64,000 bases of DNA from positions 744,001 to 808,000 of the forward strand of contig NZ_CP081848.1 of the NCBI RefSeq assembly GCF_018982885.2. The letters are read 5' to 3'. Position 1 is the stretch's first letter. Every line of letters starts with the position of its first letter. The position numbers were made by a program, and so were the translations under genes. This document shows, in pieces, positions 1 to 64,000 of the stretch. This DNA comes from Polymorphobacter megasporae (GTDB lineage: Bacteria; Pseudomonadota; Alphaproteobacteria; Sphingomonadales; Sphingomonadaceae). The notes beneath the pieces were generated by a model. The model saw nothing but the letters and a program-made list of their open reading frames with translations. It was not told where the DNA came from and searched no databases.

Positions 1-460
1 CGATCGCACGCCCGCGCGCCTCGCCGCTGAACGACGAGCCGAGGATTGCAAGGCTGTTCGGCATCAGCATCGCCGCGCCGATCCCCTGCAAGCCGCGTCC
101 GGCGAGGAGCCACGGCAGCGACGGCGCGGCGGCGCAGAGCATCGAGGCGAGTGCGAAAAGCGCGATCCCCGCCACGAGCAACCGCCGCCGCCCGTACCGA
201 TCCCCCGCCGCGCCGCCGAGCAGGAGCAGCGCGCTCAGCGGCAGGAGGTAGGCGTTGACCACCCATTGCAGGTCGGGGGCCGCGCCCGCGAGGTCGCGCC
301 CGATCGAGGGCAACGCGACGTTGACCACCGACCCGTCGACGAAGGCGAGGCTCGACGCGAGGATCGTCGCGGTGAGGACCAGCCCGGCATGCGGAGTAGA
401 CCCCTCGGGTTGCGCGGTGGCGCAGTTGGCGTCGCACGCGGTCGGCTGGGTCGAAGTCAT
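1..460 (-). CDS. MFS transporter, DHA2 (EmrB/QacA) type, N-terminal part
   Basis: The gene starts at ATG 458-460 and runs off the left edge, leaving 153 codons. The product begins with about 30 hydrophilic residues, then a first membrane helix ending in the motif FVDGSVVNVALPSIGRDL, typical of helix 1 of DHA2 drug:H+ antiporters. WVVNAYLLPLSALLLLGG follows as helix 2. The loop 2-3 signature GDRYGRRRLL is a clear MFS motif A (G-D-R-x-G-R-R). The usual role is proton-driven export of toxic compounds across the inner membrane as a 14-helix protein. The substrate cannot be told from this fragment. No regulator is visible on the window side. Confidence 0.85.
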   Translation of the reverse strand, partial: MTSTQPTACDANCATAQPEGSTPHAGLVLTATILASSLAFVDGSVVNVALPSIGRDLAGAAPDLQWVVNAYLLPLSALLLLGGAAGDRYGRRRLLVAGIALFALASMLCAAAPSLPWLLAGRGLQGIGAAMLMPNSLAILGSSFSGEARGRAI

Positions 461-850
461 TCGACAGCGCTACGGGCGAGTCGCGGTAACCGACTTGGCA
501 CTAGAGGCAATTTGGAAGTTGACGAAGTTAACGGACCGCTCGCCTGAAACCTCGACCCTTCGAACCATTGCGGGACAATCCGGCCGCGGTTCGAGAGAGA
601 GTGTAATGTCATCGGCGGCAACCTAGGCGCTCCTCGCAGTGTAGGACAGCGCGTTCGTCGGCCCGGCCGGGACGGGAATACAGCCCCCACTCCCCGTCAC
701 CCCGGCGAAGGCCGGGGCCCATCCCTCCGCGCAACGCGAAATTCGGTGCTTGCACGACGATGGGCCTCGGCCTTCGCCGGGGTGACGATGGAGGTCTGGC
801 GGAGCAATCGAGGTCCGGTCAGCCACGTCATGCCGACCAGACCCCGCGCC
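461..850. other. Intergenic region without a gene
   Basis: This 390-base gap separates the 5' end of the MFS gene from the 3' end of hslU; both lie on the minus strand. I see no protein-coding pattern: the short open frames here have no family resemblance and run through the repeat. The only structured element is the inverted pair at 695-787. The 461-600 part is somewhat AT-richer and should carry the MFS promoter on the minus strand, but I could not pick a convincing -35/-10 pair. Confidence 0.5.
695..787. repeat. REP-like inverted repeat pair
   Basis: Two 28-base arms, 695-722 and 760-787, are inverted copies with one mismatch, separated by 37 bases. Each arm also has an internal hairpin, CCCCGGC-GAAG-GCCGGGG or its close variant. 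A palindromic core within each half and an inverted partner is the layout of bacterial REP/BIME elements; very similar cores are common between genes in sphingomonads. It lies just downstream of hslU, where it could stop transcription or protect the mRNA 3' end. No RAYT transposase gene is in the window. Confidence 0.7.
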
Positions 851-2200
851 CTACAGGATGAACTTCGACAGGTCCGTATCCCGCGCGATGTCGCCCAGCT
901 CGCGCTCGACATACGCCGCGTCGATCGTCACCGTCTCGCCGCCGCGCTCGCTCGCGTCGAAGCTGATGCCCTCGAGCAACTTCTCGCAGATCGTCTGGAG
1001 CCGCCGTGCGCCGATGTTCTCGACGGCGTCGTTGACCTGTGCCGCGGTCGCCGCGATCGCTTCGATCCCGTCGGCGGTGAAGTCGAGCGTGACCCCCTCG
1101 GTCGCGAGCAGCGCGGTATATTGCCGGATCAGCGACGCCTCGGTCTCGGTCAGGATGCGGACGAAATCATCCTTGGTCAGACCCTTCAGCTCGACGCGGA
1201 TCGGCAGCCGCCCCTGCAGCTCGGGGAGCAGGTCGGACGGGCTCGAGACGTGGAACGCGCCACTGGCGATGAACAGCATATGGTCGGTCTTGACCGGGCC
1301 GTACTTGGTCGCAACCGTCGTGCCCTCGATCAGCGGCAGCAGGTCGCGCTGGACGCCTTCGCGGCTGACCGAGCCGCCACGGACGTCGCTGACCGCGATC
1401 TTGTCGATCTCGTCGAGGAAGACGATCCCGTTCTGCTCGGCCGACTTGACCGCCTCGCGGTTGATGTCGTCGCTGTCGAGGCGCTTGTCGCTCTCCTCGG
1501 CAAGCAAGACGTCCCACGCGGCTTCGACCGACATCTTCCGGCGCTTGGTCTTGCCCGACATCTTGCCGAACATCTCGCCGAGATTGATCATGCCGACCTG
1601 CCCAGGCTGCATGCCGGGCATCTCGAACGGCATGCCGCCCGAATCCTCGACCTCGATCTCGATCTCGCGGCCCTTGAGGTCGCCGTTGTAGAAGCGCTGC
1701 TTGAACGCCTGCCGGGTCGCCTCGCTCGCGTCCTTGCCGACGAGGACATCGAGCAGCCGCGATTCAGCAGCCGCCTCGGCCTTGTCGCGGACGCTGGCGC
1801 GCTTGCTCTCGCGGATCAGCCGGATCGATTCCTCGACGAGGTCGCGGACGATCGAGTCGACGTCGCGTCCGACGTAGCCGACCTCGGTGAACTTGGTCGC
1901 TTCAATCTTGAGGAAGGGCGCCTCGGCGAGCTTCGCCAGCCGGCGGCTGATCTCGGTCTTGCCGCACCCGGTCGGACCGATCATCAGGATGTTCTTCGGG
2001 CTAACCTCGTCGCGCAGGTCGTCGCCGAGGCGCTGCCGCCGCCAGCGGTTACGCAACGCGACCGCGACCGCGCGCTTCGCGTCGCCCTGGCCGACGATGT
2101 AGCGATCGAGCGCGGCAACCACCGCCGACGGGGTGAGGGTGTCGAACGCCGTCGGCGCTTCGTCGGGGCCGGGCACGGAGATTGGGGACATCACATTCAT
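851..2200 (-). CDS. hslU: ATP-dependent protease ATPase subunit HslU (ClpY)
   Basis: HslU is the AAA+ unfoldase that feeds substrates into the HslV peptidase chamber in the cytoplasm. The 449-residue product is of normal length. It shows Walker A GPTGCGKT at residues 75-82, the pore loop GYVGRD at about 108-113, the variable I-domain at about 130-240, Walker B VFLDEID at 260-266, and the C-terminal tail ending in SKFIL that docks on HslV. The start ATG at 2200 overlaps the hslV stop in an ATGA tetranucleotide, so the two are translationally coupled. A second in-frame ATG three codons on (2191) is an equally possible start. Confidence 0.97.
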
Positions 2201-2742
2201 CCGATTGATTCCAAAGTGACATTGTCGTTGGTGTAGACGCAGACCTCGGCGGCGATCTTCATCGCCTTGCGGGCTATCGCCTCCGCATCGAGCTCGGTGT
2301 CGGCGAGCGCCCGCGCGGCGGCGAGCGCGTAATTGCCCCCCGATCCAATCGCCGCGACACCGAATTCGGGTTCGAGGACATCGCCCGTCCCGGTCAGGAT
2401 CAGCGTCACGTCCTTGTCGGCGACGATCATCATCGCCTCGAGCCGCCGCAGGTAGCGATCGGTCCGCCAGTCCTTGGCGAGCTCGACCGCGGCGCGGGTC
2501 AGCTGCCCGGGGAAGCGGTCGAGTTTCGCCTCGAGGCGTTCGAACAAAGTGAAGGCGTCGGCGGTCGCGCCGGCGAACCCGCCGATGACGGCGCCGTCCT
2601 TGCCGAGCCGCCGGACCTTCTTCGCGTTCGACTTCATCACCGTCTGCCCGGCGGTGACCTGGCCGTCGCCGGCGATGACGACGCGGCCGTTCTTACGCAC
2701 CGACACGATCGTCGTGCCGTGCCAGTCGGGAAATTCTGCCAT
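2197..2742 (-). CDS. hslV: ATP-dependent protease peptidase subunit HslV (ClpQ)
   Basis: HslV is the proteasome-like threonine peptidase of the HslUV complex. I start it at ATG 2742 (181 residues) because the short propeptide MAEFPDWHG then precedes [10 protein letters not shown], with the catalytic N-terminal threonine at residue 10. An upstream TTG at 2787 only adds a non-conserved extension. Other family features are [13 protein letters not shown], the [11 protein letters not shown] region, and [14 protein letters not shown] near the C-terminus. No good Shine-Dalgarno sequence precedes the ATG. It is the first gene of hslVU and divergent from infC. Confidence 0.96.
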
Positions 2743-2813
2743 GTGAGGGGAGTTACTTTCAAACAAATGGGGTGTGGTTATCCCCAATGTAGGAAGGCCG
2801 GAGGCGGCGGAAA

Positions 2814-2835
2814 GGGCCGCGTTATTAAGCGGCCC
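2814..2835. other. GC-rich hairpin between hslV and infC
   Basis: GGGCCGC (2814-2820) and GCGGCCC (2829-2835) form a perfect 7-bp stem with an 8-base AT-rich loop. It sits between divergent hslV and infC, so it cannot end either gene. It may fold in the 5' leader of infC (about 70 bases upstream) or of hslV. No T-run follows on either strand. Its function is unknown. Confidence 0.4.
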
Positions 2836-2893
2836 CCCGCCTTTCGGAATCGCTCGAAAAGCGTTACATCAAGTAAACGCCAAGAATCACCTC

Positions 2894-2909
2894 AGGAGAC
2901 CACGCCATA
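2894..2909 (+). promoter_or_regulatory. Shine-Dalgarno and probable AUA start codon of infC
   Basis: AGGAG at 2894-2898 is the only good ribosome-binding site before infC. It is 8 bases from an in-frame ATA at 2907-2909 but 20 bases from the first ATG (2919). The frame is open back to a TAA at 2874, with no ATG, GTG or TTG between. A non-canonical AUN start is well known for infC, because IF-3 discriminates against such codons and so regulates itself. Spacing is what I see; the regulation is inferred. Confidence 0.55.
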
Positions 2910-3455
2910 CCACCCCCCATGACCCGCCGTCCGCAGAATGCCCCGGTGCCGATGAACGGCCCGCGCTACGATGAATTCATCACCGTTCCCAAGGTCCGCG
3001 TGATCGACCAGGACGGCGAAAATCTCGGTGTTCTCTACACCAAGGAAGCGATCGCCACCGCGCACGAAGTCGGCTTGAACCTCGTCGAGGTTTCGCCGGG
3101 TGCCGACCCGCCGGTGTGCAAGATCCTCGATGTCGGCAAGTTCAAGTACGAGGCGCAGAAGAAGGCCGCTGCTGCCCGCAAGAACCAGAAGACGCAGGAG
3201 ATCAAGGAGATCAAGATGCGTCCGAACATCGACGATCACGACTATGATACCAAGATGAAGGCGGTCCAGCGCTTCATCGAGGAAGGCGACAAGGTCAAGC
3301 TGACGCTGCGCTTCCGTGGCCGCGAGTTGAGCCACGGTGAACTCGGCCTGCGCCTGCTCGAGCGCGTCCGCGACGACGCGGTCGACTATGCCAAGGTCGA
3401 GCAGTTGCCGAAGATGGAAGGCCGGCAGATGCTGATGGTCATCGCCCCGCGGTGA
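2907..3455 (+). CDS. infC: Translation initiation factor IF-3
   Basis: IF-3 binds the 30S subunit, prevents 50S joining and proofreads start codons. The protein carries the N-terminal domain ([20 protein letters not shown] and [20 protein letters not shown]), a lysine-rich linker helix ([17 protein letters not shown]), and the C-terminal domain ([17 protein letters not shown], then [13 protein letters not shown]). It has 178 residues from ATG 2919, or 182 from the ATA at 2907 that is better spaced from AGGAG; I used 2907. The next gene begins inside its stop codon (GTGA), so they form one transcript. Confidence 0.93.
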
Positions 3456-4144
3456 AGCCGTTGCCGATCGTGCTCGGGCTGCTTGTCATTGCCGCCGCGA
3501 CGACGGCGGTGGTCAGCGGCCCGCTCGGCTCGCATTCGCCCGAGCCGAGCTTCCCGGCACTGTCACGCCCAGTCGCGCCGATCGTCTCGCCGCGCTGGTC
3601 GACCGAAGACGAGCGCGAGCACCTCGGCGAGGCCGAGAAGGTTATCGCGGTGCTTGGCGACCTGAAGGGCATGACCGTTGCCGACGTCGGCGCGGGCGAG
3701 GGCTATTACGAACCGCATCTGTCGCGCGCGGTGGGCCCATCGGGGCGTGTCATCGCCGAGGACATCGACGACGCGACCGTGGCCAAGCTCGCGCGTCGGG
3801 TCAAGCCGCTCCATAATGTCACGACGACGATGGGCCGCGCCGACAATGTCGGGCTCGCACGGAGCAGCACCGACGTCGTCCTGATGGTCCATATGTACCA
3901 CGAGATCACCCAGCCGTTCGCGTTGCTGTGGCGGGTCCGCGCGAGTCTCAAGCCCGGCGGGCGCGTCGCGATCGTCGATGCCGACCGGACGACGGGCGAT
4001 CATGGTACGCCGCCCGCGCTGCTCGAATGCGAACTCGGCGCAATGGGTTTTGCCCGCGAATCGACCCACGCGATCGAGGATGGGATCTACCTCGCGGTCT
4101 TCGTCCCGCGCGCCGCGCCGAAGACGATCGTCCCCTGCCGCTAG
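3452..4144 (+). CDS. Class I SAM-dependent methyltransferase, exported or membrane-anchored
   Basis: The start is GTG 3452, overlapping the infC stop by four bases. Residues 1-25 form a hydrophobic N-terminal segment ([17 protein letters not shown]) that looks like a signal peptide or anchor. The catalytic domain has the SAM-binding motif [16 protein letters not shown], an acidic residue after strand 2 (IAEDIDD), and a motif IV-like segment [11 protein letters not shown], followed by [13 protein letters not shown]. This fits periplasmic-type class I methyltransferases that are common in sphingomonads and Caulobacter. The substrate is unknown. Coupling to infC probably reflects operon packing, not shared function. 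Confidence 0.8.
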
Positions 4145-4199
4145 CGCAACGGGCTGGGACCGTCCCGGCTTGGCCAGGCGCTCTGGCGGAGTCCTAGCT

Positions 4200-6314
4200 T
4201 CAGGTCGAGATCAGCGCATCGAGGACGAGCGCGCCGTAGGGGTAGGCGACAACCGGGTTGAGATCGACCTCGGTGATGCCCGGGGTTGCGCCGACGACAC
4301 GGCCGAGCGCTTCGATGATCGCGGCGACCGCGTCGATGTCGCAGGCCGGCGCGCCGCGAAAACCGTCGAGGAGCGGCGCGAGGCGTAGCGTGCGGATCGC
4401 GGCGACGATCTCGGCGCGCGACAATCCCGGCGGCAGCAGCACGACGTCGTGGAGCAGTTCGGCCGCGACGCCGCCGAAGCCGACCAGCAGCGTCGGTCCC
4501 CATGCAGGATCGCGACGCGCGCCGACGATCAGCTCGACACCCTTCGCCGCCATCGCCTCGACGAGGACGCCGTCGAGGTCGAGCCCGGGGCGCGACGCGG
4601 CGAGGTTGGCGTGGAGCCGCTCCCATCCCGCCGCGACCGCCGCCGCATCGGCGAGGCCGATGATGACGCCACCGGCATCGCTCTTGTGCGGCAACGCGGC
4701 GGCCTGCGCCTTGAGGACGACGGGATAGCCGAGCCGGTCGGCGGCCGCGACCGCCGCCGCAACCGTCTGGGTCAGCTCGAACCCGGGAACATCGATTCCG
4801 TAGGGGCTGAGCAGTTCCTTGGCGCGATATTCGGGGACGATCGATCCGGCGGGCGGCAGGCCGGCAAGGCCTTCGCCACCGCCAACGGCTTGCACGACCG
4901 TCGCCGCGCAGCCGCCGATCCGCGCGAGCGCTCGGACCGCGCGCTCGGGCGTCGGCAAATACACGACCCCGAGCCCACGCAGCCGCGCGATATCGGATGG
5001 CGCGACCTCCCCGCCTTCGTCGACGCCCGCGACGATGACGGGCTTTGTCATGCCGCCAGCATCGAGCGCTTCGGCGACCGCAGCGAACTTGATCCCCGAC
5101 GTCCCGGGTTCGGTCTGGATCAAGGTCACGAGGACGGTGTCGATGCGGTCGTCGCCGAGCAGCGCGGCGATCGTGCGCCCGTACAGGCCGGGGTCGATCA
5201 AACCCTGCGCGGTGATGTCGGTTGGGTTCGAGACGGGTACGAACGCGGGCAGTGCCGCGCGCAATGCGGGGCTGTCGGCGTCGCCGAGCGGCGGCAGGTC
5301 GAGCGCGACCGCTTCGGACAGGTCGAGCAGCATCGCCTTCAACGCCCCCGATTCAGCGACGATCCCGACACCGCCGCGCGGCAGATTGGCAAAGCGCACT
5401 GCGATCTCGGTGACGTCGCCAAGCTCCTCGAGCGACGCGACGACGATCACCCCCGCCGCCTCGGCATGGACCTTCATCACCGCATAGCTGCCCGCCATCG
5501 CCCCGGTATGGGTGGCGGCACTCGCCGCGCCCGCGTCGCTGCTGCCGGGGTGGAGGAGGACGATCGTCTTGCCCGCTGCCCTCGCGGCGCGGGCGGCGGC
5601 GAGGAAGGCAGCGGGGCGGCGAAAATGCTCGACGACCATCGCGATCACCGCCGTCTCGGGCGATGCAACGAGGTGTGCGAGATAATCCTCGACGCCACTG
5701 GCGGCCTCGTTGCCGGTCGAGATGTATGCGGACAGCGGCACGTCACGCGCGATGAACGTCGTCGCGAGGACCGCCGCCATCGCGCCCGACTGCGACACGA
5801 TCCCGACCCGGCGCGGACCCACTGCGCGCGCCTCGGGCATGGTGATGAAGGTCAACGAGACGCGGGCGACGAAGTTGACGAGGCCGAGGCAATTCGGTCC
5901 CTCGACGACCATGCCCGCGTCACGCGCGATGCGGCCGATTTCCTCCTGGTCGGCGAGCCCCTGCGGTCCGTCCTCGGCAAAGCCCGCCGAGAACACGACC
6001 GCCGCACCGACGCTGCGGGCGGCGAGCCCGCGGATGACGTCGAGTACGCCGGCGCGCGGGATCGCGAGGACGGCGGCGTCGATCCCCGGTGGCAGGTCGT
6101 CGACGCTGGCAACGCAAGGCCGCCCACCGATCTCGCTGCGCTTCGGATTGACGAGGTGGATCGGCCCGGCAAAGCCCTGCCGCTCGAGATTGGCGAGGAC
6201 CAACGCCCCGAGCGATCCCGGCTTGTCGGACGCGCCGACGATGACCACCGACCGCGGTCGAAGGAGCCGGTCGAGCGCGAGCGGAGCCTGCATGTCGTCG
6301 TGCTGCTGATCCAC
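4200..6314 (-). CDS. Acetate/acyl-CoA ligase (ADP-forming), fused alpha-beta
   Basis: This enzyme family interconverts an acyl-CoA plus ADP and phosphate with a free acid plus ATP and CoA. The 704-residue protein has all modules fused: a CoA-binding Rossmann domain (SVVIVGASDKPGSLG, residues 22-36), succinyl-CoA-ligase-like domains with the probable phospho-histidine His269 in THTGAMAG, and a C-terminal ATP-grasp domain from about residue 485 (LGYPVVLKAQ, HKSDAGGVIIGL, LDGVLVEAMA). GTG 6314 is chosen because GGGGAG lies 6 bases upstream; an ATG seven codons on lacks this. The acyl substrate cannot be deduced. It appears monocistronic. Confidence 0.9.
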   Translation of the reverse strand: MDQQHDDMQAPLALDRLLRPRSVVIVGASDKPGSLGALVLANLERQGFAGPIHLVNPKRSEIGGRPCVASVDDLPPGIDAAVLAIPRAGVLDVIRGLAARSVGAAVVFSAGFAEDGPQGLADQEEIGRIARDAGMVVEGPNCLGLVNFVARVSLTFITMPEARAVGPRRVGIVSQSGAMAAVLATTFIARDVPLSAYISTGNEAASGVEDYLAHLVASPETAVIAMVVEHFRRPAAFLAAARAARAAGKTIVLLHPGSSDAGAASAATHTGAMAGSYAVMKVHAEAAGVIVVASLEELGDVTEIAVRFANLPRGGVGIVAESGALKAMLLDLSEAVALDLPPLGDADSPALRAALPAFVPVSNPTDITAQGLIDPGLYGRTIAALLGDDRIDTVLVTLIQTEPGTSGIKFAAVAEALDAGGMTKPVIVAGVDEGGEVAPSDIARLRGLGVVYLPTPERAVRALARIGGCAATVVQAVGGGEGLAGLPPAGSIVPEYRAKELLSPYGIDVPGFELTQTVAAAVAAADRLGYPVVLKAQAAALPHKSDAGGVIIGLADAAAVAAGWERLHANLAASRPGLDLDGVLVEAMAAKGVELIVGARRDPAWGPTLLVGFGGVAAELLHDVVLLPPGLSRAEIVAAIRTLRLAPLLDGFRGAPACDIDAVAAIIEALGRVVGATPGITEVDLNPVVAYPYGALVLDALIST

Positions 6315-6339
6315 CGGCGCTCCCCATCACTCTATTTGT

Positions 6340-6351
6340 TTATGCACATAA
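6340..6351. promoter_or_regulatory. Short dyad upstream of the acyl-CoA ligase gene
   Basis: TTATG-CA-CATAA is a 12-base dyad with perfect 5-base arms, about 26 bases upstream of the GTG start at 6314, in a locally AT-rich stretch that is otherwise rare here. Position and symmetry suit an operator or promoter, but no cognate regulator is adjacent. The rest of 6315-6593 shows no gene. Confidence 0.25.
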
Positions 6352-6593
6352 CATAAACTAGTCGTCGCTGCGCAAGCCCTGTGTCGCACAACCACCCGAG
6401 TCTCACGGCTCGACGGCGGCGGAGCGGCCGGCGCTGCACGATTTTCGGCAGGGGGACGATATCTTCCGCCCGGGATGAGGCAGCGGGGAGCACTGGCATC
6501 GCGGACCAAGAGCAGGTGCGCAGATCGCCGGCCGGGTCACCCGGAGTCGGCGGAGGGGAGCGCGTGTTGCCCACCTCCGCCACCGCGTACCGA

Positions 6594-6998
6594 TTACGCC
6601 TTTTCGAGCATCGCGGTGATGTCGGTGATCGACGCCCCGGTCATTTCCTTGGCGACTTCGCCCGCGATCTTGCCCTCGGTGACCTTGTGCCAATGCTTGC
6701 GGAGTTCACCGAGCGTCTTCGGCGGCGCGACGACGACGAGCGCGTCGATCTCGCCTTCGAGCGCCATCTTGTTGAGCAGGCTGGCAACCGCCCCGGCGTG
6801 GCCGTCCTCGACCAGCTGGGCATCGTCGGGGTTTGCCGAACTGCTGTGATGACGTCCGCCCGAAGCGATATTGTCCTCGCCGACGCCGGGCGTCCCGATC
6901 GCGGTCAGCTTCGGCGCGCTATCGCTGCCGCCGTTACGGAACAGCGTCAGTTTTTCCCCGTCGGCGACAGCGACGATCGTACCATGAGCGAGAAGCAT
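6594..6998 (-). CDS. Host attachment family protein (PF10116-like)
   Basis: The 134-residue product begins MLLAHGTIVAVADGEKLTLFRNGG and ends with EIDALVVVAPPKTLGELRKH and SITDITAMLEKA, the conserved pattern of the family annotated as required for attachment to host cells. The GGRHHSSSANPDD segment in the middle is also typical. Start ATG 6998 is supported by AAAGGA 6 bases upstream; the open frame extends 12 codons further but without a ribosome-binding site. The fold resembles release-factor/actin-like nucleotide-binding domains, and the biochemical function is not known. It is alone between the ligase and the epimerase. Confidence 0.85.
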   Translation of the reverse strand: MLLAHGTIVAVADGEKLTLFRNGGSDSAPKLTAIGTPGVGEDNIASGGRHHSSSANPDDAQLVEDGHAGAVASLLNKMALEGEIDALVVVAPPKTLGELRKHWHKVTEGKIAGEVAKEMTGASITDITAMLEKA

Positions 6999-7068
6999 TA
7001 TGTTTCCTTTGAAAGCTACAACCGATTGAACCATCGGCGACCGCGATTGGGGCCGAATCCGTTCGGAC

Positions 7069-8064
7069 TTACCCCCAAAGGCTCGGCTCGGGCGGCCAGA
7101 CGTCGGAGGCGTCGAAGCGCATCCCGGAAGCGCGATCCTCGATCAGGAGCGGGCCGTCGAGGTCGGCGTACATCCCCTGCATCGCCACGAAAAACGCCGG
7201 GGCGATGCCGAGCGAGGTCGACAACATGCACCCGGTCATCACACCGATGCCGCGCGCCTTGGCGGCGTGGACCAAAGCCAGTGCCTCGGTCAGCCCGCCC
7301 GCCTTGTCGAGCTTGATGTTGATGAAGCGGTAGCGGCCGACGACGGCGTCGAGGCTGGCGCGGTCGTGGACGCTTTCGTCGGCGCACAACGGCACCGGTG
7401 ACCGGACCTTGTCGAGCAGGTGATCGGACCCGGCGGGAACGGGTTGTTCGATCAATTCGACGCGGAGGTCGGCCATTTGATGCGCGATCGCTTCGATATC
7501 GAGCGTTTCCCACGCTTCGTTAGCGTCGACGATCAGGCGAGCATCGGGCGCACCGCGCCGCACAGCGGCGACACGCGCGAGATCCCCGGAGGCACCGTCC
7601 GCGCCCGACAGCTTGATCTTGAGCAATTCGCGGTGCCCGGCGGCGCGCGCAGCGGCCTCCATCGCGCCCGGCTCGCCGAGGCTGATCGTATAGGCGGTGA
7701 GCAGCGGCCGGGGTTTCGGCAGACCGATCGTTTGCCACACCAGCGCGCCGCTGGCCTTGGCCTCGATGTCCCATAACGCGGCGTCGACCGCGTTTCGTGC
7801 CGCGCCGGGCGGCATCGCGGTGAGCAGGTCGGCGCGGGTCGCCCCCGACGCGATCAGCGGTGCCGCGCCCGCGACCTGCGCGAGGACCGAGTCGGCGCTC
7901 TCGCCACGGTAGTAGATCGCGGTCCCCTCGCCGCGCCCGATGTGCTCGCCATCGTCGATCTCGGCGACGACGACATCGACGAAGGTCTTCGCCCCGCGCG
8001 CGATGACGAAGGCCCCGCGGACCGGATAGCGTTCGATGCGGGCAGAGAGGCTGCGATTGGACAT
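7069..8064 (-). CDS. Dipeptide epimerase (L-Ala-D/L-Glu type), enolase superfamily
   Basis: The enzyme racemises one residue of dipeptides, typically L-Ala-D-Glu from recycled murein. The 331-residue product shows the mandelate-racemase/enolase layout: an N-terminal capping domain, then a barrel with the catalytic lysine motif LLKIKL, metal ligands in IVDANEAW, VELIEQPVP and LCADES, the second catalytic lysine in INIKLDKAGG, and LDGPLLIED near the end. I start at ATG 8064; upstream codons are not family-like and overlap the divergent gene. Dipeptide specificity is inferred from the motif set. It may process peptides released by the exported peptidases encoded at 42-50 kb. Confidence 0.9.
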   Translation of the reverse strand: MSNRSLSARIERYPVRGAFVIARGAKTFVDVVVAEIDDGEHIGRGEGTAIYYRGESADSVLAQVAGAAPLIASGATRADLLTAMPPGAARNAVDAALWDIEAKASGALVWQTIGLPKPRPLLTAYTISLGEPGAMEAAARAAGHRELLKIKLSGADGASGDLARVAAVRRGAPDARLIVDANEAWETLDIEAIAHQMADLRVELIEQPVPAGSDHLLDKVRSPVPLCADESVHDRASLDAVVGRYRFINIKLDKAGGLTEALALVHAAKARGIGVMTGCMLSTSLGIAPAFFVAMQGMYADLDGPLLIEDRASGMRFDASDVWPPEPSLWG

Positions 8065-8092
8065 GGCCTCCCTTGCCGCTAAACCGGACGGC

Positions 8093-8395
8093 ATGGAAGA
8101 CGACAGCGAAGTCCAGCTCGATCCCGTCGCGACCGTCGCCCGGATCACCGCGCTCGAAATCCTTACCCGCCAGCTGATGGTCGTCCAGCTGCGCATCCTC
8201 GACGAGCTCGGCCAGATCGACCTGACCCCGGCGTATGTCCGCGAGCTGGCGACGATCTACACCGCCAAGGTCGACGAATCGAAGATCATCGAATCGTCAT
8301 CGTCCGAGGTGAATTACGAGTTCAAGCTCAACGTCATCCACAACCTCGAGCGCTTTTTCGACGAGATCGCCGACCATCTGACGGCGAACCCGTAA
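8093..8395 (+). CDS. Hypothetical protein, small and acidic
   Basis: A 100-residue soluble protein, mostly helical by appearance, with two amphipathic stretches (ATVARITALEILTRQLMVVQ and YEFKLNVIHNLERFFDEIAD). I do not recognise a family. The ATG at 8063 would overlap the divergent epimerase start, so ATG 8093 is preferred. Its stop is three bases from the convergent glycosyltransferase stop. Codon choice matches the neighbours, which supports a real gene. Confidence 0.65.
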   Translation: MEDDSEVQLDPVATVARITALEILTRQLMVVQLRILDELGQIDLTPAYVRELATIYTAKVDESKIIESSSSEVNYEFKLNVIHNLERFFDEIADHLTANP

Positions 8396-8398
8396 CCC

Positions 8399-9571
8399 TT
8401 AAGCGGCGCGCTTGAGCTTCGGCTGGCGCAGCGCCTCGAAGCTGGCGAACAGCGCGGCGAAATGGTCGTCCATCGTCCTGACCGGAGTTGTCGGGGGGAC
8501 CAGCAGCGTTCCCGCCGCGCGGGCATCGACGAAGCGCCCGATCGCGTCGGCCGCGCTCGTGGCGTCACCCGAGGCGAAGATCGTCCCGCCCGACTGGCGC
8601 GCATGGTCGGCGGCGGCACCGCGATCCGGCGTGATCAGGTGGAGGCCCGACGCGCGCGCCTCGGCGGCGACGAGGCAGAAGGTTTCGGATTCGGAGCCGT
8701 GGATCAGCGCGTCGGCGCTCGCCATGAAGCGCGCCATTTCGGCGCGGTCCGACGTCCGGTCGGCGAGATGAATGTGCGGGTTGCCGCCGATCGTCCGGCG
8801 AATCTTGCCCGAATCGCGCCCCGAGCCGACGATAACGAGCCCGATCGGACGGTGGTACGCAGCCGACATCACTGCCTCGACGATCATCCGCCAGCGCTTC
8901 TCGGGCGCGTGCCGTCCGACGCCGAGCAGAAGCGTCGCATCGGGTCCGAGCTCGCATTGATGAAGCAGGCGGCGGCGCAGCGCCTCGTCGCGCAGCCCCG
9001 CCGAAAACACGTCGGGGTCGATCCCCATCGGATTGGTCACGACGCGACGCAGGCCACCCGCGGCGAGGCGGTCGGTCAGGCTGTCGCACGCGCTGACGAC
9101 CATGTCGAAATGCTGGTCGAGGCGCAGCAGGTGCCGCCAGTACCAGTCGAAACCTTTGTCGACGACCGCCGGCGACGCCAGCCCTTCGAACCAGCGGTAG
9201 GCGAAGGCCGCGAGCGGGTCGGCATGCATGAACAATGATCGCGGTGCCGAACCCGGCCAGCGCGCGACCATCGATGCGCTCCGCCACGGCGACGACGCCT
9301 CGAGAATGTCGGGAGCTTCGGCGGTGATCGCGGCGTGCAGCGCGACCTCGTCGGCGAAATAGCGATAGTTGCGGTCGATCGGGAACAGCGGCCCCTGGAG
9401 CCAGACGATCTTCGCGCCTGGTCCGCGCTGCTCGACGCCGTTGGTCGCGCCCGGCGCGATGATCGTGACGTCGTGCCCGGCGGCGGGCCCGGCCGCGAGC
9501 TTGCGGTCGATATACGTCCGAACGCCGCCGCCGGTGGGCGTGTAGAAGGCGCAGACATCGACGATCTTCAC
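8399..9571 (-). CDS. Glycosyltransferase family 4 protein
   Basis: A retaining GT-B glycosyltransferase of about 390 residues. GTG 9571 is the start because it overlaps the preceding stop (GTGA) and yields a clean N-terminal Rossmann strand, VKIVDVCAFYTPTGGGVRTY, with the glycine-rich acceptor loop. The C-terminal half has the nucleotide-sugar domain: LLLGVGRHAPEKRW, LVIVGSGRDSGKIR, and the E-x7-E-type region HGSESETFCLVAAEARASG. It is the last gene of a four-gene coupled operon with a membrane protein and a deacetylase, which points to assembly of a surface glycan or glycolipid. Donor and acceptor are unknown. Confidence 0.88.
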   Translation of the reverse strand: MKIVDVCAFYTPTGGGVRTYIDRKLAAGPAAGHDVTIIAPGATNGVEQRGPGAKIVWLQGPLFPIDRNYRYFADEVALHAAITAEAPDILEASSPWRSASMVARWPGSAPRSLFMHADPLAAFAYRWFEGLASPAVVDKGFDWYWRHLLRLDQHFDMVVSACDSLTDRLAAGGLRRVVTNPMGIDPDVFSAGLRDEALRRRLLHQCELGPDATLLLGVGRHAPEKRWRMIVEAVMSAAYHRPIGLVIVGSGRDSGKIRRTIGGNPHIHLADRTSDRAEMARFMASADALIHGSESETFCLVAAEARASGLHLITPDRGAAADHARQSGGTIFASGDATSAADAIGRFVDARAAGTLLVPPTTPVRTMDDHFAALFASFEALRQPKLKRAA

Positions 9572-10095
9572 TTGGCGTCCTCGAGCGGGCCGAACGAAAG
9601 CAGCCCATGGCGATAATTGAGCCGGATCGAGGCGCGCGTCACCCCCTGCCCGACCTCGACCTCGGACACGTCGGCGTGCGGCTTCGACAGGCCGAGGTGC
9701 GGGTTGCCGCCGAAGCCGATGCCGTCGGACGACAGCTTGAACTTCTTCGCGCCCGCGCGGTCGTGGATCAACGCGACCGACCATGTCCCGCTGTGCGGCG
9801 CGCGGACGCACAGCTCGACCGGCCCGGCGGCGGGGACGTCGATGGTCGTGCGGCGGAAGACTTTGCCGTCGCGAACGAGATCGCGGTCGTCGGCGAGAAA
9901 TTCGGTGTCGTTCGGCGCATAGAGTTCGAGCCGCAGCTTGCCGGTGCGGTCCTTCAGCCCGGCGGCGGTGACGAGCAGCGCCGGACCCTTTTCATGCGCG
10001 TGGCACATGCCTTCGGCGATGCCGTAATCGGGCACCGGCGCGGTATCGGCGGCAGGGGTCGCGGCGAGGATGGCGGCGGCGAGCAGGGCGATCAT
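9568..10095 (-). CDS. DUF2141 domain-containing exported protein
   Basis: The start ATG 10095 overlaps the upstream stop (ATGA). The first 20 residues (MIALLAAAILAATPAADTAP) are a signal peptide. The body reads as DUF2141: LLVTAAGLKDRTGKLRLELY, then VALIHDRAGAKKFKLSSDGIGFGGN. The family forms small beta-rich periplasmic or secreted domains of unknown function. Tight coupling on both sides (4-base overlaps) suggests it works with the flanking glycosyltransferase and membrane protein, perhaps as a periplasmic accessory. The role is inferred from context only. Confidence 0.82.
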   Translation of the reverse strand: MIALLAAAILAATPAADTAPVPDYGIAEGMCHAHEKGPALLVTAAGLKDRTGKLRLELYAPNDTEFLADDRDLVRDGKVFRRTTIDVPAAGPVELCVRAPHSGTWSVALIHDRAGAKKFKLSSDGIGFGGNPHLGLSKPHADVSEVEVGQGVTRASIRLNYRHGLLSFGPLEDAK

Positions 10096-11135
10096 GCCGG
10101 CTTCTCCAGCCCCAGCAGGTCGGACGCGACAAGCACGCCGCCGACCGCGACATGAACGATGATCAGCAGCCCGGCCATCATCGCCATCAACGGGGCGATG
10201 CCCGACGCAGTGCCGACGATCAACACCGCGACCCCGGCAAAGACCACGTCCTTGTTCGGCACCAGCGGCAGCCGCGAGATCAACAGCCGCAACGTCGTCA
10301 GCATCATCCAGTAGATGAACGGCACCGTCGGCAGGACGAGGCTCCACATCACCGCGAGCAGCGTCGCCGACCCGAGGACGCGGATCAACTGCATCGTGCC
10401 GACGAAGATCAGGTCGCGGCGTGGTAGGCTGAACACCCGCCCGCGCAGCAGCATGACGACGAGCGACGACACCAGCAGCACCGCGATCGAGGTGAACAGC
10501 GTCTTGCCGCTAAGCCCCATGTTGAGCTTTTCGAGCGTCGAATAAGCAAAGCTGAACATCACCAGCGTGACCGCGTTGCCGATCAGCGCCGACAGGATCG
10601 CGACGTCCTTGATCGCACCGAACGGCGCCCCGGTCCGGATCGCCCCGGCAGAGTCGCCGTCGAGCGTCGCGCGACGCCGCGCCCAGGTGTAAAAATAGAT
10701 CTCGCCCGAATAGCCGAGCAGCACCTCGTTCGAGATGAACTTGCGAACCAGCGCCGGGAAGCCCGCGGGCGGGATGCCCCACAGGCGGCGGAAGATGATG
10801 AAATCGACCGTCGGCTGCGCGAGATATGCAGCGACGAAGACCAGCCAGAACAGCGGCGACGACGGCACCAGCGCCCAGATGCGGTGGAAGTCGGTCCCGC
10901 GAAATGTATTGAGGGCGACGCCGACGATCGCCAGCGATACCAGCGGGCCGACCCAGCGGAGGATCGACTGGCCGAGCGTGCGCGGCTCGGCCGTGGTCGC
11001 GCTCATCTGCGCAGCGGCGCTTGCCGAACCCGCCGGAGTTGCCCCCGCCGGGCTGAGTCGACCAAGGTCGTGCACCGCGTCTGTGTCCTCAAAGCCGTTT
11101 AAACTGCCCCTGTCGTGTCCGCTGTGCAATGTCAT
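10092..11135 (-). CDS. Polytopic inner-membrane protein of unknown function
   Basis: A 347-residue protein with roughly eight hydrophobic segments after a hydrophilic N-terminus of about 55 residues. Recognisable helices include VGPLVSLAIVGVAL, FWLVFVAAYLAQ, TLFTSIAVLLVSSLVVML and AGVAVLIVGTASGIAPLM. A loop motif EVLLGYSGEIYFYTW may mark a functional site. The shape recalls LPG-synthase/flippase-like membrane domains, but I cannot assign a family. ATG 11135 overlaps the deacetylase stop (ATGA) and has AAGG upstream; an internal ATG at 11006 would remove the hydrophilic leader. Its operon suggests export or modification of a lipid-linked glycan. Confidence 0.78.
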   Translation of the reverse strand: MTLHSGHDRGSLNGFEDTDAVHDLGRLSPAGATPAGSASAAAQMSATTAEPRTLGQSILRWVGPLVSLAIVGVALNTFRGTDFHRIWALVPSSPLFWLVFVAAYLAQPTVDFIIFRRLWGIPPAGFPALVRKFISNEVLLGYSGEIYFYTWARRRATLDGDSAGAIRTGAPFGAIKDVAILSALIGNAVTLVMFSFAYSTLEKLNMGLSGKTLFTSIAVLLVSSLVVMLLRGRVFSLPRRDLIFVGTMQLIRVLGSATLLAVMWSLVLPTVPFIYWMMLTTLRLLISRLPLVPNKDVVFAGVAVLIVGTASGIAPLMAMMAGLLIIVHVAVGGVLVASDLLGLEKPA

Positions 11136-11920
11136 TGTGACCTTGGCGTGGCAAGGGAGGGGGGCGTGGCCAGCGATGTTGCCAAATCGTTACCATGCCC
11201 CGCAAGCTCGGCGTAGCGTCCCGGCCGATGCGACCGCGCAAAACGGCCGATAGTCGCGTCGATGCTGTTTAGAATCGACGGCTCGCGCGTGTCGCCCGGA
11301 TGAACCGCGACGCGGATCACGCGCTGCCCGCCAAGCGCGGTTCGCGCCGCGCCCGCGACGAAGCGCGAGCTTAGCCGCCGCCAGCGTGACCGCGACGCCC
11401 AGGTGATGACGGGACCGCGGGTCAGCGCAGCGCCGTTGTCGGGGTTCCAGACGCGGAAGTGATCCTCGGCAAGCGCGAACCCGGCATCGGCGAGCGCGGC
11501 GCGGGTGCCATCACTGTATAGCCAAGCGGGAGCGATGAACCCCGCCGCCGGCCGGCCGGTGGCGTCCTCGACCACTGCGCGTGCGCGCGTCATCCGCTTC
11601 AGCGCTTCGGCGCGGTCGAGCGCGGCGAATTCGCCCTCGCCCGCCGTCATGTGGCGCGCAGCAAACCCCGCCGGAGCGGCGTCGCGGTGGCACCAGCCGT
11701 GAACGAACATCTCGACCCCGGCATCGGCCCAGTCGCGCAGCCGCCGGGCATAGGCCGGGGATGCGCTCAACGGGGCCTCACCCCAATGATCGGGCACGAC
11801 GAGCATCGCGAAGCGCGGCCCGCCAAGCAGCCGCTCGAGCCGGGCGGCAAGCACATCGACCTCGCGCTCGAACTTCGGGCCGACGTCGTGGATCGAAGCG
11901 AGCAGCAACCGTTCGGTCAT
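11132..11920 (-). CDS. DUF2334 family polysaccharide deacetylase
   Basis: The N-terminus LLLASIHDVGPKFEREVD carries the HD motif that in carbohydrate esterase 4-like enzymes supplies catalytic base and metal ligand. HGWCHRD supplies the second histidine pair, and GFIAPAWLYS is the third conserved block. Such enzymes remove N-acetyl groups from amino-sugar polymers. ATG 11920 gives the family-like start; two ATGs further upstream add only MRCMGI. The gene lies 21 bases downstream of tRNA-Cys on the same strand, so it may be read from the tRNA promoter. It is first in the glycan operon. Confidence 0.85.
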   Translation of the reverse strand: MTERLLLASIHDVGPKFEREVDVLAARLERLLGGPRFAMLVVPDHWGEAPLSASPAYARRLRDWADAGVEMFVHGWCHRDAAPAGFAARHMTAGEGEFAALDRAEALKRMTRARAVVEDATGRPAAGFIAPAWLYSDGTRAALADAGFALAEDHFRVWNPDNGAALTRGPVITWASRSRWRRLSSRFVAGAARTALGGQRVIRVAVHPGDTREPSILNSIDATIGRFARSHRPGRYAELAGHGNDLATSLATPPSLATPRSQ

Positions 11921-11941
11921 GATACCCATGCAGCGCATATA

Positions 11942-12015
11942 TGGAGGCCCGACCGGGAATCGAACCCGGGTGCACGGATTTGCAGTCCGTTACGTCACCA
12001 CTCCGCCATCGGGCC
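11942..12015 (-). tRNA. tRNA-Cys (anticodon GCA)
   Basis: On the minus strand the gene begins GGCCCGATGGCGGAGTGG and ends with TCGGGCC, U73 and an encoded CCA, 74 bases in all. The anticodon loop CTGCAAA gives GCA. The T arm CCGGG-TTCGATT-CCCGG is canonical, and U73 is a cysteine-tRNA identity element. Acceptor stem GGCCCGA/TCGGGCC pairs perfectly. Confidence 0.97.
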
Positions 12016-12029
12016 GGCGCTGGCCGCGG

Positions 12030-12058
12030 GGTGTAGCCATATCGCTTGGCGACTGCAA
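12030..12058 (-). promoter_or_regulatory. Probable sigma-70 promoter of tRNA-Cys
   Basis: Reading the minus strand, TTGCAG (12053-12058) and TACACC (12030-12035) are 17 bases apart. They are followed by a GC-rich discriminator (CCGCGGCC) and the mature tRNA start 14 bases later. A GC-rich discriminator is typical of stable-RNA promoters under stringent control. The -10 is only a partial match. Confidence 0.5.
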
Positions 12059-12099
12059 CCGCGCCCGCTAGACGCATCGCACCAAGGGCCGGTCGCGGT

Positions 12100-12129
12100 G
12101 TTGCGTCGCAACTGTATTACCCCTATAAC
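12100..12129 (+). promoter_or_regulatory. Sigma-70 promoter with palindrome, PCMT-tolC-popZ operon
   Basis: TTGCGT (12101-12106) and TATAAC (12124-12129) are exactly 17 bases apart, a strong match to the vegetative promoter, 32 bases before the PCMT start. The -35 box lies inside a perfect 6+1+6 palindrome, GTTGCG-T-CGCAAC, at 12100-12112. That position suits repressor binding, but no adjacent regulator gene is seen. Confidence 0.6.
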
Positions 12130-12161
12130 TCACCGAAGCGATACGGAGCGGCGTAAGCGGG

Positions 12162-12794
12162 ATGATGTTCGAGACAATGCGCGAGGCAATGGTCGAAAGC
12201 CAGTTGCGCCCGACCGGGGTCAACGATCCGGTCGTGCTCGCGGCGATCCGCGCCGTGCCGCGCGAACGCTTCGTTCCCCCCGCCCGCACCGGGCTCGCCT
12301 ACGCCGACACCGCGATCGAGATCGCGCCGGGGCGCTGGTTGCTCGAGCCGCTCGTTACCGGTCTGCTGCTGACGCACGCGCGGATCATGCCGAGCGACCG
12401 GGTGCTCATCGTCGGCGCGGGGACTGGCTACGCCGCCGCCATCATCCGCCATCTCAGCCGCCACGTCACCGCGGTCGAGGAGAACTCGGGCCTGGTGGCG
12501 GCGGCGCAGGCGAACGGCGTCGATGTCGTGACCGGGCCGCTCGCCGACGGCTGGGCGGCGCGCGCGCCGTACGACCTCATCTTCATCGACGGCGCGGCGG
12601 CGGTGCTCCCGTCCGCATTGCTCGCGCAGAGCGCCGACGACGGGCGGCTCGCGGCGGTGATCATCGGTGACGACGGGGTCGGCCGCGCGACGGTGGGGCG
12701 TGTCGCCGGGGGGCATTTTGCCGGCACCGGCTTCTTCGACACCGGCGCCGTTGCGTTGCCGGGCTTTGGCCGCGCGCCGAAATTCATATTTTAA
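12162..12794 (+). CDS. Protein-L-isoaspartate O-methyltransferase family protein
   Basis: A 210-residue class I methyltransferase of the PCMT family, which in its classical form repairs isoaspartyl residues. It has MVESQLRPTGVNDPVVLAAI at the N-terminus, as in the short alphaproteobacterial branch, and the SAM loop VLIVGAGTGYAAAI with VGAGTGY at residues 84-90. YDLIFIDGA follows. The branch found upstream of tolC in alphaproteobacteria lacks some classical substrate-binding residues, so true repair activity is uncertain. It precedes tolC by 14 bases. Confidence 0.85.
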   Translation: MMFETMREAMVESQLRPTGVNDPVVLAAIRAVPRERFVPPARTGLAYADTAIEIAPGRWLLEPLVTGLLLTHARIMPSDRVLIVGAGTGYAAAIIRHLSRHVTAVEENSGLVAAAQANGVDVVTGPLADGWAARAPYDLIFIDGAAAVLPSALLAQSADDGRLAAVIIGDDGVGRATVGRVAGGHFAGTGFFDTGAVALPGFGRAPKFIF

Positions 12795-12808
12795 GAGCGC
12801 TTGGGGGA

Positions 12809-14335
12809 ATGGCCGGAATGACGCGTTTGACGGTGCTGGCCGTGGTCGCTGCCGCGGTTGGAGCCACGGGCTTCGCAGGGGCCGCCGCCGCCGATACGCT
12901 GCCCGATGCGCTTGCGGCGGCGTACGAGACCAACCCGCAGCTCACCGTCCAGCGCGCGATCGTCCGCCAGGCCGACGAAGGCGTCCCGCAGGCGCTCGCC
13001 AGCGGCCGTCCGACCGTCAGCGCGAGCGGTGTCGCGCAGCAGAGCGGCGATAATTTCACCAGCGACGGCGGGCGTTATTACAACGGCGCGCTCAGCCTCA
13101 ACCAGTCGCTGTACCGCGGCGGCCGGACCCGGAGCGCGACGAGCGCCGCCGAGAACCGCATTCTTGCCGCGCGCGCCCGGCTTCGCGCGGTCGAGGACAA
13201 TGTCCTGCTCGCGGTCGTCACCGCTTACGCCGACGTGCTGCGCTATGCGCAGGTGGTCGAATTGAACGAGAATCAGGTCAAGGTCCTCCAGCGCGAACTC
13301 CAGGCGAGCCGCGACCGCTTCGAGGTCGGCGACCTGACGCGGACCGACGTCGCGCAGTCGGACGCGCGGCTGGCAAACGCACAGTCGAACCTCGTCGTCG
13401 CGCGCGGCCAGCTCAACACCGCGAACAACGCGTATGTCCGCGTCGTCGGCCGCCCGCCGGTCGACCTCGCGCCGTTGCCGCCGCTGCCGCTCCTGCCCGG
13501 CACCGTCGGCCAGGCAACCGACCTCGCCAACGCCAACAACCCGTCGCTCGTCGCGGCCCGCTTCGACGAGGCGGCGGCGCGCTACGACGTCAGCACGATC
13601 GAACGCCAGCGACTGCCGACCCTCGATGCCGGGGGCGGGGTCAACTATACCTACACCCAGTCGGGCACGGCGGGCTTTACGACGACGGGGACCGGATCGA
13701 CCGGCACCGGGTCGACCGGCTCGGGATCGACGGGGACCGGCTCGACCGGCGGCTCGTCGGTGGTCAGCGGCAACTTCCACGCTTTCCAGCAGACCGCCGG
13801 GCTGACGCTGACGGTGCCGCTGTACCAGGCGGGACTCAACGGCTCGCAGATCCGCGCGGCACAGTCGGTGCGGAGCCAGTATATGGAGCAGATCGGCTTT
13901 ATCGGGCGCCAGGCGGTCGAGACCGCAAGCAACGCCTTCGTCTCGGTCGCGACCGCGCGCGCGGTGATCACCGCGTCGGAAAGCTCGGTCAAGGCGAACC
14001 AGCTCGCGCTCGAGGGTGTGACACAGGAAAATCAGGTCGGCACGCGCACCGTCCTCGAAGTCCTCAACGCCGAGCAGGAACTCGTCGTCGCCCGGGTCAA
14101 TCTCGCCGCCGCGCGCCGGGACGAATATGTCGCTGGCTACACGCTGCTCGCTGCGGTCGGAGAGGCCGAGGCCGACCCGCTCGCGGTACCGGGCGAACAT
14201 TACGACTCGACCGCGAATGCGAAGCGCGTCCGCCATAAGTGGGGCGATTACGACATCGACGACAACCCCGCGCCGCTGCCGCTGCCCGACCCTGTGGCCG
14301 CGTCGAAGTCGGTCGCGATCGGGCCGCCTCGGTGA
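12809..14335 (+). CDS. tolC: TolC family outer-membrane channel protein
   Basis: TolC-type proteins form the trimeric outer-membrane duct of type I secretion and efflux pumps. The 508-residue product has a signal peptide cut near AAAADTL, two helical-hairpin repeats (LPDALAAAYETNPQL, then TDLANANNPSLVAARFD), and the strand motifs LSLNQSLYRGGR and LTLTVPLYQAGL. Unusually, about 26 residues (about 290-316, bases 13675-13755) form a Gly-Ser-Thr repeat between the two strands of the second repeat, where an extracellular loop is expected. The C-terminal tail is charged. It is coupled to popZ by a GTGA overlap. Confidence 0.94.
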   Translation: MAGMTRLTVLAVVAAAVGATGFAGAAAADTLPDALAAAYETNPQLTVQRAIVRQADEGVPQALASGRPTVSASGVAQQSGDNFTSDGGRYYNGALSLNQSLYRGGRTRSATSAAENRILAARARLRAVEDNVLLAVVTAYADVLRYAQVVELNENQVKVLQRELQASRDRFEVGDLTRTDVAQSDARLANAQSNLVVARGQLNTANNAYVRVVGRPPVDLAPLPPLPLLPGTVGQATDLANANNPSLVAARFDEAAARYDVSTIERQRLPTLDAGGGVNYTYTQSGTAGFTTTGTGSTGTGSTGSGSTGTGSTGGSSVVSGNFHAFQQTAGLTLTVPLYQAGLNGSQIRAAQSVRSQYMEQIGFIGRQAVETASNAFVSVATARAVITASESSVKANQLALEGVTQENQVGTRTVLEVLNAEQELVVARVNLAAARRDEYVAGYTLLAAVGEAEADPLAVPGEHYDSTANAKRVRHKWGDYDIDDNPAPLPLPDPVAASKSVAIGPPR

Positions 14336-14619
14336 GCCCCGAGGCCGAGCTGCCGCAGTCGATCGACGACATCATGGCGTCGATCCGCGCGAGCCTCGCC
14401 GACGATGGCCCCCCCGTCGTCCCGGCTCAGTCCGCGGCGGCCCGCCCGCCCGCGTTGCCGCCGGTCCCGTCGGTCGCCGATATTAGTGCGTCACTCGACG
14501 ACGTCGTCCGCTCGATGGTCGGGCCGATGCTGCAGACGTGGCTCGACACCCACCTCCCCGAGATCGTCGAACGCGTGACGCACGAGGAAATCCGGCGGCT
14601 GACCGGGCGGACCGACTAG
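14332..14619 (+). CDS. popZ: PopZ-like polar organising protein (DUF2497), short form
   Basis: The start is GTG 14332, overlapping the tolC stop. The 95-residue protein keeps the two conserved PopZ ends: the N-terminal helix LPQSIDDIMASIRASLAD and the C-terminal oligomerisation region ASLDDVVRSMVGPMLQTWLD followed by LPEIVERVTHEEIRRL. Between them is only a short proline/alanine linker, much shorter than the acidic linker of Caulobacter PopZ (177 residues). PopZ forms polar condensates that anchor chromosome origins via ParB. Neighbouring valS is the usual alphaproteobacterial context. Confidence 0.85.
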   Translation: MSPEAELPQSIDDIMASIRASLADDGPPVVPAQSAAARPPALPPVPSVADISASLDDVVRSMVGPMLQTWLDTHLPEIVERVTHEEIRRLTGRTD

Positions 14620-14664
14620 CTTCTGTTCGCAGCGTACCGATTGAGCCGAAACGGCGGCCCCGCG

Positions 14665-14693
14665 TTGGAAGCGTAACGGCGACCTGCTATATC
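14665..14693 (+). promoter_or_regulatory. Probable sigma-70 promoter of the toxin-antitoxin pair
   Basis: TTGGAA (14665-14670) and TATATC (14688-14693) are 17 bases apart. The expected start point near 14700 gives a leader of only about 12 bases, which includes the AAGGAG ribosome site just before ATG 14712. This would let the pair be transcribed independently of the popZ operon. Confidence 0.5.
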
Positions 14694-14711
14694 AGGTGCA
14701 AGGAGACAGCG

Positions 14712-14909
14712 ATGGCGACCAAGGCGGAGATCAAACCGACGCGACTGCCAACGCGAACCTACCGGCTCGCCGATGGCACGGTCGTCCGCAAGAAGGTCAT
14801 CCAGTCAAATAGCCCGACGCTTGCCGAAGATATCCTGTCGGCTTTCCGTTCCAACGTCCGCACGATCCGCGCCGAACAGCGCAAGCGGGCGCGTGACGCC
14901 GCCGAATAG
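14712..14909 (+). CDS. Small basic protein, probable antitoxin to the zeta-like toxin
   Basis: A 65-residue lysine/arginine-rich protein (e.g. RLADGTVVRKKVIQ, RTIRAEQRKRARDAAE). AAGGAGA lies 7 bases before ATG 14712, one of the best ribosome sites in the region. It overlaps the next gene, a P-loop kinase of the zeta-toxin type, by 17 bases. Small size, position first and overlap are the usual design of a type II antitoxin. I do not recognise the family and it does not resemble epsilon antitoxins, so the role is inferred from context. Confidence 0.65.
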   Translation: MATKAEIKPTRLPTRTYRLADGTVVRKKVIQSNSPTLAEDILSAFRSNVRTIRAEQRKRARDAAE

Positions 14910-15528
14910 CACCGATCGGCCAATCCTGTGGCTCGTCGCGGGGCCGAACGGCAGCGGCAAGAGCTCGCTTTATAACAAATCCGACATCGCCGGGTGGAGT
15001 GGCGCGGTCTGGATCATCAATCCCGACCTGCTGACGGTGAGCATCGCCCAGGGCGAGTCGATGGCGCTGACCGCCGCCAACCTTGCCGCGGTCCAGCGCA
15101 TCGAGGCGTGGCTCGAAACGTCGATCGACGTCTACCAGACGATCGGCGTCGAAACTGTCCTGTCCTCGCCCAAGTACCGCGCGCTCGTCGCCCGGGCACA
15201 GGACAATGGTTTCGATGTTCGGATGATCTACGTGCTGCTCAGCCGCGTCGACCTCCAGATCGAGCGCGTCCGCGTTCGCGTCCAGACCGGCGGGCACGAC
15301 GTTCCCGAGGACAAGATCCGCGCGCGCCGGACGCGATCGTTTGAACAGCTGGCGTGGTTCGCGCGGCACGTCGACCAGCTGATTATCTTCGACAATTCAG
15401 CGGGCGAGCCCGAACTGATGGCGACCAAGACCAGTGATGCGGCGATCGTCTGGCACCGTCGCCCGGTAGCCGCGCTGCGCATCGAACTTAGCGCCGCCGG
15501 GCTCGAAGGCTTGCCGCCGCTGCGCTGA
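14893..15528 (+). CDS. Zeta toxin family P-loop kinase
   Basis: The 211-residue product starts at GTG 14893, inside the end of the antitoxin-like gene. It has LWLVAGPNGSGKSSLYN with the P-loop GPNGSGKS at residues 17-24, then WIINPDLL, where zeta kinases keep a conserved Asp. GVETVLSSPKYRALVARAQ is the conserved ET(V/T) helix region, and VRVQTGGHDVPEDKIRARR is the segment that binds phosphate in the family. Zeta toxins phosphorylate UDP-N-acetylglucosamine and block wall synthesis; some chromosomal homologues have other substrates. It sits between popZ and valS, 18 bases before valS, suggesting insertion into a conserved operon. Confidence 0.82.
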   Translation: MTPPNSTDRPILWLVAGPNGSGKSSLYNKSDIAGWSGAVWIINPDLLTVSIAQGESMALTAANLAAVQRIEAWLETSIDVYQTIGVETVLSSPKYRALVARAQDNGFDVRMIYVLLSRVDLQIERVRVRVQTGGHDVPEDKIRARRTRSFEQLAWFARHVDQLIIFDNSAGEPELMATKTSDAAIVWHRRPVAALRIELSAAGLEGLPPLR

Positions 15529-15546
15529 TCCGCAAAAGACGCAGGC

Positions 15547-18225
<2,679 letters not shown>

Positions 18226-18306
18226 CGTCGCACACGTGCGCTCTGTACCCGATCGCACGGTCGCGGCGTTAACGGCGCAGGTCATCGCGACCAAGGAGAT
18301 TCAACC

Positions 18307-18741
18307 ATGGCATTCTTCAAGACCCTGACACTCGCCGCCGCAGCGGCCATCGCCTTCAGCGGCACCGCGAACGCCGGTGAGATGGTTCGTTCAGGAACGA
18401 TCACGATCGACGAGGCGCAGTTCGGCTTCCTCATCGGCGGCAGCACCGGCGGCGGCGTCCTGCGCTTCCACGGCCATCGCTATTCGTTCAAGGTCGGCGG
18501 CGTCTCGATCGGGACGATCGGCGGCTCGAAGGTCAAGGGCTTTGGCACCGTCTACAACCTGCGCTCGATCGAGGATTTCGCCGGCACCTATTCGAAGCTC
18601 AACGCCAGCGCGACGCTGGTCGACGGGTCGGGCGCGCTCAAGCTCAAGAACGAGCATGACGTCGTCCTCGAGATCGACACGACGTCGAAGGGTCTTCAGC
18701 TCAGCGCCGGCGCGGGCGGGGTCAAGATCACGCTCAAGTAG
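18307..18741 (+). CDS. Secreted hypothetical protein, first of a tandem pair
   Basis: A 144-residue protein with a signal peptide (MAFFKTLTLAAAAAIAFSGTANA) and a glycine-rich beta-type mature part. Landmarks are TITIDEAQFGFLIGG, YSFKVGGVSIGTIGGSKVKG, YNLRSIEDFAGTY and TSKGLQLSAGAGGVKITLK. AAGGAG precedes ATG 18307 by about 8 bases. I do not recognise a named domain. The alternating glycine pattern suggests a small barrel or beta-sheet lipid-binding fold, but this is a guess. The next gene is a clear paralogue. Confidence 0.8.
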   Translation: MAFFKTLTLAAAAAIAFSGTANAGEMVRSGTITIDEAQFGFLIGGSTGGGVLRFHGHRYSFKVGGVSIGTIGGSKVKGFGTVYNLRSIEDFAGTYSKLNASATLVDGSGALKLKNEHDVVLEIDTTSKGLQLSAGAGGVKITLK

Positions 18742-18795
18742 AGCTTGCTCGCCGCTTCGGCGATCTACTGAGCAGAAACGTACGATCGTGCTAAA

Positions 18796-18819
18796 CCAGC
18801 CCCTCGAACGAGGGGCTGG
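18796..18819 (+). other. Strong hairpin between the tandem paralogues
   Basis: CCAGCCCCTCG (18796-18806) and CGAGGGGCTGG (18809-18819) are perfect complements, giving a 10-bp stem with a small loop. No T-run follows, so a standard intrinsic terminator is unlikely. The 3' arm contains GAGGGG, the only Shine-Dalgarno-like sequence before ATG 18827, so the hairpin may mask the ribosome site of the second gene or mark an RNA-processing site. Confidence 0.5.
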
Positions 18820-18826
18820 CAGCACA

Positions 18827-19255
18827 ATGAATAAATACATACTCGGCGCGGTCGCGATGATCGTGCTGACCGGCGCGACCGGCAAGCCCGACACGCGGCT
18901 GCCATCGGCGACGATCACGATCGACGAGACGCAGTTCGGATTCCTGCTCGGCGGCAACGTCGGCGGCGGCAAACTTCAGTTCGGCGATAAATTCTACCCG
19001 TTCAAAGTCGGCGGCATCTCGGTCGGCGACATCGGCGTCTCGCACGTCCGCGGCTATGGGCAGGTGTTCAACCTGACCCGCGTCGCCGACTTTGCCGGGA
19101 CTTACACCCGCGTCGCGGCGAGCGCGACGTTCGTCAGCGGCTCTGGCGCGCTGCAACTTCGCAACAAGCACGGGGTCGTGATCGAACTCGACACGACGTC
19201 GAAGGGCCTCCAGCTCAGCGCCGGGGCCGGCGGGGTCAAGATCACGATGCGGTAG
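18827..19255 (+). CDS. Secreted hypothetical protein, second of a tandem pair
   Basis: A 142-residue paralogue of the preceding product. They share TITIDE-QFGFL-GG, FKVGG-S-G-IG, FAGTY, and an identical C-terminal block SKGLQLSAGAGGVKIT, while the signal peptides differ (MNKYILGAVAMIVLTGATG here). Stronger conservation toward the C-terminus suggests the functional surface lies there. The stop at 19255 overlaps the convergent topoisomerase stop by 14 bases. Function is unknown. Confidence 0.8.
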   Translation: MNKYILGAVAMIVLTGATGKPDTRLPSATITIDETQFGFLLGGNVGGGKLQFGDKFYPFKVGGISVGDIGVSHVRGYGQVFNLTRVADFAGTYTRVAASATFVSGSGALQLRNKHGVVIELDTTSKGLQLSAGAGGVKITMR

Positions 19256-20210
19256 CGAGAAAGGCGATCAACCCGCGTTCGGCCGCGCTGAGATAGCGCG
19301 TCGGACGCGGCAGCTTCGCTTCCACGACCTTATCCATCTGACCGTCGTTGACGAGCGCGATCAATGCCGGATGGACATAGCTCTTGCGGCTGATCGCCGG
19401 CGTGTTGCCAAGCGCCGCCGCGACGGGTTCGAGCATCTCCTTCAAGGTCGTGACACCATCGCGGATCGCGGTGAAGGCGATGACGCTCGCGCCCCATGTG
19501 CGGAAGTGCTTCGCCGAGAAGCCATCTCCCATCCCCTCGCGGATATAGGCGTTGACGTCGGACGAGCCGATGCGGTGCGGCTCGTCGTCATCGCCGACAT
19601 ATTGGAACAGCGCCTGTCCCGGCAGGTCGTGGCAGCGCCGGACGATCTTGGCGAGCGCCTCGTCGGCAATGACGACGCGCTGCATCTTGCCCGACTTGCC
19701 GCGATATTCGAGCCGGACCTTGTTGCCGCGAACCGCGCTATGTTCGTTGAGCAAGGTCGTCGCGCCATAGCTCTCGTTCTCGCTCGCATAGACGTCATTG
19801 CCGACCCGGACGTGCCCTGAATCGAGCAACCGGACGATCGCGGCGAGCACCTTGGACCGGCCGAGTCCGCGCTCGGCGATGTCGCGCTCGACGATCGCCC
19901 GAAGATGCGGCAGCGCCTCGCCGAACCCACCGCAGCGGTCGTATTTGTCGGCCTCGCGCTGCTGACGGAAGCTCTCGTGATAGCGGTATTGCTTGCGGCC
20001 CTTGGCGTCGTAGCCGACTGCCTGGAGGTGTCCCGACGGGTCCGGGCTGAACCACACGCGGGCGTAGGCCGGCGGCACGCCGAGCTTGTTGAGACGGTCG
20101 ATCTCGTCTGCCGCAGTGATGCGGACCCCGTCGATGGCAAAATAATGCCAGTGTTTACCGCGCTTGCGCCTCGTAATGCCGGGTTCGCTGGTGTCGGTAT
20201 AGTTGAGCAC
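19242..20210 (-). CDS. DNA topoisomerase IB
   Basis: A 322-residue poxvirus-like type IB topoisomerase, which relaxes supercoils through a 3'-phosphotyrosine intermediate. The N-terminal domain has GKHWHYFAIDGVRI and PPAYARVWFSPD. The catalytic domain has YRYHESFRQQREADKYDR, the arginine region HVRVGNDVYASENESYGATT, the lysine in LEYRGKSGK, SAKHFRTWGAS with His and Arg, and the nucleophile Tyr in AISRKSYVHP. ATG 20210 gives the expected beginning. These stand-alone bacterial enzymes are common in sphingomonads and usually dispensable. It is convergent with the tandem secreted genes. Confidence 0.93.
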   Translation of the reverse strand: MLNYTDTSEPGITRRKRGKHWHYFAIDGVRITAADEIDRLNKLGVPPAYARVWFSPDPSGHLQAVGYDAKGRKQYRYHESFRQQREADKYDRCGGFGEALPHLRAIVERDIAERGLGRSKVLAAIVRLLDSGHVRVGNDVYASENESYGATTLLNEHSAVRGNKVRLEYRGKSGKMQRVVIADEALAKIVRRCHDLPGQALFQYVGDDDEPHRIGSSDVNAYIREGMGDGFSAKHFRTWGASVIAFTAIRDGVTTLKEMLEPVAAALGNTPAISRKSYVHPALIALVNDGQMDKVVEAKLPRPTRYLSAAERGLIAFLATAS

Positions 20211-20293
20211 GCAGATCGAACGTTACGCGACCGGCAGCGGTTCCCAGTGCCTAAGCCGACTGCGGCAATTCGCTGTGGTGTCGCCGTCGACGC

Positions 20294-20620
20294 TCATGCG
20301 CCGACGTCGATCGTCATCACCGCGATATCGAGCACGAGCCCAGTCACTGCGACGACCGCCGAAATCACCCGCGCCTCGGCAACGATCGACCCCCTGAGGA
20401 TCAGCCCGTCGAAGGATGGTGAATCGGCGGACACCGGTTCGGTGACGATCAGCGTGATTCGATGGCGCTGGCCGGCAAAGGTCAGGCTCGACCAATCGGT
20501 CGTTTCGAAGCTTTCGACGACCAGCGCCGGTGATTGCCTATTCATCGTTTCGGGAGCCGCGAGGGCGCGGGTCAACGCTCGGAGCAGACGGCCCTGCGCC
20601 TCCGACAGCATTGGCCTCAT
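20294..20620 (-). CDS. Hypothetical protein, coupled to the upstream small gene
   Basis: A 108-residue protein with a helical N-terminus (MLSEAQGRLLRALTRALAA) and a strand-rich rest (HRITLIVTEPV, ILRGSIVAEARVISAVVAVTG). No family is recognised. The start ATG overlaps the stop of the 64-residue gene upstream (ATGA), which supports both as real genes of one transcript. It is divergent from the S24 regulator as part of that pair. Confidence 0.65.
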   Translation of the reverse strand: MRPMLSEAQGRLLRALTRALAAPETMNRQSPALVVESFETTDWSSLTFAGQRHRITLIVTEPVSADSPSFDGLILRGSIVAEARVISAVVAVTGLVLDIAVMTIDVGA

Positions 20621-20811
20621 GACCGCGACTCGGGCGACGGGGCGGCGGCAATGAATGTCATCACTTTCGCCGCAGTCCGCGGACGCGGCTCGCGGCCTCG
20701 GCGCAGGTCAAAAACAAAACGGGGGTCGCCTGCGGCCTCGCGTCCGAAGCGCGATGCTGATATGTTCCGCCGACGAATGCAGCGTTCAATCTCTGTTAAT
20801 AGGTGCGCCAT
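20617..20811 (-). CDS. Small HTH-like protein, 64 residues
   Basis: MAHLLTEIERCIRRRNISAS begins a compact basic protein; SRFGREAAGDPRFVFDLRRG looks like a helix-turn-helix with the recognition helix after DPR, followed by TAAKVMTFI. GGGAG is 6-7 bases before ATG 20811. Its HTH-like block resembles the N-terminus of the divergent S24 regulator (same G-R...P..v...G spacing), so both may read related operators. DNA binding is inferred. Confidence 0.68.
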   Translation of the reverse strand: MAHLLTEIERCIRRRNISASRFGREAAGDPRFVFDLRRGREPRPRTAAKVMTFIAAAPSPESRS

Positions 20812-20938
20812 GATGTTCTCCCGACTCGACTCGCTTGATCGACACAGGATGCGAAGTGAATTCCTACTAGTCTAGGTAAAAAACTATCTCTATACGCCGT
20901 TAATAGCGGGGTCTCGGGGGGAGAAAGGTCCGCTACGC

Positions 20939-21619
20939 ATGGAAAACGTCGCTATACGTCAGCGGCTCGATGCACTCATCGCCGAACACGGCGAGGATTA
21001 CGCGTCGCTATCGCGGCTCATCGGGCGAAATCCGACGTACATTCAGCAATTCGTCAAGCGTGGCGTCCCGCGACGGCTGAGCGAAGACGATCGCCGCAAG
21101 CTCGCCGCGCATTTCGGCATCGCCGAACGCCTGCTTGGCGGCCCGGCCGATCGCGCGGGGCACGCGGTCATGGCGCGTGCCGGGATTGCGTCGACGCCCG
21201 GCGATTTCGTGCTGATTCCGCACCTCGATATCGGCGCGTCGGCAGGGTCGGGGGCCGAGCCGGGTCCTGAACTGCCGGTTGCGGTGCTCGCCTTCCAGTC
21301 GAGCTGGGTCCGCGGCCTCGCCAGCGGCCGGCCCGAAGCGCTGTCGGTGATCCGCGTCGAGGGCGACTCGATGCTGCCGACGCTCGCCGACGGCGATAAC
21401 ATCCTCGTCGACACCGATGACCGCGAGCGCCTGCGCGACGGAATCTACGTGCTGCGGACCGACGACGCGCTGCTGGTCAAGCGGCTGAGCATCAATCCGG
21501 CGACCCGGCGGCTGACGATCCGATCGGACAATAGCGCGTATCCAAGCTGGGACGACTGCGACCCGGCAACGGTCGCGGTGATTGGGCGAGTAGTCTGGGT
21601 CGGACGGCGGCTGACCTGA
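20939..21619 (+). CDS. XRE-S24 transcriptional regulator (LexA/CI-type peptidase)
   Basis: A 226-residue two-domain protein. Residues 1-62 form an HTH (YASLSRLIGRNPTYIQQFVK). Residues about 90-226 are an S24 domain with the nucleophile Ser144 in VEGDSMLPTLADGD and the general base Lys181 in ALLVKRLS. Such repressors can cleave themselves when RecA is activated or otherwise act as stable repressors. AAAGG lies 10 bases before ATG 20939. The 127-base gap to the divergent 64-residue gene holds the only AT-rich stretch here, including an imperfect dyad CCGTTAATAGCGG (about 20897-20909) that could be its operator. Confidence 0.88.
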   Translation: MENVAIRQRLDALIAEHGEDYASLSRLIGRNPTYIQQFVKRGVPRRLSEDDRRKLAAHFGIAERLLGGPADRAGHAVMARAGIASTPGDFVLIPHLDIGASAGSGAEPGPELPVAVLAFQSSWVRGLASGRPEALSVIRVEGDSMLPTLADGDNILVDTDDRERLRDGIYVLRTDDALLVKRLSINPATRRLTIRSDNSAYPSWDDCDPATVAVIGRVVWVGRRLT

Positions 21620-21689
21620 TCACGCGGGCCCGGTTTGCTGTCCTTCGCCGGGCGGCTATATCAGCGAGCTACCGTTGTAAGGCCGCCGC

Positions 21690-23468
21690 ATGACCTATAT
21701 CGCCCCGATCGCTGAACAGCGGTTCGTTCTCGAAACGATCGCCGACTTGCCTGGCCTGAGCGCCCTGCCGGGGTTCGACGGCGCGACGGCGGATATGGTC
21801 GAGGCGATCCTGACCGAAGCAGGTAAGCTGGCAAGTGGCGTCTTCGCGCCGTTGAACGCGGTCGGTGATAAAGCGGGCGCGAGGCTCGCCGACGACGCGG
21901 TGACGCTGCCGGCCGGGTTTGCCGAAGCGTATAAACTCTATGTCGACGGCGGCTGGGCCTCGCTCGGCGCGCATCCGGCGCACGGCGGACAGGGGTTGCC
22001 GTTCGTCCTTGCCAGTGCGGTGCAGGAGCAGCTCACCAGCGCCAACATGGCATTCAGCCTGTGCATGATGCTCAGCCAGGGGGCGATCGAGGCGCTGCAG
22101 GTTCATGCCTCGCCGAAATTGCAGGAAACCTATCTGACCAAGCTCGTCTCGGGCGAGTGGACTGGAACGATGAACCTGACCGAGCCGCAGGCGGGAAGCG
22201 ACGTCGGCGCGCTGCGGACCAAGGCCGAACCTGCCGCCGACGGGACGTACCGGATCGAAGGGTCGAAGATCTACATCACGTGGGGCGAGCATGATTGCGC
22301 GCCGAACATCGTGCACCTCGTCCTCGCCCGGCTGCCCGACGCGCCGGCGGGGACGAAGGGCATCTCGCTGTTCCTGTGCCCCAAATTCCTGCCCGACGAT
22401 GCCGGCAACTTCACCCGGCGCAACGACCTGCGGGCGGTCGGCGTCGAGCACAAGCTCGGCATCCACGCCTCGCCGACGTGCACGATGGCTTTCGGTGAGA
22501 ATGGCGGCTGTGTCGGCTATCTGGTCGGGGCCGAGGGCGCGGGCATGAAAGCGATGTTCACGATGATGAACCATGCCCGGATCAACGTCGGGTTGCAGGG
22601 CGTCGCGATCGCCGAGCGGGCAACGCAAGGCGCGGTCGCTTACGCTCGCGACCGGGTCCAGTCGGCGAAGTTCGGAATGGGCGGCGCACCGGTCCGAATC
22701 ATCGAGCACGCCGACGTCCGGCGGATGCTGATGACGATGCGGAGCACGACCGAAGCCGCGCGCGCGCTGACTTATTATACCGCCGCCGCGGTCGACCGCG
22801 CGCACGCCGCCGACAATTCGGCGGCGGCGGGGCTCGCCGACCTGCTGACTCCGGTGACCAAGGCGTATTGCACCGATATCGGCGTCGAAATGGCGAGCAT
22901 CGGCATCCAAGTGTTCGGCGGTATGGGCTTTGTCGAGGAGACCGGCGCGGCGCAGCACCTTCGCGACGCCCGGATCGCGCCGATCTACGAGGGGACCAAC
23001 GGCATCCAGGCGCTCGATCTCGTCGGGCGCAAGCTCGGAATGGACGGCGGCGCGCATTGGAAGGCACTGTTCGCCGAGGTTCGCCAGGACATTCGCGACC
23101 TGCCCCCGCGCGGCGATCTCGGCCTGCTGCGTCCGTATCTCGAGGACGCGCTGGCGGCGCTCGAGAGCGCGACGGTGTGGCTGACGGGCAACCGCGGCGA
23201 GGCGTTGAGCGACACAGCCGCCGGGGCGACGCCGTACCTTCGGATTTTTGGCATCACCATCGGCGGCTGGTTGATGGCACGCCAGGCGGTGGCAGCGCAT
23301 GAGCGGGTGGCGGCGGGCGAGGGCGACGCGGTGTTCCTGCGCGCCAAGATCGCCACCGCGCGTTTCTTCGCTGAGCAGGTTTTGCCGCAAGCCACTGCTT
23401 TGCTTGGACCTGTGACTCGCGGGGCCGAGTTATTGTACGCGTTACCCGAGGAGGCGTTCGCGGCATGA
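21690..23468 (+). CDS. Acyl-CoA dehydrogenase, DmdC-like branch
   Basis: A 592-residue FAD enzyme of the long acyl-CoA dehydrogenase branch that has an extra C-terminal domain, related to 3-methylmercaptopropionyl-CoA dehydrogenase. Blocks seen: FSLCMMLSQGAIEALQ (mid-helix), TGTMNLTEPQAGSDVGALRT and YRIEGSKIYITWGEHD (FAD binding), AYARDRVQ, VFGGMGFVEETGAAQHLRDA and the catalytic glutamate in APIYEGTNGIQALD. Substrate chain or thioether preference cannot be read. It overlaps the CDF gene by four bases. Confidence 0.92.
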   Translation: MTYIAPIAEQRFVLETIADLPGLSALPGFDGATADMVEAILTEAGKLASGVFAPLNAVGDKAGARLADDAVTLPAGFAEAYKLYVDGGWASLGAHPAHGGQGLPFVLASAVQEQLTSANMAFSLCMMLSQGAIEALQVHASPKLQETYLTKLVSGEWTGTMNLTEPQAGSDVGALRTKAEPAADGTYRIEGSKIYITWGEHDCAPNIVHLVLARLPDAPAGTKGISLFLCPKFLPDDAGNFTRRNDLRAVGVEHKLGIHASPTCTMAFGENGGCVGYLVGAEGAGMKAMFTMMNHARINVGLQGVAIAERATQGAVAYARDRVQSAKFGMGGAPVRIIEHADVRRMLMTMRSTTEAARALTYYTAAAVDRAHAADNSAAAGLADLLTPVTKAYCTDIGVEMASIGIQVFGGMGFVEETGAAQHLRDARIAPIYEGTNGIQALDLVGRKLGMDGGAHWKALFAEVRQDIRDLPPRGDLGLLRPYLEDALAALESATVWLTGNRGEALSDTAAGATPYLRIFGITIGGWLMARQAVAAHERVAAGEGDAVFLRAKIATARFFAEQVLPQATALLGPVTRGAELLYALPEEAFAA

Positions 23469-24403
23469 GCGGCAGTCACGACCACGCGCACACACACGCG
23501 CACGGACACGATCACCACGGACACGATCACCACGGCCACAGTCACGCCCCGCCCAAGGACTTCAGCACCGCCTTCATCATCGGGATCGTCCTCAATCTCG
23601 GCTTCGTCGCGGTCGAGGCAGCGTATGGCTTCCTCGCCAATTCGGTCGCGCTGCTTGCCGACGCGGGGCACAATCTGTCCGACGTCGCCGGTCTCGCCGC
23701 GGCGTGGGGCGCGACCGCACTCGCCAAGCGCGCGGCGAGCGAGCGTTTCACCTACGGCATGCGCAGCTCGTCGATCCTCGCCGCACTGTTCAACGCCGTC
23801 CTGCTGCTGGTCGCAGTCGGGGCGATCGCGCTCGAGGCGATCCGCCGCCTCGGCGATCCGCAGCCGGTCGGCGGGGTCACCGTCATGGCGGTCGCCGCCG
23901 CCGGCATCGCGGTCAACGGCGTCACCGCGTGGCTGTTCGCGCGCGGGCGCAAGGGTGACATCAACGTCCGCGCCGCCTTCGCGCATATGCTGTCCGATGC
24001 GCTGGTGTCGGCGGGCGTCGTCGTTGCGGGGTTCGTCATCCTCGAGACCGGCTGGACGTGGCTCGACCCCATCGTCAGCCTCGTCATCGCGGCGGCGATC
24101 ATCTGGGGGACGTGGGGACTGCTCCGCGATTCGATGACGCTCGCGCTCCAGGGGGTGCCGCCGGGCGTCGAGCTGGACGCCGTCCGATCACGGCTCGCAG
24201 CCCTGCCCGGGGTCGCGCAAACCCATCACGTCCACATCTGGCCGGTCAGCACGACCGAGACCGCGCTCACCGCGCATCTGCTGTGCCCCGCCGGTCACCC
24301 CGGCGACGCATTCCTGTGCGAGGCGGCGCATATGCTCGAACATGATTTCGGGATCGGCCATGCGACCTTCCAGATCGAGCTCGTCGCGGGGTCGTGCGCC
24401 TGA
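23465..24403 (+). CDS. Cation diffusion facilitator metal exporter (CzcD/ZitB-like)
   Basis: A 312-residue inner-membrane exporter of divalent metals such as zinc. The first 30 residues are strikingly histidine-rich (HDHAHTHAHGHDHHGHDHHG), a metal-sensing or loading tail. Six membrane segments follow, with the H-D metal sites LLADAGHNLSDV in TM2 and FAHMLSDALVSAGV in TM5. The C-terminal cytoplasmic ferredoxin-like domain includes THHVHIWPVS and LLCPAGHPGD. It is translationally coupled to the acyl-CoA dehydrogenase. Confidence 0.94.
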   Translation: MSGSHDHAHTHAHGHDHHGHDHHGHSHAPPKDFSTAFIIGIVLNLGFVAVEAAYGFLANSVALLADAGHNLSDVAGLAAAWGATALAKRAASERFTYGMRSSSILAALFNAVLLLVAVGAIALEAIRRLGDPQPVGGVTVMAVAAAGIAVNGVTAWLFARGRKGDINVRAAFAHMLSDALVSAGVVVAGFVILETGWTWLDPIVSLVIAAAIIWGTWGLLRDSMTLALQGVPPGVELDAVRSRLAALPGVAQTHHVHIWPVSTTETALTAHLLCPAGHPGDAFLCEAAHMLEHDFGIGHATFQIELVAGSCA

Positions 24404-24407
24404 CGCG

Positions 24408-24677
24408 CTAATCCTCGCCAAACTTGCCTTCGACGAGCGCGACGAGCGCGGCGAGCGCTTCGTCGGCCTGCTCGCCCTCGGCCGATAGCTCGACGGTGTC
24501 GCCCGGTGCGGCAGCAAGCATCATCAGGCCCATGATCGAGGTGCCGACGACGCTCGAATCGTCCTTCGCGACCGTCACCACCGCGTCGAAGGTCGACGCC
24601 AGCGTGACGAAGCGCGCACTCGCCCGCGCGTGCAGCCCGCGCTTGTTGCGAATCAAGACAGTGACTGGACCCGCCAA
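24408..24677 (-). CDS. ptsH: HPr family phosphocarrier protein (PTS-Ntr type)
   Basis: HPr carries phosphate from enzyme I to EIIA proteins. The 89-residue product has the phosphorylatable histidine in NKRGLHARAS (His16) and the regulatory serine in GTSIMGLMML (Ser47), the site used by HPr kinase. HprK is encoded two genes upstream, so serine regulation is plausible. The start appears to be TTG 24677, three bases after the EIIA stop; no ATG or GTG gives a full N-terminal strand. Enzyme I is not in the window. Confidence 0.93.
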   Translation of the reverse strand: MAGPVTVLIRNKRGLHARASARFVTLASTFDAVVTVAKDDSSVVGTSIMGLMMLAAAPGDTVELSAEGEQADEALAALVALVEGKFGED

Positions 24678-24680
24678 GGC

Positions 24681-25085
24681 TCAGGCCGCCTCGCCGAGGA
24701 TCTTCGACGCAACCGAAATATACTTCCGCCCCGCCTCCTGCGCCGCGTCGACCGCGGCGGCCACCGACATCGTGCCGCGCACCGACACGAGGCGGACGAG
24801 CATCGGCAGGTTGACCCCGGCGATGACTTCGACGCGCTTCGGCACCATCAGCGAGATCGCGAGATTCGACGGCGTGCCGCCGAACATGTCGGTCAGGACG
24901 ATCACCCCCGACCCGCGATCGACCTTGGCAATCGCGGCGGCGATGTCGCCGCGGCGGATTTCCATGTCGTCGTCGGGGCCGATGCAGATGCCTTCGAGCG
25001 CAGTCTGCGCGCCGACGACGTGCTCGAGCGCGGCGACGAATTCGGCAGCCAGCCGCCCGTGCGTCACCAGCACCAGTCCGATCAT
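24681..25085 (-). CDS. PTS EIIA component, mannose family
   Basis: A 134-residue EIIA-Man domain. It starts MIGLVLVTHGRLAAEF with the phospho-histidine His9, followed by DRGSGVIVLTDMFGGTPSNL, the second signature. No EIIB, EIIC or EIID genes are nearby, so it is a regulatory phosphocarrier of the kind in alphaproteobacterial chv-pts loci, not a sugar transporter part. ATG 25085 gives the correct N-terminus; a GTG two codons earlier is possible. It lies 20 bases after the HprK-RapZ stop. Confidence 0.93.
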   Translation of the reverse strand: MIGLVLVTHGRLAAEFVAALEHVVGAQTALEGICIGPDDDMEIRRGDIAAAIAKVDRGSGVIVLTDMFGGTPSNLAISLMVPKRVEVIAGVNLPMLVRLVSVRGTMSVAAAVDAAQEAGRKYISVASKILGEAA

Positions 25086-25105
25086 CGGCACGTTATTAAG
25101 TATCC

Positions 25106-26557
25106 TCACCGTGTCTGCTCGCGGCCCGGTAGCGCGGCTTCGTCGCCGTGACCAGCCCCGGCCCCGTCGGCGGCCGCGCTCGCCCCGCTTGCCTTGTCGC
25201 GGTGAACGACCGACCCGGCCCATCCCGCCGCCGCCAGCCGCTCCGCCATCATCCGCGCGACATAGACCGAACGATGCCGCCCGCCGGTGCAGCCGAAGGC
25301 GACGGTGAGGTACGACTTGCCCTCGGCACCGTAGCGCGGGAGCAGCAGGAGGAGCAGATCGGCGATCCGTTCGAACGCCGGGGCAAAGGCAGGGTCGGCG
25401 GCGACATACGCCCCGACCTCGGGGTCTTCGCCGGTCAGCGGGCGCAGTGCCGCGTCCCAATGCGGGTTGGCGAGGAAGCGGACGTCGAAGACGAGGTCGG
25501 CGTCGCGCGGCAGGCCGCGGGCGAAGCCGAACGACATGATCGTCAGCGTCAGCGGGTCGACCCCGGCGCGGGCGAAGCGCCCGGCAAGCGCGCGGCGCAG
25601 ATCGGAGACGGCATAATCCGAGGTATCAATGACGATGTCGGCGGCGCGGCGCAGCGGCGCGACGATCTCGCGCTCGCGGGCGATGCCGTCGGCGGCGGGG
25701 CGGTCGAGCGCGAGCGGGTGGCGGCGGCGGGTTTCGGAAAAGCGCCGGGTCAGTTCGGTACCGCTGCAATCGAGAAACACCAATGTGATGTCGACGCCTT
25801 CGGCACGGAGGTCGCCGATCCGCTCGACGATCGCGTCGGCATCGAACGCCCGCGTTCGCGAATCGATGCCGATCGCCAGCGGGCGTTCGGCGTCGTGATC
25901 GGCGTGGCCGTCGCTCGTCGCGAGCAATTTGTCGAACAGCCCAAGTGGCAGATTGTCGACCGCCTCGTAGCCGAGGTCCTCGAGCACCTTAAGCGCGGTC
26001 GAGCGTCCCGCCCCCGACATGCCCGTGACGAGGAGGGTGCGCGGCGAGGTCGCGGCGCCGGACGGCGAAACCGGGGAAGACAAAGCGGGCATATCCACGA
26101 ACACAGTCTCTACCCGCCGCCCGAACGCGGTCAACGCCCGTTCGACCTTGAGCGCCGCCGATGCGTCGAACGGATCGAGGCCGATGACCGGGATCGCGTG
26201 GCCGAAGACGTCGCGGGTGGTCGCCTCGGGCAGGCGTTCGGGCGACTCCGCGAGGTCGACGACGAGCGCGACGGGGACGCCGGCGACGTGGCGGATGGGA
26301 ACGATGCCGACGCCCCTGACCTCGATCAGCCCGGCGATCGACGGCGGCGGCGCAGCGATCAGCCGGTTGCCATCGGTGGTCAGCGCGACGCGGTCGTCGG
26401 CGATCAGCGTCGCGCCGCGATCGATCAGCCGCAGCGCGAGGTCGGACTTGCCGCTGCCCGGCGGCCCGACGAGCAGCACCGCGCGCGCAAAGCCCTGCGC
26501 GCCGATCGCGACGCCGGTGGCGTGGATGGTCGGCGGGCCGGGCGGGGGGACCGTCAC
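25106..26557 (-). CDS. HprK-RapZ fusion: HPr kinase domain joined to RNase adapter RapZ
   Basis: One uninterrupted 483-codon frame encodes two proteins that are normally separate. Residues 1-150 are a short HPr kinase/phosphorylase: Walker A GPPGSGKS (31-38), DRGATLIADDRVAL, and IEVRGVGIV (78-86). After a linker rich in Ser, Pro and Ala (157-172) comes a complete RapZ: P-loop TGMSGAGRSTALKVLEDLGY (from 178), DNLPLGLFDKL, VFLDCSGTELTRRFSETRRR, and the C-terminal block FGCTGGRHRSVYVARMMAE. The start is GTG 26557, overlapping the chvG stop (GTGA). An internal ATG in VDMPALSSP could also yield free RapZ. The fusion joins HPr-serine phosphorylation to an RNA/nucleotide-sensing adapter. Confidence 0.93.
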   Translation of the reverse strand: MTVPPPGPPTIHATGVAIGAQGFARAVLLVGPPGSGKSDLALRLIDRGATLIADDRVALTTDGNRLIAAPPPSIAGLIEVRGVGIVPIRHVAGVPVALVVDLAESPERLPEATTRDVFGHAIPVIGLDPFDASAALKVERALTAFGRRVETVFVDMPALSSPVSPSGAATSPRTLLVTGMSGAGRSTALKVLEDLGYEAVDNLPLGLFDKLLATSDGHADHDAERPLAIGIDSRTRAFDADAIVERIGDLRAEGVDITLVFLDCSGTELTRRFSETRRRHPLALDRPAADGIAREREIVAPLRRAADIVIDTSDYAVSDLRRALAGRFARAGVDPLTLTIMSFGFARGLPRDADLVFDVRFLANPHWDAALRPLTGEDPEVGAYVAADPAFAPAFERIADLLLLLLPRYGAEGKSYLTVAFGCTGGRHRSVYVARMMAERLAAAGWAGSVVHRDKASGASAAADGAGAGHGDEAALPGREQTR

Positions 26558-28110
26558 GCGACCGGCAAAGTGACGGTGAAGCGCGCGCCGCCGCCGGTGC
26601 GATTCGCCGCGACGATGCTGCCGTCGTGCGCCTCGACGATCGTCCGCGAGATCGACAGGCCGAGCCCCGAGTGCCGCCCGAAATCTTCGGCTGCCGGGCG
26701 TTCGGAGTAGAAGCGGCGAAAGATGTCGTCGCGATTTTCGTGCGGGATTCCCGGCCCGTTGTCATCGACGCGCAACTCGACGTGACGCGCCGAACGCGTC
26801 ACCGCGACCGCGACGATGCCACCGGGGGGCGAGAACGACACCGCATTGTCGATCAGGTTGCGCGCGACCTGCGCCAGCCGGGCATTGTCGCCGTAGACGA
26901 TCGCAGTCTCGCCGGGACCGACGTAGGCGACCGACACCCCGCGCGGCAGCGGCGCGCTCGAATAGCCGTCGACCAGCCGTTCGACCTGCGTGCCGAGGTC
27001 GAAGCGTTCGTAGCGGCTGCGCGACAGCTCGGCGTCGAGGCGGCTGGCGTCGGCGATATCGGTGATCAGCCGGTCGATTCGCCCGACGTCGGTGCGGATG
27101 ACCTCGAGCAACTGGCTCTGCAGCCGCGGCTCGCGGACGCGCCCGAACGTGTCGACCGCGCTCGACAGCGACGCGAGCGGGTTCTTGATTTCATGCGCGA
27201 CGTCGGCGGCGAACGCCTCGGTCGCGTCGATCCGCTCGCGCAGGGTCAGCGTCATGTCCGACAAAGCGCGCGCCAATTGCCCGATCTCGTCGCGCCGCTG
27301 GTTAAAGCGCGGCACCGTCACATCGCGTGCTCGCCCAAGCCGGACCCGCTGCGCCGCGAGCGCGAGCTGGCGCAGCGGCCGGACGATCGTCGAGGCGAGA
27401 TAGTTCGACAGCAACAGCGACGCGGCGAGGACGAACAGGAAGACATAGAATGACGACAGGCGTTCGGCACGGACGAGGCTGGTGATGTCGCGGCTGTCGC
27501 GGGTCAGCTGGACGGTGGCGAATGGCGCCTTCTCCGGTGCCTCGGCGGTGCCGAACAACGGCGCGGCGGCGCTGATGATGACGATGCGGTCGGGGGCAGC
27601 GCGCATCGTATCGGCCGGGCGGCCGGTCGAGGCGGCAGCGGCGACCTCGGCCCACGCGGCGCGGTTGTCGACCGCGGGCTCGGCGTAGCCGACGATCTTG
27701 GGGAACGAGCCGACCGCCTCGACGACCTGGTCGAGAAAGCGGGCGACATCGCGGCGAAACGGGTCGTCGGCGGGGTCGCGGAGTTCGAAGGTCGGCCCCG
27801 TCGCGCGCCAGCTATCGGCGGCGAGCGCGCCGTCGCGGTCGTAGACGCGCAGCCGCAACGCGCCGACCCGGCCGTAGCGCGCCGCGATCGCGGGGAGCGC
27901 GGCGGGCGGTGCCCCGGCCATGAAGCTCGCGATCAGCACCGCCTGCATCCGCATTTCGGCACGGCGCTGGTCGAGCAGCCGCTCGCGGAACGAGTCGAGG
28001 TAGAAGATGCTGCCGGTCAGCACGAGAATGGCGAAGACGTTGACCGCGAGGATGCGCGGCGCGAGGCTGAAGCTGCGGTTGGGGGTGTCGCCGCCGATGT
28101 CGCGGGTCAC
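26554..28110 (-). CDS. chvG: Sensor histidine kinase ChvG
   Basis: A 518-residue ChvG/ExoS-type kinase that senses acid or envelope conditions. A first membrane segment (ILAVNVFAILVLTGSIFYL), a periplasmic sensor domain of about 190 residues, and a second segment (FYVFLFVLAASLLLSNYLAS) are followed by HAMP, the H-box AADVAHEIKNPLASL, the N-box NLIDNAVSFSPPGG, and the G-boxes DDNGPGIP and GRHSGLGLSISR. The start is GTG 28110. It lies 36 bases after chvI and is coupled to the HprK-RapZ gene. Confidence 0.94.
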   Translation of the reverse strand: MTRDIGGDTPNRSFSLAPRILAVNVFAILVLTGSIFYLDSFRERLLDQRRAEMRMQAVLIASFMAGAPPAALPAIAARYGRVGALRLRVYDRDGALAADSWRATGPTFELRDPADDPFRRDVARFLDQVVEAVGSFPKIVGYAEPAVDNRAAWAEVAAAASTGRPADTMRAAPDRIVIISAAAPLFGTAEAPEKAPFATVQLTRDSRDITSLVRAERLSSFYVFLFVLAASLLLSNYLASTIVRPLRQLALAAQRVRLGRARDVTVPRFNQRRDEIGQLARALSDMTLTLRERIDATEAFAADVAHEIKNPLASLSSAVDTFGRVREPRLQSQLLEVIRTDVGRIDRLITDIADASRLDAELSRSRYERFDLGTQVERLVDGYSSAPLPRGVSVAYVGPGETAIVYGDNARLAQVARNLIDNAVSFSPPGGIVAVAVTRSARHVELRVDDNGPGIPHENRDDIFRRFYSERPAAEDFGRHSGLGLSISRTIVEAHDGSIVAANRTGGGARFTVTLPVA

Positions 28111-28146
28111 CTGCTGCGCTCCGGTCGCAGCGACCGGCGCGGCGCG

Positions 28147-28908
28147 TCACTCCTCATTGAAGCGGTAGCCGACGCCGTACAGCGTCTCGATCGCCTTGAA
28201 ACTGGGATCGACGACGCGGAATTTCTTGCGCAACCGCTTGATATGGCTGTCGATCGTCCGGTCATCGACATAGACGTCGTCCTGGTATGCGGCGTCCATC
28301 AGCTGGTCGCGCGACTTGACGAAGCCGGGCCGCGCGGCGAGCGCCTCGAGGATCAGGAACTCGGTGACGGTCAGCGCGACGTCGCCCTTGCCGTCGCCGC
28401 CCGCGACACCCCCAGGCGCGACACCCCATGTGACGCGGTGTCGCGCCGGGTCCATCGCGAGCCGTCCGCGGACGATCGCGGGCGCAGGTGCAGCCTCGCC
28501 ATCGGCGAGCGGCAGCCCCTTGCGCGATGCCGCCCGCCGCAATACCGCGCGAATCCGCTCGATCAGCAGCCGCTGGCTGAACGGCTTGCCGATATAATCG
28601 TCGGCCCCCATCGCCAACCCGAGCGCCTCGTCGATCTCGGTGTCTTTCGACGTCAGGAAGATCACCGGCACGTCGACCTTGTCGCGCAGCCGCCGAAGCA
28701 GCTCCATCCCGTCGAGGCGCGGCATCTTGATATCGAGCACCGCAAGATCGGGCGGGGTTTCGACGAGCGCCTTCAACGCCGCCGCGCCATCCGAATACAT
28801 CCGCACGACGAAGCCCTCGGCCTGAAGCGCGATCGATACCGAGGTCAGGATGTTGCGATCATCGTCGACCAGGGCGATGACGACCGGGGTAATGGCGGTG
28901 TCGGGCAT
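28147..28908 (-). CDS. chvI: Response regulator ChvI
   Basis: A 253-residue OmpR-type regulator, partner of ChvG. The receiver domain shows ALVDDDRN, the phospho-Asp in [24 protein letters not shown] and [11 protein letters not shown]. The winged-helix part ([47 protein letters not shown]) is nearly identical to the ChvI consensus. It carries an unusual glycine-rich insertion of about 14 residues ([13 protein letters not shown]) between the first strands of the output domain. It is divergent from pckA, a usual ChvI neighbour. Confidence 0.94.
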
Positions 28909-28978
28909 GATGCGGGGACGGCCTGACAGTTGAATACGCCGCTCTGCCCCGCGCGCCCCGCCTGCGCAAGTCCGCCCT

Positions 28979-29006
28979 TTGACGGAGCCGCGGCGCATCC
29001 TGTAAG
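28979..29006 (+). promoter_or_regulatory. Possible sigma-70 promoter of pckA
   Basis: TTGACG (28979-28984) and TGTAAG (29001-29006) are 16 bases apart, 56 bases before the GTG start of pckA, in the pckA-chvI divergent gap. The -35 is strong and the -10 is a partial match. ChvI binding sites would be expected in this gap, but I could not identify one. Confidence 0.4.
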
Positions 29007-29061
29007 CGATTTGAAAATCTGCGGCGGCTATCAGTCCGCCGTCCTTGAGGAGACGTCGCCC

Positions 29062-30663
<1,602 letters not shown>

Positions 30664-30684
30664 GCCTCGAACCGCTCGACTCGT

Positions 30685-30712
30685 CTGCGGCGGCCTCCTA
30701 CGGTCGCCGCAG
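30685..30712 (+). terminator. Hairpin after pckA, possible terminator
   Basis: CTGCGGCG (30685-30692) pairs perfectly with CGCCGCAG (30705-30712) across a 12-base loop, 21 bases after the pckA stop. No T-run follows; instead the ribosome site GGGGGAG of the next gene does. It may terminate weakly or separate expression of the two genes. Confidence 0.35.
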
Positions 30713-30728
30713 GCTGGGGGAGCATGAC

Positions 30729-31748
30729 ATGAGCAAGGGCAAGGTCCTCGTCACGGGGGCGTCGGGATACATCGCGGGCTATGTCGTCAAGGCGCTGATC
30801 GCCGATGGCTGGTCGGTCAGCGGCACGATCCGCAGCCTTGCCAAGGCCGACGCCGTCCGCGCCAGCCTCGGCCTCACCGCCGACCAGCTCCCGCTTACCG
30901 CCGCCGACCTGACCAGCGACGCCGGGTGGGCCGAGGCCACGGCGGGATGCGATTTCGTCCAGCACATCGCCTCGCCGCTGCCGACCGGCGTGGTCAAGAC
31001 CGACGACGACTTGATCGTTCCCGCCCGCGACGGTGCGCTCCGCCTGCTTCGCGCGGCGAAGACGGCGGGGGTCAAGCGCGTCGTGATGACCTCGTCGGTC
31101 GCGGCGATGTATTACGGCATGACCGGCCAGCACCAGACGTACACCGAGGCCGACTGGAGCAATCTGACGTCGCCCGCGACCGGGGCCTATGCCAAATCCA
31201 AGACGATCGCCGAACGCGCCGCGCGCGACTGGATCGCGGCGGAGGGCGGCGGCATGGAATATTGCACGATCAACCCGGCGCTGGTGCTCGGCCCGGTCCT
31301 CGGCAACGACTTCTCCGGATCGCTCCTCGTCATCACCAAGATGCTCAACGGCGAACTGCCCGGCCTGCCCGCGATCAGCTTCGGCATTTGCGACGTCCGC
31401 GACATCGCCGCCGCGCATCTGTCGGCGATGACGACGCCCGGCATCGACGGCGGGCGGTTCCTGTGTTCGGGCGAGTACCTGTCGATGGCCGACGTCGCCG
31501 CGATCCTCAAAAGCCGCCTTGCCGACAAGGCAAAGCGCGTGCCGACGATGAAGCTGCCGAATTTCCTCGTCCGCGTGTCGGCGCTATTCGACGCGCAGGT
31601 CAAGCTCGTCCTGCCCGAACTCGGGCGCACCCGCGTCGGCGACGCGAGTCATGCCCGCGCAGTGATCGGCTGGAACCCGCGCCCGGTCGCCGAGACGATC
31701 GTCGACACCGCGCGCAGCCTGATCGCGGCGGGACTGGTCAAAAGCTGA
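30729..31748 (+). CDS. NAD(P)-dependent epimerase/dehydratase family aldehyde reductase
   Basis: An extended short-chain dehydrogenase of 339 residues. The NAD(P) motif VLVTGASGYIAGYVVKALI is at the N-terminus, and the active-site Tyr and Lys are in TGAYAKSKTIAERAARDW. The fingerprint (FVQHIASPLP, YCTINPALVLGPVLG) places it with the dihydroflavonol-4-reductase-like aldehyde reductases, which reduce aldehydes or ketones with NADPH. GGGGGAG precedes ATG 30729. The true substrate is unknown. Confidence 0.88.
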   Translation: MSKGKVLVTGASGYIAGYVVKALIADGWSVSGTIRSLAKADAVRASLGLTADQLPLTAADLTSDAGWAEATAGCDFVQHIASPLPTGVVKTDDDLIVPARDGALRLLRAAKTAGVKRVVMTSSVAAMYYGMTGQHQTYTEADWSNLTSPATGAYAKSKTIAERAARDWIAAEGGGMEYCTINPALVLGPVLGNDFSGSLLVITKMLNGELPGLPAISFGICDVRDIAAAHLSAMTTPGIDGGRFLCSGEYLSMADVAAILKSRLADKAKRVPTMKLPNFLVRVSALFDAQVKLVLPELGRTRVGDASHARAVIGWNPRPVAETIVDTARSLIAAGLVKS

Positions 31749-31789
31749 GCAGTTCGGGGACGGGCATCCCGCCCATCCCCGGTCCGGCA

Positions 31790-32854
31790 TTACACCGTCT
31801 TGAGCGACGCCATGTCGATGACGAAGCGATACTTGACGTCGCTCCGCACCATACGCTCATAGGCGGTGTCGATCTCGTTGATCGCGATCATCTCGATATC
31901 GGCGGTCAGCTTATGGTCGCGGCAGAAATCGAGCATCTCCTGCGTCTCGGCGATGCCGCCGATCAGCGAACCGGCGATCGCGCGGCGCTTGAAGATGAGG
32001 TTGCCGACGGTCGGCGACGGATGCGGATGCTCGGGGACGCCGACCAGCGTCAGCGTCCCGTCACGCTTGAGCAGCGACGTCAGCGCGTCGAGGTCGTGGC
32101 TCGCCGCGACGGTATCGAGGATGAAGTCGAAGCTGTTGGCGTGCGCCGCCATCGCGTCCGCGTCCTTCGACACGATCAGTTCCTTCGCACCGAGCCGGAT
32201 CGCGTCGTCGCGCTTGTTCGGCGAGGTCGAGAAGACATAGACTTCGGCCCCCATCGCGGCCGCGATTTTCACGCCCATGTGGCCAAGCCCGCCGAGCCCG
32301 ACGATGCCGACCTTCTGTCCCGGGCCGACCTTCCAGTGGCGCAGCGGCGAGTAGGTCGTGATGCCGGCGCACAGCAGTGGTGCGACTGCAGCGAGGTCGG
32401 CCTCGTCGTGGCTCACGGACAGGACAAACCCCTGATCGACGACGATGTGGTCCGAATAGCCGCCGAAGGTGTAGCCGCCTAGCACCGTGTCGGGGCCGTT
32501 GTACGTGCCGACGAAACCGGTCGTCTCGCAATACTGCTCCTCGCCGTCATTGCACGACGGGCAATGCCCGCAGCTGTCGACCATGCAGCCGACGCCGACT
32601 ACGTCGCCGATCGCGAACTTGCTGACGCTGGCACCGACGGCGGTGACACGCCCGACGATCTCGTGGCCGGGGACGCACGGATACAGGGTGCCGCCCCACT
32701 CGCTGCGCGCGGTGTGGAGGTCGGAATGGCAGACGCCGCAGAACAGGATGTCGATCGCGACATCGCCGGGCTGGACGTCGCGGCGGGTGAGACTGAAGGG
32801 CGCGAGCGGCGCGTCGGCGGAATGCGCCGCATAAGCGTTGGCGGTCGTTGACAT
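31790..32854 (-). CDS. NAD(P)-dependent zinc alcohol dehydrogenase (YahK/CAD-like)
   Basis: A 354-residue medium-chain zinc alcohol dehydrogenase. Catalytic zinc ligands are in FCGVCHSDLHTARSEWG and the PGHEIVG histidine-glutamate; four structural cysteines follow in GCMVDSCGHCPSCNDGEEQY. The cofactor motif is GIVGLGGLGHMGVK. The pattern matches broad-specificity aldehyde reductases such as YahK and cinnamyl-alcohol dehydrogenases. ATG 32854 has CAGGAA upstream. It is divergent from the hydroxyacyl-CoA dehydrogenase gene across a 183-base gap. Confidence 0.93.
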   Translation of the reverse strand: MSTTANAYAAHSADAPLAPFSLTRRDVQPGDVAIDILFCGVCHSDLHTARSEWGGTLYPCVPGHEIVGRVTAVGASVSKFAIGDVVGVGCMVDSCGHCPSCNDGEEQYCETTGFVGTYNGPDTVLGGYTFGGYSDHIVVDQGFVLSVSHDEADLAAVAPLLCAGITTYSPLRHWKVGPGQKVGIVGLGGLGHMGVKIAAAMGAEVYVFSTSPNKRDDAIRLGAKELIVSKDADAMAAHANSFDFILDTVAASHDLDALTSLLKRDGTLTLVGVPEHPHPSPTVGNLIFKRRAIAGSLIGGIAETQEMLDFCRDHKLTADIEMIAINEIDTAYERMVRSDVKYRFVIDMASLKTV

Positions 32855-33037
32855 GATAGATTCCTGACGGAGTTGGCGGGCGCGGGCTGGTGTCGCCGTC
32901 AGAGATATCGGATGGCCAAAGACGATGTTCCACCCTTGAGGCCGGTCGGGCACGGATAATTTGCTGCGATGCAACGGACTGTTCAAGCCGCGCCGATCCT
33001 CGCTATGACGGAAATGCACAACGAGGACCGATAGAGC

Positions 33038-33907
33038 ATGCAGACGATTGGCGTTATCGGCGCGGGACTGATGGGCAACGGCATCGCGCATGTCGCGGCG
33101 CTCGCCGGGTACGACGTCATCCTGTCCGACGTCGCGCTCGACCGAGTCGAAGCCGCGAAGGCGACGATCGCGGCGAACCTCGCGCGCGGGGTCAAGAAGG
33201 GAACGGTCGACGCCGCTGCGGTCGAGCCCGCTCTCGCCCGGATCGCGCTGACGACAGACACCGCCGCTTTCGCCGCCGCCGATCTCGTCATCGAGGCGGC
33301 GACCGAGAACGAGGGCGTCAAGGCGAAGATCTTCGCCGGCCTGTGCCCGCACCTCGCGCCGCATACGCTGATCGCGACCAACACCTCGTCGATCTCGATC
33401 ACCCGGCTGGCGGCGGCAACAGACCGCCCCGACCGCTTCACCGGGGTGCATTTCTTCAATCCCGTCCCGCTGATGGCACTTGTCGAGATCATCCGCGGGC
33501 TGGCAACGTCGGACGCCACCGCGACCGCGATGCACGGCTTCGCGACAAAGCTCGGCAAGACCGCGATCGAGGCCGCCGACGCCCCCGCGTTCATCGTCAA
33601 CCGCGTGCTGTGCCCGATGCTCAACGAGGCGATCTTCGCATTGGGCGAGGGCGTCGGCTCGGTTGTCGACATCGACACCGGGCTCAAGCTCGGCGCGAAT
33701 CACCCGATGGGACCGCTAACCCTCGCCGATTTCGTCGGCCTCGACACACTGCTGTCGATCATGCGCGTCATGCAGGAGGCGACCGGCGACCCGAAATACC
33801 GCCCCGCACCACTGCTGGTGAAATATGTCGAGGCGGGGTGGCTGGGAAAGAAAACGAAGCGCGGGTTCTACGACTACTCGGGTGCCGAGCCGGTGCCGAC
33901 GCGATAG
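33038..33907 (+). CDS. 3-hydroxybutyryl-CoA dehydrogenase family protein
   Basis: A 289-residue single-domain-type 3-hydroxyacyl-CoA dehydrogenase (HbdA/PaaH), which oxidises 3-hydroxyacyl-CoA with NAD(P). It has the dinucleotide motif IGVIGAGLMGNGIAHVAA (GAGLMG 8-13), the block LIATNTSSISITRLAA, the catalytic histidine in FTGVHFFNPVPLM, and the C-terminal dimer region GVGSVVDIDTGLKLGANHPM. No enoyl-CoA hydratase or thiolase is adjacent, so the pathway is unclear. Upstream it has GAGGACCGATAGAGC as a modest ribosome site. Confidence 0.93.
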   Translation: MQTIGVIGAGLMGNGIAHVAALAGYDVILSDVALDRVEAAKATIAANLARGVKKGTVDAAAVEPALARIALTTDTAAFAAADLVIEAATENEGVKAKIFAGLCPHLAPHTLIATNTSSISITRLAAATDRPDRFTGVHFFNPVPLMALVEIIRGLATSDATATAMHGFATKLGKTAIEAADAPAFIVNRVLCPMLNEAIFALGEGVGSVVDIDTGLKLGANHPMGPLTLADFVGLDTLLSIMRVMQEATGDPKYRPAPLLVKYVEAGWLGKKTKRGFYDYSGAEPVPTR

Positions 33908-33946
33908 ACTATAGACGAGCAACTTCGTCGGTGGAGGCGCGTGCGC

Positions 33947-34708
33947 TCAACCCCGCGCCACCGCCGCCACCTTGATGAAGTCCCACACCGCCTTGGTGAA
34001 GCCCGGCGTTGTCTCGGTCGACCACTCGTCCATCCGTTCGTACAGCGCGAAGACCTCGGTCCTCATCCGCGCGTCGGCGGCCATGTTGAACGGCTTGAGC
34101 AGCGCGTTCCATTCGGTGAGATACGCCTGCGCCGCATCCGAGGCCGGATCGAGCGGTAAGGCCGCAGCGATCCGCGAGCCGATGTCGGCCCACTTCGCCT
34201 GATAGGCAGCCGGGTCGAATCCGCTCGGCAGGGCGCCCATCTTCTCGCGCCAGCGCGCCTGATCCTCGGTAGTATAATAGCGGTCGACGACCTTTTGCCA
34301 TGCAGCGGTCTGCTCGGTCACAGTCTTCTCTCCTTGTCTGATGAGGGCGCAAAATGTGTCGATGTCGATCGTCGCGTCGGCGGTCAGCGCCGCCTGCGCC
34401 GCGCGCAAGCCCGCAAGCGCATCGTCGATGCTCGCCCGCCGCGCGGTCAGGTCGGCAAGCTGCGTCGCGATCAGCCGGTCGAGGTCGAGCCAGCGATCGC
34501 CTTGGAGCGCGCCGATCTGCGCGAGGCTGAACCCCGCGCGCTTGAGGACGGTGACCTGGTGGAGCCGCGCGACTTCATCGGCCCCATAACGCCGCTGCCC
34601 CGCCGCCGATCGCTGCGCGCCGACCAGCCCGCGCGCCTCGTAGAAGCGTAAGGCGCGGGCGCTGAGCCCGGTGCGGCGGCAGACATCGGTGATCGACAGG
34701 GTTCCCAT
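33947..34708 (-). CDS. MerR family regulator with TipAS-type C-terminal domain
   Basis: A 253-residue regulator. Residues 1-70 are the MerR wing-HTH (ITDVCRRTGLSARALRFYEA, GQRRYGADEVARLHQVTVLK), followed by a dimerisation helix to about 120. The remaining 130 residues form a helical domain (AAWQKVVDRYYTTEDQARW, FDPAAYQAKWADIG) like the drug-sensing TipAS domain. Such proteins usually activate efflux or resistance genes in response to antibiotics or other ligands. No obvious target is adjacent. Confidence 0.87.
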   Translation of the reverse strand: MGTLSITDVCRRTGLSARALRFYEARGLVGAQRSAAGQRRYGADEVARLHQVTVLKRAGFSLAQIGALQGDRWLDLDRLIATQLADLTARRASIDDALAGLRAAQAALTADATIDIDTFCALIRQGEKTVTEQTAAWQKVVDRYYTTEDQARWREKMGALPSGFDPAAYQAKWADIGSRIAAALPLDPASDAAQAYLTEWNALLKPFNMAADARMRTEVFALYERMDEWSTETTPGFTKAVWDFIKVAAVARG

Positions 34709-34841
34709 GCCCCGAGTGGTAACCGATGACGCTACGTCAACCGCAAGGGGTATTTCGGGGGGCGCTGTCCGACGTGGATTGCACTAGCGGAAAGGGGGAG
34801 CGCCCATCATCTGGTTATGTTTGGCCGGGCCTTACGCGCGC

Positions 34842-37157
34842 TTACATCCGTGTTCCATCAGGCTCGATGAGAACCTCGCGCCGCCCGACATGGTCGGCGA
34901 CGCCGACGTAGCCGTCCTTTTCCATCCGCTCGATCAGCCGCGCGGCGTTGTTATAGCCGACGCGAAGCTGGCGCTGGAGGTAGCTTGTCGAGGCCTTGCG
35001 GCTCTCGGCGACGATCATGATCGCCTTCTTGTAAGTCTCGGCCTCCTCGCCGCCGCCCTCGCCGAGATCGAGCCCGAAGACGCCGTCGCCCTCGACCGGC
35101 TCCTCGGTGACCGCGTCGACATAGTCGGGACGGCCTTGGGTGCGGCAGTAATCGGCGACTGCTTCGACCTCCTCATCGCTGACGAACGGGCCGTGGACCC
35201 GGACAACCTGCTTGCCGCCGGGCATGTAAAGCATATCGCCCTTGCCGAGCAGCTGCTCGGCCCCCTGCTCGCCGAGGATCGTCCGGCTGTCGATCTTCGA
35301 CGTCACCGAGAAGCTGATCCGCGTCGGCAGGTTCGCCTTGATGACGCCGGTTATGACGTCGACCGACGGGCGCTGGGTTGCCATGATCAGGTGGATGCCC
35401 GCCGCGCGCGCTTTCTGGGCGAGGCGCTGGATGAGGAACTCGACCTCCTTACCGGCGGTCATCATCAGGTCGGCGAGCTCGTCGACCACGACGACGATCA
35501 GCGGCAACGGCTCGAAGTCGAGCGTCTCCTCCTCGTAGATCGCGTGGCCGTCGTCGTCGTAGCCGGTGTGGACCTTGCGGATGAACGGCTTGCCGCTCGC
35601 CTTCGCCTCGCGGACGCGCTGGTTGAACCCCGACAGCGAGCGGACGTTGATGGTCGACATCATCCGATAGCGGTCCTCCATCTGCTCGACCGCCCATTTC
35701 AAGGCGCGGATCGCCTTCGCCGGCTCGGTGACGACGGGGGAGAGCAGATGCGGGATGCGGTCGTAGACGCTCAGCTCGAGCATCTTCGGGTCGATCATGA
35801 TCATCCGGCATTGGTCGGGCGACAGACGGTAGAGCAGCGACAGGATCATGCAGTTGAGCCCGACCGACTTGCCCGACCCCGTGGTCCCGGCGATCAGCAG
35901 ATGCGGCATCGGCGACAGGTCGGCGATGACCGGATCGCCCGCGATATTCTTGCCGAGCACCAACGGCAGCGCGGCGGACTGGTCCTCGAACGCCGCCGAC
36001 GCGAGGAGCTCGGACAGCGTCACCATCTGGCGATTGTGGTTGGGCAGCTCGATGCCGATGACGTTGCGCCCCGGCACGACCGCGACCCGCGCGCTGACCG
36101 CGCTCATCGACCGGGCGATGTCGTCCGACAGGCCGATCACCCGGCTTGCCTTGAGCCCCGGAGCGGGTTCGAGCTCGTACATCGTCACCACCGGACCCGG
36201 GCGGACGTCGCCGATCCGGCCTTTGACCCCGAAGTCGTCGAGCACCGATTCGAGCAGCCGGGCATTTTGTTCGAGCGCGGCGCGGTCGATCTTGACTACC
36301 GGCCCCTTCGGCACCGGCTTGAGCAGGTCGAGGGGGGGCAGCTCGTAGATGTCGCCGAGGCCGAGCGTCGGCTGGCGGTCGCGACGACCGCGCTTCGCCG
36401 AAAGAGGAGGCGGCGCGGCAGGCGTGACGATCGTCGCCCGCGGCACGGCGGCCTGCTCGATCGCGGCGGCGGTGGCTTCGGGCGCAGGGCGGCGGCGGCG
36501 CTCGACCGGGGCGGCGGCGGGCTCGATCTCGTCATCGTCGCGGTGGCGGAACAGCCCGGTGATGGCTGCAGCATCACTTCGATCGACACCGACGCCCCAA
36601 AGCAGCAGCGGCAGTGCGACCATCGCCAGAACGAGCGCGAGCAGGCTCGTTACCGGCAAAGCGGACAGCGCCGCGATCGACGATAGCGAGTCGCCCACAC
36701 TGGCAGCGATCAACCCGGCAAGCCCGCCGCTCCCCGCGGGCATCGCTGCATCGGGATCAGGCCACAGCGCTCCGACCGCGCCCGCGGCAAACAGCGTCCC
36801 CGCCAGCGTCGCCAGCGCATAGCGCCGCCAGTTCGCAAGCCCCTTGCGCCGCAGCAGTCGCGCGCCCGCAACGACGAGCGCCGGAACCAGCGCGACGACC
36901 ATATAGCCCGCGGCGAACAGCAAGGCGTCGGCGGCCCATGCCCCGGGAGCGCCGAGCAGGTTCTGGGGCACACGCCCGGTGACGGTGTTGAACGACGGAT
37001 CGGCGGGGCCGTAACTTGCGAGCACCGCGACGATTGCCGCCGCGACGAACAAGAGCGCAATCCCGCCCGCGATGCCGACCCCGCGACTCAGCGCGGCCCG
37101 GGTTTCGGCGCCGACGATCTGCGCCCCGCGCCCCGTCGTTGCGGCCCTCGTTGCCAT
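34842..37157 (-). CDS. ftsK: DNA translocase FtsK
   Basis: A 771-residue FtsK/SpoIIIE translocase that pumps chromosome ends across the septum for dimer resolution. The N-terminus has about four membrane helices (residues 20-195), a short linker rich in Pro and Arg, then the motor: [20 protein letters not shown], Walker [17 protein letters not shown], Walker [14 protein letters not shown], and [20 protein letters not shown]. The C-terminal gamma winged helix ([20 protein letters not shown]) reads KOPS sequences. The linker is far shorter than in E. coli. Confidence 0.96.
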
Positions 37158-37270
37158 GCCGTTCGCCCTCCGTTCGCGTCAGTCTCACGATGCCTTGGAT
37201 CGAGTCGCGGGGCAAGATCGGGACATCGTGCCGCTTCGCAATCGCGGCGATGCGGGCTAAGACGCAACAC

Positions 37271-38509
37271 ATGCAGAGCGACGTGATCATCATCGGCGGC
37301 GGGCTGGTCGGCATGACGCTCGCGCTCGCCCTCGACGCGCATGGGCTGTCGAGCGCAGTGGTCGACGCCGCCGACCTCGACGCGACGCTGGCGCTGGGCT
37401 TCGACGGCCGCGCGACCGCGATCGCCAGCGCCTCGGCGGCGATGTTCCACGCGATCGGGCTGGGCGGTGTCCTCGACGACCAGTCATGCCCGATCCACCG
37501 CATCCGCGTCAGCGACGGGATCACGACCAAGCCATTGATCTTCGACGCGCTTGCGACCGATGGGCCCGACGCGTCCGGTGGCGGCGCGCTTGGCCACATG
37601 GTCGAGAATCGCCACCTCCGCGCCGCGCTGCTCAACGGCGGACGCGCGGCGGCGGGGATTGCCCTCCATGCCCCGGCGACCGCGACGTCGATTGTCCGCG
37701 CCGAGCACGGAGTGACGGTGACGCTCGCCGACGGCACGGTCCTGACCGCGCCGCTGCTGATCGCCGCCGACGGGCGCCGGTCGAAGATTCGCGACGGGGC
37801 CGGGATCGCGGTGGCGCGCTGGACCTACCCGCAGACGGCGATCGTGACGATGATCGAGCACGCCGAGCCGCACGACAATACCGCGTTCGAGCTGTTCTAC
37901 CCGACCGGCCCGTTTGCGATCCTGCCGATGCAGCCCAGTCCGGGCGGCGGTCATCGGTCGGCGATCGTCTGGACGGTCGAGAACGACGCCGCGGCGGGGA
38001 CGATGAAGCTCGGCCTTCGCGGGCTTGCTGCCGAGATCGAAGCGCGAATCGGCGGGCTGCTCGGGGCGGTGACGGTGATCGCGCCGGCGGCGTCGTATCC
38101 GCTCGGCTACCACCACGCCGCGACCTACACCGCCGATCGCCTCGTCCTCATCGGCGACGCGGCGCATGGGATACATCCCATTGCAGGACAAGGACTTAAC
38201 ATGGGGTTGCGCGACGTCGCGGCGCTGACCGAGGTGCTGGTCGACAGCGCCCGGCTCGGCCTCGACCTCGGCGCGCCGGCAGTGACGGCGCGCTATTCGG
38301 CGTGGCGGCGGCTCGACAATTCGATGGTCGGGAGCGTCACCGATGGCCTCAACCGCTTGTTCGCGTTGAAGGGGCGGGTCCCGGCGGCGGCGCGGCGCTT
38401 CGGGCTGGCGGCGGTCGAGCGCGTCCCGCTGCTCAAGCGGCGCTTCATGGCCGAGGCCCGCGGCGAGACCGGCGACCGGCCCAAATTACTGACCGGGACC
38501 GCGCTTTAG
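37271..38509 (+). CDS. UbiH/UbiF/VisC-type FAD-dependent hydroxylase
   Basis: A 412-residue flavoprotein monooxygenase, of the family that hydroxylates the ubiquinone ring. It has the FAD motif VIIIGGGLVGMTLALAL, FDGRATAIASASAAMF near the first FAD-contact region, the DG motif ADGRRSKIRDGAGI, and RLVLIGDAAHGIHPIAGQGLNMGLRDVAAL, the family signature. Which ring position it acts on (UbiH, UbiF, UbiL) cannot be told by eye. It is divergent from ftsK with a gap of 113 bases. Confidence 0.92.
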   Translation: MQSDVIIIGGGLVGMTLALALDAHGLSSAVVDAADLDATLALGFDGRATAIASASAAMFHAIGLGGVLDDQSCPIHRIRVSDGITTKPLIFDALATDGPDASGGGALGHMVENRHLRAALLNGGRAAAGIALHAPATATSIVRAEHGVTVTLADGTVLTAPLLIAADGRRSKIRDGAGIAVARWTYPQTAIVTMIEHAEPHDNTAFELFYPTGPFAILPMQPSPGGGHRSAIVWTVENDAAAGTMKLGLRGLAAEIEARIGGLLGAVTVIAPAASYPLGYHHAATYTADRLVLIGDAAHGIHPIAGQGLNMGLRDVAALTEVLVDSARLGLDLGAPAVTARYSAWRRLDNSMVGSVTDGLNRLFALKGRVPAAARRFGLAAVERVPLLKRRFMAEARGETGDRPKLLTGTAL

Positions 38510-38668
38510 CCCGTCGCGCCGCCACGCGCACAGGCACCGCACAACGCCGCACGTCGAAGGATCGTGCCCGCATCGAATGCACCCCGCCGTCACAGCTTGA
38601 CGTCCCGACCGGCATAGCCGAGCCTTTGCCGGGTTTCGATATTCGGCGACGGGCAAAGGGGTAGCGAC

Positions 38669-39046
38669 ATGGGCGTAACCGGTATCGGCGGCTTGTTCTT
38701 CCGGGCGCGCGACCCCGAGGCGCTGACGGCATGGTACGTCACCCACCTCGGCGTCGGCGCGGGATGCGGCGGCGGCGCGAACGACGACCCCGACCCGTGG
38801 ACGTGGCGCACCGCCGCTGGCCCGACCGTCTTCGCCCCGTTCGCCGCGACGAGCGACTATTTCGCCGCCGACAAGCCGTTCATGCTCAACTTCCGCGTCA
38901 CCGGCCTCGACGACCTGCTCGCCGGGCTGCGCGCGGCGGGAATCGACGTCGAGACACGCCCCGAGTGGGACTCGCCCGAGGCCGGCCGCTTCGCCCGAAT
39001 CCACGACCCCGAGGGCACCCCGATCGAGCTGTGGGAAGCGTCGTGA
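38669..39046 (+). CDS. VOC family (glyoxalase/bleomycin-resistance-like) protein
   Basis: A 125-residue single-module VOC protein. It starts GVTGIGGLFFRARDPEALTA and ends GRFARIHDPEGTPIELWE, the conserved metal-binding end of the paired beta-alpha-beta-beta-beta fold. AAAGGGG precedes ATG 38669. Members include lyases, dioxygenases and resistance proteins; the actual reaction here is unknown. Confidence 0.87.
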   Translation: MGVTGIGGLFFRARDPEALTAWYVTHLGVGAGCGGGANDDPDPWTWRTAAGPTVFAPFAATSDYFAADKPFMLNFRVTGLDDLLAGLRAAGIDVETRPEWDSPEAGRFARIHDPEGTPIELWEAS

Positions 39047-39316
39047 GTCGGCGCTAACGTCAGCCCGACAGGTTGCGCGAAGTCGATCCCGACGACCCCG
39101 GCGCGCATCGTCGCGAGGGCGTTTTCACACGCCTTGACTCGGTCAGGTTGCGAGGCCAAGCGCAGCCTGCGTTCGCCCGAAAGGTCATGCGCAACTTTAG
39201 CGAAACAGGCACCAATGCCAGGCGATAGCAGCAACCGAAGACGCACGCCGCCGAGGTCGAACGGGGCCGCCTGATCCCCAGGCGCTCGTGGCGGCAGGGC
39301 GGCCACGAGGGACACG
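39047..39316. other. Intergenic region, possible protein remnant on the minus strand
   Basis: No complete gene fits this 270-base gap. On the minus strand, from about 39313 to 39056, one frame reads as plausible protein (GVRLRLLLSPGIGACFAKVA, then RVKACENALATMRAGVVGID), with more A/T in third codon positions than the neighbours, and no stop until deep inside the VOC gene. It could be an eroded gene fragment or chance. No family is recognised. Confidence 0.25.
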
Positions 39317-41068
39317 ATGGCGCAACGCGATGCCACGACTGAACGCGGCTGGCCGATCGCACGCTTCTTGCGGATGCGGTCCGCCCCGTCATGGGCCGAC
39401 CTGATCAGCTTCCTGCTGCTCGCCGCCGCCGCCGTCCTGATCGTCCGGGGGGCGGGCGAGGCAAGCCAGCCGCTCGCCGCGCTGCGGGCGACACCGGTCA
39501 CGCTCGATGTCGCGCGGCTGCCCGAATACGCACTGCGGACGACGCTGCGGATGTTCGCCGCGCTCGGCGCATCGCTCGTCTTCACTTTCGTCTTCGCCAC
39601 CCTCGCCGCCAAAAGCCGCAAGGCCGAGATGATCATCGTGCCGGCGCTCGATATCCTTCAGTCGGTGCCGGTGCTCGGCTTCCTGACCTTCACCGTGACC
39701 TTCTTCATGAACCTGTTCCCGGGCCGCCAGCTCGGTGTCGAGCTCGCGGCGATCTTCGCGATCTTCACCAGCCAGGCGTGGAACATGACGTTCAGTTTCT
39801 ACCAGTCGCTGCGGACCGTGCCGAACGACCTCGACGAGGTCAGCCGCCAATTCGGCTTCTCAGGCTGGCGGCGGTTCATCCGGCTCGACCTGCCGTTCGC
39901 GACGCCGGGGCTCGTCTGGAACATCATGATGTCGATGTCGGGCGGCTGGTTCTTCGTCGTCGCGTCGGAGGCGATCACCGTCGGCAACACGACCGTGACG
40001 CTGCCCGGCATCGGCGCGTGGCTGGCGCTGGCGATCGAGCGGCAGGACCTGCACGCGGTGGCGATCGGCGTCGGCGCGATGGCGGTGGTCATCCTGCTCT
40101 ACGATCAGCTGGTGTTCCGCCCGGTCGTCGCCTGGGCCGACAAGTTCCGCTTCGAGCAGACCAAGTCGCAGGAGGCGCCGCAATCGTGGGTCTATGCGAT
40201 GGTCCGCCAGACGCGCTGGCTTCGCGTCGGCTTTGCCGCGCTGGCATGGCCGATGCGCCAGATCGGCCGGATCGACTGGTCGGTGCCACGCCCGCCGGCG
40301 TTGCGCCTCGGCGGCGAGACCAACCGCATCCTCGACATCCTGTGGCTCGTCATCATCGGCGGTTTCGCGGTCTGGGCGGTCGCGGTGCTCGCTGGCTTCG
40401 TCAGCCACACGCTCAACTGGAGCGATGTCTGGACGGTCACCGGCCTCGCCTTCGCGACATTGGTCCGGGTGCTCGTCCTGATCGTCGTCGCCAGCCTGAT
40501 CTGGGTACCGATCGGCGTCTGGATCGGGTTGCGCCCGATCTGGGCCGAGCGGCTCCAGCCGATCGCGCAGTTCCTCGCCGCTTTCCCCGCGAACGTGCTG
40601 TTCCCCTTCGCCGTCGTCGTCATCCTGCGCTTCCGGCTCGATCCCAACATCTGGCTGTCGCCGCTGATCATCCTCGGTACCCAGTGGTACATCCTGTTCA
40701 ACGTCATCGCCGGGGCGAGCGCGATCTCGACCGACATCAAGGAGGCCGCGCGGATCTTCGACATTCGCGGCTGGCAGTGGTGGCGGCAGGTCGCGCTGCC
40801 GGGCATCTTCCCATACTACGTCACCGGGGCGCTGACCGCGTCGGGCGGATCGTGGAACGCGTCGATCGTCGCCGAGGCGGTGAGCTGGGGCCACGAGCAT
40901 ATCGAGGCGGTCGGGCTCGGCTCGTACATCGCCAACGCGACGGCGGCGGGCCGATCGGCGCAGGTCGCACTCGGCGTCGCCGTCATGTCGGTCTTCGTCA
41001 CCGCGCTCAACCGCGCCGTGTGGCGACCGCTCTATCGCTATTCCGAACGCCGCCTGCGGCTCGACTGA
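39317..41068 (+). CDS. ABC transporter permease, fused double-domain (SsuC/NrtB-like)
   Basis: A 583-residue inner-membrane protein with two binding-protein-dependent permease domains in one chain. Coupling-helix EAA-like motifs occur twice: VPNDLDEVSRQFGFSGWRRF in the first half and STDIKEAARIFDIRGWQWWR in the second. Each half has five or six hydrophobic helices. This fused architecture belongs to the nitrate/sulfonate/bicarbonate group. GAGGG is 7 bases before ATG 39317. No substrate-binding protein lies nearby, so the substrate and even the direction are open. Confidence 0.9.
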   Translation: MAQRDATTERGWPIARFLRMRSAPSWADLISFLLLAAAAVLIVRGAGEASQPLAALRATPVTLDVARLPEYALRTTLRMFAALGASLVFTFVFATLAAKSRKAEMIIVPALDILQSVPVLGFLTFTVTFFMNLFPGRQLGVELAAIFAIFTSQAWNMTFSFYQSLRTVPNDLDEVSRQFGFSGWRRFIRLDLPFATPGLVWNIMMSMSGGWFFVVASEAITVGNTTVTLPGIGAWLALAIERQDLHAVAIGVGAMAVVILLYDQLVFRPVVAWADKFRFEQTKSQEAPQSWVYAMVRQTRWLRVGFAALAWPMRQIGRIDWSVPRPPALRLGGETNRILDILWLVIIGGFAVWAVAVLAGFVSHTLNWSDVWTVTGLAFATLVRVLVLIVVASLIWVPIGVWIGLRPIWAERLQPIAQFLAAFPANVLFPFAVVVILRFRLDPNIWLSPLIILGTQWYILFNVIAGASAISTDIKEAARIFDIRGWQWWRQVALPGIFPYYVTGALTASGGSWNASIVAEAVSWGHEHIEAVGLGSYIANATAAGRSAQVALGVAVMSVFVTALNRAVWRPLYRYSERRLRLD

Positions 41069-41077
41069 GGTGCACCC

Positions 41078-42370
41078 ATGACCGCCATTCTCGATCGGCC
41101 GCTCGTCGAAGTCCGCAATGTCCGGCATTTCTACGGCCGGTCTGCGGAGAACAACCTGCTCGTCCTCGACGACGTCGACCTGACGCTGTTCGACAACGAG
41201 ATCGTCGGACTGCTTGGGCGGTCGGGATCGGGCAAGTCGACCCTGCTCCGCTCGATCGCCGGCCTACTCACCCCGACCGGGGGCAGCGTCGCCTTCCCGG
41301 CGCCCGCGACGACGGTCAGCATGGTCTTTCAAAGCTTCGCGCTGTTCCCGTGGCTGACCGTCCAGCAGAACGTCGAAGTCGGGCTCGAGGCGAAGCGCGT
41401 CCCCGCCGCCGAGCGGCGCAAGCGCGCGCTCGCCGCGATCGACCTGATCGGCCTCGACGGCTTCGAGAACGCCTATCCCAAGGAATTATCGGGCGGGATG
41501 CGCCAGCGCGTCGGCCTCGCCCGCGCGCTCGTGGTCGACCCGTCGATCCTGCTGATGGACGAGCCGTTCTCGGCGCTCGACGTGCTGACCGCCGAGACGC
41601 TGCGGACCGACCTGCTCGACCTGTGGTCCGAAGGCCGGATGCCGATCAAGTCGATCCTGATGGTCACCCATAATATCGAGGAGGCAGTGCTGATGTGCGA
41701 CCGCATCCTCGTTTTCTCGTCAAACCCGGGCCGCGTCGTCGCCGAGATCAAGGTCGACCTGCCGCAGCCGCGCAACCGCCAGGAACCGGCGTTCCGCGCG
41801 CTCGTCGAGGACATCTACGTCCGCATGACCAAGAAAGCCGCCCCGGGCGAGGCGCGCGACGGACTGTTCCCGGGAACCGGGATCAGCATGGTGCTGCCGC
41901 GCGTGTCGACGAATACCCTCGCCGGTTTGATGGAGGCGATCGCCGCGCCGCCGTACAGCGGCAAGGCCGACCTGCCGCAACTCGCGCGCGAATTGCAGTA
42001 CGAAGCCGACGAGCTGTTCCCGATCGCGGAAGTTCTCCAGCTGCTGCGCTTCGCCGAACTCGAGGGCGGCGACCTCCGCCTGCTGCCGCCGGCGTTCCGC
42101 TACGCCGAGGCCGAGGTCGACCAGCGCAAGCAGCTGTTCGCGCAGCAGCTGCTCAACTACGTCCCGCTCGTCGCGCATGTCCGCCGCGTCCTCGACGATC
42201 GCGCGAGCCACCAGGCCCCAGCGCGCCGGTTTCGCGACGAACTCGAGGACCATATGTCCGAGGAATATGCCGACCAGACGATCCGCTCGGTCGTCCAATG
42301 GGGCCGCTATGCCGAGGTCTATGCCTTCGACGAGACCGCCGACCTGTTTACACTCGACAACCCGACCTAG
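41078..42370 (+). CDS. ABC transporter ATP-binding protein with AAA-associated C-terminal domain
   Basis: A 430-residue ATPase encoded 9 bases after its permease. The nucleotide domain (1-260) has Walker A GLLGRSGSGKSTLLRSIAGL, a Q-loop in FQSFALFPWLTV, signature LSGGMRQRVGLARALV, and Walker B ILLMDEPFSALD. From about 275 a second helical domain (LAGLMEAIAAPPYSGKADLP, ELFPIAEVLQLLRFAELEGG) matches the AAA-associated domain of nitrate/sulfonate ATPases, thought to be regulatory. The last 40 residues end in LDNPT. Confidence 0.92.
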   Translation: MTAILDRPLVEVRNVRHFYGRSAENNLLVLDDVDLTLFDNEIVGLLGRSGSGKSTLLRSIAGLLTPTGGSVAFPAPATTVSMVFQSFALFPWLTVQQNVEVGLEAKRVPAAERRKRALAAIDLIGLDGFENAYPKELSGGMRQRVGLARALVVDPSILLMDEPFSALDVLTAETLRTDLLDLWSEGRMPIKSILMVTHNIEEAVLMCDRILVFSSNPGRVVAEIKVDLPQPRNRQEPAFRALVEDIYVRMTKKAAPGEARDGLFPGTGISMVLPRVSTNTLAGLMEAIAAPPYSGKADLPQLARELQYEADELFPIAEVLQLLRFAELEGGDLRLLPPAFRYAEAEVDQRKQLFAQQLLNYVPLVAHVRRVLDDRASHQAPARRFRDELEDHMSEEYADQTIRSVVQWGRYAEVYAFDETADLFTLDNPT

Positions 42371-42382
42371 CGGTTCGCTCTG

Positions 42383-43660
42383 TTACTGACCGGCAGGCAC
42401 CACGACCCCGCCCTTCATTACCATCCTGATCCGGCGGACTGCGCCGATGTCGGCGGTCGGGTCGCCGTCGACCGCGACAAGATCGGCGAGCAAGCCCGGC
42501 TTCACCGCGCCCAGTTTCCTGGACAGATGCAGCCAGCGGGCATTGCCCCACGTCGCCGCCACGAGCGCGTCGGCCGGGGCCATCCCGGCGTCGACCATCA
42601 GCTCGATCTCGCGCGCGTTCTGGCCGTGCGGGAACACGCCGACATCGCCGCCCATGCAGATCGGGACGCCCGCCTTCATCGCCATGCGGAAGCTCTGGCG
42701 GTTCAACACGACCCCCGGCGGCGCGGGCTCGCTGCCGTTCCAACCCCGATAGCGCGACGTCGCGTCGGATGCGGCGAGGGTCGTGCACAGCGCGATCCGC
42801 TTCGCCGCCATCGCCGCGAAGATTTCCGGCGTCCCACCATAGCCGTGCTCGATCGTATCGACCCCGGCGGCGACCGCGCGGCGCATCCCCTCGGCAGTCG
42901 AGGCATGGACTGCGACCGGGCGGCCGGCATCGTGCGCGGCGGTGACCGCAGCCTTGATCTCGTCGAGGCTGAGCGTCGCGCGGCTGTCCTCGCCCGGACG
43001 CCAGCGGTAATCGGCGTAAAGCTTGACCCAATCCGCGCCCGCCGCGATCTGGCGGCGGACGGCGGCGACGATCTGGTCGGTGCCCGAGACTTCCTCGGCG
43101 CCCTGCGGGACCACAACGCCCGGCTCGAAGCCCTTGGGGCCATAAGCGCCAAGCGCGACGATCGCGCGTGTCGCAACCGACAGGCGCGGCCCGGGAACGA
43201 TGCCCTCGTCGATCGCCGCCTTGAGCCCGACATCGGCATAACCCGCACCCTCCGTGCCGAGATCGCGTTCGGAGGTGAACCCCGCGAGCAGCGTCGCCTT
43301 GGCGCTCGCCACCGCGCGCGCGGTCCGCAGCGCCAACGGCTCGTGGAGCACCTGATCGTCCCAGCTGGTCTCATTATACGGGTGGAGGAACAGGTGGCCG
43401 TGCCCCTCGATCATCCCGGGCATCAGCGTCGTGCCGGGCAGCTCGATCGGCTTCGCATCGGCGGGGTGCGGCAGGTCGGGGCCGACCGCAACGATCTTGT
43501 CGCCGGTGACGAGCACCTGCCAGCGCGCGTGGACCTTGCCGTCGACGCCGTCGAACACGCCTGCGGGCTTGAGCAGCAGCGACGCGGTTCCGGCCGCCGA
43601 CGCCGCCGCCAGCGGACCGATCGCCAACGCCGCGAGTATCGCCAGCCACCGCATAGTCAT
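42383..43660 (-). CDS. Exported metal-dependent amidohydrolase (imidazolonepropionase-like)
   Basis: A 425-residue amidohydrolase with a signal peptide (LAILAALAIGPLAAASA). The metal pair is in LMPGMIEGHGHLFLHPY (HxH), further ligands include GADWVKLYADY (the lysine), PVAVHASTAEGMRR and DTIEHGYGG, and the aspartate is in CMGGDVGVFPHGQN. The group contains secreted Xaa-Pro-like dipeptidases and ochratoxinase-type enzymes. AAAAAGGGA precedes ATG 43660. It is divergent from the acylase gene across only 28 bases, so promoters overlap. Confidence 0.9.
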   Translation of the reverse strand: MTMRWLAILAALAIGPLAAASAAGTASLLLKPAGVFDGVDGKVHARWQVLVTGDKIVAVGPDLPHPADAKPIELPGTTLMPGMIEGHGHLFLHPYNETSWDDQVLHEPLALRTARAVASAKATLLAGFTSERDLGTEGAGYADVGLKAAIDEGIVPGPRLSVATRAIVALGAYGPKGFEPGVVVPQGAEEVSGTDQIVAAVRRQIAAGADWVKLYADYRWRPGEDSRATLSLDEIKAAVTAAHDAGRPVAVHASTAEGMRRAVAAGVDTIEHGYGGTPEIFAAMAAKRIALCTTLAASDATSRYRGWNGSEPAPPGVVLNRQSFRMAMKAGVPICMGGDVGVFPHGQNAREIELMVDAGMAPADALVAATWGNARWLHLSRKLGAVKPGLLADLVAVDGDPTADIGAVRRIRMVMKGGVVVPAGQ

Positions 43661-43688
43661 TCCCTTTTTCCCACCCTAAGCTCGGCTC

Positions 43689-45875
43689 ATGGATAAAGCC
43701 CTGCGACGCACACGCAATCTCCTGATGATGCTGGCGGCGGGAATGACGGCAGTGCCGGGTGCCGCCGAGACCGACACGACGCGGTGGCAGCACGAGGCGG
43801 CGCGGGTGACGATCGTCCGCGACGACTGGGGGATTCCGCACGTCAGCGGCCCGACCGATGCCGACGCGGTCTTCGGGCTGATGTACGCGCAGGCCGAGGA
43901 CGACTTTGCCCGGATCGAGGCGAACTACCTCACCGCTCTCGGGCGGACCGCCGAGGCCGAGGGCGAGGACGCGATATGGGGCGACCTGCGCCAGCGGCTG
44001 TTCGTCGACCCCGTCGAGCTCAAGGCGGAGTATGCGGCGAGCCCGGCATGGCTGCGGACGCTGATGCAGGCGTGGGCGGACGGATTGAACTTTTACCTCG
44101 CTTCGCATCCTGGAACGAAGCCGCGGGTGCTGACCCGATTCGAGCCGTGGATGGCGCTGAGCTTCACCGAGGGCAGCATCGGCGGCGACATCGAGCGAAT
44201 TTCGCTGAGCGGCCTCAAGACCTTCTACGGCCAGCCGACCCCGCCGACGCCGGAGGAATTGGGCATGGTGCTCCGCGAGCCGTCGGGATCGAACGGCATC
44301 GCCATCGCGCCGCGCCTGACCGCGAACGGCCACGCGCTGCTGTTGATCAATCCGCACACCAGTTTCTATTTCCGGTCAGAGGCGCAGATTACCAGCGCCG
44401 CCGGGCTGAATGCCTATGGCGCAAGCACGTGGGGGCAGTTCTTCGTCTACCAGGGGTTCAACGCCAGCGCCGGCTGGATGCACACCTCGTCGACCGCCGA
44501 CGCCGTCGACGAGTTCGCCGAGAAGGTAACGCACACCGCGAACGGCTGGTCGTACCGCTACGGCAAGGCCGCGCGGGCGGTCGCCAGTCGTGTCGTCACG
44601 CTCCGGTTCCGCCGCCCCGACGGCACGATAAGCGAGCGCAGCTTCACGACCTACCGCACGCATCATGGCCCCGTCGTGGCGATGAAGGCGGGGAAATGGA
44701 TCGCCACCGCGCTGATGTGGAAGCCGGTTCCGGCGCTCGAACAAAGCTATCTGCGGACCAAGGCGACCAATCTCGCGAGCTATATGAAGAGCGCCGCGCT
44801 TCAGGCCAACTCGTCGAACGACACGCTGTTCGCCGACAGCACCGGCGAGATCGCCTTCCTGATGCCGCAGTATATTCCGCTGCGGAACGACCGCTTCGAC
44901 TATACGCGGCCCGTCGACGGCAGCGATCCCGCAACCGACTGGCGCGGCCTCCATACGCTCGCCAGCCTGCCGAGCGTAATCAACCCGCGCATCGGCTGGG
45001 CCCACAACACCAACGACTGGCCGTGGAGCGCCGCCGGACCCGACAGCCCAAAAACGGCTAATTATCCGCGTTACATGGACCAGGCGGGTGGCAATGCCCG
45101 CGGCGTCCATGCCGACCTGCTGCTGACCGGCAAAAGCGGCTGGACGCCCGAGACGCTGCGCGCCGCGGCGTTCGATCCGTATCTGCCCGCCTTCGCCCGC
45201 CTCCTGCCCGCACTCGTCGAGGCTTGGGCCGCTTTGCCCGCAGGCGATGCGCGCAAGCCCGCCCTCGCCGCGCCGATCGCATTGCTCAAGGGCTGGGATT
45301 ATCGCTGGAGCGCCGACTCGACCGCGACGAGCCTCGCGGTGTTCTGGGGCGACCAGCTGTGGCGCGACGTCGGCAGCTTCGCGCAGGCGGAACGGCTCAA
45401 CGTCCCCGACTATATCGCCACCCGCGTCAGCCCCGACGCCAAGCTTGCCGCGCTGACGGCAGCGGTCGGCCAGCTGACCCGCGACGTCGGAAGCTGGCAG
45501 ACGCCGTGGCAGACGATCAACCGCTTCCAGCGCCTCGACGATGCAATCGCGCCGCATTTCGACGATGCCAAGGCGTCGCTGCCCGTGCCCTTCACCTCGG
45601 CGCAATGGGGCAGCCTCGCCTCGTTCGGCGCCAAGCCATGGCCGGGGACGACACGCTATTACGGCACGAGCGGCAACAGCTTCGTCGCGGTCGTCGAGTT
45701 CGGTCCGCGCGTGAAGGCGATGGCGGTGATGGCGGGCGGCCAGAGCGGCGACCCGACCTCACCACACTTCGCCGACCAGATCGCCCGCTATGCCGCCGGT
45801 GCGCTCCGCCCGGTGTATTTCTACCCGGACGAGCTCAGCGGGCACGTCGAGCGCCGCTATCACCCCGGAGGATGA
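43689..45875 (+). CDS. Penicillin-acylase-family Ntn hydrolase (acylase)
   Basis: A 728-residue periplasmic acylase that matures by self-cleavage into alpha and beta chains. After a signal peptide the alpha chain begins VTIVRDDWGIPHVSGPTDAD. The nucleophile is Ser201 in LREPSGSNGIAIAP, the expected new N-terminus of the beta chain; LLINPHTSFYFRSE with the conserved NPH follows. Family members hydrolyse amide bonds of beta-lactams, acyl-homoserine lactones or acyl amino acids. The substrate here is unknown; quorum-signal cleavage is one option. Confidence 0.92.
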   Translation: MDKALRRTRNLLMMLAAGMTAVPGAAETDTTRWQHEAARVTIVRDDWGIPHVSGPTDADAVFGLMYAQAEDDFARIEANYLTALGRTAEAEGEDAIWGDLRQRLFVDPVELKAEYAASPAWLRTLMQAWADGLNFYLASHPGTKPRVLTRFEPWMALSFTEGSIGGDIERISLSGLKTFYGQPTPPTPEELGMVLREPSGSNGIAIAPRLTANGHALLLINPHTSFYFRSEAQITSAAGLNAYGASTWGQFFVYQGFNASAGWMHTSSTADAVDEFAEKVTHTANGWSYRYGKAARAVASRVVTLRFRRPDGTISERSFTTYRTHHGPVVAMKAGKWIATALMWKPVPALEQSYLRTKATNLASYMKSAALQANSSNDTLFADSTGEIAFLMPQYIPLRNDRFDYTRPVDGSDPATDWRGLHTLASLPSVINPRIGWAHNTNDWPWSAAGPDSPKTANYPRYMDQAGGNARGVHADLLLTGKSGWTPETLRAAAFDPYLPAFARLLPALVEAWAALPAGDARKPALAAPIALLKGWDYRWSADSTATSLAVFWGDQLWRDVGSFAQAERLNVPDYIATRVSPDAKLAALTAAVGQLTRDVGSWQTPWQTINRFQRLDDAIAPHFDDAKASLPVPFTSAQWGSLASFGAKPWPGTTRYYGTSGNSFVAVVEFGPRVKAMAVMAGGQSGDPTSPHFADQIARYAAGALRPVYFYPDELSGHVERRYHPGG

Positions 45876-45884
45876 GCGCGCCCG

Positions 45885-47984
45885 CTACGGCTTGAGCTTC
45901 GCCTCGAGGAACCGCACCGTCGCGCTGTCGGCCTTGAGCCAACTGTCATAGCGCAGGAAGCCGTGGATTTCGTTGGGCAGGACGAGCTCGTCATAGGGCA
46001 CCCCCACCGCGTCGAGACGGCGGGCGAGGTCGATCGTCTGGTTGAAGCGGACGTTGCGGTCGTCGTCGCCCTGGATCAGCAGGACAGGCGACTTCCACGT
46101 CGCGACGTCGGCATCGGGCGAGCTGGTAAAGGCGGTCTTGACCAGCTCCAGCCAGTCGCCCTGCTCGTAGCGCTTCGCGGGAGCGGCCTCCTCGTACAAC
46201 AGGCGCGACCAGTCGTGGACGCCGTGGAGATCGACGCCCGCCTTGAAGATGTCCGAGTTGCGGGCGAGCGCGAGGCCGGTCAGATAGCCGCCGTACGATC
46301 CGCCCCAGATGCCGATCCGCGCCGGGTCGACCCCCGGCAGCGACTGGAGATACTTCGCGCCGGCGACGACGTCCTGATACTCCGAGGCCCCCGCCGGGCC
46401 GCCTTTCGCCGGATGCTGGAACGCGCGGCCATAGCCGATGCCGAGCCGGTAGTTGACCGACAGGACGACGAACCCGTGCGCGGCGAGGTACTGGTTCACC
46501 GCATAGGCGTTCGAATAATAGTCCATGTACGACCAGCCGAGCAGCATCTGCCGCGGCGGTCCGCCATGAACGAAGATCACCGCGGGCTTCTTCTCGTTGC
46601 CAGCAGTGGCGAACAACTGGCCGTGGATCGTCAGCCCGTCGGCCGCGGTAAAGGTGACGCGCTGCGGCACGACGAGCGACGCGGCGGGATAGGGTGCGGC
46701 GCCGTCGATCGCGCGGTCACCGCCGGCACTGGCAACGTGGACCGATGCCGGGCGTTGCCCCGTGACCGCGACATAGGCGAGCCCTGAGCCGACTGGAACC
46801 GGAAGAAATTCGAGGCCGGTGCCGGGGGTCAGCATCGCCGTTGTGCCGCCGTCGACGTCGACGCGGTAGATGTGGCGGCGGTCGTCGTCGCTCGCATCGG
46901 GGCCGGTGTTGGCGGTGTAGAGCAGGCCGTGCCGGTCGGCGGTCGGCTTCACGTTCTCGACGATGAACTTGCCCGGGGTCAGCAACACTGGCTTGCCGCC
47001 GCCCGCCGCGACGGCGTAGAGATGCGCCCAGCCGTCGAGTTCGGCACGGAAGCTGAGCTTGTCGCCAGCCGCCCACGCCAGCCCGACCCCGCCCGGAACG
47101 TCGGGAAACGAGCCGTCCAGCGTACGCGGGCTGTGCCAGACCTCGCGGCCTTCGCCGGTGACGGCGTCGGCGACGCGGATCGACCATGGGTGAGGCACGT
47201 CGACGAGCATCGGCTCGGGGGCGCCGCCAGCGCCGGGACGCCGAGTGAAGGCGACGCGGCGGCCGTCGGGCGACCACACCGGGTCCTCGTCCTGCCCGGT
47301 CGACGGCGTCAGCCACGTCACCGACTTCGCCGCAACGTCGTACACGCCGATAAGATTATGATCACGGCGATGCGAAACGAAGGCCAGCTTCGTGCCGTTC
47401 GGCGACCATGTCAGATCGGCATCCTTGCCGGCATCGTAGAACAGCCGCTCGGGCTTGGCCTTGCCGCCGTCGAGCGGGGCGGTCCAGACCTGACCGTCCT
47501 TGACGTAAGCCAGCCTGCCGGTTGCCGATAGTTTCGGGTGGTCGCCCTCGGCAACCTTGACCGGTGTGCCACCCGCGGCGAGTGCGGTCCAGATCGTCAG
47601 CTTCGGTTGCTCGAGCGCATCGGCGGGGTTCGGCTGGACGCCGCCCTCCGCGGGCCAGTTCGCATCGTGGTCGCCGCCGCGGACCCACGCCAGGCGGATG
47701 CCATCGGGCGAGAAGGTCAGCCCGGTCAGCTCCTGCCCGTCGTCGGCGGTGCCGCGCGTCACCTGCCGCGGCGCAAAGCCCGGCGCGGTCGCGGTCCAGA
47801 CATTGCGGACGCCCTTGACCGTCGTCAGCCATGCGATGCGGTCGCCCTTTTCCGCCGCAACGAGTTCATTGACGAACGGATAGGCGAGCATCGCCTCGAG
47901 GCCGGGCGGCGGCGTTTCGGCCGGAAGCGGCATCGCCGCGAGAAGCATCGGCAATGTCGCGAGCCACCAAAACCTGAGCGTCAC
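45885..47984 (-). CDS. S9 family peptidase (prolyl oligopeptidase / acylaminoacyl type)
   Basis: A 699-residue exported serine peptidase. A signal peptide (LRFWWLATLPMLLAAMPLPA) precedes a beta-propeller with WD-like strands (TWSPNGTKLAFVSHRRD, VWSPDGRRVAFTRRP). The alpha/beta hydrolase domain has FVHGGPPRQM, the nucleophile GIWGGSYGGYLTGLAL, the aspartate in IQGDDDRNVRF and the histidine in NEIHGFLR. It cleaves short peptides or acylated amino acids. It is convergent with the acylase gene, 9 bases apart. Confidence 0.94.
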   Translation of the reverse strand: MTLRFWWLATLPMLLAAMPLPAETPPPGLEAMLAYPFVNELVAAEKGDRIAWLTTVKGVRNVWTATAPGFAPRQVTRGTADDGQELTGLTFSPDGIRLAWVRGGDHDANWPAEGGVQPNPADALEQPKLTIWTALAAGGTPVKVAEGDHPKLSATGRLAYVKDGQVWTAPLDGGKAKPERLFYDAGKDADLTWSPNGTKLAFVSHRRDHNLIGVYDVAAKSVTWLTPSTGQDEDPVWSPDGRRVAFTRRPGAGGAPEPMLVDVPHPWSIRVADAVTGEGREVWHSPRTLDGSFPDVPGGVGLAWAAGDKLSFRAELDGWAHLYAVAAGGGKPVLLTPGKFIVENVKPTADRHGLLYTANTGPDASDDDRRHIYRVDVDGGTTAMLTPGTGLEFLPVPVGSGLAYVAVTGQRPASVHVASAGGDRAIDGAAPYPAASLVVPQRVTFTAADGLTIHGQLFATAGNEKKPAVIFVHGGPPRQMLLGWSYMDYYSNAYAVNQYLAAHGFVVLSVNYRLGIGYGRAFQHPAKGGPAGASEYQDVVAGAKYLQSLPGVDPARIGIWGGSYGGYLTGLALARNSDIFKAGVDLHGVHDWSRLLYEEAAPAKRYEQGDWLELVKTAFTSSPDADVATWKSPVLLIQGDDDRNVRFNQTIDLARRLDAVGVPYDELVLPNEIHGFLRYDSWLKADSATVRFLEAKLKP

Positions 47985-48125
47985 CGCGCATCCCCCTGCC
48001 GTTGCGGCGTAAACCTAGCCGCAGTCATGCAACTGTCAAATACGTCGCCGTCGAAGGCCGAGCCGAGCTTGGCGGGTGCCCGGCGGCGTGCAACATGGTG
48101 GCGATAAACCGGCGGTGAGCAGACC

Positions 48126-49613
48126 ATGTCGATCGCGTTGATAGCCCTCGCACTGGCGACGTCCCCGCCCGCGACCGACCGCGATACGAGCGCGTGGTGG
48201 GCGACGACGACCGTCTTGTCGAACGATGCGATGGAGGGCCGCGACACCGGCTCGGTGGCATACGAGCGCGCGGCGAAGATCGTTGCCGCGCGGCTGGCGG
48301 CGGCTGGGGTCAAGCCGGCGGGTGACAACGGCAGCTGGTTCCAGCGCGTGCCGATGGAGCAAGTCGCGCTGCCGAAGGCCGGGGTTCACATCGCGGTCGA
48401 CACGACGCCGCTCGCCTTCCTCCACGATATTACCGTCGAGCCGACGGTCGACATGCCGACCAAGCTCGACGCGACGATCGCGTTCCGCGGTTATTGCGGC
48501 GCCGCCGTGCTGGGCGATGTCCGGGGCAAGGTCGTCGTCTGCTGGGGGACGCACCGCCCGGGCCTGCCCGATGCGGCGGCGCGGCTCGCGGCGGTACGGA
48601 CCGCCGGAGCCGCCGGCATCGTCACTGTCGCCGATCCGGGTTTCGCCGTCGAGCCGCCCCGCTGGCCGTTCGCCTATGCGCGGTCGGTCTGGCTCGCCGG
48701 GACGACGCCGCGGCACGAGGCGATGCTCGTCGCGGCGCTCAACGTCGCGGCGTTGGGACGCGTCGTCGCCGGTTCGAGCCATGACGCGGCAGCGCTGACC
48801 GTTGCGGGCACAATGGGCGAGCCGTTGCCGAGCTTCGACGCGCCGGGGCGTTTCGTCGCGAGCTTTGCCCCGACGCGCAAGTCGCTGACCGCCTCGAATA
48901 TCATCGGCTTGCTGCCCGGTACGGACGCGGCGCTGGCCAACCAGCATATCGTTTTGTCGGCGCATCTCGACGGCTATGGCTTCGGCGAGCCGGTCGACGG
49001 CGATGCGTTGTACAACGGGACGCTCGACGACGCGGCGTATGTCGCGCTGTTGATCCAGCTCGCCGAGCGCCGTCACGGGCATGGCTATCGCCGCCCGGTG
49101 ATGCTTGCGGCGTTCACCGGCGAGGAGAAGGGGCTGCTCGGGGCACGGTGGTTCGTCGCGCATCCGACGGTGCCGCTCGCGACGATCGCCGCCGACATCA
49201 ACCTCGACCAGCTCCGCCCGATCTTCCCGCTCGACCTGCTGACGGTCCATGCGCTCGACGACACCACGCTCGGCAACGACGCGCGCGCGGTGGCAGGAGA
49301 GATGGGCATTGCCGTGCAGAAAGACCCCGAGCCCGAGCGCAACCTGCTCCGGCGAGCAGATCAGTGGCCGGTCCTCCAGGCGGGCATTCCGGCAACCGCC
49401 TTCGTCTTCGGCTATCGCCCGGGAGGCCCGAGCGAGCGCGTCTACCGCCACTGGTACGTCACCGGCTATCACAAGCCGCAGGACGACATCGCCCAGCCGA
49501 TGGACTGGACCGCTGCCGCACGCTTCAACACCTTCTTCTACCGCCTTGTCGACCGCGTCGCCGACCAGCCCGCGGTCCCGGCGTGGCAGCCGGGAAGTAC
49601 GCTCAAGCCGTGA
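48126..49613 (+). CDS. M28 family aminopeptidase with PA domain
   Basis: A 495-residue zinc exopeptidase. A short signal-like N-terminus (MSIALIALALATSPP) leads to FLSNDAMEGRDTGS-like sequence (here VLSNDAMEGRDTGSVAYERA), a PA insertion domain at about 130-240, and the metal ligands SAHLDGYG, GTLDDAAYV, FTGEEKGLLGARWF, ADINLDQL and GYHKPQDD. These fit the five zinc ligands and the general-base glutamate of M28. It is divergent from the S9 gene across 141 bases. Confidence 0.92.
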   Translation: MSIALIALALATSPPATDRDTSAWWATTTVLSNDAMEGRDTGSVAYERAAKIVAARLAAAGVKPAGDNGSWFQRVPMEQVALPKAGVHIAVDTTPLAFLHDITVEPTVDMPTKLDATIAFRGYCGAAVLGDVRGKVVVCWGTHRPGLPDAAARLAAVRTAGAAGIVTVADPGFAVEPPRWPFAYARSVWLAGTTPRHEAMLVAALNVAALGRVVAGSSHDAAALTVAGTMGEPLPSFDAPGRFVASFAPTRKSLTASNIIGLLPGTDAALANQHIVLSAHLDGYGFGEPVDGDALYNGTLDDAAYVALLIQLAERRHGHGYRRPVMLAAFTGEEKGLLGARWFVAHPTVPLATIAADINLDQLRPIFPLDLLTVHALDDTTLGNDARAVAGEMGIAVQKDPEPERNLLRRADQWPVLQAGIPATAFVFGYRPGGPSERVYRHWYVTGYHKPQDDIAQPMDWTAAARFNTFFYRLVDRVADQPAVPAWQPGSTLKP

Positions 49614-49629
49614 CGATCGCGCCGAAACG

Positions 49630-50520
49630 TCAGGTGCTCGCCGCCGTGACGATATCGACCAGCTTACGGCACACCGGCGACATATCGCGATGATGGATAA
49701 GCCATAACCGGCTGACCGCGCCGGGGGAGTCGAGCGGAAGATAGACGAGATTGTCGAGGTGCAGCGCCGCCAGCGAGCGGGCCAGCACCGTGATCCCGAA
49801 GCCAGCGGCGACCAGGCCGAGCAACGTCGACAGCGCGCCGACCTCCTGCACCACCCGCGGCTCGAACCCGGCGTTCCGGCATAAGTGCGTCAGGTGCTCG
49901 TTGAACCCCGATCCAAGTTTGCTTTCGTAAAGCACAAAGGCTTCGTCGACGAGATCGGCGATAGCGAGCGCGGGCGACGATGCGAGCCGATGGTCGGTTC
50001 GCATCGCAACCATGATGTCTTCCTCGAGCAGCATGGTCGCGACCAGCGACGGCGGTAGCACCGGCGGCTCGACACCGCGGATGAAGCCGGCATCGAGGCT
50101 CCGCTCGGTCAGCCGCTCGACTTGCAGGGCGCGCGGCATCTCGGTCAGGTCGAGGTAGACCGCCGGATACGCCTTGCGGAAGTCGAACATTGCGGTCGAC
50201 AGCAGCGGCGTCAGCGGTGCCGACGTGATGAAGCCGATAGTCAGCTCGCCGATCTCGCCGCGATCGGCCCGGCGGGCAGTGGCGAAGGCATGATCGGCCT
50301 GCGCCAGGGTCTTGCGTGCTTCGTCGAGAAACGCCGTCCCCGCTTCGGTCAAGCGGACACGCCGACTCGTCCGTTCGAACAGTTCGACGCCCAGTTCAGC
50401 TTCTAATGCGCGGATTTGCTGGCTTAGCGGCGGTTGCGAGATGCCCAGGCGCTCGGCGGCTCGGCCAAAATGCAGCTCCTCGGCGACACCGACGAAATAT
50501 CTGAAGTGCCGCAGCTCCAC
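49630..50520 (-). CDS. LysR family transcriptional regulator of the RND operon
   Basis: A 296-residue LysR protein. The HTH MELRHFRYFVGVAEELHFGRAAERLGISQPPLSQQI is complete (quoted in parts: MELRHFRYFVGVAEEL, ISQPPLSQQIRALEAE). The effector domain begins GEIGELTIGFITSAPLTPLL. It resembles CatR/BenM-like regulators in the N-terminus. It is divergent from the RND efflux operon with a 141-base gap, the classical LysR arrangement, so it probably controls that operon in response to a small ligand. Confidence 0.92.
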   Translation of the reverse strand: MELRHFRYFVGVAEELHFGRAAERLGISQPPLSQQIRALEAELGVELFERTSRRVRLTEAGTAFLDEARKTLAQADHAFATARRADRGEIGELTIGFITSAPLTPLLSTAMFDFRKAYPAVYLDLTEMPRALQVERLTERSLDAGFIRGVEPPVLPPSLVATMLLEEDIMVAMRTDHRLASSPALAIADLVDEAFVLYESKLGSGFNEHLTHLCRNAGFEPRVVQEVGALSTLLGLVAAGFGITVLARSLAALHLDNLVYLPLDSPGAVSRLWLIHHRDMSPVCRKLVDIVTAAST

Positions 50521-50661
50521 GGATCAAGTCGCCCTTCGTATCGATCATGCTGCATCGAGTATTAGACCGCAGCGCATCATTCTTGCAAAACGCTTTGTCG
50601 ATCAGCCGCCCGTGCCGGCTTACGTCCCGGCAACCGCGCGGAGCAGGTCTGTAATGGCGTC

Positions 50662-53600
50662 ATGATCAGCATCGTCAAAATCGCCTTGCAGCGGCCTTTG
50701 ACGTTCATCGTCATGGCTATGCTGATCGCGATCGTCGGCGTTCTCGCCGCGCTGCGGACCCCGGTCGATATCTTTCCCGACATTCGCGTACCGGTGATCG
50801 CGGTCGCGTGGACCTACGCCGGCCTGTCCCCCGAAGACATGTCGGGGCGGCTCATCACCCCGTATGAGCGCGTGCTGACGACGACGGTCAACGACATCGA
50901 GCATATCGAGAGCCAGTCGCTGCAGGGCATCGGCGTGGTCAAGATCTTCTTCCAGCCGGGTGCCGATATCCGCACCGCGACGGCGCAGGTGACGTCGATC
51001 TCGCAGAGCGTGTTGCGCCAGCTTCCCCCGGGGGTCACGCCGCCGCTGATCCTCAATTACAGCGCGTCGACGGTGCCGATCCTGCAGCTCGCGCTGTCGG
51101 GCAAGGGCCTAAGCGAGCAGCAGCTTTTCGACATCGGCCAGAATCAGGTCCGGACGAGTCTCGTCACGGTTCCCGGGGCGGCGATCCCCTATCCGTCGGG
51201 CGGACGCCAGCGGCAGATCCAGATCGACATCGACCCGCAGGCGCTCCAGTCGAAGGGCCTATCTGCGCAGGATGTCGGCAATGCCATCGCCGCGCAGAAC
51301 CAGATCAACCCCGCCGGTTTCGCCAAGATCGGCTCGTACCAGTACAGCATTAAGCTCAACAACGCCCCCGACACCATCGCCGGATTGAACGACCTCCCGG
51401 TCAAGGTGGTCAACGGCGCGACGATCTACATGCGCGACGTCGCGAACGTCCGCGACGGCAGCGGCCCGCAGACCAATGTCGTCCACGTCGACGGCCGCCG
51501 TTCGGTTCTAATGACGGTCCTCAAGAACGGCGCAACCTCGACGCTGGCGATCGTCCAGGGGGTCAAGGACAGCCTGCCCGCGATCGCCGCGACGCTGCCC
51601 GACAGCCTCCACATCGTGCCGATCGGTGACCAGTCGGTGTTCGTGAAGGGTGCTGTCACCGGCGTCATCGTCGAGGGCGCGATCGCCGCCGCGCTGACCT
51701 CGCTGATGATCCTGCTGTTCCTCGGCTCGTGGCGCTCGACCGTGATCATCGCGCTGTCGATCCCGCTCGCGGTGCTCGCCGCGGTGGCGATGCTCGCGGC
51801 GATCGGCGAGACTTTGAACGTCATGACCCTCGGCGGTCTGGCATTGGCGGTCGGCATCCTCGTCGACGACGCGACCGTGACGATCGAGAGCATCGAGTGG
51901 CACCTCGAAAAGGGCAAGGCGGTCGTCCCCGCGATCCTCGACGGGGCCGCGCAGATCGTCACCCCGGCGTTCGTCTCATTGCTGTGCATCTGCATCGTCT
52001 TCGTGCCGATGTTCTTCCTTCCTGGCGTCGCTGGATTCCTGTTCGTGCCGCTGGCGATGGCGGTGGTGTTCGCGATGATCGCCTCGTTCGTCTTGTCGCG
52101 GACGCTGGTGCCGACGATGGCGATGTATCTGCTGCGCGCGCATGCGGTCGGCGAGGATGGGCATGCCGCGGGCAAGCCAGGGTCGCGCAACCCGCTGGTC
52201 CGCTTCCAGCGCGGCTTCGAACGGACATTCTCGCGGATCCGCACGAGCTATGGCGGCCTGCTCGGACGCGCGCTTGCGGGACGCGGCATCTTCATGGCCG
52301 GGTTCATGGTCGTCGTGCTGGCGTCGTTCCTGCTCGTCCCGTTCCTCGGCAGCAACTTCTTCCCGAGCGTCGACGCCGGGCAGATCACGATGCACGTCCG
52401 CGCGCCGATCGGGTCGCGGATCGAGGATACCGCCGCCGAGTTCGACCTGATCCAGCGCCGCCTCCGCCAGCTGATCCCGTCGTCGGAGCTCGCCTCGGTC
52501 GTCGACAACATCGGCCTGCCGGTCAGCTCGATCAACACGGTGTATAATAACTCCGGGACGATCGGCTCGCAGGATGGCGACATTCTCGTCGCGCTGACCA
52601 AGAAGCATCGGCCAACCGCCGAATATATCGCGCTGCTGCGGCGTCAGCTGCCGAAGGATTTCCCCGGCACGACCTTCGCCTTCCTGCCCGCCGACATCAC
52701 CAGCCAGATCCTGAACTTCGGCGCGCCCGCGCCGATCGACATCCAGGTGACCGGCAAGAACGCCGCCGCCAACGCGGCGCACGCGGCGCGCATCCTTCGC
52801 GCGATCCGCTCGATCCCCGGGCTGGCTGATGCGCGGGTCCAGCAGTCGGCGCGCTCACCGCAGCTCAACATCGACATCGACCGCACCCGGATCGGCCAGT
52901 ACGGCCTGACCGAGCGCGACGTCACCAACAGCCTGTCGACGACGCTCGCCGGAACTGCGACGTCGGCTCCCGTGTTTTTCCTCAACCCCGACAACGGCGT
53001 GTCGTACGCGGTCGTCGCCCAGACTCCCGAATACCGCATCGGTTCGATCGCCGACCTTCAGGGCGTGCCGATTTCCGGCGCAGCCGGCACCGCCGCCCAG
53101 ACGCTCGGCGGGCTCAGCACCTTCGTACGGAGCAACACGTCGCCGGTTATCAGCCATTACAACATCGCGCCGGTCATCGACATCTTCGGGACGCCGCAAG
53201 GTCGCGACCTCGGCTCGGTCGCGAAAGACATCAACGCCGCGATTCACGACCTCGACAAGGTTAAGCCGAAGGGCGTGACAGTGACGCTGCGCGGTCAATA
53301 TGTGACGATGAACGCCAGTTTCACTGGCCTCGGTTTCGGCATCGTCGCGGCGATTGCGCTGATCTACCTGCTGATCGTCGTCAACTTCCAGAGCTGGGTC
53401 GACCCATTCGTCATCATCACCGCACTGCCCGCCGCGCTCGCCGGGATCGTCTGGATGCTGTTCGCGACGGGGACGACGCTGTCGGTCCCGGCGCTGACCG
53501 GCGCGATCATGTGCATGGGGGTCGCGACGGCGAACTCGATCCTCGTGGTCAGCTTCGCCCGCGAGCAGCTCGAAGTCCTCGGCGACGCGACCAAGGCGGC

Positions 53601-53853
53601 ACTCGAGGCCGGGATGGTCCGTTTCCGCCCGGTGCTGATGACCGCGCTGGCGATGATCATCGGCATGACGCCGATGGCGCTCGGGCTCGGCGAGGGCGGC
53701 GAGCAGAACGCCCCGCTCGGCCGCGCGGTGATCGGCGGGCTGATCTTCGCGACCGTAGCAACGCTGTTCCTCGTGCCGACCATCTTCAGCTTCGTCCACC
53801 GGCACGGCCGGGCAAAACATGCCGCACAGGAGCTTGAGCTCGCCAATGCTTGA
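50662..53853 (+). CDS. RND efflux pump, inner-membrane permease
   Basis: A 1063-residue RND transporter of the HAE1-like group, using the proton gradient to export drugs or organic compounds. It has PLTFIVMAMLIAIVGVLAAL as TM1, periplasmic porter domains (SPEDMSGRLITPYERVLTTT), TM4 with GILVDDATVTIESIEW carrying the proton-relay aspartates, and the second half starting ALAGRGIFMAGFMVVVLASF, with TM10 and TM11 near GAIMCMGVATANSIL. It heads an operon with an adaptor and an outer-membrane factor. Confidence 0.95.
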   Translation: MISIVKIALQRPLTFIVMAMLIAIVGVLAALRTPVDIFPDIRVPVIAVAWTYAGLSPEDMSGRLITPYERVLTTTVNDIEHIESQSLQGIGVVKIFFQPGADIRTATAQVTSISQSVLRQLPPGVTPPLILNYSASTVPILQLALSGKGLSEQQLFDIGQNQVRTSLVTVPGAAIPYPSGGRQRQIQIDIDPQALQSKGLSAQDVGNAIAAQNQINPAGFAKIGSYQYSIKLNNAPDTIAGLNDLPVKVVNGATIYMRDVANVRDGSGPQTNVVHVDGRRSVLMTVLKNGATSTLAIVQGVKDSLPAIAATLPDSLHIVPIGDQSVFVKGAVTGVIVEGAIAAALTSLMILLFLGSWRSTVIIALSIPLAVLAAVAMLAAIGETLNVMTLGGLALAVGILVDDATVTIESIEWHLEKGKAVVPAILDGAAQIVTPAFVSLLCICIVFVPMFFLPGVAGFLFVPLAMAVVFAMIASFVLSRTLVPTMAMYLLRAHAVGEDGHAAGKPGSRNPLVRFQRGFERTFSRIRTSYGGLLGRALAGRGIFMAGFMVVVLASFLLVPFLGSNFFPSVDAGQITMHVRAPIGSRIEDTAAEFDLIQRRLRQLIPSSELASVVDNIGLPVSSINTVYNNSGTIGSQDGDILVALTKKHRPTAEYIALLRRQLPKDFPGTTFAFLPADITSQILNFGAPAPIDIQVTGKNAAANAAHAARILRAIRSIPGLADARVQQSARSPQLNIDIDRTRIGQYGLTERDVTNSLSTTLAGTATSAPVFFLNPDNGVSYAVVAQTPEYRIGSIADLQGVPISGAAGTAAQTLGGLSTFVRSNTSPVISHYNIAPVIDIFGTPQGRDLGSVAKDINAAIHDLDKVKPKGVTVTLRGQYVTMNASFTGLGFGIVAAIALIYLLIVVNFQSWVDPFVIITALPAALAGIVWMLFATGTTLSVPALTGAIMCMGVATANSILVVSFAREQLEVLGDATKAALEAGMVRFRPVLMTALAMIIGMTPMALGLGEGGEQNAPLGRAVIGGLIFATVATLFLVPTIFSFVHRHGRAKHAAQELELANA

Positions 53854-55036
53854 TCCGTCGCATACGCAGTTCGAGCCCGCCCGCACTTCATCCAGTTCGC
53901 GGACCCTGAAGCTTGCGGGCGTCGTTGCGGCGATCATCGCGCTGGTGGTCGTTGGCTACGGCATCACTTCGCGCAGCAGCGCCGACCACCAGCTCGTTGC
54001 CATCTCCAGCGACGCCGCAATTCCGACGGTCTCGGTCGTCACCCCGACCCGCGGCGACCGTTCGACCGGGCTCGTTCTGCCGGGCAGCGTGCAGGCATAT
54101 AATAGCGCGCCGATCTATGCCCGGACCAACGGCTATGTCCGGCGCTGGCTGGTCGATATCGGCGACCGGGTCGTCGCCGGGCAGACCCTCGCGATCCTCG
54201 ATGCCCCTGAAATCGATCAGCAGCTCGCGCAGGCGGAGGCGAACTACCAGACCGCGCTGGCCAACGCCGCGCTCGCCAAGAGCACATCGGTTCGCTGGGT
54301 CGCGCTGCGTGCAAAGGATGCAGTGTCGCAGCAGGAGACCGACGAGAAGGCAGGCGATCTCGCATCGAAGAACGCGATCGCCAACGGCGAGCTCGCCAAC
54401 CTCAAGCGCCTCCGCGCGCTGCAGGGCTTCACCCGGCTGACCGCGCCGTTTGCCGGCACCGTGACGAGCCGTTCGGCGCAGATCGGCGGCCTTGTCAGCT
54501 CGGGGACCGCGTCGGCGACGGCGCTGTTCACCGTGTCCGACGTCCACCGCATGCGGGTCTATGTCCGGGTGCCGCAGGGCGCATCGGCGCAGGTTCATAC
54601 CGGGCTGCACGCGACGATGACTTTGCCCGAATATCCCGGGCGAAGCTTCGACCTCGTGTTGACGCGCAACGCCGGGGCAGTCGATCTTCAATCGGGCACC
54701 GTTCTGGTCGAGCTGCAGACCGACAATCCCGGCGGCGCGCTCAAGCCAGGGTCGTATTCGCAGGTAACCTTCCCCATCGCCGCAGCCGGTAACAGTGTCC
54801 ATCTGCCCGCGAGTGCGCTGATCCTCCGGGCGAATGGCCCGACCGTTGCGCTGGTCGACGGCAATGGGCGCGTCACGCTCAAGCCGGTGACGATCGGCCG
54901 CGACGAGGGCAAGCAGGTCGAGATCAGCGCGGGTCTGACGGGCAGCGAGCGCATCATCGACTCGCCGCCCGACGCGTTGGAAAACGGCGACCGGGTCCGC
55001 GTCGAAGACCCGAAGGCTGGCCGTGTCCAAAGCTAA
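53846..55036 (+). CDS. RND efflux adaptor (membrane fusion protein)
   Basis: A 396-residue periplasmic adaptor. ATG 53846 overlaps the permease stop by 8 bases. A single N-terminal membrane segment (LKLAGVVAAIIALVVVGYGI) anchors it. The lipoyl halves are RWLVDIGDRVVAGQTLAILD and LTAPFAGTVTSRSAQIGGLV, flanking a helical hairpin (QQLAQAEANYQTALANAAL). Beta-barrel and membrane-proximal domains follow. It bridges the permease and the outer-membrane factor. Confidence 0.94.
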   Translation: MLDPSHTQFEPARTSSSSRTLKLAGVVAAIIALVVVGYGITSRSSADHQLVAISSDAAIPTVSVVTPTRGDRSTGLVLPGSVQAYNSAPIYARTNGYVRRWLVDIGDRVVAGQTLAILDAPEIDQQLAQAEANYQTALANAALAKSTSVRWVALRAKDAVSQQETDEKAGDLASKNAIANGELANLKRLRALQGFTRLTAPFAGTVTSRSAQIGGLVSSGTASATALFTVSDVHRMRVYVRVPQGASAQVHTGLHATMTLPEYPGRSFDLVLTRNAGAVDLQSGTVLVELQTDNPGGALKPGSYSQVTFPIAAAGNSVHLPASALILRANGPTVALVDGNGRVTLKPVTIGRDEGKQVEISAGLTGSERIIDSPPDALENGDRVRVEDPKAGRVQS

Positions 55037-56441
55037 AAGTGCTGCGACCGCCGCCGTCCTGACTGCTCTGCTGGCAACCGCAGCGTGTTCGCTGGCGCCG
55101 CCGTACCAGCCGCCCGCCACAGTCGCGCCGCCCGCGTACAAGGAGGTTGCCGGCTGGACCGCCGCCGCGCCCGCCGACGCTGCGCCGCGCGGTGCTTGGT
55201 GGAGCATGTTCGCCGATCCGGTGCTCGACGACCTCGAGACCCGCGCCGAACAGGCCAGTCCGACGCTTGCCGCCGCCCTCGCGCGCTACGATGCGGCACG
55301 GGCGCTCGTCAGTTTAACGGCGTCCGACCAGATCCCGACGGTCGTCGCAAACACTAGCGCCGGGCGTACCCGCGCCTCGGCAGGCCGTCCGTTATCCAAC
55401 GGCAGCGCGGTGACGTACAACGCCTTCTCGATCGGGGCGACGCTCGACTATGAGCTCGACCTGTGGGGCCGGGTCCGCAATAGCGTCCGCGCCGACCGTG
55501 CCGACGCCGCCGCGAGCCATGCCGACCTCGCCGCGGTCATGCTCAGCCTTCAGGCTTCGGTCGCCGATGCGTATTTTCGCCTTCGCGGGCTCGATGCCCA
55601 GGCCGCGCTGTTGCACGAGACGGTCGCCGCCTACGAACGCGCCCGCGATTTGACGACGACGCGCCACGACGGCGGCATCGCCTCGGGCCTCGACGTCAGC
55701 CGCGCCGACAATATCCTGTCGGCAGCACGCGCGCAGATTTCCGCAACCGCCAACGAGCGCGCCGCGATCGAGCACGAGATCGCGGCGCTGACCGGTGCCG
55801 TCGCGTCGAGCTTCGCCATCGCCCCGCTCGTCCGCCCACTCGAGCCGCCGCCGGTCGCGTTCGGCGTGCCGTCGCAGCTCGTCGAACGCCGCCCCGACGT
55901 TGCCGAGGCCGAACGGCGGATCGCCGCCGCCAACTTCCGAATCGGCGTCGCGCGCGCGGCGTATTTCCCCAACATCTCGCTCGGGCTCGGTGGCGGCGTC
56001 GAGGCGACGAGCGGGTCGATCTTCAGCAGCGGCGCTGGGTTCTGGGCACTTGGACCCGCGCAGGCGTTGCTGACGCTATTCGATGGCGGCCGCCGCCGGG
56101 CGCAGGTGCGGATCTCGCGCGCGCAGTACGACGAGGCCGCGGCCAACTACCGCTCGACCGTTCTGACCGCGTTCCGCGAAGCCGAGGACCAGATTGCCGC
56201 GACGCGCCACCTCGCGGCACAGGCGGCCGACCAGCTGGCCGCCGCTCAAGCTGCCGAACGAACCCGTGAACTCGCGCTGGTCCGTTACCGCGACGGCGCG
56301 TCGGACTATCTCGACGTCGTCACCGCCCAGACCGCGTCGCTCGAAGCCGAGCGCGCGGCATTGGCGGTCCAGACCAGCCGGATGCAGACCGCCGTCTCGC
56401 TGGTCCGTGCCCTCGGCGGAAGCTACGTTCCGGCCGCCTGA
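55023..56441 (+). CDS. RND efflux outer-membrane factor, NodT family lipoprotein
   Basis: A 472-residue TolC-like lipoprotein. GTG 55023 lies 14 bases inside the adaptor gene. The signal peptide ends in the lipobox LLATAAC, so Cys22 or so is the lipidated residue. It has GAWWSMFADPVLDDLETRAE, the usual start of OprM/NodT proteins, the repeat hinge GATLDYELDLWGRVRNSVRA, and [20 protein letters not shown] in the second half. It completes a tripartite pump separate from the tolC at 12.8 kb. Confidence 0.94.
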   Translation: MSKAKSAATAAVLTALLATAACSLAPPYQPPATVAPPAYKEVAGWTAAAPADAAPRGAWWSMFADPVLDDLETRAEQASPTLAAALARYDAARALVSLTASDQIPTVVANTSAGRTRASAGRPLSNGSAVTYNAFSIGATLDYELDLWGRVRNSVRADRADAAASHADLAAVMLSLQASVADAYFRLRGLDAQAALLHETVAAYERARDLTTTRHDGGIASGLDVSRADNILSAARAQISATANERAAIEHEIAALTGAVASSFAIAPLVRPLEPPPVAFGVPSQLVERRPDVAEAERRIAAANFRIGVARAAYFPNISLGLGGGVEATSGSIFSSGAGFWALGPAQALLTLFDGGRRRAQVRISRAQYDEAAANYRSTVLTAFREAEDQIAATRHLAAQAADQLAAAQAAERTRELALVRYRDGASDYLDVVTAQTASLEAERAALAVQTSRMQTAVSLVRALGGSYVPAA

Positions 56442-56459
56442 TCGGCAGATCGCGCTGCT

Positions 56460-58283
56460 CTAGCTTCCCAGCCCCAGCTTGCGCGCGCGCTCGGCGACTG
56501 CGGGCTGGAGAGCGATCGCGGCGGCCCGGTCAGCCGTCGCGCCCGCTGCATCGCCGACCTTCGCGCGAACGATGCTCCGCGCATAGAGCGACCACGCGCT
56601 GCGCGGGGCGATGCCGATGGCGGCGTCATAATCCTTGAGCGCCTGGGTAAATTCGCCGCGGCGCAGACGGACCAGGCCTCGGCTATCGAGATACGCGACC
56701 GTTCCCGGGCGAAGCCGGACCGCGGCGTTGCAGTCGTCGAGCGCTCGGTCGAGATCGCGGTTGAGCAGCGCGCGGGCCCAGCAGCGGCCGTTGAGCGCCT
56801 CCGGACGGGCGGCGTCTTCGGGATGAGCTTTCAGCCACGCATCGAAATTCAGCAGCGCCGCATCATACTCGTCGACGGCAACGAGCATCGACGCGAGCTG
56901 CAGACGCCGCTCGGACGACGGCGGCAGACCCTTGTCGGCGACATGCAGATCCTCCGACGCACCGGCCGGATCGTGCCCACGCAGCTTGAGACCGGCGCGC
57001 ATCAAACGCACGTCGGCCTCCGCCGGCTCGAGCGCGATCGCCTTGTCGAGATCCCCCGAGGCAAGCAGCGGCTGCCGGTTGGCGAGCCGCATTCCGGCGC
57101 GGATGCGGAGGGTGGTCACGTCGTTCGGGGCGAGCGCTACCGCCTTGTCGAGATCGGCCAGCGCCGCTTCGAGCTTGCCGTTCGATGCCTGCACCGTCCC
57201 GCGGCGGGTATAGCCCTCCGCGGTGGTCGGTTCGGCGGCTTTGTCGGACAGGTCGAGCGGCGTGCCGTCGGCGCTGACCGCGCGGGTCGGCGTCAGGCCG
57301 AAGACCGGGCCGCCTTCGTAGGTGACGAGCATCTTGTTCGCCTTGTTGGCGACGTAGATGCGGTGAGTGCGGAAAAAGTCGAAGCCGATCAACATGTCGC
57401 CGTCGCCGATCGTGATGTCGCTGAACTGGATCCTCGGCTTGGGAATCGCCTCGCCGCCGATTTCGAGCTTGTCGAACGTTCCGATCCAGGTGCGGAGGGC
57501 GCGACTGCCGAGGCCGGTCGACAATCCGCTGGCAACGACCCCGGGGCTGTCCGGGGTGATGCCGGCGCGCCTCGCGGCGGAAAGGGTCATGATCGACGAT
57601 TCGGCACCGGTATCGAAGACGGCGCGCAGCTTGACGCCGTTCAACGTCACCGTCCCGACGGTGTGAACCTGAAACGGCGGATTTCGCGATTCGAGCGACA
57701 CGATCGTGAACGGCTTGGTCCCGGCCCAATACGCCAGCGTTTCGACAGCGCAGTCCTTCGCATGCAGCAGCCGGATCGCCCCGTGGGGCAGGTCATATTC
57801 GACATCACCGATGCCGAGGAAATTCTGGCCGAGCAGCCCCACGGCTCCGGTGTCGGTGCCGCCGACGATAAAATCGACCTTGGGCACCGAGACGCCCCCG
57901 AGGCCGAAGTCGCGGACCGAGGCAATCGAGGCGGAGGTATCGCCGTTGACCCCGCGCAACCGGAACCACGTCGGTGCCGGGTCAAGGTGCAGCCCGAATT
58001 CAGCCGCCGACGCCCGTGACATCGTGCTGTAGAAGGCGCCGCTGTCGACGATGAAGCGTGCGTCCTTGCCACCGATCTTCGTCGTCACGATCGGGCGGTG
58101 TCCGGCGAGCATCACCGACATTTCGAGGAACTTCGAAAGCTGGCAGCTCGGCGCAGCGTATGCCGGGGCCGTGGTCAGCGCGGCGATCGACCCTAGGACG
58201 ATCGCGGCGGCCGCCGACCACCGATTACTTTCACAACGACGTAGCGACCGGCCCGTGGACACTCCCCAATCCCCCCATGACAT
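56460..58283 (-). CDS. Exported protein with two retropepsin-like domains and TPR repeats
   Basis: A 607-residue protein with an unusual domain order. After a signal-like segment (AAAAIVLGSIAALTTAPAYA), the first retropepsin-like domain has the catalytic-type triad FIVDSGAFYS (Asp80) and a flap-to-core ending GLLGQNFLGIGDVEYDL. A second copy has RAVFDTGAESSIM (Asp224) and DMLIGFDFFRTHRIYV. From about 345, TPR-like helices follow (LDKAVALAPNDVTTLRIRAG, LDKAIALEPAEADVRLMRAG and later copies). Two D-S/T-G halves could make an intramolecular aspartic protease. The target is unknown. It is convergent with the NodT gene, 18 bases apart. Confidence 0.88.
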   Translation of the reverse strand: MSWGDWGVSTGRSLRRCESNRWSAAAAIVLGSIAALTTAPAYAAPSCQLSKFLEMSVMLAGHRPIVTTKIGGKDARFIVDSGAFYSTMSRASAAEFGLHLDPAPTWFRLRGVNGDTSASIASVRDFGLGGVSVPKVDFIVGGTDTGAVGLLGQNFLGIGDVEYDLPHGAIRLLHAKDCAVETLAYWAGTKPFTIVSLESRNPPFQVHTVGTVTLNGVKLRAVFDTGAESSIMTLSAARRAGITPDSPGVVASGLSTGLGSRALRTWIGTFDKLEIGGEAIPKPRIQFSDITIGDGDMLIGFDFFRTHRIYVANKANKMLVTYEGGPVFGLTPTRAVSADGTPLDLSDKAAEPTTAEGYTRRGTVQASNGKLEAALADLDKAVALAPNDVTTLRIRAGMRLANRQPLLASGDLDKAIALEPAEADVRLMRAGLKLRGHDPAGASEDLHVADKGLPPSSERRLQLASMLVAVDEYDAALLNFDAWLKAHPEDAARPEALNGRCWARALLNRDLDRALDDCNAAVRLRPGTVAYLDSRGLVRLRRGEFTQALKDYDAAIGIAPRSAWSLYARSIVRAKVGDAAGATADRAAAIALQPAVAERARKLGLGS

Positions 58284-58412
58284 CAGTGACTGTCCCGCTC
58301 AAAGATCAAGCAATCGCACTAACTTACTATAGGCTGTTGATCCCGGTCTATATGAACTGATGGCAGCGCGACTATCCGACATCGCACCGTACCGCCGAAC
58401 GTCGGCAACGCG

Positions 58413-59723
58413 TCAGGCGCGGGGCAAGGCAGGAAGCAACCGCGAGGCGCCGTAAGCGATCGCAAGCAGCCCCGCACCGCACGTCGCATAAGCGATGTCG
58501 CACAGGAACTCGGTCCACGGCAGCGAGACATGGACGAAATAGCGGGTCAGAAGCAGCGCGACCGATCCCGCATAGCCGCATGCATCGGCGACGTAGATGA
58601 GGAAGCCGGCATTGCCCGACGCGTGGGTCGCGGCAATCAGCCGGTCGAATAACAGCGCGTTGAACGGGACGTAGGCGAGATACAGCCCGGCCCCGGCGGC
58701 GATCATCCAGCCGACCGCGCCGAGCCAGCCGAGCTGGAACGCGGCGGTGGCGAGGCCCATCGTCGCCAGCCCGACCGCGATCAAGGCAAGGTTCCAGATG
58801 ACGCCACGGCGATTGTCGCGGACCCGCGTCAACATCGCTAGCGCGACGAGAACGACCGCGGCGACCGGCAATTCGGACCAGGCGAAGATGCCCGCCTCGC
58901 CGGCGAAACCAAGCTCGCGCCAGATCTCGGCGGCGAAATTGTCGCGGAAGTCGCGGAACGCCGTCAGCAGGACATAGACCGCGATCAACGCGACGAGGCC
59001 GGCGGCGTGGGCGCGGAAGAAGGCGGCGCGCGTGCGCGAATCCATCGGCGAACGTGGCGCGCGTTCGGCTTCGTCGCGCGCGTCGGGGGGCGGCAACTGT
59101 GCGAGCGCGGCAACCGCGACGAGCAGCAGCGGGGCGAACAACAGCCCGGTCATCGCGGGCATCCAGCGTTCGCTTACGAGGTTACCGTCGAGCAGTGCCG
59201 CGCCGACCGCCTTGACCGCGCCCGACGAGACGATGAAGCTCGCGCACAGGATTGCGCCGAGGATCTCGGTCAGCCGCCGCCCTTCGAGGAAGCCGAACAC
59301 CAGCCCCCAGATCATGCCGAGCCCAAGCCCGTTGAGGAATAGCGCGATCATGCCGACGACGGGCGGCGCGACAGCGAAGCCAACCAGCGCGACCTCGGCG
59401 AACCCGATCAGCAGCAGGATCGCGACGGCACGATGCGCGGGCGGCATTTCGGAGACGATCTTGATGCCGATCAGCTTCGACAGCGCGTAGCCCGCGACCT
59501 GCGCGATCACGAGCATGATCTTGAAATCGATCGTGAACGGCCAGCCGGCGATGTGGGTGTAGCTCGCGACGGCGAACGGCTTGCGGTACGCGTACATCGC
59601 GAAATAGGCGGCGAACGCCGACGCTCCACCGTAGAGCGCGAACATCGACGGCGGGGCCCGCCGCAGCCATCGCGTCACCGCGCTCTCGCGGCCCGGAAGC
59701 GCTGTAAGCGGTGCGGCGATCAA
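58413..59723 (-). CDS. MFS transporter (DUF5690-like), candidate phosphonate importer
   Basis: A 436-residue polytopic protein of about 12 helices. The first helix region has FALYGGASAFAAYFAMYAYR followed by KPF, and a later loop has LGLGMIWGLVFGFLEGRR, a pattern shared with the DUF5690 group that resembles UhpT/GlpT organophosphate antiporters. TTG 59723 overlaps the phnX stop (TTGA) with AGGCGAG upstream; a GTG at 59678 is the alternative. As third gene of the phosphonate operon it is the only transporter there, so import of an aminoethylphosphonate-like compound is the likely role. Substrate is inferred. Confidence 0.82.
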   Translation of the reverse strand: MIAAPLTALPGRESAVTRWLRRAPPSMFALYGGASAFAAYFAMYAYRKPFAVASYTHIAGWPFTIDFKIMLVIAQVAGYALSKLIGIKIVSEMPPAHRAVAILLLIGFAEVALVGFAVAPPVVGMIALFLNGLGLGMIWGLVFGFLEGRRLTEILGAILCASFIVSSGAVKAVGAALLDGNLVSERWMPAMTGLLFAPLLLVAVAALAQLPPPDARDEAERAPRSPMDSRTRAAFFRAHAAGLVALIAVYVLLTAFRDFRDNFAAEIWRELGFAGEAGIFAWSELPVAAVVLVALAMLTRVRDNRRGVIWNLALIAVGLATMGLATAAFQLGWLGAVGWMIAAGAGLYLAYVPFNALLFDRLIAATHASGNAGFLIYVADACGYAGSVALLLTRYFVHVSLPWTEFLCDIAYATCGAGLLAIAYGASRLLPALPRA

Positions 59724-60526
59724 GGCTTCTCGCCTGCCGCGATGCGCGTGGCGATCGTCTCGAGGACCGGCCAGAGGTCGGCGACGCTGTCGATGACATA
59801 GTCGGCGCCGGCAGCGCGGAGTGCGTCGGCCGACGCCCTGACCCGGCGCGCGCGCTCGGCCGGGTCGAGCGCATTTAAGTCGTTTAGCGACAGCCCGACG
59901 CCATTGCCCGACGCCGCGACCCCGACCGTCCACGCCCCCGCCGCCTGTCCCTCGCCGATGCCGACGACGGCGTCGTCGACCTTGACGCACGCCGACGCGG
60001 GCCACGCGCCAAGCTCGACGAGCGCCTTCCACAGCATCAGCGGGGAGGGGCGGCCCTCTTTCGTCTCGCCCGAACAGACGATGACCGCGGGGGCATAACC
60101 CTGCGCCGCAGCGAGCGGCAGGATGTCGGCCATCATCTCGCGGGTGTATCCAGTGCACGAACCGACCGGCACCCCGGCCTGCGCAAGGCGCGCGGCGAGA
60201 TCGGCGGCTCCCGGGATCAGCGCCGAGCAATCGCGCGCCGCGTCGCGCATCAGCGCCGCGACGGTGTCGTGGAGCCGGGTGACGTCATCCTCGATCGCGT
60301 CGCCGCCGTGCGCCGCGCGCCATGCGTCGGCGACGCGCGGCACCTTGAGGATCGCGCGGATATGGTCGCGCTTGGCGCGGCCCATGTCGGCGCGCGCTTC
60401 GGCTTCGGTGATCGGCACGCCTTCACCGTCGAACAGCCCCAGCAGCGCGACGACGGGGGCGCGGCTGCCATAGTCGATCATCGTCCCAGCCCAGTCGAGA
60501 ACCACCGCCTTGATGCTCGAAATCAT
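59720..60526 (-). CDS. phnX: Phosphonoacetaldehyde hydrolase (phosphonatase)
   Basis: PhnX, a HAD-superfamily enzyme, splits phosphonoacetaldehyde into acetaldehyde and phosphate. The 268-residue product has the nucleophile Asp11 in VVLDWAGTMIDYGSRAPV, where the WAGT-x-x-D-x-GSRAP pattern is diagnostic, and the Schiff-base lysine in MGRAKRDHIRAIL (Lys52). GSCTGYTREMM and CVKVDDAVVGIGEGQAAG follow as HAD motifs II and IV. ATG 60526 overlaps the upstream stop (ATGA). It is coupled on both sides in a three-gene operon. Confidence 0.95.
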   Translation of the reverse strand: MISSIKAVVLDWAGTMIDYGSRAPVVALLGLFDGEGVPITEAEARADMGRAKRDHIRAILKVPRVADAWRAAHGGDAIEDDVTRLHDTVAALMRDAARDCSALIPGAADLAARLAQAGVPVGSCTGYTREMMADILPLAAAQGYAPAVIVCSGETKEGRPSPLMLWKALVELGAWPASACVKVDDAVVGIGEGQAAGAWTVGVAASGNGVGLSLNDLNALDPAERARRVRASADALRAAGADYVIDSVADLWPVLETIATRIAAGEKP

Positions 60527-61659
60527 GCCGCAGCTCCCAGTTTCCGCCCGGTGAGATCGCCGATCACCTCCTCGGCGAGCGCGAACGACGTCGATGCCCC
60601 GGTGCCGCTGGTGACGACGACGAGGCGCACCCCCTCGGCCGGTTCCGCGACGAGGCTGTGCCCCGCCGCCGAGGCATAGGTCCCGGTCCAGCGGTCGACG
60701 ACCGGCGGCACCGCGCCGAACACTGCTGCGAATTCTTCGAGGATCAGGCCTTCGACGTGGTCGGAGGCGAACGGGTCGGGGGTCGCCGCGTAATCGTGGC
60801 TGTCGCCCACAACCAGACTGCCGTCGGCGTTCTGCGCGACGATCAGGTGGATGCCGTGCGCAAGATGGTCGGGCTGTTCGGCGTCGAGGCGTGCGCGCAA
60901 CGCTGCAGCTTCGGGTAGCGCCGCGTAACCGAGATAGCGGACGAGGCTGAGGTCGGACATCACCGTCGCCGGCAGCCGGAACCCCGGCGATGCGAGCCGC
61001 AGCATCTGCAGCTTGCACCGCGTCACCCCCGCCGCCGCCAACTCCTCGGGGAACAGGGTCGCAAGATCGTCGCCCGAGCAGACGACGATCGCGCCCGCGT
61101 GGACCGTCCCCGCCGACGTCTCGATTCGCCCGGCTTCGACCGCGTGGACCGCGATGCCGAAACGGAACTCGACGCCGTGCTCCCGCGCCAGCCACGCCGC
61201 GAGCGTAGGGACCGCCGTGCGCGAATCGACGCGCAGGTCGACGGCGCTGAACAACGCGCCGGTCAGTGCGGCGGGAGCCATAGGCGCGATCCGCGCTGCC
61301 GCCGCTTCACGCTCGAGCCAGACGCAGCCGTCGCCCATGTCGGTGTCGAGGAACGCTGCGAGCACCGCTGCAGCTTCGGGCCGCTGCGCAACCATCATCA
61401 GGCCGGTCTGTTCGATCGCGATCCCGGCGCGCGGTGCGACCTCGGCCCAGACGTCGCGCGATCGCCGGGCGCGCTGCCAGACCTGGCCGGCCTCCTGGCC
61501 GGTCACGGTGACGAAGCCGAAATTGCGGATCGAGGCGCCGTTCGCCTGCGCGTCGCGGTCGACGACGACGACCCTGAGCCCGAGACGGCTTGCGGCGAGC
61601 GCATGGGCGAGGCCGACGATGCCGGCGCCGACGATGGCGATATCGAACGAGTCGGCCAA
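60523..61659 (-). CDS. FAD-dependent oxidoreductase, TIGR03364 phosphonate-associated type
   Basis: A 378-residue DAO-type flavoprotein. The FAD motif IAIVGAGIVGLAHALAASRL is followed by GASIRNFGFVTVTGQEAG, a hallmark of the TIGR03364 family found in phosphonate catabolism loci, and ends with SAAGHSLVAEPAEGVRLVVV. It probably oxidises the amine of aminoethylphosphonate or an N-methylated analogue to phosphonoacetaldehyde, the substrate of PhnX, replacing the transaminase PhnW. The start is TTG 61659 with GGGAG 6-7 bases before; no ATG is in frame nearby. It is first in the operon. Confidence 0.92.
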   Translation of the reverse strand: MADSFDIAIVGAGIVGLAHALAASRLGLRVVVVDRDAQANGASIRNFGFVTVTGQEAGQVWQRARRSRDVWAEVAPRAGIAIEQTGLMMVAQRPEAAAVLAAFLDTDMGDGCVWLEREAAAARIAPMAPAALTGALFSAVDLRVDSRTAVPTLAAWLAREHGVEFRFGIAVHAVEAGRIETSAGTVHAGAIVVCSGDDLATLFPEELAAAGVTRCKLQMLRLASPGFRLPATVMSDLSLVRYLGYAALPEAAALRARLDAEQPDHLAHGIHLIVAQNADGSLVVGDSHDYAATPDPFASDHVEGLILEEFAAVFGAVPPVVDRWTGTYASAAGHSLVAEPAEGVRLVVVTSGTGASTSFALAEEVIGDLTGRKLGAAA

Positions 61660-61830
61660 GCGATCTCCCTTCCCCGGTCGCGACGCCGGATCTGCCAGAC
61701 TTCGCGCGCCTGTTCGCGGCGCGCCAAGTCATTCGACGAATGCCGCGCATAGGCCGCGTCTATGAGTCGCGCTGGCGCAGCTTTGGCCCGGTCACGCAAC
61801 CGTCACGACCGCGGTTTACGCTAATCCGTC

Positions 61831-62748
61831 ATGGCGGCGAGCTACCAGCATCTCCGGGCGTTCCACGCGATCGCGGTCGAGGGCGGGGTATCGCGCGCGG
61901 CGCGCCGCCTCAACGTGTCGCAACCGACCCTGTCGCAGCAGTTGAAGGCGCTGGAGGCGCGGCACGGTGTAGCGCTGTTCGAGGGGCGCAAGTCGCCGCT
62001 CAAGCTGACGACGGCGGGGCGCGACCTGTTCCTGCTGACCCAGCGGCTGTTCGCGACGGCGTCGGACATCGATGAGATGCTCGGCGAGACGTCGAGCCTG
62101 ACCGGCGGCATCCTCCGGCTGGGGTCGGATTCGCCATTCTACGCCGCGCGGCTGGTCGACCTGTTCCACCGGCGACACCCGGCGACCGGGGTCCAGGTCC
62201 GCATGGGCAACGCCCACGACGTCATGCGCTGGCTGAGCGAGGCGCAGATCGATGCGGCGCTGGCGAGCGATCCGCCGGGCGACCCGACCTTCAGCTACGA
62301 TCCGCTGTACACCGACGGCTTAAGCGTCGCGCTGCCGCTGCATCATCCGCTGGCGCTGCTCGACGCGATCCCGGTCGAGGCGCTGGCTGCACAGGTCCTG
62401 CTGCTGCGCGAGCCGACGTCGAAGACCCGTTCCTTTACCGAACGCGCGCTCGGCGATGCCGGGGTGGTACCGCTCGCCAGCCTCGAATTCCACGGCCGCG
62501 AGACCATCCGCGAGGCGATCGCACTCGGGCTCGGCGTCAGCGTCTTCTTCGCGTCGGAGTGCCCGCCCGACCGGCGGATCGATTATCGCCCGCTCGATAC
62601 TGGCGACCGCACCTACGAGCTTCGCGGCTTCCTGCTGTGCCTCAACGACCGCCGCCGCAGCGCGTTGATGCGCGCGGTCAAGGCGGTGATCTGCGACATG
62701 CGGCTCGAATGCGACGACCCCGCGCCGGTCGCGTTGGAGCTGGCATGA
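61831..62748 (+). CDS. LysR family regulator of phosphonate catabolism
   Basis: A 305-residue LysR protein. Its HTH (LRAFHAIAVEGGVSRAARRL, VSQPTLSQQLKALEARHGVA) and the effector segment GILRLGSDSPFYAARLVDLF match the TIGR03339 group of aminoethylphosphonate-associated regulators. It is divergent from the oxidoreductase-phnX-MFS operon across 171 bases and coupled by ATGA to the PhnZ-like gene, so it likely activates both units when the phosphonate is present. Confidence 0.93.
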   Translation: MAASYQHLRAFHAIAVEGGVSRAARRLNVSQPTLSQQLKALEARHGVALFEGRKSPLKLTTAGRDLFLLTQRLFATASDIDEMLGETSSLTGGILRLGSDSPFYAARLVDLFHRRHPATGVQVRMGNAHDVMRWLSEAQIDAALASDPPGDPTFSYDPLYTDGLSVALPLHHPLALLDAIPVEALAAQVLLLREPTSKTRSFTERALGDAGVVPLASLEFHGRETIREAIALGLGVSVFFASECPPDRRIDYRPLDTGDRTYELRGFLLCLNDRRRSALMRAVKAVICDMRLECDDPAPVALELA

Positions 62749-63278
62749 TTGCTACCCTCGACGACATCGTCGCGCTTTACACGCGGCACGGCCATCGCAG
62801 CTACGGCGAGGGCGTCAGCCAGCTCGAGCACGCGGTCCAGTGCGCGATTCTCGCCGAAGCCGAAGGCGCGCCGTCGTCGCTGATCGTCGCGGCGCTGCTC
62901 CACGACGTCGGCCATCTGATCGAGGACGACGAAAGCGCCGCCGACGCGCGGCACGAGATGGTCGGTGCTGCGATCCTCGCCCGCGTGTTCGGTGCGGCCG
63001 TGGTGCGGCCTTGTGCGCTGCATGTTCAGGCCAAGCGCTACTTGTGTGCGACCGAGCCCGGCTACGCCGCCACGCTCAGCGCCGCCTCGCAACGCTCGCT
63101 CGTTCTGCAGGGCGGGGCGTTCGATAGCGCTGCGAGTGTGGCCTTCGCGCAACGCCCCTATGCCGCCGCCGCGATCGCTCTCCGACGGTTTGATGACAGC
63201 GGGAAACGGCTCGATGCCGGGGTCGGACCCCGCTTCGCCGACTATCTTCCGATGCTGGCGAGGGTTGCAGCGCGCTGA
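62745..63278 (+). CDS. PhnZ-like HD-domain phosphonate oxygenase
   Basis: A 177-residue HD protein of the TIGR03276 type. PhnZ is a mixed-valent di-iron oxygenase that cleaves 1-hydroxy-2-aminoethylphosphonate to glycine and phosphate. The metal and substrate residues line up: Tyr20 and His29 in RSYGEGVSQLEHAV, the HD pair His53-Asp54 in LLHDVGH, His70 in ADARHEMVG, His93 and Lys97 in ALHVQAKRYL, and an Asp at about 150. Its usual partner PhnY, which makes the hydroxylated substrate, is absent from the window. Confidence 0.92.
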   Translation: MIATLDDIVALYTRHGHRSYGEGVSQLEHAVQCAILAEAEGAPSSLIVAALLHDVGHLIEDDESAADARHEMVGAAILARVFGAAVVRPCALHVQAKRYLCATEPGYAATLSAASQRSLVLQGGAFDSAASVAFAQRPYAAAAIALRRFDDSGKRLDAGVGPRFADYLPMLARVAAR

Positions 63279-63294
63279 CCGAGCGTTCGGCCAG
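63275..63294 (+). terminator. Weak hairpin at the phnZ stop
   Basis: CTGACCGA and TCGGCCAG flank GCGT to give an 8-bp stem with one mismatch, overlapping the phnZ-like stop codon. It is followed by CATTAGTTAA, a poor T-run. It may end the LysR-phnZ transcript. The rest of 63295-63541 has no gene and should hold the promoter of the TonB receptor, which I could not define. Confidence 0.3.
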
Positions 63295-63541
63295 CATTAG
63301 TTAACATACTCGAAACATTAGGCGATCGGGAATTGCTGCACATGCAAACAGCGCGCTAAGCCACTCTACGAATCGCCGTCTACGCGACACATCCCGTCGT
63401 TCCATGACAGATAGATGACGCTTACCGCCGTCGGGCCATAGATATCGCCTATAACCGGCATATGGCCAAAGACTTGGCGCGCGCCCTGTTATCGGCGCGA
63501 GAGCGGCCCCGAGAAATTCAGCCGAGCAGGGGGCCGTGGCC

Positions 63542-64000
63542 ATGAAAGCCGATCGTTTTGTCTATGGTGCCGTCGCCGCCCTGCTGTGCGGGTGCGGCAA
63601 CGCCGCCCTCGCCGCCGCAACGACCGCTGCTCCCTCTGCCGTGCCCGACACGGCACCCGACGCGACGGCAGCCGACACCGCCGACAACGGCATCGGCGAG
63701 ATCACCGTCACCGCGCAGCGTCGTAACGAAAGCATCCAGAAGGTCCCGCTGACGATCCAGGCGTTCACCGGCGAGACGCTGTCGCAGCTTCACGTCTCGA
63801 CCTTCGACGACCTGATCAAGTACACGCCGAACGTTACCTTCGGCAACAACGGCCCGGGCCAGGGCGCGATTTTCATCCGCGGCCTCAGCGCCGGGTTCGC
63901 CGGCGGCCAGTCGAGCGCCACCATCGGCAACTTCCCCAACGTCGCAGTCTATCTCGACGACCAGTCGCTCCAGTTTCCGGCGCGTAACGTCGACATCTAC
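63542..64000 (+). CDS. TonB-dependent receptor, N-terminal part
   Basis: The frame runs from ATG 63542 off the right edge (153 codons). A signal peptide (FVYGAVAALLCGCGNAALAA) and a variable linker precede the TonB-box region GIGEITVTAQRRNESIQKVP. The plug domain follows: LTIQAFTGETLSQLHVSTFD, LIKYTPNVTFGNNGPGQGA and FIRGLSAGFAGGQSS. This is the common sphingomonad type that imports oligosaccharides, siderophores or aromatic compounds across the outer membrane. The substrate is unknown. Its position beside the phosphonate genes makes it worth testing as their outer-membrane porter. Confidence 0.9.
   Translation, partial: MKADRFVYGAVAALLCGCGNAALAAATTAAPSAVPDTAPDATAADTADNGIGEITVTAQRRNESIQKVPLTIQAFTGETLSQLHVSTFDDLIKYTPNVTFGNNGPGQGAIFIRGLSAGFAGGQSSATIGNFPNVAVYLDDQSLQFPARNVDIY

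Follow-up and report, generated by a model that had tools for sequence, protein, structure and literature searches.

A fused HprK-RapZ reading frame in Polymorphobacter megasporae and its relatives with a conserved start-like codon in the linker

RapZ is a very widespread protein whose part in GlmY/GlmZ regulation has been worked out in enterobacteria. In E. coli, RapZ acts as a sensor of GlcN6P and, through contact, stimulates a sensor kinase (PMC7073468), and its lysine/arginine-rich C-terminal tail is reported to be required for RNA binding (PMC5737377). The HprK of Alphaproteobacteria is described as a short type that lacks both the N-terminal domain and the C-terminal phosphorylase region and carries the signature (I,L,M)E(I,V)RG(I,L,M,V)G(I,V)(I,L,M); HPr-serine phosphorylation activity was reported for one such protein (PMC2937029). 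In Brucella, bvrS, hprK, ptsM and ptsO are reported to be co-transcribed, in an order that matches the one described here but without a fusion (PMC2937029; PMC9491525).

For Zymomonas, which belongs to the same order as the organism studied here, a sigma-A promoter of the form TTGNNN and TANNNN with a spacer of 17 and a discriminator of 6 has been described, together with 119 leaderless TSS-gene pairs and 52 leaderless units that also possess an upstream leadered one (PMC7566282). In Sinorhizobium, all mapped leaderless starts were reported to be AUG (171/171; PMC3616915); the putative leaderless start of the present locus is GTG, which speaks against a leaderless reading.

Here we describe a locus of Polymorphobacter megasporae in which hprK and rapZ form one open reading frame. 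It lies in a stretch of 64,000 nucleotides that was analysed as a whole and is termed the window below; its features are collected in Table 1. What sets it apart is the joined HprK-RapZ with a kept putative internal start, the halves themselves belonging to known families. In the open literature, no title or abstract opening announcing an HprK-RapZ fusion was found, subscription journals and domain-architecture databases lying outside the scope of this search.

Table 1. Positions of the features discussed in the text, numbered within the window.
Feature	Position	Strand	Basis
hprK-rapZ fused open frame, 483 aa, GTG start	25106..26557	(-)	
HprK catalytic domain, residues 8-146; GPPGSGKS, ADD, E-V-R-G-V-G signature	26120..26536	(-)	Pfam, motif alignment, AlphaFold, Foldseek
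Linker, residues 147-173; predicted disordered at 150-169	26039..26119	(-)	AlphaFold pLDDT
RapZ, residues 174-454; P-loop GMSGAGRS, GCTGGRHRSV	25196..26038	(-)	Pfam, NCBIfam, motifs, Foldseek
TTGACC, -35-like element, TTG 36 nt before GTG	26129..26134	(-)	Conservation; Zymomonas consensus TTGNNN
TAGAGA, -10-like element; 16 nt spacer, 8 nt to GTG	26107..26112	(-)	Conservation
GTG (V154), conserved start-like codon for a putative free RapZ of about 330 aa	26096..26098	(-)	Conservation
In-frame ATG (M156), alternative internal start	26090..26092	(-)	Sequence
EIIA of the mannose family, next gene downstream of the fusion	24681..25085	(-)	PF03610, 103.3 bits
HPr, SIMG serine kept; presumed substrate of the HprK domain	24408..24677	(-)	Pfam, alignment
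ChvG-like sensor kinase, upstream of hprK	26554..28110	(-)	NF058527, 355 bits, below the cut-off of 740
tRNA gene, sole Rfam match in the window	11945-12015	(-)	Rfam

The fused frame, its halves and its gene setting

An earlier note on this DNA had described a continuous frame joining a short HprK to a full-length RapZ, and this is borne out: between the GTG at 26557, which shares 4 nt (GTGA) with the stop codon of chvG, and the stop ending at 25106 on the minus strand, the frame contains no internal stop and encodes 483 aa with three Pfam domains. These are Hpr_kinase_C (residues 26-94; 61.9 bits against a cut-off of 33.3), RapZ-like_N (residues 175-329; 130.6 bits) and the RapZ C-terminal domain (residues 337-454; 149.6 bits). 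The motifs GPPGSGKS, GMSGAGRST and GRHRSV, which the note had quoted, are all present in the protein. The NCBIfam model of RapZ (NF003828) reaches 326.7 bits with a cut-off of 244. The corresponding HprK models score 68.3 and 49.5, short of their whole-protein cut-offs of 240 and 252, which is the expected outcome because the HprK found here is of the short alphaproteobacterial type.

The AlphaFold model of the fusion (AF2, from 23 fused sequences) is confident for the HprK part (residues 10-146) and for the RapZ domains, and pLDDT is below 50 in the linker (residues 150-169). The pTM of 0.40 for the whole fusion suggests that the HprK and RapZ parts have no fixed arrangement. Foldseek matched the model to RapZ 5o5q (E 2.1e-22), its RapZ C-terminal domain to 5o5s (TM 0.89 by target) and its HprK catalytic fold to 1kkl_B (E 2.8e-11, TM 0.64 by target). 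By the tests made, each half of the fusion is an ordinary member of its own family.

Alignment of the HprK half to 1jb1 located the Walker A motif, the Asp-Asp motif and the signature. Residues G31, G34, G36-K37-S38, A53-D54-D55, E79-x-R81 and G84 are invariant in 23 aligned fusions, as are the catalytic motifs of both domains with the exception of the RapZ P-loop lysine. Like the HprK of Brucella melitensis as described in PMC2937029, this half is devoid of the N-terminal domain of 130 residues and of the C-terminal phosphorylase region, possesses the Walker A motif and the E-V-R-G signature, and neighbors a sensor kinase, EIIAMan and HPr/NPr. Unlike in that protein, its C-terminus runs on into RapZ within one polypeptide.

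The gene order chvG - hprK - rapZ - EIIAMan - HPr is conserved. In the HPr encoded two genes downstream of the fusion, the histidine and the serine region are kept and the SIMG serine is aligned. A genome search identified one copy of HprK, namely the one in the fusion, and the PTS set of this genome comprises one PtsN-like EIIA, an EI of the Ntr kind and pyruvate phosphate dikinase. An EIIAglc-HPr-EI fused protein was found to adjoin a GlcNAc-type IIBC (L173; G000:C1 near 2534177-2535004), and its presence in the genome means that a second HPr domain exists in the cell.

The RapZ half is complete, as its N-terminal P-loop domain and its C-terminal PFK-like domain are both whole. In this it resembles E. 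coli RapZ (5o5o, 8b0i; PMC5737377; PMC7073468), with which it has the P-loop, DNLP, VFDVRFL and GCTGG-HRSV in common. It differs from the E. coli protein in being joined to HprK at its N-terminus, in its location within a PTS operon, in the replacement of the P-loop lysine by arginine and in lacking the basic RNA-binding tail. The arginine of the Walker A motif (GMSGAGRS; window 26015-26000, residues 179-186) is found in the window and in its relative L002; of the 23 aligned fusions, the remaining 21 keep the lysine. Arginine at this position was also seen in several fusions of another family (f30, see below) and in the mycobacterial Rv1421 (9m1q).

The last 19 residues of the window protein include 2 lysines or arginines, compared with 8 in E. 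coli RapZ. The RNA-adapter role that the earlier note had assigned to this half therefore did not hold up: as the basic tail is absent from the sequence, a function of the window RapZ as sRNA adapter is unlikely. With regard to known RNA elements, a search of the window with Rfam at gathering thresholds returned one tRNA gene only.

Distribution and history of the fusion

The statement that hprK and rapZ are normally separate neighbors agrees with the loci of relatives, and a survey of relatives for the same fusion, also proposed in the note, yielded 26 distinct fused genes in the Polymorphobacter/Sandarakinorhabdus clade to which the window belongs. This number was obtained after dropping 12 duplicate loci. 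One locus, L064, is truncated by a contig end ahead of residue 91, yet spans the join. The named fused members are species of Polymorphobacter and Sandarakinorhabdus. Among the six genomes of the window's genus, two carry the fusion, three have separate genes and one gave no match; the fused protein of G002, from the same genus, is 94% identical to that of the window.

Family-wide, at least 16 of 397 genomes are fused, in genera g1, g4, g21 and g93 among the matches listed. Genus g21 is represented by 24 genomes, 21 of which have one open frame over both domains and two RapZ alone; in G426 a contig end cuts the gene, but the join is crossed in frame, and its inclusion brings the count to 22/24. 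Both genomes of g93 are fused, as is one of three in g4, where the other two gave a fragment and no match. In the two RapZ-only genomes among the 24 on the Sandarakinorhabdus side, a genome search for another HprK gave no match, so that the tie between the two proteins appears dispensable in places. At the loci L076 (= L146; 3900-4000) and L073 (= L145), rapZ is kept and hprK is gone; in AAP81b, chvG runs straight into rapZ, and the other hprK-less relative has a different gene upstream.

In a tree of 54 rows from which the linker was left out, the three separate genes of the window's genus group with the 26 fused ones (support 87/80), and the three (96/90) are sister to the window and L002. 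Two changes of state are needed in the clade, either one fusion and one re-splitting or two fusions, and the tree fits both histories. In the three separate genes (L003, L005, and L006), GAA or GAG, codons that fused genes also have, stands where the old stop was, and the new stop follows two codons further on, which leans towards re-splitting. Several separate relatives, for example L037, L039 and L041-L043, have hprK and rapZ in the same frame with a stop between them. Such chance same-frame neighbors are raw material for a fusion and were not counted as fusions. In L037, L042 and L043 the hprK stop is situated 12 nt before the rapZ start, where the window has GAG; across the fused genes this site reads GAG, GAA, GAT, TCA or something similar. 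The fusion in the window fits the loss of the hprK stop codon.

Among the hits examined from a class-wide search of 241 genomes, further fusions were represented by G564, G662 and G455; the stop reported for G455 is not located between the domains. In the alphaproteobacterial family f30, the fusion is present in 12/12 genomes of six genera, all 12 loci having been tested directly. In family f56, for which 39 genomes were searched, three are fused, namely both members of genus g301 and G686 of genus g309. A quick tree was built from 51 rows; it includes 20 of the Sphingomonadales loci and leaves out L212, whose locus contains no HprK. It requires five changes of state and rejects a single fused clade (p-AU 4.5e-61). 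On this tree, the fusions in f30 and f56 are independent of that in the window's clade.

No conserved start codon was found in the f30 linkers, and in L182 and L192 the 50 codons that precede the RapZ P-loop are free of ATG, GTG and TTG. RapZ could therefore hardly be made alone in this family, and its fusion looks obligate. In the f56 fusions L194 and L195, an internal ATG follows a TATAAA-like stretch, and in L194 also an AGGAGG, and may be a possible internal start.

A conserved codon pair in the linker

The earlier note had suggested that an internal ATG might release RapZ alone. The idea is strengthened by a conserved pair of TTG and GTG or ATG (RTG) in the linker; the ATG itself (26092..26090) is not the conserved codon and was rejected as the start, as the clade keeps GTG/ATG two codons earlier. 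GTG or ATG occupies the corresponding place in 26/26 clade genes, and the residue is only valine (by GTG) or methionine (by ATG). In 23/26 genes, a TTG precedes this in-frame RTG by exactly 36 nt, whereas synonymous shuffles within each gene gave a TTG at this distance in a mean of 1.87 and a maximum of 7 genes (1000 rounds). The exceptions are L036 and L058, with TTG at 33 nt, and L004, in which the TTG codon is absent and a TTG in another codon frame lies at 38 nt. Between 15 and 60 nt, no other distance comes near the count at 36 nt; a distance of 20 nt occurs in 6 genes against 1.0 expected, with a shuffle maximum of 5. The signal was retained in 12 representatives of less than 80% DNA identity (10/12; mean 0.76 and maximum 6 in 20000 shuffles). 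In L044, L045, L046 and L139, an insertion has shifted the RTG, and a new TTG is found at the unchanged distance.

A -10-like TA at -15..-12 is present in 11/14 genes on the Polymorphobacter side; in L036 and L058 it is shifted by 3 nt towards the start, matching their shorter TTG distance, and L040 has none. In the Sandarakinorhabdus group, the TA at this position is found in 0/12 genes, so that half of the clade keeps only TTG and RTG; this is the main result against a promoter in that group. A Shine-Dalgarno-like stretch before the RTG was not visible by eye. Sigma-54 promoters have a -24/-12 consensus, and a promoter of this kind on the TTGGCA of the Sandarakinorhabdus group was rejected, as the spacing, judged by eye, is unlike it.

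Of 33 unfused relatives, 13 have a TTG at 34-38 nt upstream of the first rapZ RTG and 20 lack it there; the 35 other distances (20-33 and 39-59 nt) gave 21 hits together. In L037 and L039, the hprK stop is the TAA of TATAAG, a -10-like hexamer upstream of rapZ, and one triplet may there serve as both stop and promoter element. A TTG-TA pair is enriched at this distance in the window's genome: TTG-N16-18-TA at 34-38 nt before RTG occurs at 10/396 and 10/415 sites near ORF starts, compared with 2/1100 and 1/1056 sites inside ORFs (Fisher 6e-5 and 2e-5), in 800 kb whose ORFs were called with a simple rule based on composition instead of a gene finder. Compared with longer distances, as in ordinary leaders, where 13 and 21 hits are spread over 22 distances, the excess is modest, only some two- to threefold, and this weighs against the promoter reading. 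Together with the TA where it is present, the TTG-36-RTG pair has the apparent geometry of a leaderless sigma-70 promoter, also before rapZ in several unfused relatives. In the window it resembles the leaderless sigma-A promoters described for Zymomonas mobilis (PMC7566282) in that TTGNNN and TANNNN are spaced for a transcript start at the start codon. It differs from these in that the putative promoter of the window is deduced from conservation, is located inside a coding region, and has a spacer of 16 and 8 nt to the RTG.

Proposed reading and its alternatives

We propose, with a probability of roughly 0.6, that the locus is a gene with two products, the HprK-RapZ fusion made from the chvIG operon transcript and a free RapZ made from an internal leaderless promoter; the two products may link sugar signalling with the sensing of a cell-wall precursor. 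Following loss of the hprK stop codon in the order of chvG, hprK, rapZ, EIIAMan and HPr, ribosomes on the operon transcript would synthesize the fusion. The stretch that formerly held the stop would also have contributed the -10 element of a sigma-70 promoter, with transcription starting on the rapZ start codon or right beside it. As most of this promoter and the start codon have been kept, free RapZ would be made without a leader, and the same leaderless transcript would also supply EIIAMan and HPr, as the conservation suggests. The HprK part, the only HprK found in the genome, would phosphorylate HPr on serine. The flexible linker would connect it with RapZ, whose fold is a sensor of GlcN6P in E. 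coli; RapZ could in this way set or place the kinase, while free RapZ would dilute or complete mixed RapZ tetramers. By analogy with E. coli RapZ, which senses GlcN6P and stimulates a sensor kinase, control of the attached kinase via a metabolite bound to RapZ would be reasonable.

Several other explanations of the locus were weighed. An assembly or sequencing error that removed a stop can be given virtually no weight: it is ruled out by 26 distinct fused genes, isolates such as Polymorphobacter glacialis CGMCC 1.15519, P. multimanifer DSM 102189, Sandarakinorhabdus oryzae NM-18 and S. cyanobacteriorum TH057 among them, and no point in its favor was found. The stop loss might instead have been harmless, with RapZ as a mere tail of HprK and the functions of both uncoupled. 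Such neutral read-through would agree with the three genomes of the same genus that have separate genes and the two that have no HprK altogether, but it is rather unlikely in view of repeated and old fusions (five changes on the tree), of a wholly fused family f30 and of genus g21, fused in 22/24 genomes if the contig-cut G426 is counted.

The remaining alternatives concern the linker. An obligate bifunctional protein, in which RapZ exists only within the fusion and the kept GTG/ATG has no role, would have a counterpart in f30, where 12/12 genomes are fused, the linker start is unconserved and L182 and L192 are devoid of ATG, GTG and TTG; moreover, the frame is open through linkers of differing lengths in the 26 clade genes. 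For the window this is nonetheless unlikely, as neither a TTG 36 nt before the RTG in 23/26 genes against 1.9 expected nor a residue confined to V or M by GTG or ATG would be anticipated if the codon had no role. Two products would still arise if the TTG..RTG pair were a translational signal, acting through coupled or re-starting ribosomes on an unstructured stretch, instead of a promoter. The Sandarakinorhabdus group, which keeps TTG and RTG without the -10-like TA, and the closeness of the hprK stop and the rapZ start in the separate genes of L003, L005 and L006 speak for this option, which we nevertheless consider slightly more improbable still: the fixed 36 nt, kept after insertion in L044, L045, L046 and L139, fits promoter geometry, L004 supplies its TTG from another codon frame, at 38 nt, and no Shine-Dalgarno-like stretch is visible by eye before the RTG.

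Genes with an internal in-frame start that give long and short products are a general kind, and the proposed two-product gene resembles them in having one frame and two proposed products with a common C-terminal part. Unlike in these genes, the long form would have arisen recently, when two genes fused, and the short form would be the ancestral second gene; the proposed signal is a leaderless promoter. At the join, the same few bases would serve as stop codon, as promoter element and as start codon; loss of the stop would have fused the genes while the promoter largely stayed. A bolder and tentative reading, which we regard as possible but well short of even odds, combines this with function: the former stop lay in the -10 element, the promoter survived the fusion, and RapZ senses an amino-sugar phosphate and thereby sets the serine phosphorylation of HPr. 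If this is true, a single point in the DNA would set the ratio of kinase-bound to free RapZ, and RapZ would be a regulatory partner of HPr kinase in Alphaproteobacteria, a role that involves no small RNA. The independent fusions of RapZ and HprK are physical evidence of the two acting together, and open to test the claim that RapZ controls, or is placed by, a kinase that modifies HPr.
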